This document shows, one piece after another, positions 1 through 44,379 of a stretch of DNA of 44,379 bases; the first letter of the stretch is position 1, and each line of letters opens with the position of its first letter. Origin of the DNA: Acidimicrobiia bacterium (lineage in GTDB: Bacteria; Actinomycetota; Acidimicrobiia; Spongiisociales; Spongiisociaceae); contig JAGWAN010000020.1 of assembly GCA_021296345.1 (NCBI GenBank), forward strand, positions 1 to 44,379, written 5' to 3'. The notes under the pieces were generated by a model. It made no database searches and was not told the origin of the DNA. It saw only the letters and a program-made list of their open reading frames with translations. The position numbers were made by a program, and so were the translations under genes.

Positions 1-11
1 ACCCGTACCGG

Positions 12-836
12 TCAGTGGGCAGGCTCCAGCGAGGTCTGGATGTAGACCGCGGAGAGCAGGGTGAAGATGTAGGCCTGAAGCACCGCCACCACGAACTCGA
101 ATACCCAGATGGCCAGCCCGAAGGCGAACCAGACGATCCCGAGTCCCGCCTTGAAACCGATGTCGCCCACGCCGGCCACGAAGAGCACGCCCGACACGAG
201 CAGCAGCGTCAGCATGAGGTGCCCGGCCACCATGTTGGCGAACAGCCGCACCGCCAGGGTGATGGGTCGGAGTACGAACGTCGAGACCACATCGATGATC
301 CCGACCAGCCAGCGAAGGGCGAGGGGGACCGACTTGGGCCAGAGGGCGTCGATGAAGTAATGCTTGAAGCCGTTCTTGGAGAAGCCCACGAACACGAAGA
401 TCACCCAGGTAAGGAGGGCGAGGAAGGCGGGCAGGGCCATCCGGGAGCTGATCGGGAAGTTCACGAACGGTGTGATCTCGAAGAGGTTCCCCACCAGCAG
501 GAAGAAGAAGAGCGACAGTAGGTATGGGAGGTAGCGCATCCCGTGGGCCGTTCCGATCACGCCCTTGGCGATGTCGTCCCGGACGAATCCGACCAGGCTC
601 TCGATCACGATCTCGAACTTGGAGGGAACCAGCTGCCCGCGCCGCAGGCCGGTGTAGAGGAGCACCAGGACGATGGCCATGGCGGCGAAGATCAGGAAGA
701 CGGTCCGGGTGAAGTCGAACCCGCCTATGGAGAAGAGCGGCGTGGTGAACTCGAAGAGTTCGTTGACGTTGGGGGGAGCGCATATCACCTCTCCCTGGAC
801 GTCACAGTCCACCGCCAGAATCATCTCATCACCCAT
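12..836 (-). CDS. atpB: F0F1 ATP synthase subunit a
   Basis: Membrane subunit a of the F0 sector, which forms the two proton half-channels against the c-ring. The 274-residue product is almost entirely hydrophobic helices and carries the signature RLFANMVAGH, in which Arg197 is the expected essential channel arginine. Length and motif are normal for bacterial subunit a. The ATG at 836 is preceded by AAGGAG about 11 nt upstream; an internal ATG at 824 is a weaker alternative. The start overlaps the end of the atpI-like gene by 8 nt, so the two are probably translationally coupled. The c, b, delta and F1 subunits would lie beyond the left edge. What is seen is the motif and topology; the operon continuation is inferred. 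Confidence 0.97.
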   Translation of the reverse strand: MGDEMILAVDCDVQGEVICAPPNVNELFEFTTPLFSIGGFDFTRTVFLIFAAMAIVLVLLYTGLRRGQLVPSKFEIVIESLVGFVRDDIAKGVIGTAHGMRYLPYLLSLFFFLLVGNLFEITPFVNFPISSRMALPAFLALLTWVIFVFVGFSKNGFKHYFIDALWPKSVPLALRWLVGIIDVVSTFVLRPITLAVRLFANMVAGHLMLTLLLVSGVLFVAGVGDIGFKAGLGIVWFAFGLAIWVFEFVVAVLQAYIFTLLSAVYIQTSLEPAH

Positions 837-1290
837 GCAACCGATCGCTCCTTCCGCGTGCCGGCCCGGCCTTCCGCCCTATGCCGGCTCTCCTGGTCCG
901 CCGGCTCCCGCGCGCTCCCGCCTCCCAGAGGAGCAACACCATGTAGGTCGCGATCACGGTCAGCCCGAGCGCCGGACGGTCCACATCGAAAAGGGCTGCC
1001 ACAGCCAGCATCGTTGCGACTATCAGGCCGAGTCGCGCCACGAACCCGAAGAGGGCACCGGCATGATAGGCCCCGAGCGACACCCTAGCCAACCAGGACA
1101 TCAACGCCCCCGACAGGAGGTAGTAGCCGACCACCAGGACGACTCCTATGGCTGCGGCCACGGCGCCTTCGACGCCCCTGAGTAGGCCGGACAGCGCAAC
1201 CGCGACCGGACCTACCACCACGGCGCGGCGCAGGAGGGAACGCACCAGGTTGAGCTCGACGGGCGGGCGACCCGCCAGATAGTCCTCCAC
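829..1290 (-). CDS. AtpI-like small membrane protein of the ATP synthase operon
   Basis: A roughly 153-residue protein with four hydrophobic segments and a basic tail, located between an AtpZ-like protein and subunit a. Position and topology fit ATP synthase protein I, which assists c-ring assembly in other bacteria. The start is uncertain. The frame stays open to 1467, but that would overlap atpZ by more than 130 nt. A GTG at 1290 and a TTG at 1347 (14-nt overlap with atpZ) are the realistic choices, and neither has a strong ribosome binding site. The residues after the GTG are polar and are followed directly by the first membrane helix. Function is assigned mainly from context; sequence identity with AtpI is not obvious by eye. 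Confidence 0.7.
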   Translation of the reverse strand: MEDYLAGRPPVELNLVRSLLRRAVVVGPVAVALSGLLRGVEGAVAAAIGVVLVVGYYLLSGALMSWLARVSLGAYHAGALFGFVARLGLIVATMLAVAALFDVDRPALGLTVIATYMVLLLWEAGARGSRRTRRAGIGRKAGPARGRSDRLHG

Positions 1291-1333
1291 CTCGTGGCGG
1301 GTCAGACCGCCGTCGGCGTGCGGCGTGGGGGTT

Positions 1334-1672
1334 TCAGCGGCCGGCAACTGGCTGCTTCCCGGTGGGGACCTTGCCCACCATCCACATGCGATAGAACCCG
1401 TTGACGGATCCCACGACGATGCCGGCCACGATGAGCCATGGTTCGGTGTCGAGCCATCGGTCGGCAAGCCAACCCAACAGTGTGCCGGCCATTATGGAAC
1501 CGAAGAAGGAACTTCCCGCAACCCATCCGTCGGATACCGCTGCCGTTGCCCCGGTATGTGCGGCCCGGATGGTAGAACCCGCGGCTGAACCGTGAGCTTC
1601 CGCATGGGAATGGTGCTGGCCGACGGGCTCGGGCATCAGCCCGGATGGTAGCAAGCTTGTGATCAGCTTCAC
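1334..1672 (-). CDS. AtpZ/AtpI family protein
   Basis: A 112-residue protein whose C-terminal half has two membrane helices around GSIMAGTLLGWLADRWLDT and a following glycine-rich hydrophobic stretch, the pattern of the AtpZ/AtpI (F0F1-ATPase accessory) family. This family typically opens the atp operon and is linked to c-ring assembly or Mg2+/Ca2+ movement. The N-terminus is polar with several histidines (HHSHAEAH). A GTG at 1672 is preceded by GGAG with a 5-nt gap, which supports this start; an ATG at codon 12 is an alternative. It lies 87 nt downstream of glyA on the same strand and is probably the first gene of the atp operon. Confidence 0.75.
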   Translation of the reverse strand: MKLITSLLPSGLMPEPVGQHHSHAEAHGSAAGSTIRAAHTGATAAVSDGWVAGSSFFGSIMAGTLLGWLADRWLDTEPWLIVAGIVVGSVNGFYRMWMVGKVPTGKQPVAGR

Positions 1673-1759
1673 AAACTCTCCGGCGGTTGGAATCCCAGGT
1701 CAGAGCCCGGAGCTTCCACTCTCCAACCCGAACCGACCCCCGATCGAAGAGGACTCGGT

Positions 1760-3031
1760 CTATACGTGACCCGGGAAGTCGGGGGGATAGGGAGGGAAGG
1801 CCGCAGCCAGTTCCGCAACGTCACGCCGGACCTCCTCGACTATCGCCTCGTCAGTCCGATGCCGGAGGGCGCGGTTGATCAGGCCGGCGATCCGGGCCGC
1901 CTCGGGTTCCTCCATCCCGCAGGTGGTGATGCCCGGCGTACCGATGCGCAGGCCGCTGGTGATGAAGGGCGGCCTCGGGTCGTACGGGATGCCGTTCCGG
2001 TTGAGCGTGATCCCGATCGAATCGAGCAGGGTCGACGCTTCCTTACCGGTCAGATCCTCGTCGATGGATCGCATGTCGAGCAGCAGCAGGTGGTTGTCGG
2101 TTCCCCCAGAGACCACCCGCACGCCGCGCTCCATGAACGATCCGGCCATGGCCGATGCGTTGGCCACGATCTGGCGCGCATAGGCCCGGTAGGCCTCTGT
2201 GGAGGCCTCCCCGAAGCAGACCGCCTTGCCCGCGATCTGGCTGATGATCGGCCCTCCCTGCATGTCGGGGAAGACCGCCTTGTTGAGCCCGGCCCCGAAC
2301 TGCTCCTTGGCCATGATCATCCCACCCCGGGGTCCGCGGAGCGCCTTGTGGGTGGTGGCGGTCACCATGTCGGCGATCGGCACGGGATTGGGCGACGCCC
2401 CGCCCGCCACCAAGCCGATGAAGTGGGCGGCGTCCACCATCAGCAGCGCCCCGATCTCGTCGGCTATGGACCGGAAGGCGTCGTAGTCGAGGTGGCGGGA
2501 ATAGGCCGAGTAGCCGGCTAGGACGATCTTGGGACGATGTTCGAGCGCCTTGGCCCTCACCTCGTCCATGTCGATCCGCTCGCTCTGGCGATCGACCCCG
2601 TAGGCCACGAACCGGTAGAGGCGACCGGAGAAGTTCACCGGCGAGCCGTGGGTCAGATGGCCGCCCTCGGCCAGGCTGAGACCGAGCACCGTGTCCCCCG
2701 GATCGAGATGCGCGAAGTAGACCCCCATGTTGGCCTGGGCGCCGGAATGGGGTTGCACGTTGACGTACTCTGCGCCGAACAGCGCCTTGGCCCGGTCGAT
2801 GGCCAGGCTCTCGAGGCGATCCACCCATTCACAACCCTCGTAGTAGCGCCGCCCCGGGTAGCCCTCGGCGTACTTGTTGGTGTAGATCGATCCGCACGCC
2901 TCCATGACGGCGGGTGACGCGAAGTTCTCTGACGCGATCAGGTGGATGTGGGTGTTCTGACGGGTCACATCCCGACGGATGAGGTCCGCTACCTCGGAGT
3001 CGACCTGCTCGATCGGTCGCATGTCCGTCAT
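1760..3031 (-). CDS. glyA: Serine hydroxymethyltransferase
   Basis: PLP-dependent cytosolic enzyme that interconverts serine and glycine while charging tetrahydrofolate, the main source of one-carbon units. The 423-residue length is typical. The PLP-binding segment TATTHKALRGPRGG is present, with Lys229 as the Schiff-base lysine, and the cofactor-contacting Asp200 and His203 (VDAAH) are in place. The N-terminal substrate region (LIASEN, YAEGYPGRRYYEGCE) is intact. The ATG at 3031 follows GGAGG with a 7-nt gap, so the start is firm. It sits just upstream of the ATP synthase genes on the same strand, and an inverted repeat lies in its upstream region. Identification is secure. Confidence 0.98.
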   Translation of the reverse strand: MTDMRPIEQVDSEVADLIRRDVTRQNTHIHLIASENFASPAVMEACGSIYTNKYAEGYPGRRYYEGCEWVDRLESLAIDRAKALFGAEYVNVQPHSGAQANMGVYFAHLDPGDTVLGLSLAEGGHLTHGSPVNFSGRLYRFVAYGVDRQSERIDMDEVRAKALEHRPKIVLAGYSAYSRHLDYDAFRSIADEIGALLMVDAAHFIGLVAGGASPNPVPIADMVTATTHKALRGPRGGMIMAKEQFGAGLNKAVFPDMQGGPIISQIAGKAVCFGEASTEAYRAYARQIVANASAMAGSFMERGVRVVSGGTDNHLLLLDMRSIDEDLTGKEASTLLDSIGITLNRNGIPYDPRPPFITSGLRIGTPGITTCGMEEPEAARIAGLINRALRHRTDEAIVEEVRRDVAELAAAFPPYPPDFPGHV

Positions 3032-3114
3032 CCCATCACCTCCGCTCTGGACGCGGCCCCAGAGTAGTTGCGGTGGCCGGCGGTCAGCCGGGCAGCCTTA
3101 CAGAAGAGTGTCGA

Positions 3115-3151
3115 ATTCTATCCTTCCGAAATAGCTGCGATAGCGGAAGGG
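3115..3151 (-). promoter_or_regulatory. Inverted repeat beside a -10-like hexamer upstream of glyA
   Basis: Upstream of glyA, CCTTCCG (3122-3128) and CGGAAGG (3144-3150) form a 7-bp inverted repeat around 15 nt. Read on the minus strand, TAGAAT (3120-3115) immediately follows, a plausible -10 element about 84 nt before the ATG. The repeat would cover the -10/-35 spacer, as a dimeric repressor site could. No convincing -35 hexamer is visible. A weak hairpin without regulatory role is equally possible. Confidence 0.35.
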
Positions 3152-3296
3152 GGGCCATCGGTGGACGCCTTTCGACCCCCGAGATCACCGCCGGGCGCGG
3201 TCATGTGATATGTCGTCGCTAACCGCAGGCCGGTACGATGCGAGTGCGGTCGGCCGGGCCGGTTCCGGGCCGGCATATGAATACACGGAGGTTGCG

Positions 3297-3749
3297 ATGG
3301 CGAGGGCGGATTGGGCAGTCCCCGAGATCGACCACCCGGACGTCGACATGTACAAACGCCAGAGACGGGCCATCCTCAAAGACCAAGATCCCCTGCCCTA
3401 CTCCGGACTTCCCAGGGACTGGATCGAACAGGCGATCTCCGTGGTGATGATGTTCGACCCGGACCGGGTGTTCCTGTTCGGATCGACCCTGCGGGACGAG
3501 GATGGGATCGGATCCGACATAGATCTCCTCGTCGCGTTCGAAGGGATGCCACTCGAGGTCTGGGATCGGTGGGAGCGGAAGATCAGGTACACGGCGCGGT
3601 TTTTCTGCCCGTTTAGGGTGAACGCCTTCGTGACGGATGTCGAGGATCTGACCCGTAGAAGACGGATCGTCACGAGCCCGTGCATGTGGGCACAACGGGA
3701 CGGTCGTCTCGTATATGACCGGTCGGCTTCAAAGGTGGGCGCGCGGTGA
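3297..3749 (+). CDS. MNT-type nucleotidyltransferase-domain protein, partner of the HEPN gene
   Basis: A 150-residue minimal nucleotidyltransferase of the polymerase-beta superfamily. The core reads FGSTLRDEDGIGSDIDLLV: Gly62-Ser63 with Asp74 and Asp76 as the metal-binding pair, and a third acidic residue near Asp114. An N-terminal segment of about 45 residues precedes the fold, and the C-terminus is basic. The ATG at 3297 is chosen because GGAGG lies 5 nt upstream; an upstream in-frame start at 3210 lacks this. It overlaps the HEPN gene by 4 nt (GTGA). In characterised MNT/HEPN modules the MNT protein is the antidote, transferring AMP to the HEPN toxin. Whether this pair acts as a toxin-antitoxin system is inference from gene pairing. 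Confidence 0.82.
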   Translation: MARADWAVPEIDHPDVDMYKRQRRAILKDQDPLPYSGLPRDWIEQAISVVMMFDPDRVFLFGSTLRDEDGIGSDIDLLVAFEGMPLEVWDRWERKIRYTARFFCPFRVNAFVTDVEDLTRRRRIVTSPCMWAQRDGRLVYDRSASKVGAR

Positions 3750-4156
3750 GCGATCTTCCCGATACCAACGGCGAGGTGGCTCGTGAGTGGATCGAGCACT
3801 CCCGGACCTACTACGGCATGGCGTTCGGCGCCCGGGGACAAGCCGGCAACAAGGTGGCGATCCGGTCGCTGGTGTCCGCTGCGGAGATGGCCATCGAGGC
3901 CGTCTACATCAGCCACGAGACGTACTTTCCCCGGACCCACGACACCAAGGAACTGATCGAAGGATGCCCGGACCGATCCATCGATCGACTGCTGGCTGGC
4001 TACCCGGCAGAATTCATCGAAGAGTTCTCCATCAACTATCTGGCACCCTACATCCGCGATAGGCCCGTGCCCGAAGACGAGTTCGACGCCTGCCGCAGGT
4101 TCGCTAAACAGGTCCTCACCTGGGCCACGGCCGCTGTGACCCAATCCGGCGAGTAA
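3746..4156 (+). CDS. HEPN-domain protein, partner of the MNT gene
   Basis: A 136-residue all-helical protein of the HEPN family (PF05168-like), with helix 1 around AREWIEHSRTYYGMAF, a central hydrophobic helix (AEMAIEAVYISHETYF) and the typical PRTHDTKELIE turn. It starts with GTG overlapping the stop of the MNT gene by 4 nt, so translation is coupled. HEPN proteins are commonly RNases, but the classic R-X4-6-H motif of HepT/DUF86 toxins is not clear here. It could be a non-toxic substrate-binding or regulatory HEPN. A weak terminator-like hairpin lies 74 nt downstream. Domain assignment is good; activity is unknown. Confidence 0.78.
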   Translation: MSDLPDTNGEVAREWIEHSRTYYGMAFGARGQAGNKVAIRSLVSAAEMAIEAVYISHETYFPRTHDTKELIEGCPDRSIDRLLAGYPAEFIEEFSINYLAPYIRDRPVPEDEFDACRRFAKQVLTWATAAVTQSGE

Positions 4157-4229
4157 ATCCCGGAACCATCGCTACCCATCACGCGCCGGCGACGGCTGCA
4201 GGCAGCAACTGTCCGGTCCGTGGGTTGCG

Positions 4230-4248
4230 GCGGTCACGCGACCGCTTT
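4230..4248 (+). terminator. Possible terminator after the MNT/HEPN pair
   Basis: GCGGTC (4230-4235) and GACCGC (4240-4245) form a perfect 6-bp stem with a 4-nt loop, followed by only three T residues. It is placed as expected for the end of the MNT/HEPN transcript, but the short T-tract makes intrinsic termination uncertain. Confidence 0.35.
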
Positions 4249-4289
4249 GCGCGGAATTTGAGCGTCCTCGTAGTGTCCTGAGCGGGTGA

Positions 4290-5012
4290 AAGAACTCCAC
4301 CGCCGGCTTCGAACGGGTCGCCGACACGTTCGAAGAGAACTTCGCCATCCGAGGCGAGGTTGGTGCCGAGTTCTGCGCGTACGTGGGGGGCGAATGCGTG
4401 ATCAACATCTGGGCGGGGATGGCGACGCCTGATCGCCCCTGGGCGCAGGACACGCTCGTCTTCATGTTCTCGGTCACCAAAGGACCCACAGCTCTCGTCG
4501 CCCAGATCCTGGCCGATCGTGGCCTGATGGACGTGAACGCCCCCGTTGCCGCCTACTGGCCCGAATTCGCCGCTCGAGGTAAAGACCGGGCGCTGGTCCG
4601 GCACATCCTGAGCCACACGCTCGGGCTTCCGTCGTTCCCCCGGTACTGGGATCTCGTCAGCTTCGACCACCCGGATGGATGGCACCGCACCGACGAGATA
4701 GCGGCCCGGCTCGCCGCGGCGCCGCTCGCCTGGGAGCCGGGAACCAAGCTCGGCTACCACTCGATCAGCTACGGCTGGCTGGTGGGCGAACTGGTGCGGC
4801 GCACCGACGGCCGTACCCTCGGGACGTTCTTCGCAGACGAGGTGGCCCGCCCGCTCGGTCTGGACTTCTGGATCGGACTGCCCGTCGAGCACCACGGGAG
4901 GGTGACGCCGCTGTTGCACGACCCCCATCCTGTCTTCGATCCCATGTGGGTGTTCTGGGGACCCGGGAATACCGGATCCGGTCCCGCTCTACTCCCTAAG
5001 CCTGTGGCCTAG
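4290..5012 (+). pseudogene. Truncated serine hydrolase (beta-lactamase/EstB family) remnant
   Basis: The reading frame resembles family VIII esterases and class C beta-lactamase-like hydrolases from its first codon: GFERVADTFEENFAIRGEVG, then the nucleophile motif SVTKG (S-x-x-K), HILSHTLGLP and PGTKLGYHSISYGWLVGE. Full-length members have about 380-400 residues; this stretch has about 240. A TGA at 4287-4289 abuts the homologous region with no start codon before the first Met at 4383, which lies well inside the fold. The 3' half ends at a TAG at 5010-5012, next to surE on the other strand. Both ends are therefore missing. A product from 4383 (209 residues) is unlikely to be active. Family call is confident, pseudogene status likely. 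Confidence 0.75.
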
Positions 5013-5015
5013 ATG

Positions 5016-5804
5016 TCAGGCCGGAAGGCGTTCGAGCCGGGCTCTGGCCCCCTCCGCGACCGGGGGCGAAGCCGGGGCCATCAGCGGGGTGATGGCGATC
5101 TCGCCCGCATGGTTCACACCGATGTCGGTTCCGTCCAGCGGGATGTCTCCGAAGTCCTCCCGGTAGTTGTGGGTGAAGGTCCCATCGGGAAGGCGCTGAT
5201 GCATCTGTCCATAGGTGACCCGAGCGGGCGGCACCACCCGGCGGGGGGTGGCGAGGTCGGCCTCCCAAGGGAGGTTGACCGTGACCACGTCGGCTGAGAG
5301 GTCTGCCTGGAGCAGATCGCCGAGGATGTCGGCGCAGACCGCCGCCAGGCGCTCCCAAGCCGGCGCGGAGGAAGCAGACCGCATCAACGGGTACCAGGTG
5401 TGCCAGCTTCCCCGCACCCCGGTGGAGAAGGCCACCGAGCGAATCCCCAATTCCCAACCCTCGAAGGCCGCTCCGACGGTCCCGGAGCTGATGATGTAGC
5501 CGGCGCCATGGTTGTAGCCGATGTTGATGCCTGAGACCACCAGGCCCGGGGGCGATCCAAAATAGCCGGCCGCCACCTGGACAGCATCGGCCGGAGTGCC
5601 CGACACGGTCACGACGGTGGTGCCGGCCTGGTCCACCTCGGCCAGCTCGATGGGCTCGAATCGAGTAAGGGCCTTCCCGATCCAGCTTCGCTGCCCGGAC
5701 GGAACCACCGTGCGCACTTCCCCCAGGGATCCGAGGGCGGCTCGGAAGGGTGGAAGGGCGGGACTGTCCACACCATCATCGTTGGTCAGGAGGATCCAGG
5801 ACAC
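5016..5804 (-). CDS. surE: 5'/3'-nucleotidase SurE
   Basis: Metal-dependent nucleoside-monophosphate phosphatase of stationary-phase and nucleotide-pool maintenance. The N-terminus WILLTNDDGVDSPAL carries the invariant Asp9-Asp10 metal pair. VVSGINIGYNHGAG and SGTVGAAFEG are the other conserved blocks. With the GTG at 5804 the protein is 262 residues, the family size, and the conserved core begins at residue 2. The frame extends upstream to 6005, but that would run through the divergent MoaB/MogA gene and adds unrelated sequence. No Shine-Dalgarno is present; a TAGCCT hexamer 8 nt upstream suggests a leaderless transcript. The 3' end abuts the esterase remnant. Confidence 0.93.
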   Translation of the reverse strand: MSWILLTNDDGVDSPALPPFRAALGSLGEVRTVVPSGQRSWIGKALTRFEPIELAEVDQAGTTVVTVSGTPADAVQVAAGYFGSPPGLVVSGINIGYNHGAGYIISSGTVGAAFEGWELGIRSVAFSTGVRGSWHTWYPLMRSASSAPAWERLAAVCADILGDLLQADLSADVVTVNLPWEADLATPRRVVPPARVTYGQMHQRLPDGTFTHNYREDFGDIPLDGTDIGVNHAGEIAITPLMAPASPPVAEGARARLERLPA

Positions 5805-5812
5805 GGAGCGGA

Positions 5813-5818
5813 AGGCTA
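5813..5818 (-). promoter_or_regulatory. -10 hexamer for leaderless surE transcript
   Basis: TAGCCT on the minus strand, separated by 8 nt from the GTG start of surE, which has no ribosome binding site. It fits the TANNNT leaderless pattern repeated across the window. Inferred from position only. Confidence 0.5.
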
Positions 5819-5866
5819 GCCAGCCGGGGCCGGCATCGGTGGACGGGGTCCGGCGTGGCAGGCTCG

Positions 5867-5872
5867 TAGCAT
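5867..5872 (+). promoter_or_regulatory. -10 hexamer for leaderless MoaB/MogA-type gene
   Basis: TAGCAT lies exactly 7 nt before the ATG at 5880. It overlaps the upstream in-frame ATG at 5871, which argues that the later ATG is the real start. Confidence 0.5.
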
Positions 5873-5879
5873 GGGGGCC

Positions 5880-6359
5880 ATGGAGAACATCAAGGCATCT
5901 GCGGTGACCGTCAGCGACGGGGTGACCCATGGAACGCGGGCCGACAGGTCGGGCGACGTTCTGGTCGCCCGGCTCTCCGACCTGGGTTTCCGGGTCGACC
6001 GCCATCTGGTCCCCGATGAGCGGGCGGTGATCGAGGAGTTGCTGGCGCGTTTGGCCCCGCGACGCGGGCTGATCATCACCACCGGCGGTACGGGCTTCGG
6101 ACCCAGGGATGTGACCCCCGAGGCTACCGCCGCGCTGATTGACCGGCCGGCGGCCGGACTAGCGGAACTGATCCGGGCGGAAGGCCTGCGCCACACACCC
6201 ATGGCCGCTCTGTCACGCGGCGTGGCGGGTGTGATCGGGGCCTGCCTGGTCGTGAACCTTCCCGGCAGCCCGAAAGCGGTGACCGAGGGCATGGACGCCC
6301 TCGAGCCGCTGCTGCCCCACATCCTCCAGTTGCTCGCGGGCGACACCGAGCACCGCTAG
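5880..6359 (+). CDS. Molybdenum cofactor biosynthesis protein, MoaB/MogA family
   Basis: Molybdopterin adenylyltransferase-type protein that prepares molybdopterin for metal insertion. The 159-residue product shows the family core: [18 protein letters not shown] near the N-terminus, then [42 protein letters not shown] and a short helical tail. The TTGGTG and LPGSPKAV blocks are the substrate-binding and signature regions. An in-frame ATG at 5871 adds three residues, but a TAGCAT hexamer overlaps it and is 7 nt from the ATG at 5880, so the later start is preferred. It is divergent from surE and convergent with fdhD (15 nt between stops). MoaB and MogA cannot be separated confidently by eye. 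Confidence 0.92.
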
Positions 6360-6374
6360 CGACCTGGCGTTCTC

Positions 6375-7178
6375 TCAGTTGCCGGAATCTATGCGGTGGG
6401 GATGGGTGTATAGGTTGAAGCCGCCCGGCCTGACGAAGCCCGCCACGGTCAGGCCCAGTTCGTCGGCGAGATCGACCGCCAGGGAGGAGGCAGCCGAGAC
6501 GCCGGCCAGAATGCTTATCCCGGCAACCGCAGCCTTCTGTACCAGTTCGAACGACACCCGGCCGGAGACGGTGACGACCATCTCGCCCATCGGCCAGCGG
6601 CGGGACGAGAGCCGGCCGACCAGCTTGTCCATGGCGCTGTGCCGGCCCACGTCCTCGCGGACGCCCAGAAACTCGCCCTCGCCGGTGAAGGCGGCGGCTG
6701 CGTGGAGTCCGCCGGTGGCATCGAATCCGGCCTGGACCGAACGCATGGACTCCACGAGATCAAGCAGCATGCCGGCGGGAACGACAGGACCGGCGGGAAG
6801 GGGCGACGCCGCCACGCGGACGGCATCGATGGAGGCCTTGCCGCACACCCCGCACGAAGAGGTGGCGTAGAGGTTGCGGCGAAACTGTTCCTCGTCCACA
6901 TGGATCCCCTCGGCGAGGACCAGGTCATAGCGTCCTGCCCCGTCCAAGCCCGGGAGTGCCCGGACTTCGGCCAGTTCCTCCGGGTGCAGGATGATGCCCT
7001 CGGTGAGGGCGAAGCCCCGGGCCAACTCCTCGTCATGGCCCGGAGTCCGCATCAGGACCGCAATCGGGACCCCTTGGAGCCTGAACTCGACCGGCTCCTC
7101 GGTAGGCAGCAGGTCTTCCCGCTCGGCGGTCTCCCCCGCGCTGATCCGCACGACCGGTCGAGGTGAACTGCTGGACAT
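6375..7178 (-). CDS. fdhD: Formate dehydrogenase accessory sulfurtransferase FdhD
   Basis: FdhD carries sulfur from a cysteine desulfurase to the molybdenum-bis-MGD cofactor of formate dehydrogenase. The 267-residue protein contains the sulfur-relay motif SSCGVCG (Cys109 and Cys112), followed by conserved blocks such as TGGLHAAA, GVREDVGRHSAMDKLVG and VTVSGRVSFELVQKAA. Length is normal. The ATG at 7178 follows GGGGAG by about 8 nt. No formate dehydrogenase structural gene lies in the window, but a MoaB/MogA-type gene is its neighbour and modABC is about 32 kb away, which together suggest that the cell uses a molybdoenzyme. Confidence 0.97.
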   Translation of the reverse strand: MSSSSPRPVVRISAGETAEREDLLPTEEPVEFRLQGVPIAVLMRTPGHDEELARGFALTEGIILHPEELAEVRALPGLDGAGRYDLVLAEGIHVDEEQFRRNLYATSSCGVCGKASIDAVRVAASPLPAGPVVPAGMLLDLVESMRSVQAGFDATGGLHAAAAFTGEGEFLGVREDVGRHSAMDKLVGRLSSRRWPMGEMVVTVSGRVSFELVQKAAVAGISILAGVSAASSLAVDLADELGLTVAGFVRPGGFNLYTHPHRIDSGN

Positions 7179-7315
7179 GCTGGCGCTCCCCTGACAGGCA
7201 CCGTCTTGGCCGGCCCCGGCTTCGATAGGCGGGATTATCGCGCGTCCGGGATGCCTACCGCCCCGCCGGATGCGATTCCTTGCGCCTCAGGTGGCGGCTA
7301 GGGTTAGCGGACGCA

Positions 7316-7396
7316 CGGGAGCCCGGGAAGGGCTGAGAGGGAGACCGCCCGGTCTCCGACCGTAGAACCTGACCCGGATAATGCCGGCGCAGGAAG
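7316..7396 (+). promoter_or_regulatory. TPP riboswitch (THI element)
   Basis: The conserved thi-box elements are in order: GGGAGCCCG with CTGAGA (7333-7338), a variable P3 arm rich in C and G, then ACCTGA (7367-7372), GATAATGCC (7377-7385) and a closing GCGCAGGAAG arm. This is the thiamine-pyrophosphate aptamer. It ends 47 nt before the thiB start. Between them CCTTCC (7406-7411) can pair with GGAAGG (7431-7436), which overlaps the thiB ribosome binding site, so control of translation initiation is plausible. The aptamer is clear; the mechanism is inferred. Confidence 0.95.
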
Positions 7397-7443
7397 CTGT
7401 CTCCGCCTTCCCTCCCCGATACCGGCCGGCGGAAGGAGCGCTC

Positions 7444-8493
7444 ATGAGAAGGTTGGGGACCGCCCTCGTCGCCTTGATGGTGATGACGGCAGGATGCGGT
7501 GACGACACACCGGAGGACTCAGGGCCGCAGACGATCCGGCTGGTCACCCACGACTCCTTTTACCTCAGCGAGGGGACGCTGGCGGCATTCGAGGCGGAGA
7601 CCGGCCATACCGTCGAGCACCTGGCGGCAGGCGATGCCGGCGCGATGGTCAACCAGGCGGTCCTGACCAGGGACAACCCGATAGGCGACGTGATGTTCGG
7701 AATCGACAACACCTTCCTGGGCCGCGCCCTCGCCGAGGACCTGTTCGTGGAGTACGAGTCGCCCGGGCTCGCCGACGTTCCCGACTCTTTGAAGCTGGAT
7801 CCACGGGTGACTCCGATCGACTTCGGCGACGTGTGTCTCAACTACGACATCGCCGGACTGGCCGGAATCGGGGTGAGCCCGCCCGCCACCCTGGCTGATC
7901 TCACCAAGCCCGAGTACGCCGGGTTGCTGGTAGTCGAGCATCCCGGCACCTCCTCACCCGGGCTGGCGTTCCTGCTCGCGACCATCGCCATCTTCGGCGA
8001 GGACGGCGATTACCCGTGGCAGAGCTTCTGGGCGGATCTGGTCGCCAACGACGTGCTGGTAACCGCCGGATGGGAGGATGCCTACTACGGGTCCTTCTCG
8101 GGAGGATCCGGGGGAGGTGACCGGCCAATCGTGGTGTCCTACGCCTCATCGCCGCCGGCGGAAGTGATCTACGCCGATCCTCCGGTGACCGAGGCGCCAA
8201 CCGCGGTCGTTCTCGACGGGTGCTTCCGCCAGATCGAGTTCGCCGGCATCCTGGCCGGTACGCCGGTCCCCAACGCCGCCCGCGAGTTGGTCGACTTCAT
8301 GCTGAGCCGGGAGTTCCAGGAGGACATCCCGCTCAACATGTTCGTCTTCCCGGCCCACCGCGAGGCCACCCTTCCGGATGAGTTCGTCCGCTACACCGAG
8401 ATCCCGTCCGCTCCCGCGCTCTTGCCGGCGGACGAGATCGACGCCAACCGTTCGATGTGGATCGAGGAATGGATCGAAGTCGTAGCCTCGTAG
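7444..8493 (+). CDS. thiB: Thiamine ABC transporter substrate-binding lipoprotein
   Basis: Periplasm-side receptor of a thiamine/TPP uptake system. The 349-residue precursor has a short lipoprotein signal peptide ending TAGC (Cys18 as lipidation site). The mature part begins IRLVTHDSFYLSEG, typical of ThiB, and includes ASSPPAEVIYADP, a region often involved in ligand binding in this family. The ATG at 7444 follows AAGGAG with a 7-nt gap; the frame opens earlier at 7381, but that ATG lies inside the TPP riboswitch and is not a start. It is the first gene of the operon, and its 3' end overlaps thiP by 37 nt if thiP starts at 8457. Regulation is by the upstream TPP aptamer. Confidence 0.95.
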   Translation: MRRLGTALVALMVMTAGCGDDTPEDSGPQTIRLVTHDSFYLSEGTLAAFEAETGHTVEHLAAGDAGAMVNQAVLTRDNPIGDVMFGIDNTFLGRALAEDLFVEYESPGLADVPDSLKLDPRVTPIDFGDVCLNYDIAGLAGIGVSPPATLADLTKPEYAGLLVVEHPGTSSPGLAFLLATIAIFGEDGDYPWQSFWADLVANDVLVTAGWEDAYYGSFSGGSGGGDRPIVVSYASSPPAEVIYADPPVTEAPTAVVLDGCFRQIEFAGILAGTPVPNAARELVDFMLSREFQEDIPLNMFVFPAHREATLPDEFVRYTEIPSAPALLPADEIDANRSMWIEEWIEVVAS

Positions 8494-10103
8494 GCGCGGG
8501 ATCGGCGCGATGGCTGCTCGCTATACCGGCGGTCTTCTTCGGGCTGTTCTTCGCCTACCCGCTGGTCCGGGTGGTACTGCGGAGCCTGACCCTCGATGGT
8601 GGTCTCGACCTTTCCCCGTTCGTGGAGATCGCCACGAAAGGATCGCTCCGCCGGGCCGCCTGGTTTACCGTATGGCAGGCGACGATCTCGACCCTGGCCA
8701 CCCTGCTGTTCGCCCTTCCGGGCGCCTACGTGGTGGCTCGCTACCGGTTCGCCGCCAGGAGGCTGGTGAGGGCCGCGGTGACGGTGCCGTTCGTCCTGCC
8801 GACAGTGGTGGTGGGCACCGCCTTCCTCGTCCTCCTAGGTCCGAGCGGGCCCCTCGGGGTCGACCTTCGCCAGACGGTCTGGGCGATCCTGGCAGCCCAC
8901 GTCTTCTTCAACTACGCCGTGGTGGTCCGGGTGGTGGGGAGCTTCTGGGAGCTGATCGATCCCAAACTCGAGGAGGCGGCCCGGATGCTGGGCGCCACCA
9001 AGGCGCGGACCTTCGCCACGGTCACGCTACCCCTACTGCTCCCGTCGATCGCCGCCGCTGCCTCGATCGTCTTCTTGTTCACGTTCACCTCGTTCGGAGT
9101 GGTGTTGATCCTGGGCGGTTTCGGATATGCCACCATCGAGGTGGCGGTTTGGCGGGAGGCCACCATCAACCTCGACCTGGCCGCCTCCGCGGCGCTGGCG
9201 GTCGTCCAGCTGGTGGGGATCGCCGCCGTCCTGTCGGTCTACTCGCGCCTCCAGCAACGGCATGCGCGCCGGCTACCGCTCCGGCCGGCCGGCGGAGTCG
9301 CGAGGCGACCCTCCACCCCCGGTGAACGGCTGGTCGTCGCAGGCGCCCTGGCGTCTATGGTCCTCTACCTGGGCGCGCCGATCGTCACCCTCGTTGCCCG
9401 GTCCCTCAGCACCTCCTCCGGACTGGGACTAAGTCACTACACAGGCCTGTTCCAGAGCGGCGCCGGGCCGGTGGCGCCGACGGAGGCCATTCTCAACTCG
9501 GTCTGGTTCGCGGCTGCGGCCATGGTCCCTTCCCTGGTAGTCGGGCTGGCGGCGGCGGTGGTGATCTCGCGGCGCTCCGGCCGCGCCGGCGCCCGGCTGG
9601 ACACGCTGCTCATGCTGCCGCTGGGTACGTCGGCGGTGACCGTCGGCTTCGGCTTTCTCGTCGCGTTCGGGTGGCCCGTAGACCTGCGCACCTCTGCATG
9701 GCTGATCCCGCTGGCCCATTCGGTGGTGGCGGTGCCGTTCGTCATCCGCACCGTCACGCCGGTGCTCCGCTCGGTCCAACCCCGCCTTCTGGAGGCGGCC
9801 TCGATCCTGGGGGCATCCCCCCGCCGGGTGTTCCAGGAGATCGAGCTGCCCATCATCCGCCGGGCCGCCCTGGTCGGGGCCGGATTCGCGGCAGCCGTGT
9901 CGCTGGGCGAGTTCGGCGCCACCGCCTTCCTCATCCGGCCCGATCGGCCCACCATCCCGACCGCCATATTCCGGCTCCTCGGACAGCCGGGCGCCGCCAC
10001 CCTCGGCCAGGCTATGGCCCTGAGCGTCATCCTGATGATCCTCACCACGCTGATCATCATGACGGTCGAGCGGCAGCGGATGGAAGGGGCCGGAGACTTC
10101 TGA
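8457..10103 (+). CDS. thiP: Thiamine ABC transporter permease
   Basis: Inner-membrane permease of the thiamine transporter. At 548 residues it holds two tandem permease domains, as in ThiP, so a single chain forms the whole channel. Each half carries a cytoplasmic EAA loop: [21 protein letters not shown] in the first and [20 protein letters not shown] in the second. About twelve membrane segments are expected. The GTG at 8457 overlaps thiB by 37 nt; an ATG at 8469 is an equally good start, and neither has a clear ribosome binding site, which suggests coupling to thiB. The stop overlaps the ATPase start by one base (TGATG). Confidence 0.94.
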
Positions 10104-11905
10104 TGCTTGAAGTGGTGAATGTAGACGTGTCATACGGTGACCATCGGGCGCTCGCCAACGTGAGCCTGCAGGTCGGCGCCGGCGAGGTGTTGGCTGTACT
10201 GGGACCCTCCGGATCGGGCAAGTCCACCCTGCTACGAGCCATCGCCGGTTTGGAGACCCCCCGAGCCGGCCGGGTGCTGCTGGCCGGGCACGACATCACC
10301 AGCATGGACGTGCACCGGCGCAACGTGGGGTTGATGTTCCAGGATTACGCGCTGTTCCCACACCTCAACGTCTCCGAGAACGTGGCCTTCGGGCTACGGA
10401 TGCAGGGCAGGGACCGGACCGCGATCCGCCGCCGCACCGACGAGGTGCTGTCGTGGGTCGGCCTCGAAGGGTTCGCTGATCGCCGGATCGAATCCCTGTC
10501 GGGTGGGGAGCAGCAACGGGTGGCTCTCGCCCGCGCCCTGGCCCCGGAGCCCGGTCTGCTAATGCTCGACGAGCCGGTCGGCGCGCTCGATCGGGCGTTG
10601 CGGGCCCGGTTGGTGCCCGAGCTGTCGGAGCTGATCCGCCGGGTCGGTGTGACCGCCCTGTACGTCACCCACGATCAGGACGAGGCCTTCGCCATCGCCG
10701 ACCGGGTAGCGGTCCTGCACGAGGGAAGGATCAGGCAGGTCAGCACCCCTGAGGAGCTGTGGAGCCGCCCTGCCACGGAGTTCGTGGCCCGATTCCTCGG
10801 GTTCGAGAACTTCGCCGATGCGCTGGTCGAAGGAGGCGGCGCCGCCACCCCTTGGGGCGCTATACAAACCAGGCTTCCGGATGGTCGCCACCGGGTGGTC
10901 ATCCGGCCCGACGGCGCCGCCCTGAGTCCGGCAGGGAGCCTGGTCGGCACCGTCGAGGCCACCACATTCGTTGCCGGGGAGACCCGCGTGGTGCTGGACT
11001 GCCGCGGCCATCCCCTGGTTGTCCGGACCGCCGGAACGGGCCCGCGAGCGGGGGACGAAGTGTTGGTGGATATCGACCCCGGCTCGGTGGTGCCCTTGTC
11101 ATCCTCACCGGCGCCGCCGGATGATACGCAGCCGGTTCCCGGACCGCGGCCGCCGGCGAGCGACCCTGTGAGGGTGCGCGGGTTACCACCATCCCCCAAC
11201 GGGGCTTCCTCGTTCCATGTCTGGTGGGATGTTCCCGACGTTCCCCTGGCATCGGTGTCGGTGATCCTGGAAGTGCTGAAGCCGCCGGAGGTCAGCCGTC
11301 TGGCCTTCTTCGCTATCCAGGCATCCTTCTGGTCGCCCGCTCGACACGAGGGAGGCGCCCACACCGGGATCCAGTGGAATCCCCGCCATCCCCGGAATCT
11401 GGCCGTCAACTGGGGCGGCTACGACCAGCGTGGCGCCATCCTGCCGGGAACGGAGTCGTCCTTGCCGTCGACTCCCCACGATCCGAACACCAGGGACTTC
11501 TCCTGGACACCAGGTGCCCGCTACCGCCTCACCATCGGACCGCGTACCCCTGGCGTCCGGCACCCAAGCCGGTGGCCGGCCAGGATCGAGGGTCTCGACA
11601 CCGGCGAGGACGTGGTGGTGCGCCACCTCCTGTGCGACGGCGATCAGCTTCGATCACCACTCGTGTGGTCCGAGCTCTTCACCCGGTGCGACGACCCTCC
11701 CATCGAAGTACGGTGGAGCGAGCCGTCCGCGCTCGGCCTCGATGGCGAGCCCGTTCCGGTGGACCGCGGTCGCGTGACCTACCAGGCCTACGATGCCGGC
11801 GGGTGCACGAATACGACGGTTGAATCGGACCAGCTCGGCATCGTGCAGCGATCCGGCTGCGAGCGCAGGACCGCCCACGACTCCTTGGTCGGCTGGAGGA
11901 CATGA
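10103..11905 (+). CDS. thiQ: Thiamine ABC transporter ATPase (ThiQ-like) fused to a C-terminal domain of unknown function
   Basis: A 600-residue protein in two parts. Residues 1 to about 335 are a complete ABC ATPase with a TOBE-like tail: Walker A GPSGSGKS (34-41), signature LSGGEQQ (132-138), Walker B LLMLDEP (152-158) and H-loop His190. This would energise the ThiBP transporter. A proline-rich linker (about 342-370) leads to a domain of about 230 residues starting [10 protein letters not shown], rich in Trp and aromatic beta-strand-like segments, with [32 protein letters not shown] and GGCTNTTV. I do not recognise this domain with certainty; it slightly recalls DUF3472-like sandwich domains. 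ThiQ alone is usually 210-350 residues. No stop separates the parts; an internal GTG at 11167 could allow separate translation. The start follows thiP as TGATG, and the end overlaps thiD as ATGA. Confidence 0.85.
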
Positions 11906-12699
11906 CAGCTACCCCCAGAACGGTGATGACGATAGGCGGCAGCGACTCCGGGGCCGGCGCCGGGATCCAGGCCGACCTCAAGACGCTGTCGGCGCACCGC
12001 GTGTTCGCCACGACGGTGATCACAACGGTCACCGCCCAGAACACACGGGGGGTGGCCCGGGCCGAGCAAGTGCCCTTCGAGATGATCTCCTCCCAACTCG
12101 AAGCGGTCGCTGCCGACCTGCCGCCCGACGCCACCAAGACCGGTTTGCTGGGCCGAGCCGAGGTGGTCCGGCTGGTAGCGGAACAGGCCGCCCGGCTACC
12201 CAACCTGGTGATCGATCCGGTGCTCGTGGATCGGAATGGCAGGTCGCTGGTGGATCGCTCCACCGTGGCCTCCTACTTGGAGTCCCTGATCCCGGTAGCG
12301 GACCTAGCCACGCCGAACCATCGGGAGGCGGCGCTGCTGGCAGGCCGACCCGTCGAGAACGAACGCGATCAGCGGGCCGCGGCGGAGTTCCTCGCCCGCA
12401 CCACCCGGACGCCCTTTCTGGTAACCGGCGGCCGGATGGCCCGTAGCAAGCCACTGATAGACGTGTTCTCGGACGGGATCCGGACCCATGCCCTCCAAGG
12501 ACGCCGGGTGCGATCGCGGAACGTCCACGGAACCGGGGATGCCCTCTCGGCCTCCATAGCTGCCCGCCTGGCCACCGGCGCCGACCTGATCGTGGCCATC
12601 GCCGACGCCCGAGCCTGGGTGTCACGCGCCATCACCGGCGCCGCCGGATGGCACCTGGGCCGCGGCGAGGGCCCGATCGACCACTTCGGCTGGACGTAG
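11902..12699 (+). CDS. thiD: Hydroxymethylpyrimidine/phosphomethylpyrimidine kinase
   Basis: Ribokinase-fold kinase that phosphorylates HMP and HMP-P in the pyrimidine branch of thiamine synthesis. The 265-residue protein starts with [17 protein letters not shown], diagnostic for ThiD, and shows [20 protein letters not shown] and [10 protein letters not shown]. The anion-hole motif near the C-terminus is GTGD (210-213), whereas classical ThiD has GTGC with a catalytic cysteine; Asp is the usual residue in other ribokinase-family enzymes. The ATG overlaps the TGA of the ThiQ fusion. Placement after a TPP riboswitch and thiBPQ suggests that imported precursors are salvaged. An HMP kinase of PdxK type is a less likely reading. 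Confidence 0.92.
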
Positions 12700-12710
12700 A
12701 CCGGATCCTG

Positions 12711-12730
12711 CCGGCCGCGTCGTGCCTCGC
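12711..12730 (+). repeat. Left copy of 20-bp direct repeat flanking the HNH gene
   Basis: CCGGCCGCGTCGTGCCTCGC begins 11 nt after thiD and is repeated at 14152-14171 with two mismatches, just beyond the HNH gene. A target-site or recombination origin is possible. A chance match in GC-rich DNA cannot be excluded. Confidence 0.5.
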
Positions 12731-12881
12731 TCTGGCTCTTCCCATGTGGTCGAGGTGAGTAGCGGCCTATCCGCCCGGCCGCTGTTCTGGTGGATTGGTG
12801 CGCGTGGGCATTCGATTGATCCTTCTACGGAATACATCTGGTATCTCTAAAAGTCGTTCATAACTTGTCACAAGGCATTGA

Positions 12882-12887
12882 TATACT
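12882..12887 (+). promoter_or_regulatory. -10 hexamer for leaderless HNH gene
   Basis: TATACT lies exactly 7 nt before the ATG at 12895, in the most AT-rich stretch of the region (about 12830-12900). No ribosome binding site is present, so transcription probably begins at or beside the start codon. Confidence 0.55.
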
Positions 12888-12902
12888 CGTACATATGTAC
12901 GA
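12887..12902. promoter_or_regulatory. 16-bp perfect palindrome over the HNH start codon
   Basis: TCGTACATATGTACGA is its own reverse complement and contains the ATG at 12895-12897. It begins on the last base of the -10 hexamer, so a protein bound here would block both initiation of transcription and the start codon. It could be an operator, or a cleavage site of the encoded endonuclease; both are inferences. Confidence 0.5.
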
Positions 12903-14124
12903 AGTAGCCTTCCACGACGCGGATTCGGTCCTGGTGGCCGAGAACAACCTCAAGGACGCCCAACGTGAGATCGACCGGCTGCGGGGCCGCCAACTCGCCT
13001 GGTTGAAGATGGTGATCCGTCACCGCGGGACGGTCCGGGACGGATACCGATCATTGGTCGACTGGACGGCTTCCAGACTGGACATACCCCATACGGTCGC
13101 CCGCGATCTCGCCTACCTGGCCAGACGCCTGGACGACGACACCATCGACCTGATGCAAAGGGGCATTCTCCCGTTCGACCGGACCGTCTCCGAGCGGCGC
13201 CTCCTACAGGCCGGAGCGAGTTCCGCAGACGTTGCCGCATCAGCTGATCTCGATTTGGCGGCGGTCACGAAGCTGGCCACCCGGTTCCGCAAGCTCAGCA
13301 GGGGCGACGAACGCAGCGAATTCGAACGCCAATACGTAAACCTCAGAGCATCCGATGACGGCGCCGTATGGCACCTGTCAGGCCGCCTCACCGCCACCGA
13401 CGGCCAGATCGTACACAAAGCACTGGACCAGCGCGCCGCCCAGATTCCACCCCTAACCCCATCCGATCCGGATGCCGAGTTGTCACCAGGGCAGAAACAG
13501 CCCATCGGATTCACCACCAGGGCCCACGACGACTTGGACCACAACCTCACACCCGGAGACCCGGCCGGACGCGAACCCGTCGTCATGCTCATACAAAACG
13601 AAACACTTGCCGGCCAGTCTGGTAACACCCGTGGTGTGGAAGTGTTGGGAGGGCCCAGAGCAGGACCCCAGGCTGCTGACGAAGTCGAGTGCGAAGGACG
13701 CGTAGAACCCGTCACCATCACCGACGGCCAAGTAGTGGACATCGGACAGACCCGGCGTCAGATACCCAGACGGCTACGAAGGGCCGTGCTTGCCAGAGAC
13801 CGAAAATGTGTCATCGACTCCTGCCGTAGCAGCTATCGCCTCCAAACCCACCATGTGATTCCAAGGCACAAGGGAGGCGACAACACCACCACCAACCTCG
13901 CCACCCTCTGCTGGTACCACCATCACATCGCCGTCCACCGGCGGGGACACCGGATCGACCCCGACACGCCACCACACCGCCGCCGTCTACTCCCACCCCG
14001 AACCTGGAACCAGTACCGGCATCCCACCAACGTCGCATACCTCAGCCCGCTCCAGCAGCAGGAACGGGCCTACCAGACCTTCCTCAACCGGTACCACCCC
14101 CAACAACCCCACCCCGGCGGATAG
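12895..14124 (+). CDS. HNH endonuclease domain protein (DUF222/13E12 type)
   Basis: A 409-residue protein of the actinobacterial 13E12/DUF222-like group, often present in several copies per genome. The N-terminal two thirds are helical and charged. The C-terminal HNH nuclease is at about residues 300-352: CVIDSCRSSYRLQTHHVIP, RHKGGDNTTTNLATLCWYHH and HIAVHRRGHRI, with the His-His, Asn and His residues plus zinc-type cysteines present. The tail after it is rich in His, Pro and Gln. The ATG at 12895 is preferred over a TTG at 12865 because a TATACT hexamer lies 7 nt before it. The gene is flanked by a 20-bp direct repeat, and more AT-rich sequence precedes it. Cellular role is unknown; a mobile or phage-derived nuclease is plausible. 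Confidence 0.85.
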   Translation: MYEVAFHDADSVLVAENNLKDAQREIDRLRGRQLAWLKMVIRHRGTVRDGYRSLVDWTASRLDIPHTVARDLAYLARRLDDDTIDLMQRGILPFDRTVSERRLLQAGASSADVAASADLDLAAVTKLATRFRKLSRGDERSEFERQYVNLRASDDGAVWHLSGRLTATDGQIVHKALDQRAAQIPPLTPSDPDAELSPGQKQPIGFTTRAHDDLDHNLTPGDPAGREPVVMLIQNETLAGQSGNTRGVEVLGGPRAGPQAADEVECEGRVEPVTITDGQVVDIGQTRRQIPRRLRRAVLARDRKCVIDSCRSSYRLQTHHVIPRHKGGDNTTTNLATLCWYHHHIAVHRRGHRIDPDTPPHRRRLLPPRTWNQYRHPTNVAYLSPLQQQERAYQTFLNRYHPQQPHPGG

Positions 14125-14151
14125 CCACCACACCCACCCGCGCAGACGCAG

Positions 14152-14171
14152 CCGACCGCGTCGTGCTTCGC
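14152..14171 (+). repeat. Right copy of 20-bp direct repeat flanking the HNH gene
   Basis: Matches 12711-12730 at 18 of 20 positions in the same orientation, 28 nt after the HNH stop codon and 32 nt before the next gene. Confidence 0.5.
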
Positions 14172-14189
14172 AGCTCGTTGCGGGCGGTC

Positions 14190-14195
14190 TAGCCT
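14190..14195 (+). promoter_or_regulatory. -10 hexamer for leaderless oxidoreductase gene
   Basis: TAGCCT lies exactly 7 nt before the ATG at 14203, which has no ribosome binding site. The hexamer is the same as that upstream of surE. Confidence 0.5.
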
Positions 14196-14202
14196 TGGCC
14201 TC

Positions 14203-15219
14203 ATGCGTGCGTGGATTCTGAACGACACCCGTGGGCCGTCTTCCTACACCCTGGCGGAGGTGGACACGCCCAGCCCGGGGCCGGGCCAGGTGAGGGTGAG
14301 GCTGGTCGCGTCCGCGCTCAACCGCCTGGACCTTTGGATATCGATGGGCCTGCCCGCGCCCAAGCACTTCCCTCATGTGCCCGGCGGGGATGGCGCCGGC
14401 GTGGTGGACGCGGTGGGAGACGGTGTGGAGGAATGGACGCCGGGCGCCGAGGTGATAGTCAACCCGAGCCTCGGCTACGCCCCCACCACCAGCCACATAC
14501 CCTTCAACGGGAAGCTCGGGGTGCTGGGCGAGCACGCCTGGGGAACGCTGGCCGACCATGTCGTCGTACCGGCCGCCAACCTCGTTTCCAGGCCGGCCCA
14601 CCTCTCCTGGGATCGAGCGGCCGCCTACGGGCTGGCCTACACCACCGCCTACCGGATGCTGCGCCGGGCCCGCCTTAGCGACGGCGATCTGCTGCTGGTG
14701 GTGGGGGTCGGCGGCGGGGTCAGCTCGGCCGGAATGCTGATCGGCCGGCTGATGGGCGCCGAGGTCTACGTGACTTCCCGGAACCCGACCAAGATCGAGC
14801 GGGCCGTACAGCTCGGCGCGGCGGGTGGGTTCGCTTCCGGAGGCGAGTTCTCCAAGGAGCTCCGGCAGGCGGCAGGACGGCAGGCCGAGGTGGTGTTCGA
14901 GAACGTCGGACCCGCCACCTGGAGCCAGTCGATGCGGTCGTTGACGCCGGGTGGCCGGTTGGTGACCTGCGGATCCACCAGCGGCCCCAAGGTGGAGATC
15001 AGTGTCCCGCCGCTTTTCTTCCGCCACTTGGAAATCATCGGCTCCACCATGTTCGACCACGAGGACTTCGCTCGGGTGACGGAGTGGGTGGCCGGAGACG
15101 AACTGCCGATACTCGTGGACAGCGTCTATCCGTTCGAGCATCTGCCGGAGGCTTTGGACCGGATGAAGGCCGGGGATCATCAGGGCAAGCTGGTCATCGA
15201 AAGGAGCGAACGTGGCTGA
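14203..15219 (+). CDS. MDR-family quinone oxidoreductase / alcohol dehydrogenase-like protein
   Basis: A 338-residue medium-chain dehydrogenase/reductase. An N-terminal GroES-like domain ([22 protein letters not shown]) leads to a Rossmann fold with [29 protein letters not shown], and the C-terminus has [14 protein letters not shown] and HQGKLVIE. The catalytic zinc Cys and the GHE motif of true alcohol dehydrogenases are replaced ([15 protein letters not shown]), so a zinc-independent NAD(P)H oxidoreductase of the quinone-reductase type is more likely. Substrate cannot be deduced. It overlaps the following dehydrogenase gene by 8 nt, so both probably act in one pathway. The start is set by the ATG directly after a TANNNT hexamer. 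Confidence 0.9.
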
Positions 15220-16123
15220 CAAGCCTGCTATCGGCTGGGTCGGGACCGGCGTGATGGGCGTCTCCATGTGTGGGCACGTCCTCGACGCCGGATACCCGGT
15301 GACGGTGACCACCCGCAGCAAGTCCAAGGCCGATGGCCTGATCGCCCGCGGCGCCTGCTGGGCCGGCACCCCCGCCGAGGTGGCCGCTGCATCGGACATC
15401 TCGTTGGCCATCGTCGGCTTCCCTGAGGACGTCCGCCAGGTGTTCCTCGGCCCGGACGGCCTGCTGGAGGGCGCCTCGGCAGGCGACGTGCTGGTGGACA
15501 TGACCACCTCCGAACCCGCTCTCGCCATCGAGATCGCCGAGACGTGTGGTGAACGAGGCGTGGCCGCCATCGACGCTCCGGTGAGCGGGGGTGACATAGG
15601 CGCCCGCAACGGCACGCTGTCGATCATGATCGGCGGCGACCCGGACGCCGTGGAGCAGGTGCGGCCGGTTGTCGAGACCATGGGCAAGACCATCGTCCGC
15701 CAGGGCGGGCCGGGCGCCGGCCAGCACACCAAGGCGGTTAACCAGATCCTGATCGCCACCGGCATGATCGGAGTTTCCGAGGCGTTGCTCTACGGCCGGC
15801 AGGCCGGGCTCGACCTCGACACGGTGATGGAGTCGGTCAGCGGCGGGGCCGCCGGATCGTGGTCGCTATCGAATTACGGTCCCCGGATGCTCGGGGGCGA
15901 CTTCGAGCCGGGCTTCTTCGTAGATCATTTCGTCAAGGACATGGGAATCGCCCTGCGGGAGGCCGCCTCCATGAAGCTCCCGGCTCCCGGTCTGGCCATG
16001 GCCCACGAGCTCTACGTCTCGCTCCAGGCCCAGGGATTGGGGCGGAAGGGCACGCAGTCCCTGATCCTGGCCCTCGCTCGCCTGGCCGGGGTGGATTGGG
16101 ATCCTTCCCGAACGGAGCGCTGA
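15212..16123 (+). CDS. 3-hydroxyisobutyrate dehydrogenase-family oxidoreductase
   Basis: A 303-residue beta-hydroxyacid dehydrogenase. The Rossmann fingerprint [22 protein letters not shown] is at the N-terminus, the substrate-binding block [19 protein letters not shown] is near residue 117, and the catalytic lysine lies in GQHTKAVNQ. The C-terminal helical domain includes [18 protein letters not shown]. These are the conserved features of enzymes such as HIBADH, tartronate-semialdehyde reductase and glyoxylate reductase; the exact substrate is not resolved. It starts with GTG, overlaps the upstream oxidoreductase by 8 nt, and AGGAG lies a few nt before the start, indicating cotranscription. 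Confidence 0.92.
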
Positions 16124-16169
16124 CCGGCACCGAGAGGGTTTCTCAGGCAGGGTTAACATTCGGCCCCGC

Positions 16170-17615
16170 ATGGCACCGATCCCGACGGATCCCCCCGGAC
16201 ACTCCGATATTCCCAACGTCCTGGCCTCCCGCTACGCCGGCAGCGAGATCCGTCGCCTGTGGTCGCCGGTGGGTCGGGTCGTCATGGAGCGGGAGCTCTG
16301 GATGGCGGTCCTTGAAGCCCAGATAGAACTGGGCGTGCCCGTGCCCCACGGAGTAACCGACGACTACCGAGCGGTCATCCATCAGGTGGACCTGGCCTCG
16401 ATCCGGTCCAGGGAGGAAACCACCCGCCACGACCTGGCGGCCCGCATCGAGGAGTTCTGCGCGCTGGCGGGCCACGAGCACATCCACAGGGGACTCACTT
16501 CCCGGGACGTCACCGAGAACGTCGAGCAGCTGGTTATCCGGCGGTCCCTGGAAGTGCTGCGGGACAAGACCGTGGCGGTGCTTGCCGCCCTGGCGCGCCG
16601 GGCAGTCGAGTACCGAAACATGGTCATAGTGGGCCGCAGCCACAACGTGGCGGCCCAGCCCACCACGGTGGGGAAACGTCTTGCCGGCGCCGCCGAGGAG
16701 ACCCTTGTCGCTCACCGGCGTCTCGAGACCCTGATCGCCGGTTATCCCTTGAGAGGGATGAAGGGTCCGGTGGGAACCCAGCAGGACCTCCTGGACCTCT
16801 TCGGTGGGAACGAGGAGACGGTGGACCGATTCGAGGCAATGGTGGCAGACGGACTGGGATTCTCCCGGCGCCTGATCTCCGTGGGGCAGGTCTATCCGAG
16901 ATCGCTCGACCTGGAGGTGGTGGCGACGCTGGCCCAGCTGGCGGCGGGTCCTTCCAGCCTGGCCACCACCCTCCGGCTCATGGCCGGCGCCGACCTCGCC
17001 TCCGAGGGTTTCCGGCCCGGCCAGGTGGGATCATCGGCCATGCCTCACAAGACGAATATGCGTACCTGCGAGCGGATCAATGGTCTGGCCGTCATTCTGG
17101 GCGGCCACCTGGCAATGGCCACCGGGCTATCGGGACACCAGTGGAACGAGGGTGATGTCAGCGACTCCGTGGTGCGGCGGGTGATGCTCCCCGACTCCTT
17201 CTTCGCCGCCGACGGGTTGCTGGAGTCCACCCTGCACGTGGTCCGGGACATGGCCGTATTCCCCGGACGGGTGGAGGAGGAACTGGCCTCCGAGTTGCCG
17301 TTCCTCTCCACGACCCGGGTCCTGCTGGCAGCGGTCGCGGCGGGGATGGGTCGCGAGCAGGCCCACCGCGTCATCCGGTCCCATGCCGGGCGGGCGGCCG
17401 CCGCTCGGAGGGCCGGCGACGACCATGACCTTTGGGCATCGCTAGGTGACGATCCGGACTTCCCTTTGGATGCTTGGCGGGTCCGGGAAGCGGCCACCGC
17501 CACCGGCCTGGCGGGGAGGGCAGGCTCGCAGGTGGACGGCGTTGTCCGGGCGGTCGCGGGGGTGGTCGACGCCCATCCGCACGCCGCTACGTACGAGCCG
17601 GAGACCCTGCTCTGA
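16170..17615 (+). CDS. purB: Adenylosuccinate lyase
   Basis: Cytosolic homotetrameric lyase acting twice in purine synthesis (SAICAR to AICAR, and adenylosuccinate to AMP), releasing fumarate. The 481-residue protein carries the fumarase/aspartase signature GSSAMPHKTNMRTCERI at about 287-303, containing the flexible catalytic loop. Upstream blocks HRGLTSRDVTEN and VGRSHNVAAQPTTVGKR are also typical. The usual Pro after Asn in the signature is Met here (HKTNM), a minor variant. The ATG at 16170 has no ribosome binding site; TAACAT 10 nt upstream suggests a very short leader. The gene is convergent with dcd, with 3 nt between stops. Argininosuccinate lyase is excluded by the overall pattern. 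Confidence 0.93.
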   Translation: MAPIPTDPPGHSDIPNVLASRYAGSEIRRLWSPVGRVVMERELWMAVLEAQIELGVPVPHGVTDDYRAVIHQVDLASIRSREETTRHDLAARIEEFCALAGHEHIHRGLTSRDVTENVEQLVIRRSLEVLRDKTVAVLAALARRAVEYRNMVIVGRSHNVAAQPTTVGKRLAGAAEETLVAHRRLETLIAGYPLRGMKGPVGTQQDLLDLFGGNEETVDRFEAMVADGLGFSRRLISVGQVYPRSLDLEVVATLAQLAAGPSSLATTLRLMAGADLASEGFRPGQVGSSAMPHKTNMRTCERINGLAVILGGHLAMATGLSGHQWNEGDVSDSVVRRVMLPDSFFAADGLLESTLHVVRDMAVFPGRVEEELASELPFLSTTRVLLAAVAAGMGREQAHRVIRSHAGRAAAARRAGDDHDLWASLGDDPDFPLDAWRVREAATATGLAGRAGSQVDGVVRAVAGVVDAHPHAATYEPETLL

Positions 17616-17618
17616 CCC

Positions 17619-18188
17619 TTACGGCAAGCGGAAGTTCTCGTGGATCCGGGACGCGGTCGGGCCGCGCTGGCCCTGGTACTTGGACCCCGCCCAAAGCGAA
17701 CCGTAGGGGTGCTCAGCCGGGCTGGAGAGCTCGTAGAAGCTGATCTGCCCGATCAGCATTTCGGGATAGATGGCGATCGGCAGGTTGGCCACGTTGGCCA
17801 GCTCGAGAGTCAGATAACCGTTGAAGCCGGGATCCACAAATCCGGCGGTGGAGTGGATCAACAGGCCGATCCGGCCGAGGCTGGATTTGCCCTCCAACCT
17901 GGCCACGATGTCGTCGGCCAGGCGGATCCGCTCGAAGGTGGCCCCGAGCACGAACCTGCCCGGGTGGAGGATGAAGCGGCCATCGGGGCTGACCGCCCTT
18001 TCCTGGGTGAGGTCGGGCTGGGCCGTCTTGGGATCGATGTACGGGTAGAGGTGGTTCTCGAATACCCGGAAGAAGCGATCCACCCGCAAGTCGATCGACG
18101 ACGGCTGGACGTTCTCGGGATCGTAGGGATCGATCCCGATGCGTTCCGCCTCGATGGCAGCTCTGATGTCTCGGTCTGAAAGGATCAC
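17619..18188 (-). CDS. dcd: dCTP deaminase, dUMP-forming type
   Basis: A 189-residue trimeric enzyme of the dUTPase/dCTP deaminase fold, supplying dUMP for thymidylate synthesis. The active-site blocks are [10 protein letters not shown] (100-109) and [13 protein letters not shown] (112-124), followed by [18 protein letters not shown] and [16 protein letters not shown] together with GKSSLGR matches the bifunctional deaminase/diphosphatase of mycobacteria and not the E. coli enzyme, so direct dCTP to dUMP conversion is expected. The start is GTG at 18188 with GGGAG about 8 nt upstream. It lies directly downstream of tRNA-Gly on the same strand, an arrangement I recall from mycobacteria. Confidence 0.95.
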
Positions 18189-18246
18189 CGCTCTGCTCCC
18201 GGTTGGCTAAGCGGTGGAATCGTGGCGAAACTTCGCGTCAGGGGGG

Positions 18247-18317
18247 AGCGGGTGAGGGGAATCGAACCCCCGTTCTCAGCTTGGGAAGCTGATGTTCTAC
18301 CACTGAACTACACCCGC
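18247..18317 (-). tRNA. tRNA-Gly (anticodon CCC)
   Basis: A 71-nt gene on the minus strand. Acceptor stem GCGGGTG pairs with CACCCGC. The anticodon arm is TCAGC-TTCCCAA-GCTGA, giving CCC for GGG codons, and the T arm is GGGGT-TCGATTC-CCCT-like. The discriminator base is T(U), usual for bacterial tRNA-Gly. CCA is not encoded. It is followed by dcd on the same strand. Confidence 0.96.
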
Positions 18318-18391
18318 CGGACCGCCGCGATGCTAGCGAGGGGCCAAGGTGCGTGTCATATGGGCTCGGACCCATTCGGCCGACCGTCGGA

Positions 18392-18607
18392 TCAGATCAC
18401 CAGCCCGGCCAGACCCCAGATGCTGATCACCAGACCCACCGCCAGCAGGAACCGGGCCCGCCCCGGACGGTAGGCGCCCTTGACGCCCTCGGGCACCTCA
18501 CCACGGGCGTGTTTCCACATGGCGAAGCCGTTCCCGGCCACCATCGCCAAGCCCAGCGCGGTCATCAACTGCGCCAGCAGGGCGTCCAGCCCGAGAATGT
18601 CCGCCAT
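18392..18607 (-). CDS. Small membrane protein of unknown function
   Basis: A 71-residue protein with two hydrophobic segments (LLAQLMTALGLAMVAG and FLLAVGLVISIWGLAGLVI) joined by a basic loop (KHARGEVPEGVKGAYRPGR). The ATG at 18607 is preferred; a TTG nine codons upstream is possible. TACGGT lies 9 nt before the ATG, similar to the leaderless promoters elsewhere. I do not recognise the family. It lies upstream of tRNA-Gly and divergent from the CDF transporter. Codon use looks coding, and no alternative frame is better. Confidence 0.6.
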   Translation of the reverse strand: MADILGLDALLAQLMTALGLAMVAGNGFAMWKHARGEVPEGVKGAYRPGRARFLLAVGLVISIWGLAGLVI

Positions 18608-18655
18608 AACCCCGATACCGTAGCCAGGGCGCAATCCTGAGGTCCCGCCCGCCTT

Positions 18656-18661
18656 TACACT
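18656..18661 (+). promoter_or_regulatory. -10 hexamer for leaderless CDF transporter gene
   Basis: TACACT lies 8 nt before the ATG at 18670, which lacks a ribosome binding site. Confidence 0.5.
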
Positions 18662-18669
18662 GGCACCGA

Positions 18670-19578
18670 ATGGCTTCCCAAGGCTCCCGTCTCGCTGTGA
18701 TCGCCGCGCTGGCCGCCAACTCGGCCATCGCGGTAGCCAAGTTCATAGCCGCCGCTATCACCGGATCGGCCGCGATGCTGGCCGAGGCGATCCATTCGGT
18801 GGCCGACTCGGGCAACCAGGGGATGCTGTTGTGGGGCATGACGGTCTCCAAACGCGCCGGCGGGGAGCGCCATCCGTTCGGGCGGGGCAAGGAGGTCTAC
18901 TTCTGGAGCTTCATGGTGGCGGTCATGCTGTTCGTCGGCGGTTCCGTGTTCTCCATCCAACACGGTGTCAACGCCCTCCGGAATCCCCATGCGGTGGAGA
19001 GCTTCGGTGTCTCGGTCGCAGTGCTCTCGGGAGCGATCCTCTTCGAGGCTGTTCCGTGGGCGATGGCGGTGCGGGAGCTCAACCGGGTCCGGGGCTCGCG
19101 TGCCCTGTGGCGCACCCTGCGCGACACCAAGGACGCGCCCCTCCTGGTCGTCCTTTTCGAAGACAGCGCCGCCGTCGGAGGGTTGAGCGTCGCGCTGGCG
19201 GGCGTGGTCGCCTCCCACCTCACAGGCAACCCCACCTGGGATGCCCTGGCGTCGATCCTGATCGGGGTGCTGCTGGCCGGGGTGGCGTTCTTCCTGGCGT
19301 TCGAGATCAAGGCACTGCTGATCGGGGAAGCGGCCGGACGCCGGGACCGAGCAACCATCCGGGCGCGGGTGCTGGCCCATACCAACGTCACCGGCGTGGA
19401 TCGCCTGCTCACCATGCATATGGGTCCCGACGACATCCTGGTCAACCTGGATGTCGAGCTTCTGGAGGGCCTATCCGGAGAAGAGGTCCACCAGACCATC
19501 GAGGACGTCGAGGAGGCGATCCGGATCGCACTGCCGGCCGCCCGGAATATTTTCGTAGAAACCGATATCGGCTCATGA
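18670..19578 (+). CDS. Cation diffusion facilitator family transporter
   Basis: A 302-residue membrane protein that exports divalent metals (Zn, Mn, Fe or Co) in exchange for protons. The metal-site motif in helix 2 is HSVADSGNQ (His42, Asp46), and helix 5 has FEDSAAVGG (acidic pair). About six membrane helices are followed by a cytoplasmic domain from about residue 210 (VLAHTNVTGVDRLLTMHMGPDDILVNLDVEL), the regulatory metal-binding fold of CDF proteins. The stop overlaps the thrB start (ATGA), an unusual pairing that suggests cotranscription and not shared function. Metal specificity cannot be told. Confidence 0.92.
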   Translation: MASQGSRLAVIAALAANSAIAVAKFIAAAITGSAAMLAEAIHSVADSGNQGMLLWGMTVSKRAGGERHPFGRGKEVYFWSFMVAVMLFVGGSVFSIQHGVNALRNPHAVESFGVSVAVLSGAILFEAVPWAMAVRELNRVRGSRALWRTLRDTKDAPLLVVLFEDSAAVGGLSVALAGVVASHLTGNPTWDALASILIGVLLAGVAFFLAFEIKALLIGEAAGRRDRATIRARVLAHTNVTGVDRLLTMHMGPDDILVNLDVELLEGLSGEEVHQTIEDVEEAIRIALPAARNIFVETDIGS

Positions 19579-20420
19579 GCACCGCTTCCGCCCCGGCGTC
19601 CTCTGCCAACCTCGGGCCGGGCTTTGACACCATGGCTATGTCGCTCGACCTGCGGTGCCGGGTAACGGCCGAAGTATCCGGCTCGTGGTCGACCCGGCAC
19701 CTGGGACCCGAGCCCTACCTGGGTGATGAGGACCACGACGCCGTCCTGGCGGCGGCTCGTGCGGTAAGCGACCGGCCGCTCCGGATGGAGATCGCCAACC
19801 ACGTTCCTCTGTGCAGTGGTCTGGGATCGAGCGCGGCCGCCTTCACCGCCGGCACGCTGGCCGCTTTGCGCGCCAACGGGAAGGATCCCAGCCATGACGA
19901 ACTGTTCCAGTACGTCAAGTACCTGGAGGGGCACCCCGACAACGCCGCTGCCGCCGTTTACGGCGGGTTGGTGTCGGTGGCCCAAGGATGGGTCGTGCAC
20001 CACTCGTTGTCACCCGACCTGGTGCCGGTAATGGTGGTTCCCGACTTCGAGCTCCGTACCAGTGACTCCCGCAAGGTGGTACCGGACTGCGTCCCGCTAG
20101 ACGTCGCTGTTCGCAGCCTGGGACGGCTCACCGCCCTGATCGAGGGCCTGCGAACCGGTTCGGGAGAGATACTCGACAACGCAAGCGGCGATGAGATCCA
20201 CGAACTGCCCCGCCTCGCCAGCTACCCGGCTACGGCCCGGTTGATGGAGGTCGCACTCGAAGCGGGGGCCGTGTATGCCTGCCTGTCAGGCGCCGGCCCC
20301 TCCATCCTCAGCCTGGCCCGGCGAGACCAGGTGCCCAGGGTGCAGGAAGCCCTCGCGGACGCTCTGCGCGGCGAGGGCAAAGCGATGGTGCTGGCGCCGG
20401 ACACCACCGGAGCCAGCTAG
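19575..20420 (+). CDS. thrB: Homoserine kinase
   Basis: GHMP-family kinase phosphorylating homoserine in threonine synthesis. The 281-residue protein starts ASAPASSANLGPGFDTMAM, the diagnostic ThrB N-terminus, has the ATP-binding loop SGLGSSAA (81-88) with PLC before it, and ends with SGAGPSIL as motif 3. HPDNAAAAVYGG is the conserved central block. The ATG overlaps the TGA of the CDF gene by 4 nt. thrA and thrC are not in the window, so the pathway genes are scattered in this genome. ThrB is favoured over other GHMP kinases by the N-terminal motif. Confidence 0.94.
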   Translation: MSTASAPASSANLGPGFDTMAMSLDLRCRVTAEVSGSWSTRHLGPEPYLGDEDHDAVLAAARAVSDRPLRMEIANHVPLCSGLGSSAAAFTAGTLAALRANGKDPSHDELFQYVKYLEGHPDNAAAAVYGGLVSVAQGWVVHHSLSPDLVPVMVVPDFELRTSDSRKVVPDCVPLDVAVRSLGRLTALIEGLRTGSGEILDNASGDEIHELPRLASYPATARLMEVALEAGAVYACLSGAGPSILSLARRDQVPRVQEALADALRGEGKAMVLAPDTTGAS

Positions 20421-20527
20421 CGTCGATCGGCAGTCGGCCGGCCTACTCAGGATCCAGACCACCAGGAACATCCACTTGGACAGGTGGGAGAACACATCCT
20501 CGCACCTCAGTACCCCCTGATGCGGAT

Positions 20528-20620
20528 CTACTGCTTCTTCTTGTGGCGGTTTGCCTTGATCCGCTTGCGATACTTGTGCTTACTCATTTTTTTGCGGCGC
20601 TTCTTGACCAGCGAGCCCAA
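20528..20620 (-). CDS. Ribosomal protein bS22 (AURKAIP1/COX24 domain)
   Basis: A 30-residue, extremely basic peptide starting at TTG (20620): it opens GSLVKKRRKKMSKHKYRKR and ends NRHKKKQ. It matches the bacterial AURKAIP1/COX24-domain mini-proteins, identified in the mycobacterial ribosome as bS22, a small-subunit protein related to the end of mitochondrial mS38. AAGGA lies about 5 nt before the TTG, supporting the start. More than half of the residues are Lys or Arg. It is easily missed because of its size, and a longer but meaningless reading frame runs antisense to it. It is convergent with thrB. Confidence 0.85.
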   Translation of the reverse strand: MGSLVKKRRKKMSKHKYRKRIKANRHKKKQ

Positions 20621-20764
20621 TACACATCCTTGTTCCGGTCTAGCCCCGATTGTTGCCGCTGAACGGGGTGGCCGCAAGCCGGAGCGGCCCGTCAAGGCAA
20701 CGAAACGCCACGACGCCGCGCCGAAGGCAAGCAGAACACACCAAGTCGGTTCGCAGACCGGCCA

Positions 20765-21610
20765 CTAATTCGGGTTGCGTAGGAAACGCTCGATCTCCTC
20801 CACCAGCCGGCGGCTGCCGGTCAGCGATATGGCCCGCTTCTCACTCTCCGCCTCCAGACCCCGGACATATCCGACCAGCTCGCTGGATCCGGCGATCGCC
20901 TCCTGCACCCGCTCCTCGTAGTCGGCCACCTCTTCATCGAGCTCCTTGACGTCGAAGCGGTGGCCGATCACGTCGCCGAGCGCATAAAGGAGCGCCCGGG
21001 TCCCGGTAGGGCTGGGGTTGGCCGCCAGGTAGTGGGGTATGCCGGCCCAGATGCCGGCCGCCTCGATACCCGCGTCCTCGAGGGCGGTGGTGATGACCCC
21101 GGTGATGCCGGTCGGCCCCTCGTAGGACGAGGCGTGCAATCCGAGCCGGTGCGCGAAATCGGGATCCGATGAGCTACCGAACATCGGTACCGGGAGAGTG
21201 TGGGCGATCTCGCCGACGAATGCTCCCAGGGCCACGGCTTGGTGGACTCCCAGATCTCGGAGTACGTAAGCCGCCTCCAGGCAGAACCGGCGCCACCGCA
21301 AGTGCGGCTCCTCTCCGAGGACCAGCACCAGGTCATGGGAATGACCTGGTATGGCGATGCCGAAGAAGCCCACTGTGGGCCAGCGGATGTTCCGCACCTC
21401 CCCATCCACCGTGACCAGCGGCCGAGATTCCTGGTAGTTGATGTAGTTCTCGAGGTCGAGCCGAGCCACCGGAGTGACATCGTGGTGCTCCATGAGGTAG
21501 TAGAGCACCCGGGAGGCGGCGTCGGAGGCGTCGTTCCAGCCCTCGAAGGCCAGCACCGCTACCGGATCACGTAGCGAATGCTCCTCAAGCCATTCGACAT
21601 CGGTCGCCAC
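20765..21610 (-). CDS. PAC2 family protein
   Basis: A 281-residue protein of the PAC2 (proteasome assembly chaperone 2-like) family, COG2047 type. Characteristic blocks are VAVLAFEGWNDASDAAS near residue 18, DLENYINYQESRP, VGFFGIAIPGHSHDLVLVLGEEPHLRW and GITGVITTALEDAGIEAAGIWAGIPHYL. A charged helical tail follows. The family is widespread in Actinobacteria, many of which have proteasomes, but a role in proteasome assembly there is not established. The GTG at 21610 lacks a ribosome binding site and has TACGAT 8 nt upstream. Transcription is likely monocistronic. Confidence 0.9.
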   Translation of the reverse strand: MATDVEWLEEHSLRDPVAVLAFEGWNDASDAASRVLYYLMEHHDVTPVARLDLENYINYQESRPLVTVDGEVRNIRWPTVGFFGIAIPGHSHDLVLVLGEEPHLRWRRFCLEAAYVLRDLGVHQAVALGAFVGEIAHTLPVPMFGSSSDPDFAHRLGLHASSYEGPTGITGVITTALEDAGIEAAGIWAGIPHYLAANPSPTGTRALLYALGDVIGHRFDVKELDEEVADYEERVQEAIAGSSELVGYVRGLEAESEKRAISLTGSRRLVEEIERFLRNPN

Positions 21611-21618
21611 GCTACGGA

Positions 21619-21624
21619 ATCGTA
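21619..21624 (-). promoter_or_regulatory. -10 hexamer for leaderless PAC2 gene
   Basis: TACGAT on the minus strand lies 8 nt before the GTG at 21610, fitting the same leaderless pattern. Confidence 0.45.
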
Positions 21625-21664
21625 GCGAAAGGAGTCATGAACCGGAAGCCCAGGAACGCCCCCG

Positions 21665-23842
21665 CTATCCGGGGGACCAGCTCCTCAAGCGGAGACTGTT
21701 GGCCACCACGGAAACGCTGGACAGGGCCATGGCGGCGGAGGCAACCATCGGGTCGAGCAGACCGGCGGCGGCCAGGGGGATGGCCGCCACGTTGTAGGCG
21801 AAGGCCCACCAGAGGTTCTGCCGGATGCCTCGCAAGGTACGTCGTGCCAGGTCGATGGCAGTTACGGCCAGCGCCGGATTGCCCGACATCAGGCTCACGT
21901 CGGCGGTTTCGATCGCCAGGTCGCTCCCGGTGCCGATCCCCATTCCGACTGACGCCACGGCCAGCGCCGGCGCGTCGTTAACCCCGTCCCCGACGAATGC
22001 CACGGCCTCGCCGCCGTCCTGCCAGGACTCTATGAGGGCCGCTTTCTGCTGCGGTGACAAGCGGGCATGTACCTCCGCAATGCCCAACTGGTCCGCCACC
22101 ACCCGGGCGGCAACGGGATCGTCCCCGGTGAGCATGGCTGTGGTGAACTGCCGGTCACCCAAAGCGGCGATGGCGCCGGCTGACGATGATCGGGGGGTGT
22201 CGCTGACCGTCATGACCCCGTGGACGGCGCCGTCCCATCCACCCAGGAAGGCGGTCCGGCCCCGGCCTCGGGCACGGTCCAACTCCTCCGTCCAGCGGAC
22301 GCCCACCGCCATTCCCCGACGCTCCATCAGGTCGGGCGTTCCCACCGTCACGACCGTTCCGTCGACAGTGCCTTCCGCTCCCAGGCCGGGGAACAGAGTG
22401 ATGTCGCTCGCCTTCGAAGGCTGGACGCCTCGCTCGATTGCCCCGGCCTCCACCGCCCGGCCCAGCGGGTGCCCGGTCCCGGCTTCCACGCCCGCCACCC
22501 TGGCCAGGAAGTCGGGCTCGTCGGACTCCACCGAGTCAAGCGTCATCTGCCCGGTAGTCAGCGTGCCGGTCTTGTCGAGCGCCACCCGCTGCAGCTTCTC
22601 GATGCGCTCGAACACCTCGGCCGAGCGGAAGATCACACCGAGCTCGGCGCCCCGTCCCGCCCCGACCGCGATGGCTGTGGGAGTGGCCAGACCGAGCGCG
22701 CAGGGACAGGCGATGATCAACACCGCCACCCCGTTACGCAGGGCGTCGGCCCAGTTCCCGGTCGCGGCCAGCCAACCGACCAGCGTGGCCGCAGCCACAA
22801 TCACCACCGCCGGTACGAAGATGCCCGACACCCGATCCACCAGGCGCTGGATCGGCGCCTTGGTCGCTCGGGAATGCTCGACGATCCGGACCACCTCGGC
22901 CAGGACGGTGTCGTCGCCCACCTCGGTCGCCTCGATCACCAAGCGTCCCGTCTGGTTTACCGTTCCCCCTACGACCCGATCCCCCGGCTGGCGCGCCACC
23001 GGCATAGGCTCGCCGGTCAACATCGACTCGTCGACCTCACCGGCCCCCTCCACCACCATTCCGTCGACCGGAATCCGCCCCCCGGGTAACACCTCCACGT
23101 GGTCGCCAACCGCTACCTCTTCGATGGGTACGGTGATCCAGGACCCGTTGCGGAGCACCCGGGCGTCGTTGCCCCTTAGCTCCAGTAGCCGGGAAACGGC
23201 CTGCGAGGCCCGGCCCTTGGCGCGCGCCTCCAAGTAGCGTCCGAGCAGCACAAACATCACGATGGCGGCGCCGGTCTCGAAGAACAGGGCGCCACCGGAG
23301 ACAAGGGCCCAAAGCGAGTAGCCCCAAGCGGTCAGGGTCCCGAGGCTGATGAGCGTGTCCATGCTGGCTGCGCCGTGGCGGAGCCGCTTCCAAGCCACCA
23401 CGTGGAAGGTGCGTCCTGCCCAGAGAACCGCTCCGGAGGAAAGAAGGCCCTGCAGCCAATCCGACCAAACAGCATCGACACCCGCCATGGCCAAGATGAT
23501 GGTGGGTAGGGCCAGCGATGCCGCCACCACAAAGCGCCGCCACCCGATCCGGCGCTCGCGTACATCAGCGAGCTCGACATCTCGGGTTCCGTCCCTGGGG
23601 AGGACGGGCGTGAGGCCGTAGCCGATCTCCTCCACCGCCGCTGTCAGGAGGTCAACAGTCCCGGGCGCGACCAGCCTGACCTTGGCCTTGTTAGCAGCGA
23701 CATCCACTACCGCTTCCTCTACCCCGCTCTGTTCGACCAGTACCTTCTCGATGCGAGCGGCACACGAACCACAGGTCATCCCGGACACGTCAAACATCAG
23801 CTCGGCGGGATCGGCAGGGGCCACGACGTCCGTTGCTTGCAT
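21665..23842 (-). CDS. copA: Copper-translocating P-type ATPase
   Basis: A 725-residue P1B-type ATPase exporting Cu(I). An N-terminal heavy-metal domain has [12 protein letters not shown] (Cys24, Cys27). The transmembrane metal site is [10 protein letters not shown] (around residue 380), the phosphorylation site DKTGTLT (around 421), and the hinge [10 protein letters not shown] (around 615). MLTGEPMP and TGDDP are also present. CPC with a single CxxC domain is the CopA pattern. The ATG at 23842 follows AGGAGA. A perfect 12-bp tandem repeat lies 57-80 nt upstream and may be a regulator site. No separate copper chaperone or CsoR gene is adjacent. Confidence 0.96.
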
Positions 23843-23898
23843 GTGGGTCTCCTGGGACTAATGGGAGAGCGGGGGAACACTGGGCAGCTTAGCCCATG

Positions 23899-23922
23899 CA
23901 CATACCGGACCACATACCGGAC
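23899..23922. repeat. 12-bp tandem repeat upstream of copA
   Basis: CACATACCGGAC occurs twice with no gap, followed by a further CAC. It is 57-80 nt upstream of the copA ATG and could be a regulator binding site. It does not resemble the CsoR or CueR operators I know. Confidence 0.5.
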
Positions 23923-24086
23923 CACGGCGTGACACACGCCCATCCACTTGCCTGCGGTTGTGCTACCGAGTTGCTTCCGTACCCGGAGTTGGTTTGCGTT
24001 TCTGCAGGTCCTGAGGAAGAACACGGAACAACGCGTCCGGTCAGGGCGTTATACGGAATATACAGCAGGGAGACCGAGGAAAGTGA

Positions 24087-24284
24087 GTGATCGTGCCTGA
24101 AGCGCTAGCCGGCCTTCGACTGCGAGGCGGGGTCAGGCCATCCCGTTCCTACAAGAGGGGTCGGGTCTGCCGTCAGGATGGGTGCTCGACCAAGATATCC
24201 ATCTACAACCGCCGCGACTACTGCAACGCCCACGCTCCCGTCAACTTCCCCCGGGTCCGGGGCCACATCATCAGCAAAGCCTGA
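24087..24284 (+). CDS. Small Cys/His zinc-finger-like protein of unknown function
   Basis: A 65-residue basic protein with a C-X4-C-X11-C-X2-H pattern (VCRQDGC, then YCNAH) resembling a small zinc-binding finger, followed by VNFPRVRGHIISKA. Similar short proteins appear in other actinobacteria, where I recall no function. The GTG at 24087 is preceded by GAGGA with a 6-nt gap, and TATAC boxes lie nearby, so it looks expressed. Its 3' end overlaps the end of the convergent M3 peptidase gene by 14 nt. It is divergent from copA; a link to copper is not supported by sequence. Confidence 0.65.
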   Translation: MIVPEALAGLRLRGGVRPSRSYKRGRVCRQDGCSTKISIYNRRDYCNAHAPVNFPRVRGHIISKA

Positions 24285-26265
24285 GAACCAGAGGGGGCGG
24301 AGGGAACCCAATCCCCGCGAGGCCAAGCTTGCTGAGAAAGGCATCGCTACGAGGCGCCCGGCCGAGGAAGTCATGCAAGAGGTCGATGGCATCCCTGGTC
24401 CCTCCGGGCTCCAACACCTTGCGGCGGTAGGCCATCCCCACCTCGGTGGAGAGCACCCCTTCCTCGGCGAAGCGACTGAACATGTCCTGGCCGAACACTT
24501 CGGCCCACTGGTATCCGTAGTAGCCGGCGTCATACCCGCCCAGAAGGTGGCCGAACGAGGAGAGCATGAAGGTGCCCTCGTGGTGCGGAAGCAGGCCGGT
24601 CCGGGCCCGGCTCCGTAACACCGCCTCCAGATCGACTGGATCGGGGGTGGTGTGGAGATCCAAGTCGATCTGGCCGAGCATCACCTGGCGGAGGTTGAAG
24701 AGGGCAACGTTCAGGTTCCGGGCATCGGTCAGACGGATCACCAGTTCCGGCGGGATCGGCGCCCCGGTGGCGTGATGGCGGGCGAAGGTCCGGAGCACGT
24801 CGGGAATCCAGCACCAGTTCTCCATGATCTGGGACGGCGCCTCCACGAAGTCCCATTCGGTTCGGGAGCCGCTGAAACGCGCCAGCTCGGCCCGTGAGAG
24901 AGACATGTGGAGGATGTGGCCGAACTCATGGAACAAGGTGACCACCTCGTCGTGCAGGAGCAACGAGGGACTATCGGGAGTGGGGTGGGTCAGGTTCGCC
25001 ACCATGGCGCTCACCGGCCGGTGGTTACCACCCTCGATGTCCATCCCGCCCGGCGACAGCGGGAACGCGGCGGCGTGCCCGAACTTACCGTCCCGGGGAT
25101 GCAGATCCATGTAGAAATGGGCTACCAACTCGCCCGAGGCCGTATCGGTGATCCGGTATGCCAGCACCTCCTCGTGCCAGACCGGCGCATTGACCTGCTG
25201 GTAGGTGAGACCGAACACCCGCTGGGTGATCTCGAACATCCCTACGATCACCTGATCCAGAGGGAAGTAGGCGGCGACCTCGAGCGGGTCCACCCCGTAG
25301 TCCCGCTTCATCTGCTCGGTGTGACAGTAAGCACGGTCCCAGGATTGGACTGGCGGCGCATCGTCTTGGGCCTCGAGCAGCTGCTCCATGGCGGCCCGCT
25401 CCCGAAGGCCCGCCTCGGTCAGACGGTCGAGTATCGACCCGTAGAAACCGGTCACAGCCTCGGGCCGGCCAGCCATCTTCTTCACCATGCTGTGGTGCGC
25501 CCACGAGCGGGCGCCGAAGATCTCGGCCAGCCGGGCCCTGATCGCCAGAGCTTCTTCGAGAACAGAGGTGTTCTCCTCCCTGGCGCGGTTGCCGAACTTG
25601 AACGCCAGCGCTTGCCTCAGATCGCGACGCGGGGAGTTCTCCATGAACGGGATCACATCCGGATAGGACATCGTGATGCGGTAGGAACCCTCGGATTCGC
25701 CCGGTGCCAGCCGGGCCACGTACGAGTCGGGCATACCTTCCAGGTCGGCCTCGGTGACATCGAGGTAATCCTCGTATTCGGCCAGGCCGGCGGAGAAGGC
25801 GACCTGGCAGCTGACCAGGCGGGTGAGCAGCTCCCGTACCCGGGATCGGTCCGCCTCGCTCAACTCGTGACCCGCCATGCGGAAGTCGCGCAAGGAGTGA
25901 TCGAGGGCTCGAGCCGCCTCGCCGGCCAGAGCCCCGGCGTCGTCAGTGCCCGCGTAGTCGCGGATGGCCTGGTAGAGATCGCGCCGCGAGATCAGATCGA
26001 GCGCCCACTTCTCCAAGCGCTCCTCGCCCTCCCGGGCCGCCGTCCGGACAGCCTCGTCGGTGGCCACCTGGCCCAGGAAGGGTCCCCGGCCATACGCGAC
26101 GGCACCCAGGCGAGCCACTTCCTCGAACGGCCGCAACGTGTTGGCGAACGTGCGCGGTCCCTGCACCGACAGTACCCCTTCGATCAGGCCCTCGGCACGG
26201 GTGATGGCCGCTTCCACGGCAGCGGCCACCGATCGGGTGGTCACGGACGTGTAGTCGAAGAGCAT
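24271..26265 (-). CDS. M3 family oligopeptidase (thimet oligopeptidase type)
   Basis: A 664-residue zinc metallopeptidase that degrades short peptides in the cytoplasm. The zinc motif HEFGHILH (HEXXH, near residue 447) is followed by the downstream acidic ligand region DFVEAPSQIMENWCW, typical of the M3A thimet/Dcp group and unlike PepF. The C-terminal region includes GGYDAGYYGYQWAEVFGQDMFSRF, which contains the substrate-binding Tyr/His segment. No signal peptide. It follows the unknown gene at 26386-27393 on the same strand after 120 nt. Full length and intact. Confidence 0.93.
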   Translation of the reverse strand: MLFDYTSVTTRSVAAAVEAAITRAEGLIEGVLSVQGPRTFANTLRPFEEVARLGAVAYGRGPFLGQVATDEAVRTAAREGEERLEKWALDLISRRDLYQAIRDYAGTDDAGALAGEAARALDHSLRDFRMAGHELSEADRSRVRELLTRLVSCQVAFSAGLAEYEDYLDVTEADLEGMPDSYVARLAPGESEGSYRITMSYPDVIPFMENSPRRDLRQALAFKFGNRAREENTSVLEEALAIRARLAEIFGARSWAHHSMVKKMAGRPEAVTGFYGSILDRLTEAGLRERAAMEQLLEAQDDAPPVQSWDRAYCHTEQMKRDYGVDPLEVAAYFPLDQVIVGMFEITQRVFGLTYQQVNAPVWHEEVLAYRITDTASGELVAHFYMDLHPRDGKFGHAAAFPLSPGGMDIEGGNHRPVSAMVANLTHPTPDSPSLLLHDEVVTLFHEFGHILHMSLSRAELARFSGSRTEWDFVEAPSQIMENWCWIPDVLRTFARHHATGAPIPPELVIRLTDARNLNVALFNLRQVMLGQIDLDLHTTPDPVDLEAVLRSRARTGLLPHHEGTFMLSSFGHLLGGYDAGYYGYQWAEVFGQDMFSRFAEEGVLSTEVGMAYRRKVLEPGGTRDAIDLLHDFLGRAPRSDAFLSKLGLAGIGFPPPPLVLRLC

Positions 26266-26385
26266 CCGCGTAATCAGCAGGAGGATGGGTCGAGGACCGC
26301 GCCGCGGAGAGCTCCGCGACCACGAAGGCCTGGTTCAGCGGCCGGCGGCGCCGCAACGATCGTCATTCCACACGTCCCGAGAAGC

Positions 26386-27393
26386 TCAACGCATCTCCTC
26401 GTAGGTGTCCCACCCGGAATCGGGCTCGACCATGACTTCGTAGACCCGGGGGGACCATCGGTCGGTTAGCTGCCGGACACCATCGGCCACTCCCTCCCCG
26501 ATGTATGCGTATAGCACGGTGAAGTCATCGAAGGCTTGATGGGCGTAGATCACGCCCTCGGCGCCCAGGGCGTCGGCCAGATCCTTCTCCACCTCCCTGA
26601 CCAGCACCGGATCGAACGACTGGACCTCGATGCTCACCGTCACCACGAAGTCCAGGTCCAGGTAGTCGAGCCTCTTCAGTGCCCGATTGATGAAGAGCCG
26701 GCTGTCACCGAGCTCCTCGTCTTCCTCCTCGATGATCTCCCATTTCTGACCGGTGGCCGAGGCGGCGTGGCGGTCGACTTGGTCCGCCAGATCGAGTAGC
26801 GGCACCCCCCAAGAAAGCGGATGGGGGACCACATCCACCGACCCGACCCAGCTTTCCATCAGGTCCTCGCCCAAGAGGTCGTCCAGGAGACGGAACACCA
26901 CCTGCAACTGCAGCACCTCATCCAAGCCGGCGAAGTCAGAATGACCGACCGTCAGGTTCAGCTCCTCACGGCTTTCATCCGGCTCGATCACCACCAGGAC
27001 ATCGCGCGGATGTATCCGGATATTTCCCACCGCAAGCGCAACCGGCCTGACGGGGATCCGGGCCGGGTGGTACTCCCAACCGCCATCGGAATCCGGCGCA
27101 GCCCGAACCCACTGCTCGGTTATCGGCCGCAGAGCGGGGTCCGAGGCGGAACTCAGGCACAGCGCGTGCCGGGCGTCGAGTCCCGGCAAGAGATCCCACT
27201 CGATTCCGGGATCGATCGCATCGGTGAGGTCCGTCAGCTGCTCGGTACCCGCTCCGTATTCACCCTGGGCTAGTTCCTGTTCCAGCAAGTCCCGCAGCCG
27301 GGTCCATTCCTGCCAGAAGACCGTGATGGCATCGCCGGCCGTCACCGGGCAGGAACCAACCCGGTCGGCCTGCTCAAGTAACGGCCCGAACAT
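26386..27393 (-). CDS. Unknown protein, possibly DUF695-like at the C-terminus
   Basis: A 335-residue, strongly acidic soluble protein without signal peptide or membrane helices. I do not recognise it firmly. The N-terminal part (FWQEWTRLRDLLEQELAQ, then IDPGIEWDLLPGLDARHALCLS) recalls proteins with a helical cap before a small alpha/beta sensor domain. The C-terminal part (YLDLDFVVTVSIEVQS, ending EPDSGWDTYEEM) weakly resembles DUF695. Its start lies 20 nt inside the suhB-type gene upstream, implying coupled translation. No catalytic motif can be pointed out. Confidence 0.75.
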   Translation of the reverse strand: MFGPLLEQADRVGSCPVTAGDAITVFWQEWTRLRDLLEQELAQGEYGAGTEQLTDLTDAIDPGIEWDLLPGLDARHALCLSSASDPALRPITEQWVRAAPDSDGGWEYHPARIPVRPVALAVGNIRIHPRDVLVVIEPDESREELNLTVGHSDFAGLDEVLQLQVVFRLLDDLLGEDLMESWVGSVDVVPHPLSWGVPLLDLADQVDRHAASATGQKWEIIEEEDEELGDSRLFINRALKRLDYLDLDFVVTVSIEVQSFDPVLVREVEKDLADALGAEGVIYAHQAFDDFTVLYAYIGEGVADGVRQLTDRWSPRVYEVMVEPDSGWDTYEEMR

Positions 27394-28201
27394 GGGGTGG
27401 GGCGACCGAGCGGACCAGATCCACCAGCGGGTCGTAGATTCCCGGCGTGGCGATAATGAAGTGCGTGGAGTCCACCTTGGCCGGGCTTGTGGTCATGTCT
27501 GCCGTCAACCCGCCTGCTTCCTCGACCAGTAACAATCCCGCTGCCACATCCCACGGATAGATGCCGAACTCCCAGAAGCCGTCGAAGCGCCCGCAGGCCA
27601 CCCAGGCGAAGTCCAGAGCGGCTGACCCGAGCCGGCGTATGTCCCGCACCCGCTTCATCACCTCTCCTGCCGCGGCGGTGTATGCCGGGCCGTTCAGGTG
27701 GCGGTCATACGGGAATCCGGTTCCGACCAGGCATTCCTGGAGCCTGGTCCAGGAAGAGACCCGGATCGGCCGGCCGTCGAGATAGGCGCCCTGCCCCCGC
27801 ACCGCACTGAACACCTCGTCCCGCATCACATCTATCACCACGCCCGCTACCGGCTCGTCTCCGTCCCAGAGCCCTACGGAAACGGCCACGTGCGGATGGC
27901 GGTGCAGGAAGTTGATGGTTCCGTCAAGCGGATCCACGATCCACCGCCGCCCGACCGCTTCCGTCTGGCCGCCCCCTTCCTCGCCCAGCACTACGTCGTC
28001 CGGGCGCAGGGCGCCCAGTACCTCCAGGATGGCCGCCTCGGCTGCCCGGTCCACCTCCGTCACGGGATCTACCACTCCCTTGAGGTCCGGGTCGATATCC
28101 CGCCCGAACGACCTACGCACCACTCCGGCGCCGGCGCGCGCCGCCGTGACCGCCACCTCCAGGTCGGTCCGCAGGTCCACGTTCAGAGCTCCGACGGTCA
28201 A
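27374..28201 (-). CDS. Inositol-1-monophosphatase family protein
   Basis: A 275-residue Mg2+/Li+-sensitive phosphatase of the SuhB/IMPase group. Metal ligands are present: Glu74/Glu75 in VLGEEGGG, DPLDGT (Asp90, Asp93) and the C-terminal PWDVAAGLLLVEEAGG. It may dephosphorylate inositol phosphate, fructose-1,6-bisphosphate or histidinol phosphate; these cannot be separated by eye. It starts with TTG at 28201, with GAGGA about 8 nt upstream; an internal GTG is an alternative. It overlaps the next gene by 20 nt. Confidence 0.92.
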   Translation of the reverse strand: MTVGALNVDLRTDLEVAVTAARAGAGVVRRSFGRDIDPDLKGVVDPVTEVDRAAEAAILEVLGALRPDDVVLGEEGGGQTEAVGRRWIVDPLDGTINFLHRHPHVAVSVGLWDGDEPVAGVVIDVMRDEVFSAVRGQGAYLDGRPIRVSSWTRLQECLVGTGFPYDRHLNGPAYTAAAGEVMKRVRDIRRLGSAALDFAWVACGRFDGFWEFGIYPWDVAAGLLLVEEAGGLTADMTTSPAKVDSTHFIIATPGIYDPLVDLVRSVAPPHVRAVT

Positions 28202-28453
28202 GAGAAGAGTCCTCGGGGAAGGTTCACGACGATCCGCAGGCGGCCTGACGGGCGCCGCCGTGATGCCCGGCCGACGGGAGAGCGACCCCCAGCAATCGCC
28301 ACTAGCACCCTCCTTGGACTCTCGACTGCGGATGCGGGCCGCGGGCGCGCTGCCCCGCCGTTGCCATCCGGTGTTGACCGGGCATCATCATACGGCCAGG
28401 CACGCCCGTTTCCGGGTAATAGAAGACCCCGCCGAGCAGTGCGAGCACCAACG

Positions 28454-28459
28454 TACAAT
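28454..28459 (+). promoter_or_regulatory. -10 hexamer for leaderless lnt transcript
   Basis: TACAAT lies exactly 7 nt before the GTG at 28467, which supports that start out of several candidates. Confidence 0.5.
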
Positions 28460-28466
28460 CCCGCCG

Positions 28467-29945
28467 GTGGCGTGGACTGTGACAACACTGCGGCTGGTCG
28501 GTGCGGTGGTGGCGGGCATCATGGCGGCCCTCGGCTACCCACCGTACGAGTGGACCTCCCTCGCCTGGGCGGGCCTGGTGGGCTTCGTCTGGCTGGTGGC
28601 AACGGCCGGCTCCCGACCGGTTGCCCTGTGGTCCGGATACCTGTTCGGTCTGGCCTACTTCGCGGTGATCCTCTCCTGGCTCATCGAGGTGGAACTGATC
28701 GCCTACTACCCCCTGGCGATGGTGCAGGCACTGGCCTTCCTGATCGGCGCCGCCGGGATATTCCGCTACAGGGAGGCCGCCCCCTGGACCTTCGTGTTGG
28801 CAACGGCCGGAGCGGCGGCGCTGGCGGAGTTCCTGCGGGTGCGGTGGCCTTTCGGCGGCTTTCCCTGGGGTTCGATCGGCGTGATGGCCGGCGCCACACC
28901 CCTCCGCCCGTCCGCTCAGTGGTTCGGTGCTACCGGCTGGGGAGTCCTGCTGGCGGCGCTGGCGGCGCTGGTGGTGTTGGTGATACGTCGGCGACTCTCC
29001 TGGAAGGTGCTTGCGGCAGCATCCGGGGGCGTGGTGATACTGGGTCTGGCCGGGAACGTCTGGCCGGCGATCCCGGAAGGGGAAACCCGGTCGGTGACGA
29101 TCGTGCAAGGGAACTCGCCCTGCCCCGGGACGCGGTGCCCGGACGAACGCAGGCTCATCTACGAGAGCCACCTGGCCCTGACCCGCGCTCTGGAACCCGG
29201 TCCCGACCTGGTGGTCTGGCCTGAGAGCTCCACCGGAGGCAGCGCCGACCCGCTTCGGGATCCCACGGTGGCGAGAGCCATCGGCGCCGAAGCCGTCCGG
29301 CTTGACGCACTGATACTGGTGGGGGGAGACCTCGACGCGGGACCCGATCATTTCGAGAACATCAACGTGGTCTTCGGACCGAGCGGCGCCGTGGTCGGTA
29401 CCTACCGGAAGCGGCATCCGGTGCCGTTCGGAGAATACGTGCCCCTCCGCCCCCTCTTCGAGATGGTGCCGGCCCTCGACCGGGTGCCACGAGACATGAT
29501 CCGGGGGCGAGAGCAGGTGTTGTTCGACCTCGATGGAGTTCGATTCGGCTCCGTTATCAGCTACGAAGGGGCCTACGCTCGCTACGAGCGGGAGGCGGTG
29601 CGCGCAGGAGCGGCCTTCCTGGTGCTGGCGACCAACGAAGCCTCGTTCGGTAGGACGCCGGCCAGCGACCAGCTGATCGCCATCAGCCGGATGAGGGCGG
29701 CGGAGTTGGGGGTGGACCTGGTTCACGCCGCGGTCACCGGTAAGTCGGCCTTCGTTTACGCCGATGGGCGGGTGGGGGGCCGGACCGACCTGTTCGAGAC
29801 CACCATCGCCAACGGCGTCCCCGCCGCCCGGACGGCGGGCCCCACCCTTTACGCCCGCTGGGGCGATTGGCTCCAGGTCGGGGCGATGCTCGGCTATCTG
29901 GGCCTGCGGGTCGCCGGCCGGTTCAGGAGGGAAGAACGGACATGA
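28467..29945 (+). CDS. lnt: Apolipoprotein N-acyltransferase homologue
   Basis: A 492-residue protein with about six N-terminal membrane helices and a C-terminal nitrilase domain from about residue 208. It would N-acylate the lipid-modified cysteine of lipoproteins. Of the catalytic triad, Glu253 (VVWPES) and Lys315 (GTYRKRHPVPFGEYVPL) are in place, but the nucleophilic Cys is Ser365 (SVISYEGAY). Similar Ser variants seem to occur in other actinobacterial homologues, so activity is uncertain. The GTG at 28467 is chosen because TACAAT is 7 nt upstream; the frame stays open much further back into antisense suhB sequence. It overlaps the ROK gene by 4 nt. Confidence 0.87.
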   Translation: MAWTVTTLRLVGAVVAGIMAALGYPPYEWTSLAWAGLVGFVWLVATAGSRPVALWSGYLFGLAYFAVILSWLIEVELIAYYPLAMVQALAFLIGAAGIFRYREAAPWTFVLATAGAAALAEFLRVRWPFGGFPWGSIGVMAGATPLRPSAQWFGATGWGVLLAALAALVVLVIRRRLSWKVLAAASGGVVILGLAGNVWPAIPEGETRSVTIVQGNSPCPGTRCPDERRLIYESHLALTRALEPGPDLVVWPESSTGGSADPLRDPTVARAIGAEAVRLDALILVGGDLDAGPDHFENINVVFGPSGAVVGTYRKRHPVPFGEYVPLRPLFEMVPALDRVPRDMIRGREQVLFDLDGVRFGSVISYEGAYARYEREAVRAGAAFLVLATNEASFGRTPASDQLIAISRMRAAELGVDLVHAAVTGKSAFVYADGRVGGRTDLFETTIANGVPAARTAGPTLYARWGDWLQVGAMLGYLGLRVAGRFRREERT

Positions 29946-30841
29946 GCCGGGCCGGGCTCCGGGTCGGGATCGACTTGGGGGGTACCAAGATCGAAGGTGC
30001 GGTGCTCGACCCGAGCGGGCGGGTACTGACCAGAAAGCGAGTACCCACGCCGGCAGGAGACTACGAGGGCACCGTCAGGGCGGTCGTGGAGCTGATCCGC
30101 GAGGTGGAGGCCTGCGCCGGAGGGCAGGGCACCGTCGGGATCGGCACGCCCGGGGCCGTATCTCCGTTCTCGGGACTGCTCCGCAACTCCAACTCGGTGG
30201 CGCTGAACGGCCGGCCCCTTGATCGTGACCTGGAAACGGCTCTCGGGCGACCGGTGCGGGTGGCCAACGACGCCGACTGCTTCGCACTGGCCGAAGCGGT
30301 CACAGGAGCGGGCGTCGGAGCCGGGACCGTATTCGGCGTGATCCTGGGTACGGGCGTAGGAGGCGGCCTGGTGATCAACCGGACCCCCCAGGTGGGTCCC
30401 AACCGGATCACGGGCGAATGGGGTCACAATCCCCAACCCGGCGAGACGGGCGGGCGGGCCTGCTACTGCGGGAAGACCGACTGCGTGGAGCTCTACCTGT
30501 CCGGTCCGGCGGTGGCCGGTGAGTACCGGCGATCCGGCGGGATGGAACTGACGGCTGAGCAGGTCATGGGTCGAATCAGTGGGGATGCGCTCGCCGCCGC
30601 AGTGTCCGATCGCTACACCACCCGCTTGGCGAGGGCGCTGGCGGTGGTGATCAACATCCTCGATCCCGATGTCGTGATCCTGGGCGGGGGCATGTCGAAT
30701 GTGGATCACCTTTACGAGGAGGTGCCGAAAAGGTGGGGGGAGTGGATATTCTCCGATAGCGTGGCTACCCGCCTGGCACGGAACCGGCACGGCGACTCGG
30801 GGGGCGTGGTGGGTGCGGCATGGCTCTGGCCGGGTCCTTGA
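29942..30841 (+). CDS. ROK family sugar kinase
   Basis: A 299-residue kinase. The phosphate-binding motif GIDLGGTKIEGAVLD is at the N-terminus. GTGVGGGLVIN and the zinc motif region GEWGHNPQPGETGG, followed by CYCGKTDCVELYLSGPA, resemble fructokinase/mannokinase-type ROK enzymes more than transcriptional ROK regulators, as no helix-turn-helix is present. It phosphorylates a hexose; whether glucose or fructose is unresolved. The ATG overlaps the lnt stop (ATGA). Confidence 0.92.
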   Translation: MSRAGLRVGIDLGGTKIEGAVLDPSGRVLTRKRVPTPAGDYEGTVRAVVELIREVEACAGGQGTVGIGTPGAVSPFSGLLRNSNSVALNGRPLDRDLETALGRPVRVANDADCFALAEAVTGAGVGAGTVFGVILGTGVGGGLVINRTPQVGPNRITGEWGHNPQPGETGGRACYCGKTDCVELYLSGPAVAGEYRRSGGMELTAEQVMGRISGDALAAAVSDRYTTRLARALAVVINILDPDVVILGGGMSNVDHLYEEVPKRWGEWIFSDSVATRLARNRHGDSGGVVGAAWLWPGP

Positions 30842-30905
30842 TGGGGACACGCGAGCAAGGTCCACCGGTTGACCCCGGCACCGTACCGACGAAAGGTGGG
30901 GATTG

Positions 30906-31628
30906 ATGGAAGGTAAGCGAAGCTCCCGGATAGCGACCGGACTCCTACTCGTGGTGATCGGCGCGCTGATGCTCGTCGAGAACCTCACCGGTTGGGGCTA
31001 CACGATCGGCGACTGGTGGCCTGCGCTCCTGGTGGTGATCGGACTCGCCAACCTGGTCCGGCGGCGCTCGGGCCGATGGTTCTGGGCTGCGTTCACCCTG
31101 CTCGGCGCCCTGTTTCTCCTGGACTCCCTGGGTGTCTGGACGATCGATTTCGGAGACGTGTGGAGGCTCTGGCCGCTCATCCTGGTCTGGGTGGGCGCCA
31201 GGTTCATCCTGGCCGGTCGCCGCTCCCGGGCCAGGCGTCGTAAGCAGGACCGGATCCCGGACGGCATGGACACCAGCGAGCTGAACGTGTCCTGCGGGTT
31301 CGGAACAACCGAGCAGCGGATCACCAGCAGGACGTTCTCCGGAGGAACCGTCAGCGCCATATTCGGGTCCGCCACGATCGACCTGGTCGATGCCGGGTTG
31401 GCGATCAGCGCGCCCGCAGTGGACGTCTCCGCGGTCTTCGGTGGGGTCGTCTTCGTGGTCCCCGACGACTGGGTGGTCGACCTGCGGACCACCAACGTGT
31501 TCGGCGGAGCCAGCGACCAGCGAAGCGAGACCTCACCGAGGACGGGCCCGACGCTCACGATCACCGGAACCCTCCTGTTCGGAGGGATCACCATCGAATC
31601 CGGCCCGGCCGCCAAGCGGTCCACCTGA
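30906..31628 (+). CDS. LiaF-like membrane protein
   Basis: A 240-residue protein with four N-terminal membrane segments (GLLLVVIGALMLVENLTGW, WWPALLVVIGLANLV and following), a basic linker (RRSRARRRKQDR), and a C-terminal beta-helix-like domain with repeats such as AIFGSATIDL, AVFGGVVFVVPDDWVV and NVFGGASDQR. This is the DUF5668 plus LiaF C-terminal pattern associated with cell-envelope stress sensing in Gram-positive bacteria. No LiaRS genes are adjacent. The ATG at 30906 follows an AGGTGGGG stretch. Confidence 0.85.
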   Translation: MEGKRSSRIATGLLLVVIGALMLVENLTGWGYTIGDWWPALLVVIGLANLVRRRSGRWFWAAFTLLGALFLLDSLGVWTIDFGDVWRLWPLILVWVGARFILAGRRSRARRRKQDRIPDGMDTSELNVSCGFGTTEQRITSRTFSGGTVSAIFGSATIDLVDAGLAISAPAVDVSAVFGGVVFVVPDDWVVDLRTTNVFGGASDQRSETSPRTGPTLTITGTLLFGGITIESGPAAKRST

Positions 31629-31648
31629 CCGGATGGCTAGACGGACCG

Positions 31649-32443
31649 CTACAGGGGTATGCCGGCCTCCGATCGGGCCCTGGACAGCGCCTTACGCATA
31701 TGAAGCTCGGGAATAGGTCCTCGCCGGACCGCGTCCTCCGCCGGACGCCCGTCGAAGAGCACCTGGCGTAACAACGCGGCCACCCTCTCGAGCCGGTCCG
31801 CCTGGTCGTCGACATCGGCCGGGGAGAGCAGGCCGCCATGGCCGGGTACCACCGTGGGCCCCACTGCGGGACGCGAAGCGGCCAGCGTGGCGGGCCATTC
31901 CAGAGGGTAGGAGTCGCCCATCTCGGGGCTCTTGCCCTGTTCCACCAGATCCCCCATGAAGGTCACCCCGCCGCAGCGGACCACGACATCGGCATCGGTG
32001 TGGCCCCGCCCATGGTACGTGGCCTCAACCCGGTGTCTACCTATGTCGATGGAGGTCACCGCCTCGAACGTATGCTGCGGCGGCACCACTCTCACCCGCT
32101 CGATCTCGTCTCTCCGGTCCCGAGGCATCCAGCGAAGAGCGTCATCGAAATGGGGCTCCGGATTACCCAGGAGCATCCGTCTGCATGACCGGTGTCCCCA
32201 GATGGCCGCACCCGGGAAGAGGGCGTTCCCGAACACGTGATCCCAGTGCCAGTGGGTGTTGATGACCCACCTCACCGGTTTGGTCGTCAGCGCGCGAAGC
32301 TCGCCGAACAGCTCGCGTGCGGCTTCCTCGCTCTCGCGGGTGTCGACCAGCAGGACACCCTCCTCGCCGATCACGACCCCGATATTGATCCGCAGGAAGG
32401 AATAGGGACGCCGGAAGACGCCTTCGGCGAGTTCTTCGAACAT
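31649..32443 (-). CDS. Metallo-beta-lactamase fold hydrolase
   Basis: A 264-residue MBL-fold protein. The zinc motif is THWHWDHV (His64, His66, Asp68, His69), with further metal ligands in YHGRGHTDADVVV, FMGDLVEQ and VVPGHGG. It has the general layout of MBL hydrolases, with a short helical C-terminus. Substrate is unknown. A TAATCT hexamer lies 9 nt before the ATG. It is convergent with the LiaF-like gene (20 nt apart) and divergent from the TGS GTPase. Confidence 0.9.
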   Translation of the reverse strand: MFEELAEGVFRRPYSFLRINIGVVIGEEGVLLVDTRESEEAARELFGELRALTTKPVRWVINTHWHWDHVFGNALFPGAAIWGHRSCRRMLLGNPEPHFDDALRWMPRDRRDEIERVRVVPPQHTFEAVTSIDIGRHRVEATYHGRGHTDADVVVRCGGVTFMGDLVEQGKSPEMGDSYPLEWPATLAASRPAVGPTVVPGHGGLLSPADVDDQADRLERVAALLRQVLFDGRPAEDAVRRGPIPELHMRKALSRARSEAGIPL

Positions 32444-32508
32444 GGCCTCGCGAGATTACCCCCCGTGGATCGGCGGTCTCGCCGCCGTTGCGCCATCATG
32501 GGGAAGTA

Positions 32509-33513
32509 ATGCCCACCAACGTCACGCCGGAGTACAAGAAGGCCGAAGGCGACTACAAGGCGGCCCGCGAGCCCCGGGAGCGCCTGGTGGCCCTCAGGGA
32601 GATGCTCCGCACCATCCCGAAGCACAAGGGAACCGAACACCTCCAGGCCGGAATCAAGACCAAGATCAAGGAGTTGACCGAGGAGCTGGCCGCGCCGAGG
32701 AAGGCGGGAGCGCGGGCCGGGCCGGTCTACACGGTCCGGCCGGAAGGGGCCGGCCAGATCGTCCTTCTCGGGCCTCCCAACAGCGGCAAGTCCTCACTGC
32801 ACCACGCCCTCACCGGATCGGGCGCCCCGGTCGGGGCCTACCCGTTCACCACCCAGCACCCTCAGCCCGGAATGGCGCCCGTGCACGACATCGGGATACA
32901 GCTGATCGACCTGCCGCCGGTCACCGCCGAGCACCCTCTGCCCTGGATCGGAAACGCCCTGCAACCCGCGGACGGTGCGCTACTGGTGGTTGATGTTTCG
33001 GAGCCGGGTTGCGTGGCCGCCGTAGAGGAGCTCGTGGGTTTGCTGGAGGAGCGCAAGGTGTTTCCCACCGGGGAGTGGCCGAAGGGTGCGGCGGCGTCGC
33101 CGGATCCCGAAGATCCGTTTGCCAAGCTCCTGCCGACCGCGCTGGTGGCGTCCAAGGCCGACCTGACCGAGCAGGTCGAGGAGGAGGTGGAGGTGCTGAT
33201 GGAGCTGGTCGGCCTCGACCTCCCCGTTCTCAGGTCCTCGGTGCCGGATGGCGAGTTAAGGCATCTGGGCGATTGGCTCTTCGATGCCCTGGGAGTGGTG
33301 CGGGTGTATACGGTCGCGGCCACCGAGCGCAAGGACGATCGGCCCTACACGATCCGCCGCGGCCAGACGGTGCTGGATGTTGCCGCCCTGATCCACAAGG
33401 ATTTCGCCCGCGACCTCAAGTTCGCCCGGCTTGTCCGGCCCGGCCGGCCCGACCGCCGCATCGGTAGGGCGTTCCCGCTCGAGGACGGGGACCGAATCGA
33501 GATTCACATCTGA
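32509..33513 (+). CDS. TGS-domain GTPase (DRG/Obg-like)
   Basis: A 334-residue protein: helical N-terminus (1-75), GTPase domain with G1 GPPNSGKSS (88-96), G4 ASKAD (214-218) and a C-terminal TGS domain (about 265-334: YTVAATERKDDRPYTIRRGQTVLDVA). This is the DRG-type arrangement, related to ribosome-associated GTPases. In G3, DLPP (124-127) replaces DxxG; the Gly that positions the gamma-phosphate is Pro, which may alter hydrolysis. The ATG at 32509 follows GGGGAAG; an upstream ATG at 32488 is less likely. Function in bacteria is unclear. Confidence 0.87.
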   Translation: MPTNVTPEYKKAEGDYKAAREPRERLVALREMLRTIPKHKGTEHLQAGIKTKIKELTEELAAPRKAGARAGPVYTVRPEGAGQIVLLGPPNSGKSSLHHALTGSGAPVGAYPFTTQHPQPGMAPVHDIGIQLIDLPPVTAEHPLPWIGNALQPADGALLVVDVSEPGCVAAVEELVGLLEERKVFPTGEWPKGAAASPDPEDPFAKLLPTALVASKADLTEQVEEEVEVLMELVGLDLPVLRSSVPDGELRHLGDWLFDALGVVRVYTVAATERKDDRPYTIRRGQTVLDVAALIHKDFARDLKFARLVRPGRPDRRIGRAFPLEDGDRIEIHI

Positions 33514-33532
33514 GCGACACCCGAGCCGACCC

Positions 33533-34912
33533 CTACCTCCTCTGGTTGGTATAGCCATGCGGCAGGTTGTCGAAGCGGGTGTACTCAGCGGCAAAGGTGG
33601 TCTTGACCACTCCGGTGGGACCGGCCCTCTGCTTGGCGATGATGATGTCAGCCAGCCCCTTCTGGTCCGACTGCTCGTTGTAGTACTCGTCGCGGTAGAT
33701 CATGAGTACCACATCGGCGTCCTGCTCGATCGCCCCCGACTCGCGGAGATCCCCGAGCTGCGGGCGCCGGTCTCCCCTGCTCTCCAATGCGCGGTTGAGT
33801 TGCGAGACCGCGATCACCGGCACTTCTAGCTCCCGTGCCAGCCCTTTGAGGTTGAGGCTGATCTCGGCGATCTCCTGCTGCCTGTTCTCCCTCGCACGGC
33901 CCTGCATCAGCTGCATGTAGTCCACCACCACCAGATCCAGCCCGCGCTGGCTGCGCTTCAATCGCCGACACTTGGCCCGGATGTCGGTAACCGTGCGCGA
34001 CCCCTCGTCGGCATGCAGCGGCGCCCCGTACAGGCTGGCCGAGGCACTCACCAGCCGGGGCCATATCCGAGCCGATTCCCCCTGGTCGAGGCCGGAACGC
34101 AGCTTCATGGAGTTGACCCGGGCGTGGGATCCCAACCAGCGGTAGGCGATCTCCATCGGCGACATCTCCAGGCTGAACAACGCCACCGGCCCGTGATTGA
34201 GGGCAACATGGCTGGCTATGTTCATGGCCAGAGCGCTCTTGCCCATACCGGGACGGCCGGCCACCACAACCAGCGTGCCGGGCTGCAGGCCACCCAGTTT
34301 GCGGTCCAGGTCCACCAGGCCGGTGGGGAGTCCTGTGACATCCTGGCCACCCTTCTCCGCCTCCTCCAGCTTGTGGAGAACCTGCTCCAGCAGGCCTCCC
34401 ATCCGCTCCAGGCCACCCTCGACCCGGTCCTGCGCCACCCCCAGCATGGTCTGTTCGGCCTCGTCCAGGACCGTATCGATCTCCATGTCCAGGTTCATGG
34501 CCAGGTCACCGATTCGCCGGGTCGCCTCCAGCATCCTGCGACGGACGGCATGTTCGGCCACCACCTCGGTGTAGTAGCCCACGTTGGCTGCACTGGGCAC
34601 CTTGTCCCAGAGCACGGCAACCCTGCTGACGCCACCCACCTTGTCGAGATTGCCCATGCGGGTCAGCCGGTCGGCCACCGTCAGCGTGTCGATGGGTTGG
34701 TTGTCGTCGTAAAGGCGAATCATGGCGCCGAAAATCATCCGGTAGGCCGGAACGTAGAAGTCCGCCTCCTTGAGACGCCCGATCACCTCATCGGCCGCAG
34801 ACTGCGACCGGAGAACCGCGCCGAGCACGGATTCCTCCGCTTCCCCGCTGTGGGGCGGAGCCATGGCCTGGGTGAAGGCGATCGGATCCGGGGCCCGCTC
34901 GGCCACGGTCAT
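33533..34912 (-). CDS. dnaB: Replicative DNA helicase
   Basis: Hexameric helicase that unwinds the replication fork. The N-terminal domain is EESVLGAVLRSQSAADEV and following, the Walker A AGRPGMGKSALAMNIA, the Walker B LDLVVVDYMQLM, and the C-terminal VSQLNRALE...RPQLGDLRESGAIEQDADVV. No intein is present. The ATG at 34912 (459 residues) is the most probable start, since the residues upstream are not DnaB-like, though open starts at 34972 and 35005 exist. It follows rplI on the same strand after 351 nt, the common rpsF-ssb-rpsR-rplI-dnaB order. Confidence 0.97.
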   Translation of the reverse strand: MTVAERAPDPIAFTQAMAPPHSGEAEESVLGAVLRSQSAADEVIGRLKEADFYVPAYRMIFGAMIRLYDDNQPIDTLTVADRLTRMGNLDKVGGVSRVAVLWDKVPSAANVGYYTEVVAEHAVRRRMLEATRRIGDLAMNLDMEIDTVLDEAEQTMLGVAQDRVEGGLERMGGLLEQVLHKLEEAEKGGQDVTGLPTGLVDLDRKLGGLQPGTLVVVAGRPGMGKSALAMNIASHVALNHGPVALFSLEMSPMEIAYRWLGSHARVNSMKLRSGLDQGESARIWPRLVSASASLYGAPLHADEGSRTVTDIRAKCRRLKRSQRGLDLVVVDYMQLMQGRARENRQQEIAEISLNLKGLARELEVPVIAVSQLNRALESRGDRRPQLGDLRESGAIEQDADVVLMIYRDEYYNEQSDQKGLADIIIAKQRAGPTGVVKTTFAAEYTRFDNLPHGYTNQRR

Positions 34913-35263
34913 GGTGTTGTCCCTGCGGGGAAGATGGCCCGACCCATACTGCGCCCTCCCTCTGTCCGACATCGTCACTACCAGGATGGCGCGGGGGTGT
35001 GACATTCCTTACCGTCCGGGCCCGCGGCTCGAAGCCCGGGCCAGGCGAGCCGCGTCGCTACGCGGCCACGTGCGGGAAGGTCACAGGGGAAGAAGGAAGT
35101 GGTTCGGGGACATCACCGGTAGTCGCGCCGTCCGACCGGAGTCCAACCGCCGCCAGCATAGGCAAGCCGAAGGCTCGCCGGTCCGGGTTCGGCGGCGCGG
35201 ATTTTGGCGTTCTTCAGGTTTTTGGCCGGCCCACGAGCCGTCCGACGGAGCAACGCCGGCGCA
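34913..35263. other. 351-nt stretch without a convincing gene between rplI and dnaB
   Basis: I see no coding sequence I would support on either strand. There are GC-rich self-complementary pieces such as GTCCGGGCCCG and CCCGGGCC around 35015-35045, which could form a short hairpin before dnaB, but no T-tract and no clear promoter. The 5' part is compatible with an alternative, longer dnaB N-terminus. Confidence 0.5.
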
Positions 35264-35716
35264 TCACCTATGAGCCGGGATCACATCCAGGGTCAGGACG
35301 CACTGCACCTCGGGATGCAGAGTGATGGTCACTTCGTGGTAACCGATGGTTTTGATGGGTTCCGCCAGGTTGATCATCCCGCGCTCCAGGACCAACGACG
35401 ACAAGCTCTTCACCGCGTCGATGATCTCGGCAATCCCGATCGACCCGAAAAGCTGGCCTTCGTCATTTACCCGGGCGGCGATGACGACCCGTGTCTCAGC
35501 CAGATGCGAGCGGATATTGTCCGCCGCCTCCAGCTCGCGACGGCGAGCCTCCCGGCGAACCCGTTCCGCCTCCTGTATCTGCCGGATCATGCCGACGGTG
35601 GCATTGGCAGCCAGTCCTTGGGGCAGGAGGTAGTTGCGTCCGTACCCTGTGGCCACCTCCACGATGTCGCCCTTGAACCCCAGACCAGCCACATCGGCCT
35701 TGAGCACCAGCCTCAT
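35264..35716 (-). CDS. rplI: 50S ribosomal protein L9 (bL9)
   Basis: A 150-residue bL9: N-terminal domain [28 protein letters not shown]-type sequence with LLPQGLA, a long charged connecting helix (about 45-75), and a C-terminal domain including [14 protein letters not shown] and [13 protein letters not shown]. The ATG overlaps the rpsR stop by 4 nt. Confidence 0.98.
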
Positions 35717-35997
35717 CGAGGGCTCTTCGTGTACGGCAACAACGCCATCTCGCGAGCATTCTTGATGGCGATCGCAACCCGTCGCTGGTACTGGGCACAG
35801 GCGCCGGTAACCCGCCGGGAACGGATCTTGCCGCGTTCGGAAATGAACCGGCCGAGAGTGTCCAGTTCCTTGTAGTCGACGTAAGGCACCTTGGTGTTAT
35901 CGCACTTCATCTGCCCGCAACCGGGACAGGCCCGCTTGCGGATGGTCTTGGGGCCTCTGGGCCGCCGGCGGCGGCGGTTCGGAATTCGTCTCGCCAT
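35713..35997 (-). CDS. rpsR: 30S ribosomal protein S18 (bS18)
   Basis: A 94-residue bS18, a partner of S6 on the small subunit. An N-terminal basic patch ([20 protein letters not shown]) precedes CPGCGQMKC, and a further Cys lies in [14 protein letters not shown]. The four cysteines suggest the zinc-binding (C+) type. The gene lies 17 nt after ssb and overlaps rplI by 4 nt. Confidence 0.97.
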
Positions 35998-36014
35998 GAG
36001 TCATATCTCCTTGA

Positions 36015-36470
36015 TCAGAAAGGGGCTTCGTCAGGCGGCGGGTTGTTCCGGGCCACGGGAGCGGGGGGTACGTTGGCCTGCTGGCCGCCGCCGCTCCAGC
36101 CACCGCCTCTCGGAATGCGGGTCACCGACGCGGTGGCCCACCGGAGGCTGGGACCGATCTCGTCGACCTGGATCTCGACAATGGAGCGCCGGTCGCCATC
36201 CTGCGTCTCCCAGGAGCGCTGCTCGAGTCGGCCGGTGATCACCACCCGGGTCCCCTTGCGCAACGACTCGGAGACGTTCTCGGCCAGGTCCCGCCAGCAG
36301 GTGGCGTTGAAGAAGCTCGCGTCGCCATCCTCCCATGTGTTGGAGTCGCGGTTGAAGCGCCGACGGTTCACGGCGATACTGAGCTTTACCATGGCCACCC
36401 CGTTGGGCGTGAACCTCATCTCGGGGTCCTGGGTCAGGTTGCCCACGATGGTTACTGTGTTGTCAGGCAT
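36015..36470 (-). CDS. ssb: Single-stranded DNA-binding protein
   Basis: A 151-residue SSB. The OB-fold domain (1 to about 105) includes TIVGNLTQDPEMRFTPNG and FFNATCWRDLAENV, and the tail is Gly/Pro-rich and ends with the acidic tip DEAPF, which recruits partner proteins. It sits between rpsF and rpsR as usual. Start ATG at 36470 matches the family N-terminus. Confidence 0.97.
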   Translation of the reverse strand: MPDNTVTIVGNLTQDPEMRFTPNGVAMVKLSIAVNRRRFNRDSNTWEDGDASFFNATCWRDLAENVSESLRKGTRVVITGRLEQRSWETQDGDRRSIVEIQVDEIGPSLRWATASVTRIPRGGGWSGGGQQANVPPAPVARNNPPPDEAPF

Positions 36471-36538
36471 TCCACTCCTATCTGTCTGCTGGTCACTCGG
36501 TTCCTCCCCATTACATCAAGACCCTGTGACGTTTTCCC

Positions 36539-36901
36539 TCATGCGGGGGATACGTCGGCAGCGCTCCGGCCGGTCCGATCCGACGACTCTTCGGTAGCTT
36601 TCAGACGACTGGGACGAGCACCGGGCCGGATGATCTTGTGTCGCATCACCGCGTCGGAAAGGGACAGCGCGCGGTCCAAGGCGGCAACATGGTGGGACTC
36701 CCCCTTGAACGTGATCACCGTGTAGTAGCCCTCTCGGGCCTTGTCGATCTCGTAAGCGAGCCGCCGCTTGCCCCAGAAGTCGATCTCTAGGACCGACGCG
36801 TCGGCCCCTTGGAGAAAGTTCTTGAGAACCTGTGACTCACGCCTCGCATCGGCCTCGGCCAACTCGGGCCTATGAATGGTCATCAACTCGTACGTGCGCA
36901 T
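36539..36901 (-). CDS. rpsF: 30S ribosomal protein S6 (bS6)
   Basis: A 120-residue bS6, partner of S18. It starts MRTYELMTIHRPELAE and has FWGKRRLAYEIDKAREGYY and the ALSLSDAVMRHKIIRP segment. The ATG at 36901 is preceded by AAGGAGGTGAT, a near-perfect anti-Shine-Dalgarno match with an 8-nt gap. It is the first gene of the ribosomal/replication operon. Confidence 0.98.
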   Translation of the reverse strand: MRTYELMTIHRPELAEADARRESQVLKNFLQGADASVLEIDFWGKRRLAYEIDKAREGYYTVITFKGESHHVAALDRALSLSDAVMRHKIIRPGARPSRLKATEESSDRTGRSAADVSPA

Positions 36902-37026
36902 AAGGGCGCATCACCTCCTTCGGACATCCGGGCCGGATAAACCCCCCGGAAGGCGCCGTCTCGGGCGCAGGACTTCGATTGTGGGAACCGCATGCCGAGC
37001 ATCATGCATGAACGGCGGGGAGAAGT

Positions 37027-37130
37027 CTAGTGGTCTGTCAGTGGTCAGCGGTCAGTGAACAGGAGTCAGAGGGAGTACGTGCGATCTGAAGCAGTCCCAG
37101 CCCCAACTGGCCAGTGGCCACTGGCCGCCA
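37027..37130. repeat. Dispersed intergenic repeat, copy A
   Basis: A 45-nt core (37066-37110) matches 42979-43023 at 41 positions. The left flank carries degenerate GGTCAG units (CAGTGGTCAGCGGTCAGTG), and the right flank a perfect 18-bp palindrome, GGCCAGTGGCCACTGGCC (37109-37126). It lies between rpsF and the glutamine cyclotransferase gene. No coding sequence is apparent. Confidence 0.75.
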
Positions 37131-37135
37131 ACAAC

Positions 37136-38020
37136 TTAGCGCGTGAGGCGCACCTGGAAGATCTCCGGCCAGAGCTTGCCGGTGAGGTAGAAGGACTGGT
37201 CTTCGGGGTCATATGCGATGCCGTTGAGCACATCGATCCCATCGGTCGATCCGAGGCGATCGAGTAGCGACGATGCGTCGATCTGGCCCACGACCATCCC
37301 GGTGCCGGGGTCGATGATCACGATCTCTTCGGTCTGCCACACGTTGGCGTAGACGAGATCCTCCACGCACTCCAACTCGTTGATCCGTTCCACGGGCTCT
37401 CCGGCCCGCCGTACCTCCACCCCGCCTAAGGGCTCGAAGGTCGTCCTGTCCCGGAAGGTCAGCCACGACGATCCGTCGCTCATGATCAGCCGGTCCGCCT
37501 GGGCACACAACCCCCATCCTTCGCCCTCGTAGGAGAAGGCGCCCAGCGGCGCGAGCGTCTCCGCATCCCAGATGAAGGCAGTCCCCTCCTTCCAGGTCAG
37601 TTGGATCAGACGATCCCCCACCATCTCGAGACCCTCGCCGAAGAACTCCTGACCGAGGTTCCTGGAGCGGATCACGCGGCCCGTACCGGGATCCACGATC
37701 CGCACCGTAGACTCGCCGTAGAGCCCTGTGCTCTCGTAGAAAACCCCGTCCCGCAGGACGAGACCCTGGGTGAAGGCCTGCGGGTCGTGGGGAAGCGAAC
37801 TCACCAAGACCGGCTCGACGGATACCGGATCGGCCGGAACCGACGTCACCGGCGCGGGCGGAACCGAAGCGGTCCCGGCTGTGGAGGCCGGAGTTGCCGG
37901 CGCGGTCGTCGCTAGAGCCGTGCTGCTTGTCGAAGAGGAGGGATTGCCCGCCGGTACGGCACCGGCGCAGGACCAGAGGAGCAAGCACCCGAGCAGAGCG
38001 ACCGCGGACCGGATGGTCAG
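37136..38020 (-). CDS. Glutaminyl-peptide cyclotransferase family lipoprotein
   Basis: A secreted beta-propeller-type protein forming N-terminal pyroglutamate in peptides. Family marks are PHDPQAFTQGLVL, FYESTGLYGESTVR and NELECVEDLVYANVWQT. The mature region follows a Ser/Thr/Pro/Ala-rich linker. The N-terminus looks like a lipoprotein signal (RSAVALLGCLLLWSCAG), but the only ordinary start, a TTG at 37984, lies inside it. Reading from a CTG at 38020 restores the signal peptide, so a CTG start or a sequence error is suspected. The enzyme itself is convincing; the start is not. Confidence 0.85.
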   Translation of the reverse strand: MTIRSAVALLGCLLLWSCAGAVPAGNPSSSTSSTALATTAPATPASTAGTASVPPAPVTSVPADPVSVEPVLVSSLPHDPQAFTQGLVLRDGVFYESTGLYGESTVRIVDPGTGRVIRSRNLGQEFFGEGLEMVGDRLIQLTWKEGTAFIWDAETLAPLGAFSYEGEGWGLCAQADRLIMSDGSSWLTFRDRTTFEPLGGVEVRRAGEPVERINELECVEDLVYANVWQTEEIVIIDPGTGMVVGQIDASSLLDRLGSTDGIDVLNGIAYDPEDQSFYLTGKLWPEIFQVRLTR

Positions 38021-38078
38021 CCGCCCCGGCCCGCCGAGAAGGACCGGATCCCTGAGGTACGGCGGATCGCTCCCACCC

Positions 38079-38858
38079 TCAGGGGCGAATGGCGTCGGCT
38101 GAGCGGAGCGCCGACAGCAAGGGGATGGCAGCGATCTTCTCCTCGGTCAGTTCCTCCCACCGCAGGCGGGGTGCGAGGCGCGCCCCCTCGCAGGCGATTA
38201 CCCGGTCAGGGGTGACGATCAGGTCGAGGAGGAGGTCATGGTCCGCCATCGGGATGCGATCGGTCGCCAGCACCTGGATCTCGTGAACGGTGGTGGCCAC
38301 CACCGTATCCGGTCCGATGAGACCCGCCTCCCAGGCCAAGGCGTACTCGAGGTCGCTGAAGCCCCCACCCTTCCCGAGCCGGGCGCCGGCCGGGTCGACG
38401 GCCACGCAACCGGTGATCACCAGGTCAACCGGCGCCATGTCCCCGATCCGAACGGTGCGAGCCGAGCGGGAGGCGCCCTTGATGGACGACGCCGCCCTGG
38501 GCGGATCGAGCAGGCGATCGGGATCCAGGCAGAAGAACGGCTCCGGCTCGGCTAGCCGGGGTACCGCCATGAAGACCAGTTTGCCATCCTCCAGCGCCCG
38601 CTGGCGGACCGGCCACTGGGGCGAGTCCGGGTTGGACTTCAGCGTGCCCGCCTCCCGCCACGCGCAAGTGCCGCGCAACCGTTCGGCGGCAGCCTCCGCT
38701 CCCACGAAGTTAGGGATCCGGTTCCGAGCACCGGGAAACCGGGCGACGCCGCCGGTCGAGAAACGGTCCCACACCATCTCCCGCAGCGAGGCCTTGGCGG
38801 CGAGGAGAGCGGGGTCCCCTCCGGCGTCATGATCGTGGCGGGCCACCGTCCGTACCAT
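38079..38858 (-). CDS. 5-formyltetrahydrofolate cyclo-ligase-type protein (MTHFSD-like)
   Basis: A 259-residue protein. Its blocks FPGARNRIPNFVGAEAAAERL, NPDSPQWPVR, LGKGGGFSDLEYAL and TTVHEIQVL follow the pattern of methenyltetrahydrofolate synthetase-domain proteins (MTHFSD). It probably acts on folates, but whether it is the usual FAU1/FolD-pathway enzyme is not certain. The ATG at 38858 is preferred because TAACGT lies 7 nt upstream; the frame remains open much further upstream, antisense to modA. It is divergent from modA (73 nt apart). Confidence 0.82.
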   Translation of the reverse strand: MVRTVARHDHDAGGDPALLAAKASLREMVWDRFSTGGVARFPGARNRIPNFVGAEAAAERLRGTCAWREAGTLKSNPDSPQWPVRQRALEDGKLVFMAVPRLAEPEPFFCLDPDRLLDPPRAASSIKGASRSARTVRIGDMAPVDLVITGCVAVDPAGARLGKGGGFSDLEYALAWEAGLIGPDTVVATTVHEIQVLATDRIPMADHDLLLDLIVTPDRVIACEGARLAPRLRWEELTEEKIAAIPLLSALRSADAIRP

Positions 38859-38865
38859 GCCGGCC

Positions 38866-38871
38866 ACGTTA
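38866..38871 (-). promoter_or_regulatory. -10 hexamer for leaderless MTHFSD-like gene
   Basis: TAACGT on the minus strand lies exactly 7 nt before the ATG at 38858. Confidence 0.45.
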
Positions 38872-38931
38872 CCCTGCCCCGATCCCACGAATCCGGCTCG
38901 GCCGGCCCCCACTCGGAAGGCTACCGCCCCA

Positions 38932-39684
38932 ATGACCCGACGGCTCATCGCCGGATCCTTGGCCATCCTGCTCATCGCCCCCTGCGCGCGAGCCGGCGCC
39001 CCGGATCCCGACCACGTCGAGCTGCTGGTGGCGACGGCCGCTTCCCTCACCGACGCATTCCGGGACATCGAAAAGGCCTTCGAGGACGCCCACCCCGGCA
39101 TCGACGTGGTCCTCAACCTGGGTGGTAGCTCGCTCCTGAGGGAGCAGATCCTGGCGAGGGCCCCGGTGGACGCCTTCGCCCCGGCAGACGTGGCCATCAT
39201 GGAAGAAGTTCGCGCTGCCGGCCTCGTAAGTGGCACGGCACGCGTCTTCGCCCGCAACACCATGGCCATTGCCGTTCCCGCCGGCAACCCGGGAGGGGTG
39301 ACCGGCCTGGACGATCTGGCAAGGCCGGAGCTTCTGGTGGGATTGTGCGCCGAGACGGTTCCCTGCGGCCGATTCACCCGCCAAGTTCTCCTGATGGCCG
39401 GGGTCGCGGCCCAGCCCGATACCGAGGAACCCAACGTGCGCGCCCTGCTCACCAAGATCGAGCAGGGAGAACTCGACACCGGCATCGTCTATGCCACCGA
39501 TGTCCGGGTAGCGAACGGCGTGGCCGCCATCCCCATCCCGGAGGAGTACAACGTCACCACGGACTACCCGATCGCGATAATGTCAGCCACGTCCCACCCG
39601 GAAGCCGCGGCGGCCTTCGTCACCTACGTGCTATCGGATGAGGGACGTACGGTTCTAGACCGGCACGGGTTCCACCTCCCCTGA
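38932..39684 (+). CDS. modA: Molybdate ABC transporter substrate-binding protein
   Basis: A 250-residue exported receptor. A signal peptide (RRLIAGSLAILLIAPCARA) is followed by the ModA core: LLVATAASLTDAF, NLGGSSLLREQI, ADVAIMEEV and IVYATDVRVANGVAAIPIPE. ATAASLTDAF and GSS are the molybdate-contact regions. The ATG at 38932 starts the signal peptide; an in-frame ATG at 38857 would place unrelated residues ahead of it. No obvious ribosome binding site. It is followed by modB after 48 nt. Confidence 0.95.
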   Translation: MTRRLIAGSLAILLIAPCARAGAPDPDHVELLVATAASLTDAFRDIEKAFEDAHPGIDVVLNLGGSSLLREQILARAPVDAFAPADVAIMEEVRAAGLVSGTARVFARNTMAIAVPAGNPGGVTGLDDLARPELLVGLCAETVPCGRFTRQVLLMAGVAAQPDTEEPNVRALLTKIEQGELDTGIVYATDVRVANGVAAIPIPEEYNVTTDYPIAIMSATSHPEAAAAFVTYVLSDEGRTVLDRHGFHLP

Positions 39685-39732
39685 CGGTGATGGGCAACCA
39701 TGGGAGCCCGGGAACATGAATAATCAGGGTCA

Positions 39733-40587
39733 ATGACTGAATACCACGAGGACAGCATCCGGAACCCCTCCCGCCGGAGCGGTGGCCGGTCCAGGACGGT
39801 TCGCCGGCCGCGCCGGCCGCCCGCGTTCATCGCCATCCCGGCCGCCATCGGGCTGGCTCTGTTCGCCCTGCCGGTGCTGGGCCTCCTGGGCCGCGCCCCG
39901 TGGAGGCGACTGGCAACCCTGCTCGGGTCCGATCTGGCCCAAGAAGCCCTCCGGCTGTCGGCGATCTCCTCAGTTGGCGCGGCGATCATCTCCTTGCTCC
40001 TGGGCGTGCCCGTGGCCTGGATGCTGTGCCGCTACGACTTTCCGGGACGCTCCCTCGTCCGAGGCCTCGTGCTGCTTCCGATGGTTCTGCCGCCCGTGGT
40101 GGGAGGAGCAGCCCTTCTGTTTGCCCTGGGACGGCGTGGCCTGGTGGGATCCCCCCTGTACGAAGCCACCGGACTCGTCCTGCCGTTCTCGACCGGCGGG
40201 GTGATCCTGGCGGGAGTGTTCGTGGCGATGCCTTTGATGGTGCTCACCGTGGAGGGTGGGCTCCGCAGCCTGGATCATCGCTTCGAGCGGGCGGCCGAGA
40301 CGCTCGGTGCCGGACGGTGGACCGTGCTCCGCCGGGTGACGATCCCCATGATCGCCCCGTCGATCGTGGCCGGCATCGCCCTGACCTGGTCTCGGGCGCT
40401 CGGTGAGTTCGGAGCGACCCTGACCTTCGCCGGCAACCTCCAGGGACGCACGCAGACGCTGCCGCTGGCGGTATTCGTCGCTCTAGAGAGCGACCGGGAC
40501 ACCGCCCTGGCGCTCAGCCTGGTGATGGTGATCGTCTCGCTGGCCGTGCTCGTCGCTCTCCGGGACCGCTGGTGGCGAAGCAGATGA
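39733..40587 (+). CDS. modB: Molybdate ABC transporter permease
   Basis: A 284-residue permease. After a basic, polar N-terminal stretch of about 30 residues come five to six membrane helices, with the EAA loop ERAAETLGAGRWTVLRRVTIP before IAPSIVAGIALTWSRALGEFG, the typical ModB conserved end, and GRTQTLPLAV. It overlaps modC by 4 nt (ATGA). Confidence 0.95.
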   Translation: MTEYHEDSIRNPSRRSGGRSRTVRRPRRPPAFIAIPAAIGLALFALPVLGLLGRAPWRRLATLLGSDLAQEALRLSAISSVGAAIISLLLGVPVAWMLCRYDFPGRSLVRGLVLLPMVLPPVVGGAALLFALGRRGLVGSPLYEATGLVLPFSTGGVILAGVFVAMPLMVLTVEGGLRSLDHRFERAAETLGAGRWTVLRRVTIPMIAPSIVAGIALTWSRALGEFGATLTFAGNLQGRTQTLPLAVFVALESDRDTALALSLVMVIVSLAVLVALRDRWWRSR

Positions 40588-41616
40588 GTGCGGGTCTCGA
40601 CTCACGCCTGGTGATGCAGCGGGATGGCTTCCGTCTGGACGTGGCTCTGGGGATCGATCCCGGGGAGACCGTCGCCTTGCTGGGACCGAACGGAGCGGGT
40701 AAGACCACGGTCGTGGGAGCGCTGGCCGGCCTGGTGCCGCTCGACCAGGGCCACATACGGCTCGGCAATCGGGTCCTCGAGGACGCGGACGCCGGGATCC
40801 TCGTAGGCCCTGCAGAGCGCCGGATCGGCGTGATGTTCCAGGACGGCGTGCTCTTCCCCCATCTGAGCGCGCTGGAGAACGTGGCCTTCGGGCTCCGCTC
40901 CCGCCGGATGCCCCGCCGGGAGGCGCGCCGGCGCGCGGCCGGATGGTTGGAAGCGGTGGACCTCGGCCCGCTGTCCGGCCGCCGTCCCGGTCGCCTGTCG
41001 GGAGGGCAGCGCCAGCGCGTGGCGCTAGCCCGGGCGTTGATAACGGAACCCTCCATGCTGTTGCTGGACGAGCCTTTCTCCGCCCTTGACGTCAGCTCAC
41101 GGGCCGGGCTGCGCAGGCTGCTCCAGGACCACCTGGCCGGCTTCCAGGGACCGAGATTGCTGATCACCCACGACCCCACCGAGGCCTTTCTGCTGGCCGA
41201 CCGGCTGATCGTGCTCGAGAACGGTTCGGTTGTCCAGGAGGGCAGCGCCGATCAGATCCGGCTCCGTCCTGCCAGCCCGTACGCCGCCGACCTGGCGGGG
41301 GTCAACCTGGTGGTCGGGACCGCATCGGGACGGATCCTGACCGTCGGGAACCACCGGCTGGTGGTTCATCGCCACCATCCATCCCCGGGCCATCTCCATC
41401 CATCTCGATCGGCCTGGAGGCAGCCCGCGAAACTCATGGCCAACCAGGATCGAGCGGATCGATCACCATGCCGATCGGGTCCGAGTCCAAACCGGTAACC
41501 CGCTGCCCGTCACCGCCGAGATCACCCCGGACGCCCAGACGGGCTTGAACCTGGCGCCCGGATCGGAAGTGTGGTTGTCGGTGAAAGCCACCGAGATACA
41601 GGTGAACGCCGGCTGA
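40584..41616 (+). CDS. modC: Molybdate ABC transporter ATPase, frameshifted near its end
   Basis: ATPase of the ModABC system. Walker A GPNGAGKT (34-41), signature LSGGQ (138-142) and Walker B LLLDEP are normal, and the ATG overlaps modB as ATGA. After residue about 260 the original frame becomes non-homologous (HRHHPSPGHLHPSR) and stops at 41498. The +1 frame from about 41361-41368 continues the expected ModC TOBE tail: IATIHPRAISIHLDRPGG, SPRNSWPTRIERI, then VWLSVKATEIQVNAG, to 41616. One base has therefore been gained or miscalled around GTGGTTCATC. The ATPase core is intact, so a product may still function. Confidence 0.85.
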
Positions 41617-41717
41617 TACCTGCGCGGCACCTCTCCCTCCTAGGCGGTGCGGGGGATGGGGTGCCCGGCCGCTCGAGCCCAGACATTCTCCGTAGCTCCC
41701 TACCATCCTCCACCGAC

Positions 41718-42935
41718 ATGAAGCCTGTGGATCTCATCGTCATCGGCGCCGGACCCGCCGGCGCCGCCACCGCCATCCGGGCCGCGCGCCAGGGTGTAAG
41801 GACGGTGGTCTTCGACCGGGCTCCCTACGGCCGCGACAAGGCGTGCGGCGATGGTCTTACCCCCCGGGCTGTGGGCGCCCTCGAAGAGCTGGGTATCGAC
41901 CTCGGCGCCTGCCACCTCATCGAAGGACTGCGGATGATCGCCGGAAACACCGAACGGATGCTGCGCTGGCCCGGGACCAGCCGCTTCCCGGCTCACGGAG
42001 CGGTCTGGCCCCGTCGCAAGCTGGACGCCGCCCTGGTGGACGCCGCTACCGAAGCCGGCGCCCGCGTGGTCTGGGACACTGAAGCCCTACCCTTCGTCGA
42101 AGGTACCGGTGTGGTGGGGGTCGAAGCCGGTGGCCGCCGGTGGAGGGCGGGAATGGTGGTGGCCGCCACCGGGGCACCCGGCGCCGTCGCCCGGATGCTG
42201 GGCGCCACCCGGGTGACCGGCGAGCCCTACGGGGTGGCGATCCGCAGCTATGCGGCCTCGCCCCGTCACGCCGAGCGCTATATCGAGGCTTGCCTGACCA
42301 TGCGCGACCCCGACGGCATCTCGGTGCCGGGATACGGCTGGATCTTCCCGGCGGGAGACGGAACGGTAAACATAGGCGCCGGGTCGCTGTCCACGATGAA
42401 GCACTTCAGCCGCCTGAACCTGAACTCCCTACTCGATTCCTACCACGCCCAGGTGAGGGATTCCTGGGCGCTCGGGCCCTACCTGGAGCGCCCGCGGGCC
42501 TGGCGCCTTCCTATGAGCTCGGTCCGCAGGCACGGTCCGGGCTGGGTAGCGGTTGGCGACGCGGCCGGACTCGTCAACCCCATGAACGGCGAGGGCATCG
42601 ACTATGGGCTGGAATCAGGGATCATCGCCGCCGACCTGTTCGTAGAGGACCCGGTCTCGGCGCCCGAGCGGTACGACCGGATGGTGAGCGAACGCTTCGA
42701 CGCCTTTCTGCGGACGGGCCGGCGGTTCTCCCTGTTGATCGGCCATCCAGGCATCCTCAACGCCGGATTGCGGGTGGCGGTTGGTACCCAGGCCGTCGCC
42801 CGCATCACCTTGCGGGTCATGGGCAACCTCGTGGACTCGGAGACGCCGGGCACGGCGGGAAGGGTGTTGGGCGCCGCCGACCGGATCCTGGCGCTGGCGG
42901 AGCCGTTGCTGAGGAGAACACGGGCCCGGCCGTGA
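41718..42935 (+). CDS. Geranylgeranyl reductase family FAD-dependent oxidoreductase
   Basis: A 405-residue flavoprotein. FAD-binding [14 protein letters not shown] is at the N-terminus, followed by ACGDGLTPRAV, and near residue 277 GDAAGLVNPMNGEGIDYGLESG, the second FAD motif. Members reduce isoprenoid chains, for example those of menaquinone or archaeal-type lipids; here menaquinone side-chain saturation is a reasonable guess for an actinobacterium. The ATG at 41718 starts just before the FAD motif. It lies downstream of modC with no clear ribosome binding site; TACCAT lies 11 nt upstream. Confidence 0.92.
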   Translation: MKPVDLIVIGAGPAGAATAIRAARQGVRTVVFDRAPYGRDKACGDGLTPRAVGALEELGIDLGACHLIEGLRMIAGNTERMLRWPGTSRFPAHGAVWPRRKLDAALVDAATEAGARVVWDTEALPFVEGTGVVGVEAGGRRWRAGMVVAATGAPGAVARMLGATRVTGEPYGVAIRSYAASPRHAERYIEACLTMRDPDGISVPGYGWIFPAGDGTVNIGAGSLSTMKHFSRLNLNSLLDSYHAQVRDSWALGPYLERPRAWRLPMSSVRRHGPGWVAVGDAAGLVNPMNGEGIDYGLESGIIAADLFVEDPVSAPERYDRMVSERFDAFLRTGRRFSLLIGHPGILNAGLRVAVGTQAVARITLRVMGNLVDSETPGTAGRVLGAADRILALAEPLLRRTRARP

Positions 42936-42944
42936 CTCAGAGGT

Positions 42945-43065
42945 CAGAGGACAGAGGACAGCGGTCGGGGGTCAGTGATCAGAGGGAGTTCGTGCGATCT
43001 GACGCAGTCCCGGCCCTAACTGGAAACTGGCCACTAACCACTGGCCACTACAAACCCGTTCCCCA
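42945..43065. repeat. Dispersed intergenic repeat, copy B
   Basis: The core 42979-43023 matches copy A at 41 of 45 positions, in the same orientation. The left flank has GGTCAG/GGACAG units, and the right flank two direct copies of ACTGGCCACT separated by AACC. It fills the gap between the geranylgeranyl-reductase-type gene and the ABC ATPase gene. Confidence 0.75.
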
Positions 43066-43116
43066 CTCCCAGCCTCCCAGGTAGTGGTATGGTCGGACGC
43101 GCCCAGGGAGGGGAAA

Positions 43117-44304
43117 ATGGCGGGAATCACATTCGATGCGGTCGGCAAGATCTATGGCGGCGAGACCCGTGCGATTGCGGATGTGTCCATCGATATCACG
43201 GACGGCGAGTTCGTCGTGCTCGTGGGACCGTCCGGTTGCGGCAAGTCCACCCTGTTGCGGATGGTGGCCGGCCTTGAGGACATAACCGAGGGCAAGATCA
43301 TGATCGGCGACCGGGTGGTCAACGATGTGGCCCCCAAGGACCGTGATATCGCCATGGTTTTCCAGAACTACGCCCTCTACCCGCACATGACGGTGCGGGA
43401 CAACATGGCCTTCGGCCTGAAGCTGAGAAAGACCCCCAAGAAGGAGATCGAGGAACGGGTCGGCGAGGCGGCCCGCATCCTGGAGATCACCGACTACCTG
43501 GACCGCAAACCCAAGGCACTGTCCGGCGGCCAGCGGCAGCGGGTGGCTATGGGCCGGGCCATCGTGCGGGAACCGGCCGCCTTCCTGATGGACGAGCCCC
43601 TGTCCAATCTGGACGCCAAGCTACGGGTCCAGATGCGCTCGGAACTGGGCCTCCTGCATTCCCGGCTCGGTACCACCACCCTCTACGTCACCCACGACCA
43701 GGTGGAGGCCATGACCATGGGCGACCGGGTCGCTGTCCTGAAGGCGATCACGGACACCGAGTCCAACCTCCAGCAGATAGCGGCTCCGCGGGAACTCTAT
43801 GACCGTCCCCGCAACCTGTTCGTGGCCGGCTTCATCGGCTCGCCCGCCATGAACTTCGTCTACGCGACGGTGGGCGCAGATGGAACCACCACCACGCTCG
43901 ACTTCGGCGGCCACAGCCTGGCCGTGAACTCGGGCGCCCTTCCCGACGGAGTGGCCCAGCGGTCCGGACGCGAGATCGTGGTCGGGGTGCGACCGGAGGC
44001 CTTCGAGATCGGGTCGGCGGCAGGCGCCGGCGGAAGCGCCATGACCGTTACCTCCTCCCTAGTGGAACAACTCGGCTCCGAGGCCTACGTCCACTTCGCG
44101 GTGCCGGTCCGGCCCGTAGTCACCGCCGATATCGAGGCCTTGCTGGCCGAAGAGGGTACGGATGCCGCTGCGTTGGGCGACGAGACCAAGTTCACCGCCC
44201 GGGTCAACCCCGACCACGCTCCCCGGGTCGGACAGTCCACCGAGTTGGTGGTCGACACCACCAAGCTGCACTACTTCGATCCGGAAACGGGCGACACCCT
44301 GTAA
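43117..44304 (+). CDS. Sugar-type ABC transporter ATPase (UgpC/MsmK/MalK-like)
   Basis: A 395-residue ATPase: GPSGCGKST Walker A near residue 38, [15 protein letters not shown] signature, [19 protein letters not shown] Walker B and D-loop, and the H-loop [13 protein letters not shown]. The C-terminal third is the regulatory/TOBE domain ([11 protein letters not shown], then [14 protein letters not shown]). This is the multi-sugar uptake class, where one ATPase often serves several permeases. The ATG at 43117 follows AGGGAGGGG. No permease or binding protein is visible before the right edge. Confidence 0.93.
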
Positions 44305-44379
44305 CCGGAGTTGACACTGCAGGGCCCCACCCGGAGCCCTCACTGCGGCCTTCTTCCTACCGAACATCTCCCGTGCGGC

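What the first reader, a model, noticed from the sequence alone, without database searches (positions are those of the whole stretch)
10103..11905. ThiQ-type ATPase fused in frame to an unknown 230-residue domain inside a TPP-controlled operon
The sequence shows one uninterrupted frame from a complete ABC ATPase through a Pro-rich linker to a Trp-rich domain (about residues 371-600) that has no role in known thiamine ATPases. The ends of the frame overlap thiP and thiD exactly, so the fusion is embedded in the operon. The extra domain might bind thiamine precursors, interact with the transporter, or be a former separate gene.
Basis: partly seen in the sequence, partly recalled or inferred. Interest (0 to 1): 0.75.

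Follow-up and report, generated by a model that had tools for sequence, protein, structure and literature searches.

The report
Thiamine-importer ATPase fused to orphan domain
A bacterial vitamin-B1 importer ATPase has become joined to a neighbouring, normally separate protein of unknown function; the fusion is real and shared by several related species, but relatives that lost one half or the other suggest the two parts work independently.

Summary
Confirmed. Window 10103-11905 is one 600-codon frame: ABC importer ATPase with TOBE domain, Pro-rich linker, and a C-terminal domain (CTD) from about residue 359. It is no artefact: 7 of the 15 family-f1 genomes (window included) carry the same uninterrupted 598-600-codon gene. 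The CTD is normally a separate ~250-aa protein (53 of 99 genomes, own included), a divergent relative of DUF3472, with a predicted beta-sandwich closest to HC7 mucinase and glutamic peptidases. In G012 ThiQ has its own stop and the CTD is a separate gene before thiD, so neighbours were probably joined. Each half is found without the other: five genomes have CTD-thiD but no thiBPQ (one with a clear thiQ scar); one has thiBPQ-thiD without CTD. thiB is in 48 of 53 CTD-bearing and 43 of 46 CTD-less genomes, so no tie to thiamine uptake shows. The window's transporter cassette and CTD seem to have different histories, changing at or near the linker. Most likely the CTD is an independent cytoplasmic domain brought under thiamine control by a lineage-specific fusion; a role in thiamine transport is not supported but not excluded.

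The parts
7305..7413 (+). TPP riboswitch upstream of the operon
   Evidence: Rfam RF00059, 57.5 bits, gathering 54.3
7381..8493 (+). thiB-like substrate-binding protein gene (start more likely the ATG at 7444, read by eye)
   Evidence: TIGR01254 240 bits, cut-off 93.4
8457..10103 (+). thiP-like double permease
   Evidence: BPD_transp_1 above cut-off; below the ThiP equivalog cut-offs
10103..11092 (+). ABC ATPase plus TOBE domain, residues 1-330 of the fused protein (Walker [10 protein letters not shown], signature LSGGEQQ, Walker B LLMLDEP, H190 intact by reading the translation)
   Evidence: PF00005 4.8e-39, PF08402 24.1 bits over cut-off 21
11093..11176 (+). Pro-rich linker, residues 331-358; the divergence pattern changes at or near its end
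   Evidence: divergence by region and in sliding windows
11177..11902 (+). C-terminal domain, residues 359-600: DUF3472-related beta-sandwich, stand-alone protein elsewhere
   Evidence: 53 of 99 genomes, own included; hhalign to DUF3472 97%; model pLDDT 84, pTM 0.87
11902..12699 (+). thiD (HMP/HMP-P kinase), overlaps the fused frame by 4 bases
   Evidence: TIGR00097 259.8 bits, cut-off 204.95

Best explanation
The gene most likely encodes a two-domain polypeptide made by a lineage-specific fusion of neighbouring genes. Shown: the arrangement thiB-thiP-thiQ-stop / CTD gene / thiD exists in G012, where thiQ and CTD are in different reading frames; in genus g1 and in G011 (g3) the frames are joined. 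Shown: the CTD is a conserved family, found without the ATPase elsewhere and related to DUF3472. Inferred: the ATPase half powers ThiBP import of thiamine or HMP, while the CTD folds on its own in the cytoplasm as a beta-sandwich on a flexible linker and keeps its own, non-thiamine activity. The fusion then only couples it to the TPP-riboswitched transcript and to the membrane. The locus is also a place where the transporter cassette comes and goes: thiBPQ is missing in five relatives, the CTD alone is missing in one, and the window's cassette appears to have a different ancestry from its CTD and flanks.
For: Seven of 15 f1 genomes fused without a stop. G012: ThiQ of 334 aa with its own TGA, then a separate CTD frame. 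CTD before thiD without thiBPQ at that locus in G002, G005, G007, G010, G013, and no thiP or thiB match at E 1e-20 anywhere in those five assemblies (84-96% complete). Clear thiQ scar in G002: 44 residues, 73% identical, E 3e-13. G009 keeps a 345-aa ThiQ directly before thiD and has no CTD match. CTD under purifying selection fused (dN 0.052-0.149, dS 0.24-0.85 against the six other fused genomes) and unfused (G005-G007: 0.023/0.168). No excess of thiB among CTD-bearing genomes. Homology to DUF3472: A1 profile hits G123 at 3.8e-9 where PF11958 also scores 52 bits, over its cut-off; hhalign 97%, E 2e-11. Different histories: synonymous difference window-G003 is 0.46-0.54 in thiB, thiP and thiQ core, but 0.25 in CTD, 0.26 in thiD, 0.22-0.32 in three flanking genes.
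Against: CTD adjoins thiBPQ in two families with different orientation: f1, and f5 genus g24 where it is divergent from thiB in G045 and G056. That could mean a functional tie. The fused frame is kept in seven species rather than re-split, so it may be selected. The activity of the CTD is unknown. The full-length model was too poor to show whether the CTD packs on the ATPase (pLDDT 44). The different-history claim is not clean: columns 181-300 of the ATPase part show third-position mismatch of only 0.28-0.35 window-G003, thiB is also fairly diverged between G003 and G004 (0.42), and the thiP tree places the window otherwise than the thiB+thiQ tree.
Confidence: 0.66

Rival explanations
1. The CTD is a regulatory or accessory domain of the thiamine/HMP importer, like C-terminal regulatory domains of other importer ATPases: it senses a ligand or a partner and gates the transporter.
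For: In-frame fusion after a TOBE domain kept in seven genomes; CTD next to thiBPQ also in family f5, in another orientation; no ThiC match in any of the 15 f1 genomes, so uptake should matter.
Against: G009 and 42 other CTD-less genomes have thiB; five genomes keep the CTD without thiBPQ; 49 of 64 CTD loci examined show no thiB or thiD nearby.
Confidence: 0.17
2. The frame is open, but the CTD is made mainly as a separate protein from an internal GTG/TTG start in the linker, so the 'fusion' is largely translational coupling.
For: GTG codons lie in the linker just before the domain, and the unfused G005 and G007 frames open with a GTG there.
Against: The start codon is not conserved among the fused genes (GTT in G004 and GTC in G011 at the place of the window's GTG). 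No ribosome-binding-site test was made. No stop separates the parts in any of the seven fused genes.
Confidence: 0.12
3. The CTD is an active glutamic-type peptidase or glycopeptide hydrolase tethered to the importer (compatible with the best explanation; it says what the independent activity is).
For: Foldseek: HC7 2e-8, 4qhw 6e-8, scytalido-glutamic peptidase 1.2e-6, neprosin 8.6e-6. Q406, Q424 and E524 (A2 positions Q48, Q66, E166) are invariant among eight CTDs and two DUF3472 proteins; strand order suggests, by hand only, a match to the Gln/Glu dyad of glutamic peptidases.
Against: No meaningful sequence-profile match to eqolisins: E 0.17 on 34 columns, or E 0.013 on 13 columns with the DUF3472 rows added, probabilities 0.35 and 3.4%. 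No residue-level structure alignment could be made. The known enzymes are secreted (recalled); the CTD shows no signal peptide by eye.
Confidence: 0.15
4. Assembly or sequencing error joined two genes.
For: None found.
Against: Seven assemblies of different species in two genera have the same joined frame.
Confidence: 0.01

Closest known systems
DUF3472 (Pfam PF11958)
   Same: Homologous by profile (hhalign 97%, E 2e-11) with shared Q, Q, W-x-E and C positions; bridge sequence G123 found by both profiles
   Different: No Pfam match for the window domain even at E 10; identity to the two DUF3472 proteins is only 23% and 20%. In the one paper seen (passages of PMC7864903) DUF3472 proteins are centipede venom and venom-gland proteins of bacterial origin, often with DUF5077
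HC7 mucinase and glutamic peptidases (eqolisin G1, neprosin)
   Same: Predicted fold
   Different: 10-13% identity, TMq 0.45-0.70, no profile match to eqolisins; activity untested
ThiBPQ thiamine importer
   Same: thiB above the TIGR01254 cut-off, operon with TPP riboswitch and thiD
   Different: ATPase carries a TOBE domain and an extra 242-residue domain; it scores below the ThiQ cut-offs

Membership tests
ABC importer ATPase | ABC_tran domain with Walker A, signature, Walker B | tested here: met
   PF00005 4.8e-39; motifs read in the translation
ThiQ (NCBIfam TIGR01277, NF008039) | score above the curated cut-off | tested here: not met
   170 vs 245 bits; 168 vs 298 bits
Thiamine ABC importer operon | thiamine-type substrate-binding protein in the operon | tested here: met
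   TIGR01254 240 vs 93.4 bits
Thiamine ABC importer operon | transports thiamine, TPP or HMP | not testable with these tools
   needs an uptake assay
DUF3472 (PF11958) | score above Pfam gathering cut-off | tested here: not met
   no match for the window domain; 3 of 14 members match weakly, best E 0.0069
DUF3472 (PF11958) | profile-level homology | tested here: met
   hhalign 97.3%, E 2e-11, against a profile of only two DUF3472 proteins; shared hit G123
Glutamic peptidase (G1) / HC7-like | fold | tested here: met
   Foldseek E 2e-8 to 1.7e-5, prob 1.00, for the first 18 rows
Glutamic peptidase (G1) | sequence-profile similarity | tested here: not met
   hhalign E 0.17, probability 0.35% on 34 columns; with two DUF3472 rows added E 0.013, probability 3.4% on 13 columns
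Glutamic peptidase (G1) / HC7-like | catalytic Gln/Glu or Glu/Glu pair in place | tested here: inconclusive
   invariant Q406, Q424, E524 among ten sequences, but no structural superposition available

The most novel reading that the evidence does not exclude
The CTD is a cytoplasmic Gln/Glu-dyad hydrolase of the glutamic-peptidase fold, carried on an importer ATPase, and DUF3472 as a whole is an unrecognised branch of that enzyme class.
Probability: 0.12. Interest if true: 0.65.

Novelty: new variant of a known kind. Interest (0 to 1): 0.36.

Why it matters
It gives a natural series (separate, fused, transporter absent, extra domain absent) that helps tell a functional fusion from a neighbourhood accident, a caution for 'fusion implies function' reasoning. 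It also places an uncharacterised actinobacterial protein family next to DUF3472 and the glutamic-peptidase/HC7 fold, a testable lead for a domain of unknown function.

Tried and rejected
Artefact: rejected by seven fused assemblies. Thiamine-linked function of the CTD: not supported by co-occurrence. Membrane-anchoring amphipathic helix at the N-terminus of stand-alone CTDs: weak, 5 of 28 tested sequences with P < 0.05, median P 0.27 (window-clade g1-g3 loci, duplicates and sequences without a usable start were left out); not claimed. PDB sequence searches with the domain, A1 and A2: nothing significant. Plasmid and phage records: no match to the domain. PF11958 in 296 genomes of the phylum: no match at E 1e-8, and no control rang, so this says little. 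Viral fold library: TMq at most 0.42 among the 50 rows listed. Eqolisin profile: no meaningful match. Full-length model: unusable, pLDDT 44. In one search the thiP values that involve G011 are invalid (pN 0.69, alignment out of frame); they were dropped and G011 was left out of the thiP tree. The thiP tree placed the window with G009 (FastTree 0.935; IQ-TREE 76), not as the thiB+thiQ tree did, so the donor lineage is not resolved. The thiQ remnant in G013 is weak (E 0.03), in G010 only 16 residues (E 9e-5), and none was seen in G005 and G007. A paper search for ThiQ fusions gave 512 papers with two of three terms; the 10 listed were all off-topic, so no claim is made that the architecture is unpublished.

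Full report
What is there. Window 10103-11905 (+) is one frame of 600 codons. Residues 17-159 match ABC_tran (4.8e-39) and 265-330 match TOBE_2 above its cut-off. The gene sits in the order thiB (7381-8493, TIGR01254 240 bits, cut-off 93.4), thiP-like (8457-10103), fused ATPase-CTD, thiD (11902-12699), behind a TPP riboswitch at 7305-7413. The ATPase is called ThiQ by context only: it scores below both NCBIfam ThiQ cut-offs and better, though also below cut-off, with PhnT2, PotA and similar models. Residues 371-600 had no Pfam or NCBIfam match up to E 1 and no PDB match by sequence up to E 1.

The fusion is real and shared. In the f1 family 15 genomes were compared, the window's included. Seven have the joined frame of 598-600 codons: the window genome, G001, G003, G004, G006, G008 (genus g1) and G011 (g3). 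One, G012 (g4), has ThiQ of 334 aa ending in TGA, a gap, and the CTD in a different reading frame before thiD. Five (G002, G005, G007, G010, G013) have CTD directly before thiD with no thiBPQ there, and no thiP or thiB match at E 1e-20 in the assembly. G014 (g4) has CTD-thiD with a 43-residue piece of the thiQ end upstream (70% to G012, E 9e-14), its thiB-thiP being on another contig; this assembly is fragmented (640 contigs). G009 (g1) has ThiQ of 345 aa directly before thiD and no CTD match. G002 carries a 44-residue remnant of the thiQ tail and linker, 73% identical to the window's (E 3e-13); remnants in G010 (16 residues, E 9e-5) and G013 (E 0.03) are weaker, and none was seen in G005 and G007. 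The simplest order is separate genes, fusion before the split of g1, g2 and g3, then repeated loss of the cassette and one loss of the CTD. This order is inferred.

The CTD elsewhere. 53 of 99 genomes (relatives plus own) have it; 35 of 198 genomes drawn from the class have it at E 0.001. I examined 64 fetched CTD loci besides the window (the hits in G052, G060 and G123 were not among them). Genes of this operon were recognised at 13 f1 loci and 2 f5 loci (G045, G056, where the CTD is divergent from thiB). At the other 49 there was no thiB or thiD, and at five of them only distant (25-49%) ABC ATPase or permease matches. thiB itself is in 91 of 99 genomes: 48 of 53 with a CTD, 43 of 46 without. 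CTD and thiB lie on one contig within 10 kb in 10 of the 48 genomes with both (window, G001, G003, G004, G006, G008, G011, G012, G045, G056); in the single-contig genome G034 they are about 1.7 Mb apart. Most assemblies are fragmented, so 10 is a lower bound. By distribution the CTD is not a thiamine-specific protein. Among 12 f1/f5 loci searched for RNAs, the six with thiBPQ have a TPP riboswitch over the gathering score and the six without have none; the two remaining fused loci were not searched. The CTD therefore seems to be under thiamine control only where the cassette is present.

What the CTD is. Three of 14 family members match DUF3472 weakly (best E 0.0069). The family profile A1 hits a protein in G123 at 3.8e-9, and PF11958 hits the same place with 52 bits, above its cut-off. 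hhalign of 43 CTD sequences (34 kept by its filter) against two DUF3472 proteins gives 97.3%, E 2e-11. Positions invariant in eight CTDs and the two DUF3472 proteins include fused residues Q406, Q424, E524 and C529 (11177 = residue 359). AlphaFold2 gives a confident all-beta model (pLDDT 84.2, pTM 0.87). Foldseek's best solved matches are HC7 (8pn3, 2.0e-8, TMq 0.66), 4qhw (6.2e-8, TMq 0.70), scytalido-glutamic peptidase (2ifr, 1.2e-6) and neprosin (7zvc, 8.6e-6). A mucinase named HC7, taken to be the same, is described as a di-glutamate Bacillus cereus enzyme in PMC13003899 (passages). Glutamic peptidases use a Gln/Glu dyad (PMC3009609, passages) and neprosin a Glu pair with an assisting Gln (PMC9343461, passages). 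That Q424 and E524 take those places is my reading of strand order only. Profile comparison to seven eqolisins is negative, and no residue-level superposition could be run. DUF3472 proteins occur in centipede venoms after transfer from bacteria (PMC7864903, passages). Searches for DUF3472 and its accessions listed 4 and 2 papers; only PMC7864903 was opened, and no listed title is about the domain's function.

A seam at or near the linker. Between the window and G003 the proportion of synonymous differences is 0.49, 0.46 and 0.54 in thiB, thiP and the thiQ core, but 0.25 in the CTD, 0.26 in thiD and 0.32, 0.22, 0.29 in fdhD, a dehydrogenase gene and purB. The cassette values are like those to another genus (window-G011: thiB 0.51, thiQ core 0.49; there CTD and thiD are also 0.50-0.51). 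As a control, G003-G004 gives thiB 0.42, thiP 0.30, thiQ core 0.33, CTD 0.24, thiD 0.25. Along the fused gene, third-position mismatch window-G003 is 0.28-0.76 in 40-codon windows that start at or before column 341 and 0.10-0.28 from column 361 on; the control G003-G004 is 0.10-0.35 throughout. The upstream part is uneven: in windows within columns 181-300 the value is only 0.28-0.35. The thiB+thiQ tree puts the window outside a group of G011 plus the other fused g1 genomes (IQ-TREE 79, FastTree 0.99), while the CTD and flank trees put it inside g1; the thiP tree, without G011, groups it with G009. The cassette was therefore probably exchanged, in the window or in its congeners, with a boundary at or near the linker. 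That the G002 remnant is closer to the window type suggests two cassette alleles in the genus.

How it probably works. All parts but the linker show low dN/dS against the other fused genes, and the CTD does so in fused and unfused genomes alike. No ThiC match was found in any of the 15 f1 genomes, while 13 of 14 control genomes have it, so HMP or thiamine uptake should matter. The ATPase is then an ordinary importer motor. The CTD is best read as a separate cytoplasmic domain with its own unknown, possibly hydrolytic or glycan/peptide-binding, activity. Its fusion ties expression and place, not mechanism. The strongest counter-sign is that the CTD also neighbours thiBPQ in family f5.

Score. 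A specialist would find the architecture unusual but not startling; the separate-fused-lost series and the DUF3472 link are the value. Interest 0.36.

Noticed in passing
window 7381-7443: The longest thiB frame starts inside the TPP riboswitch (7305-7413); the ATG at 7444, followed by a lipoprotein-like signal (MRRLGTALVALMVMTAGCG), is the likelier start (read by eye).
   Followed up: no
window 12865-14124: A 419-aa frame that looks like an HNH/13E12-type endonuclease (recalled, not searched) lies between thiD and a dehydrogenase gene and has no relative among the compared loci.
   Followed up: no
G000-G014: No ThiC match in any of 15 genomes of the family although thiD and TPP riboswitches are present: likely HMP auxotrophs. 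Five of them also lack thiBPQ, so their thiamine source is open.
   Followed up: partly
L116 2399-3424: A Serratia fonticola plasmid DUF3472 protein has a C-terminal part similar to parts of the StcE mucinase (phmmer 1.5e-9), which together with the HC7-like fold hints at glycoprotein substrates for DUF3472.
   Followed up: no
L044-L050, L052, L054: A gene of unknown function (family F4, about 563 aa) sits between fdhD and thiB or the CTD in seven g1 and two g2 genomes but was not found there in the window or in G004 (L051).
   Followed up: no
L082 and L012: Stand-alone CTD genes lie beside polyamine-type (potABCD-like) ABC importer genes in two genomes (type read by eye from the translations).
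   Followed up: no
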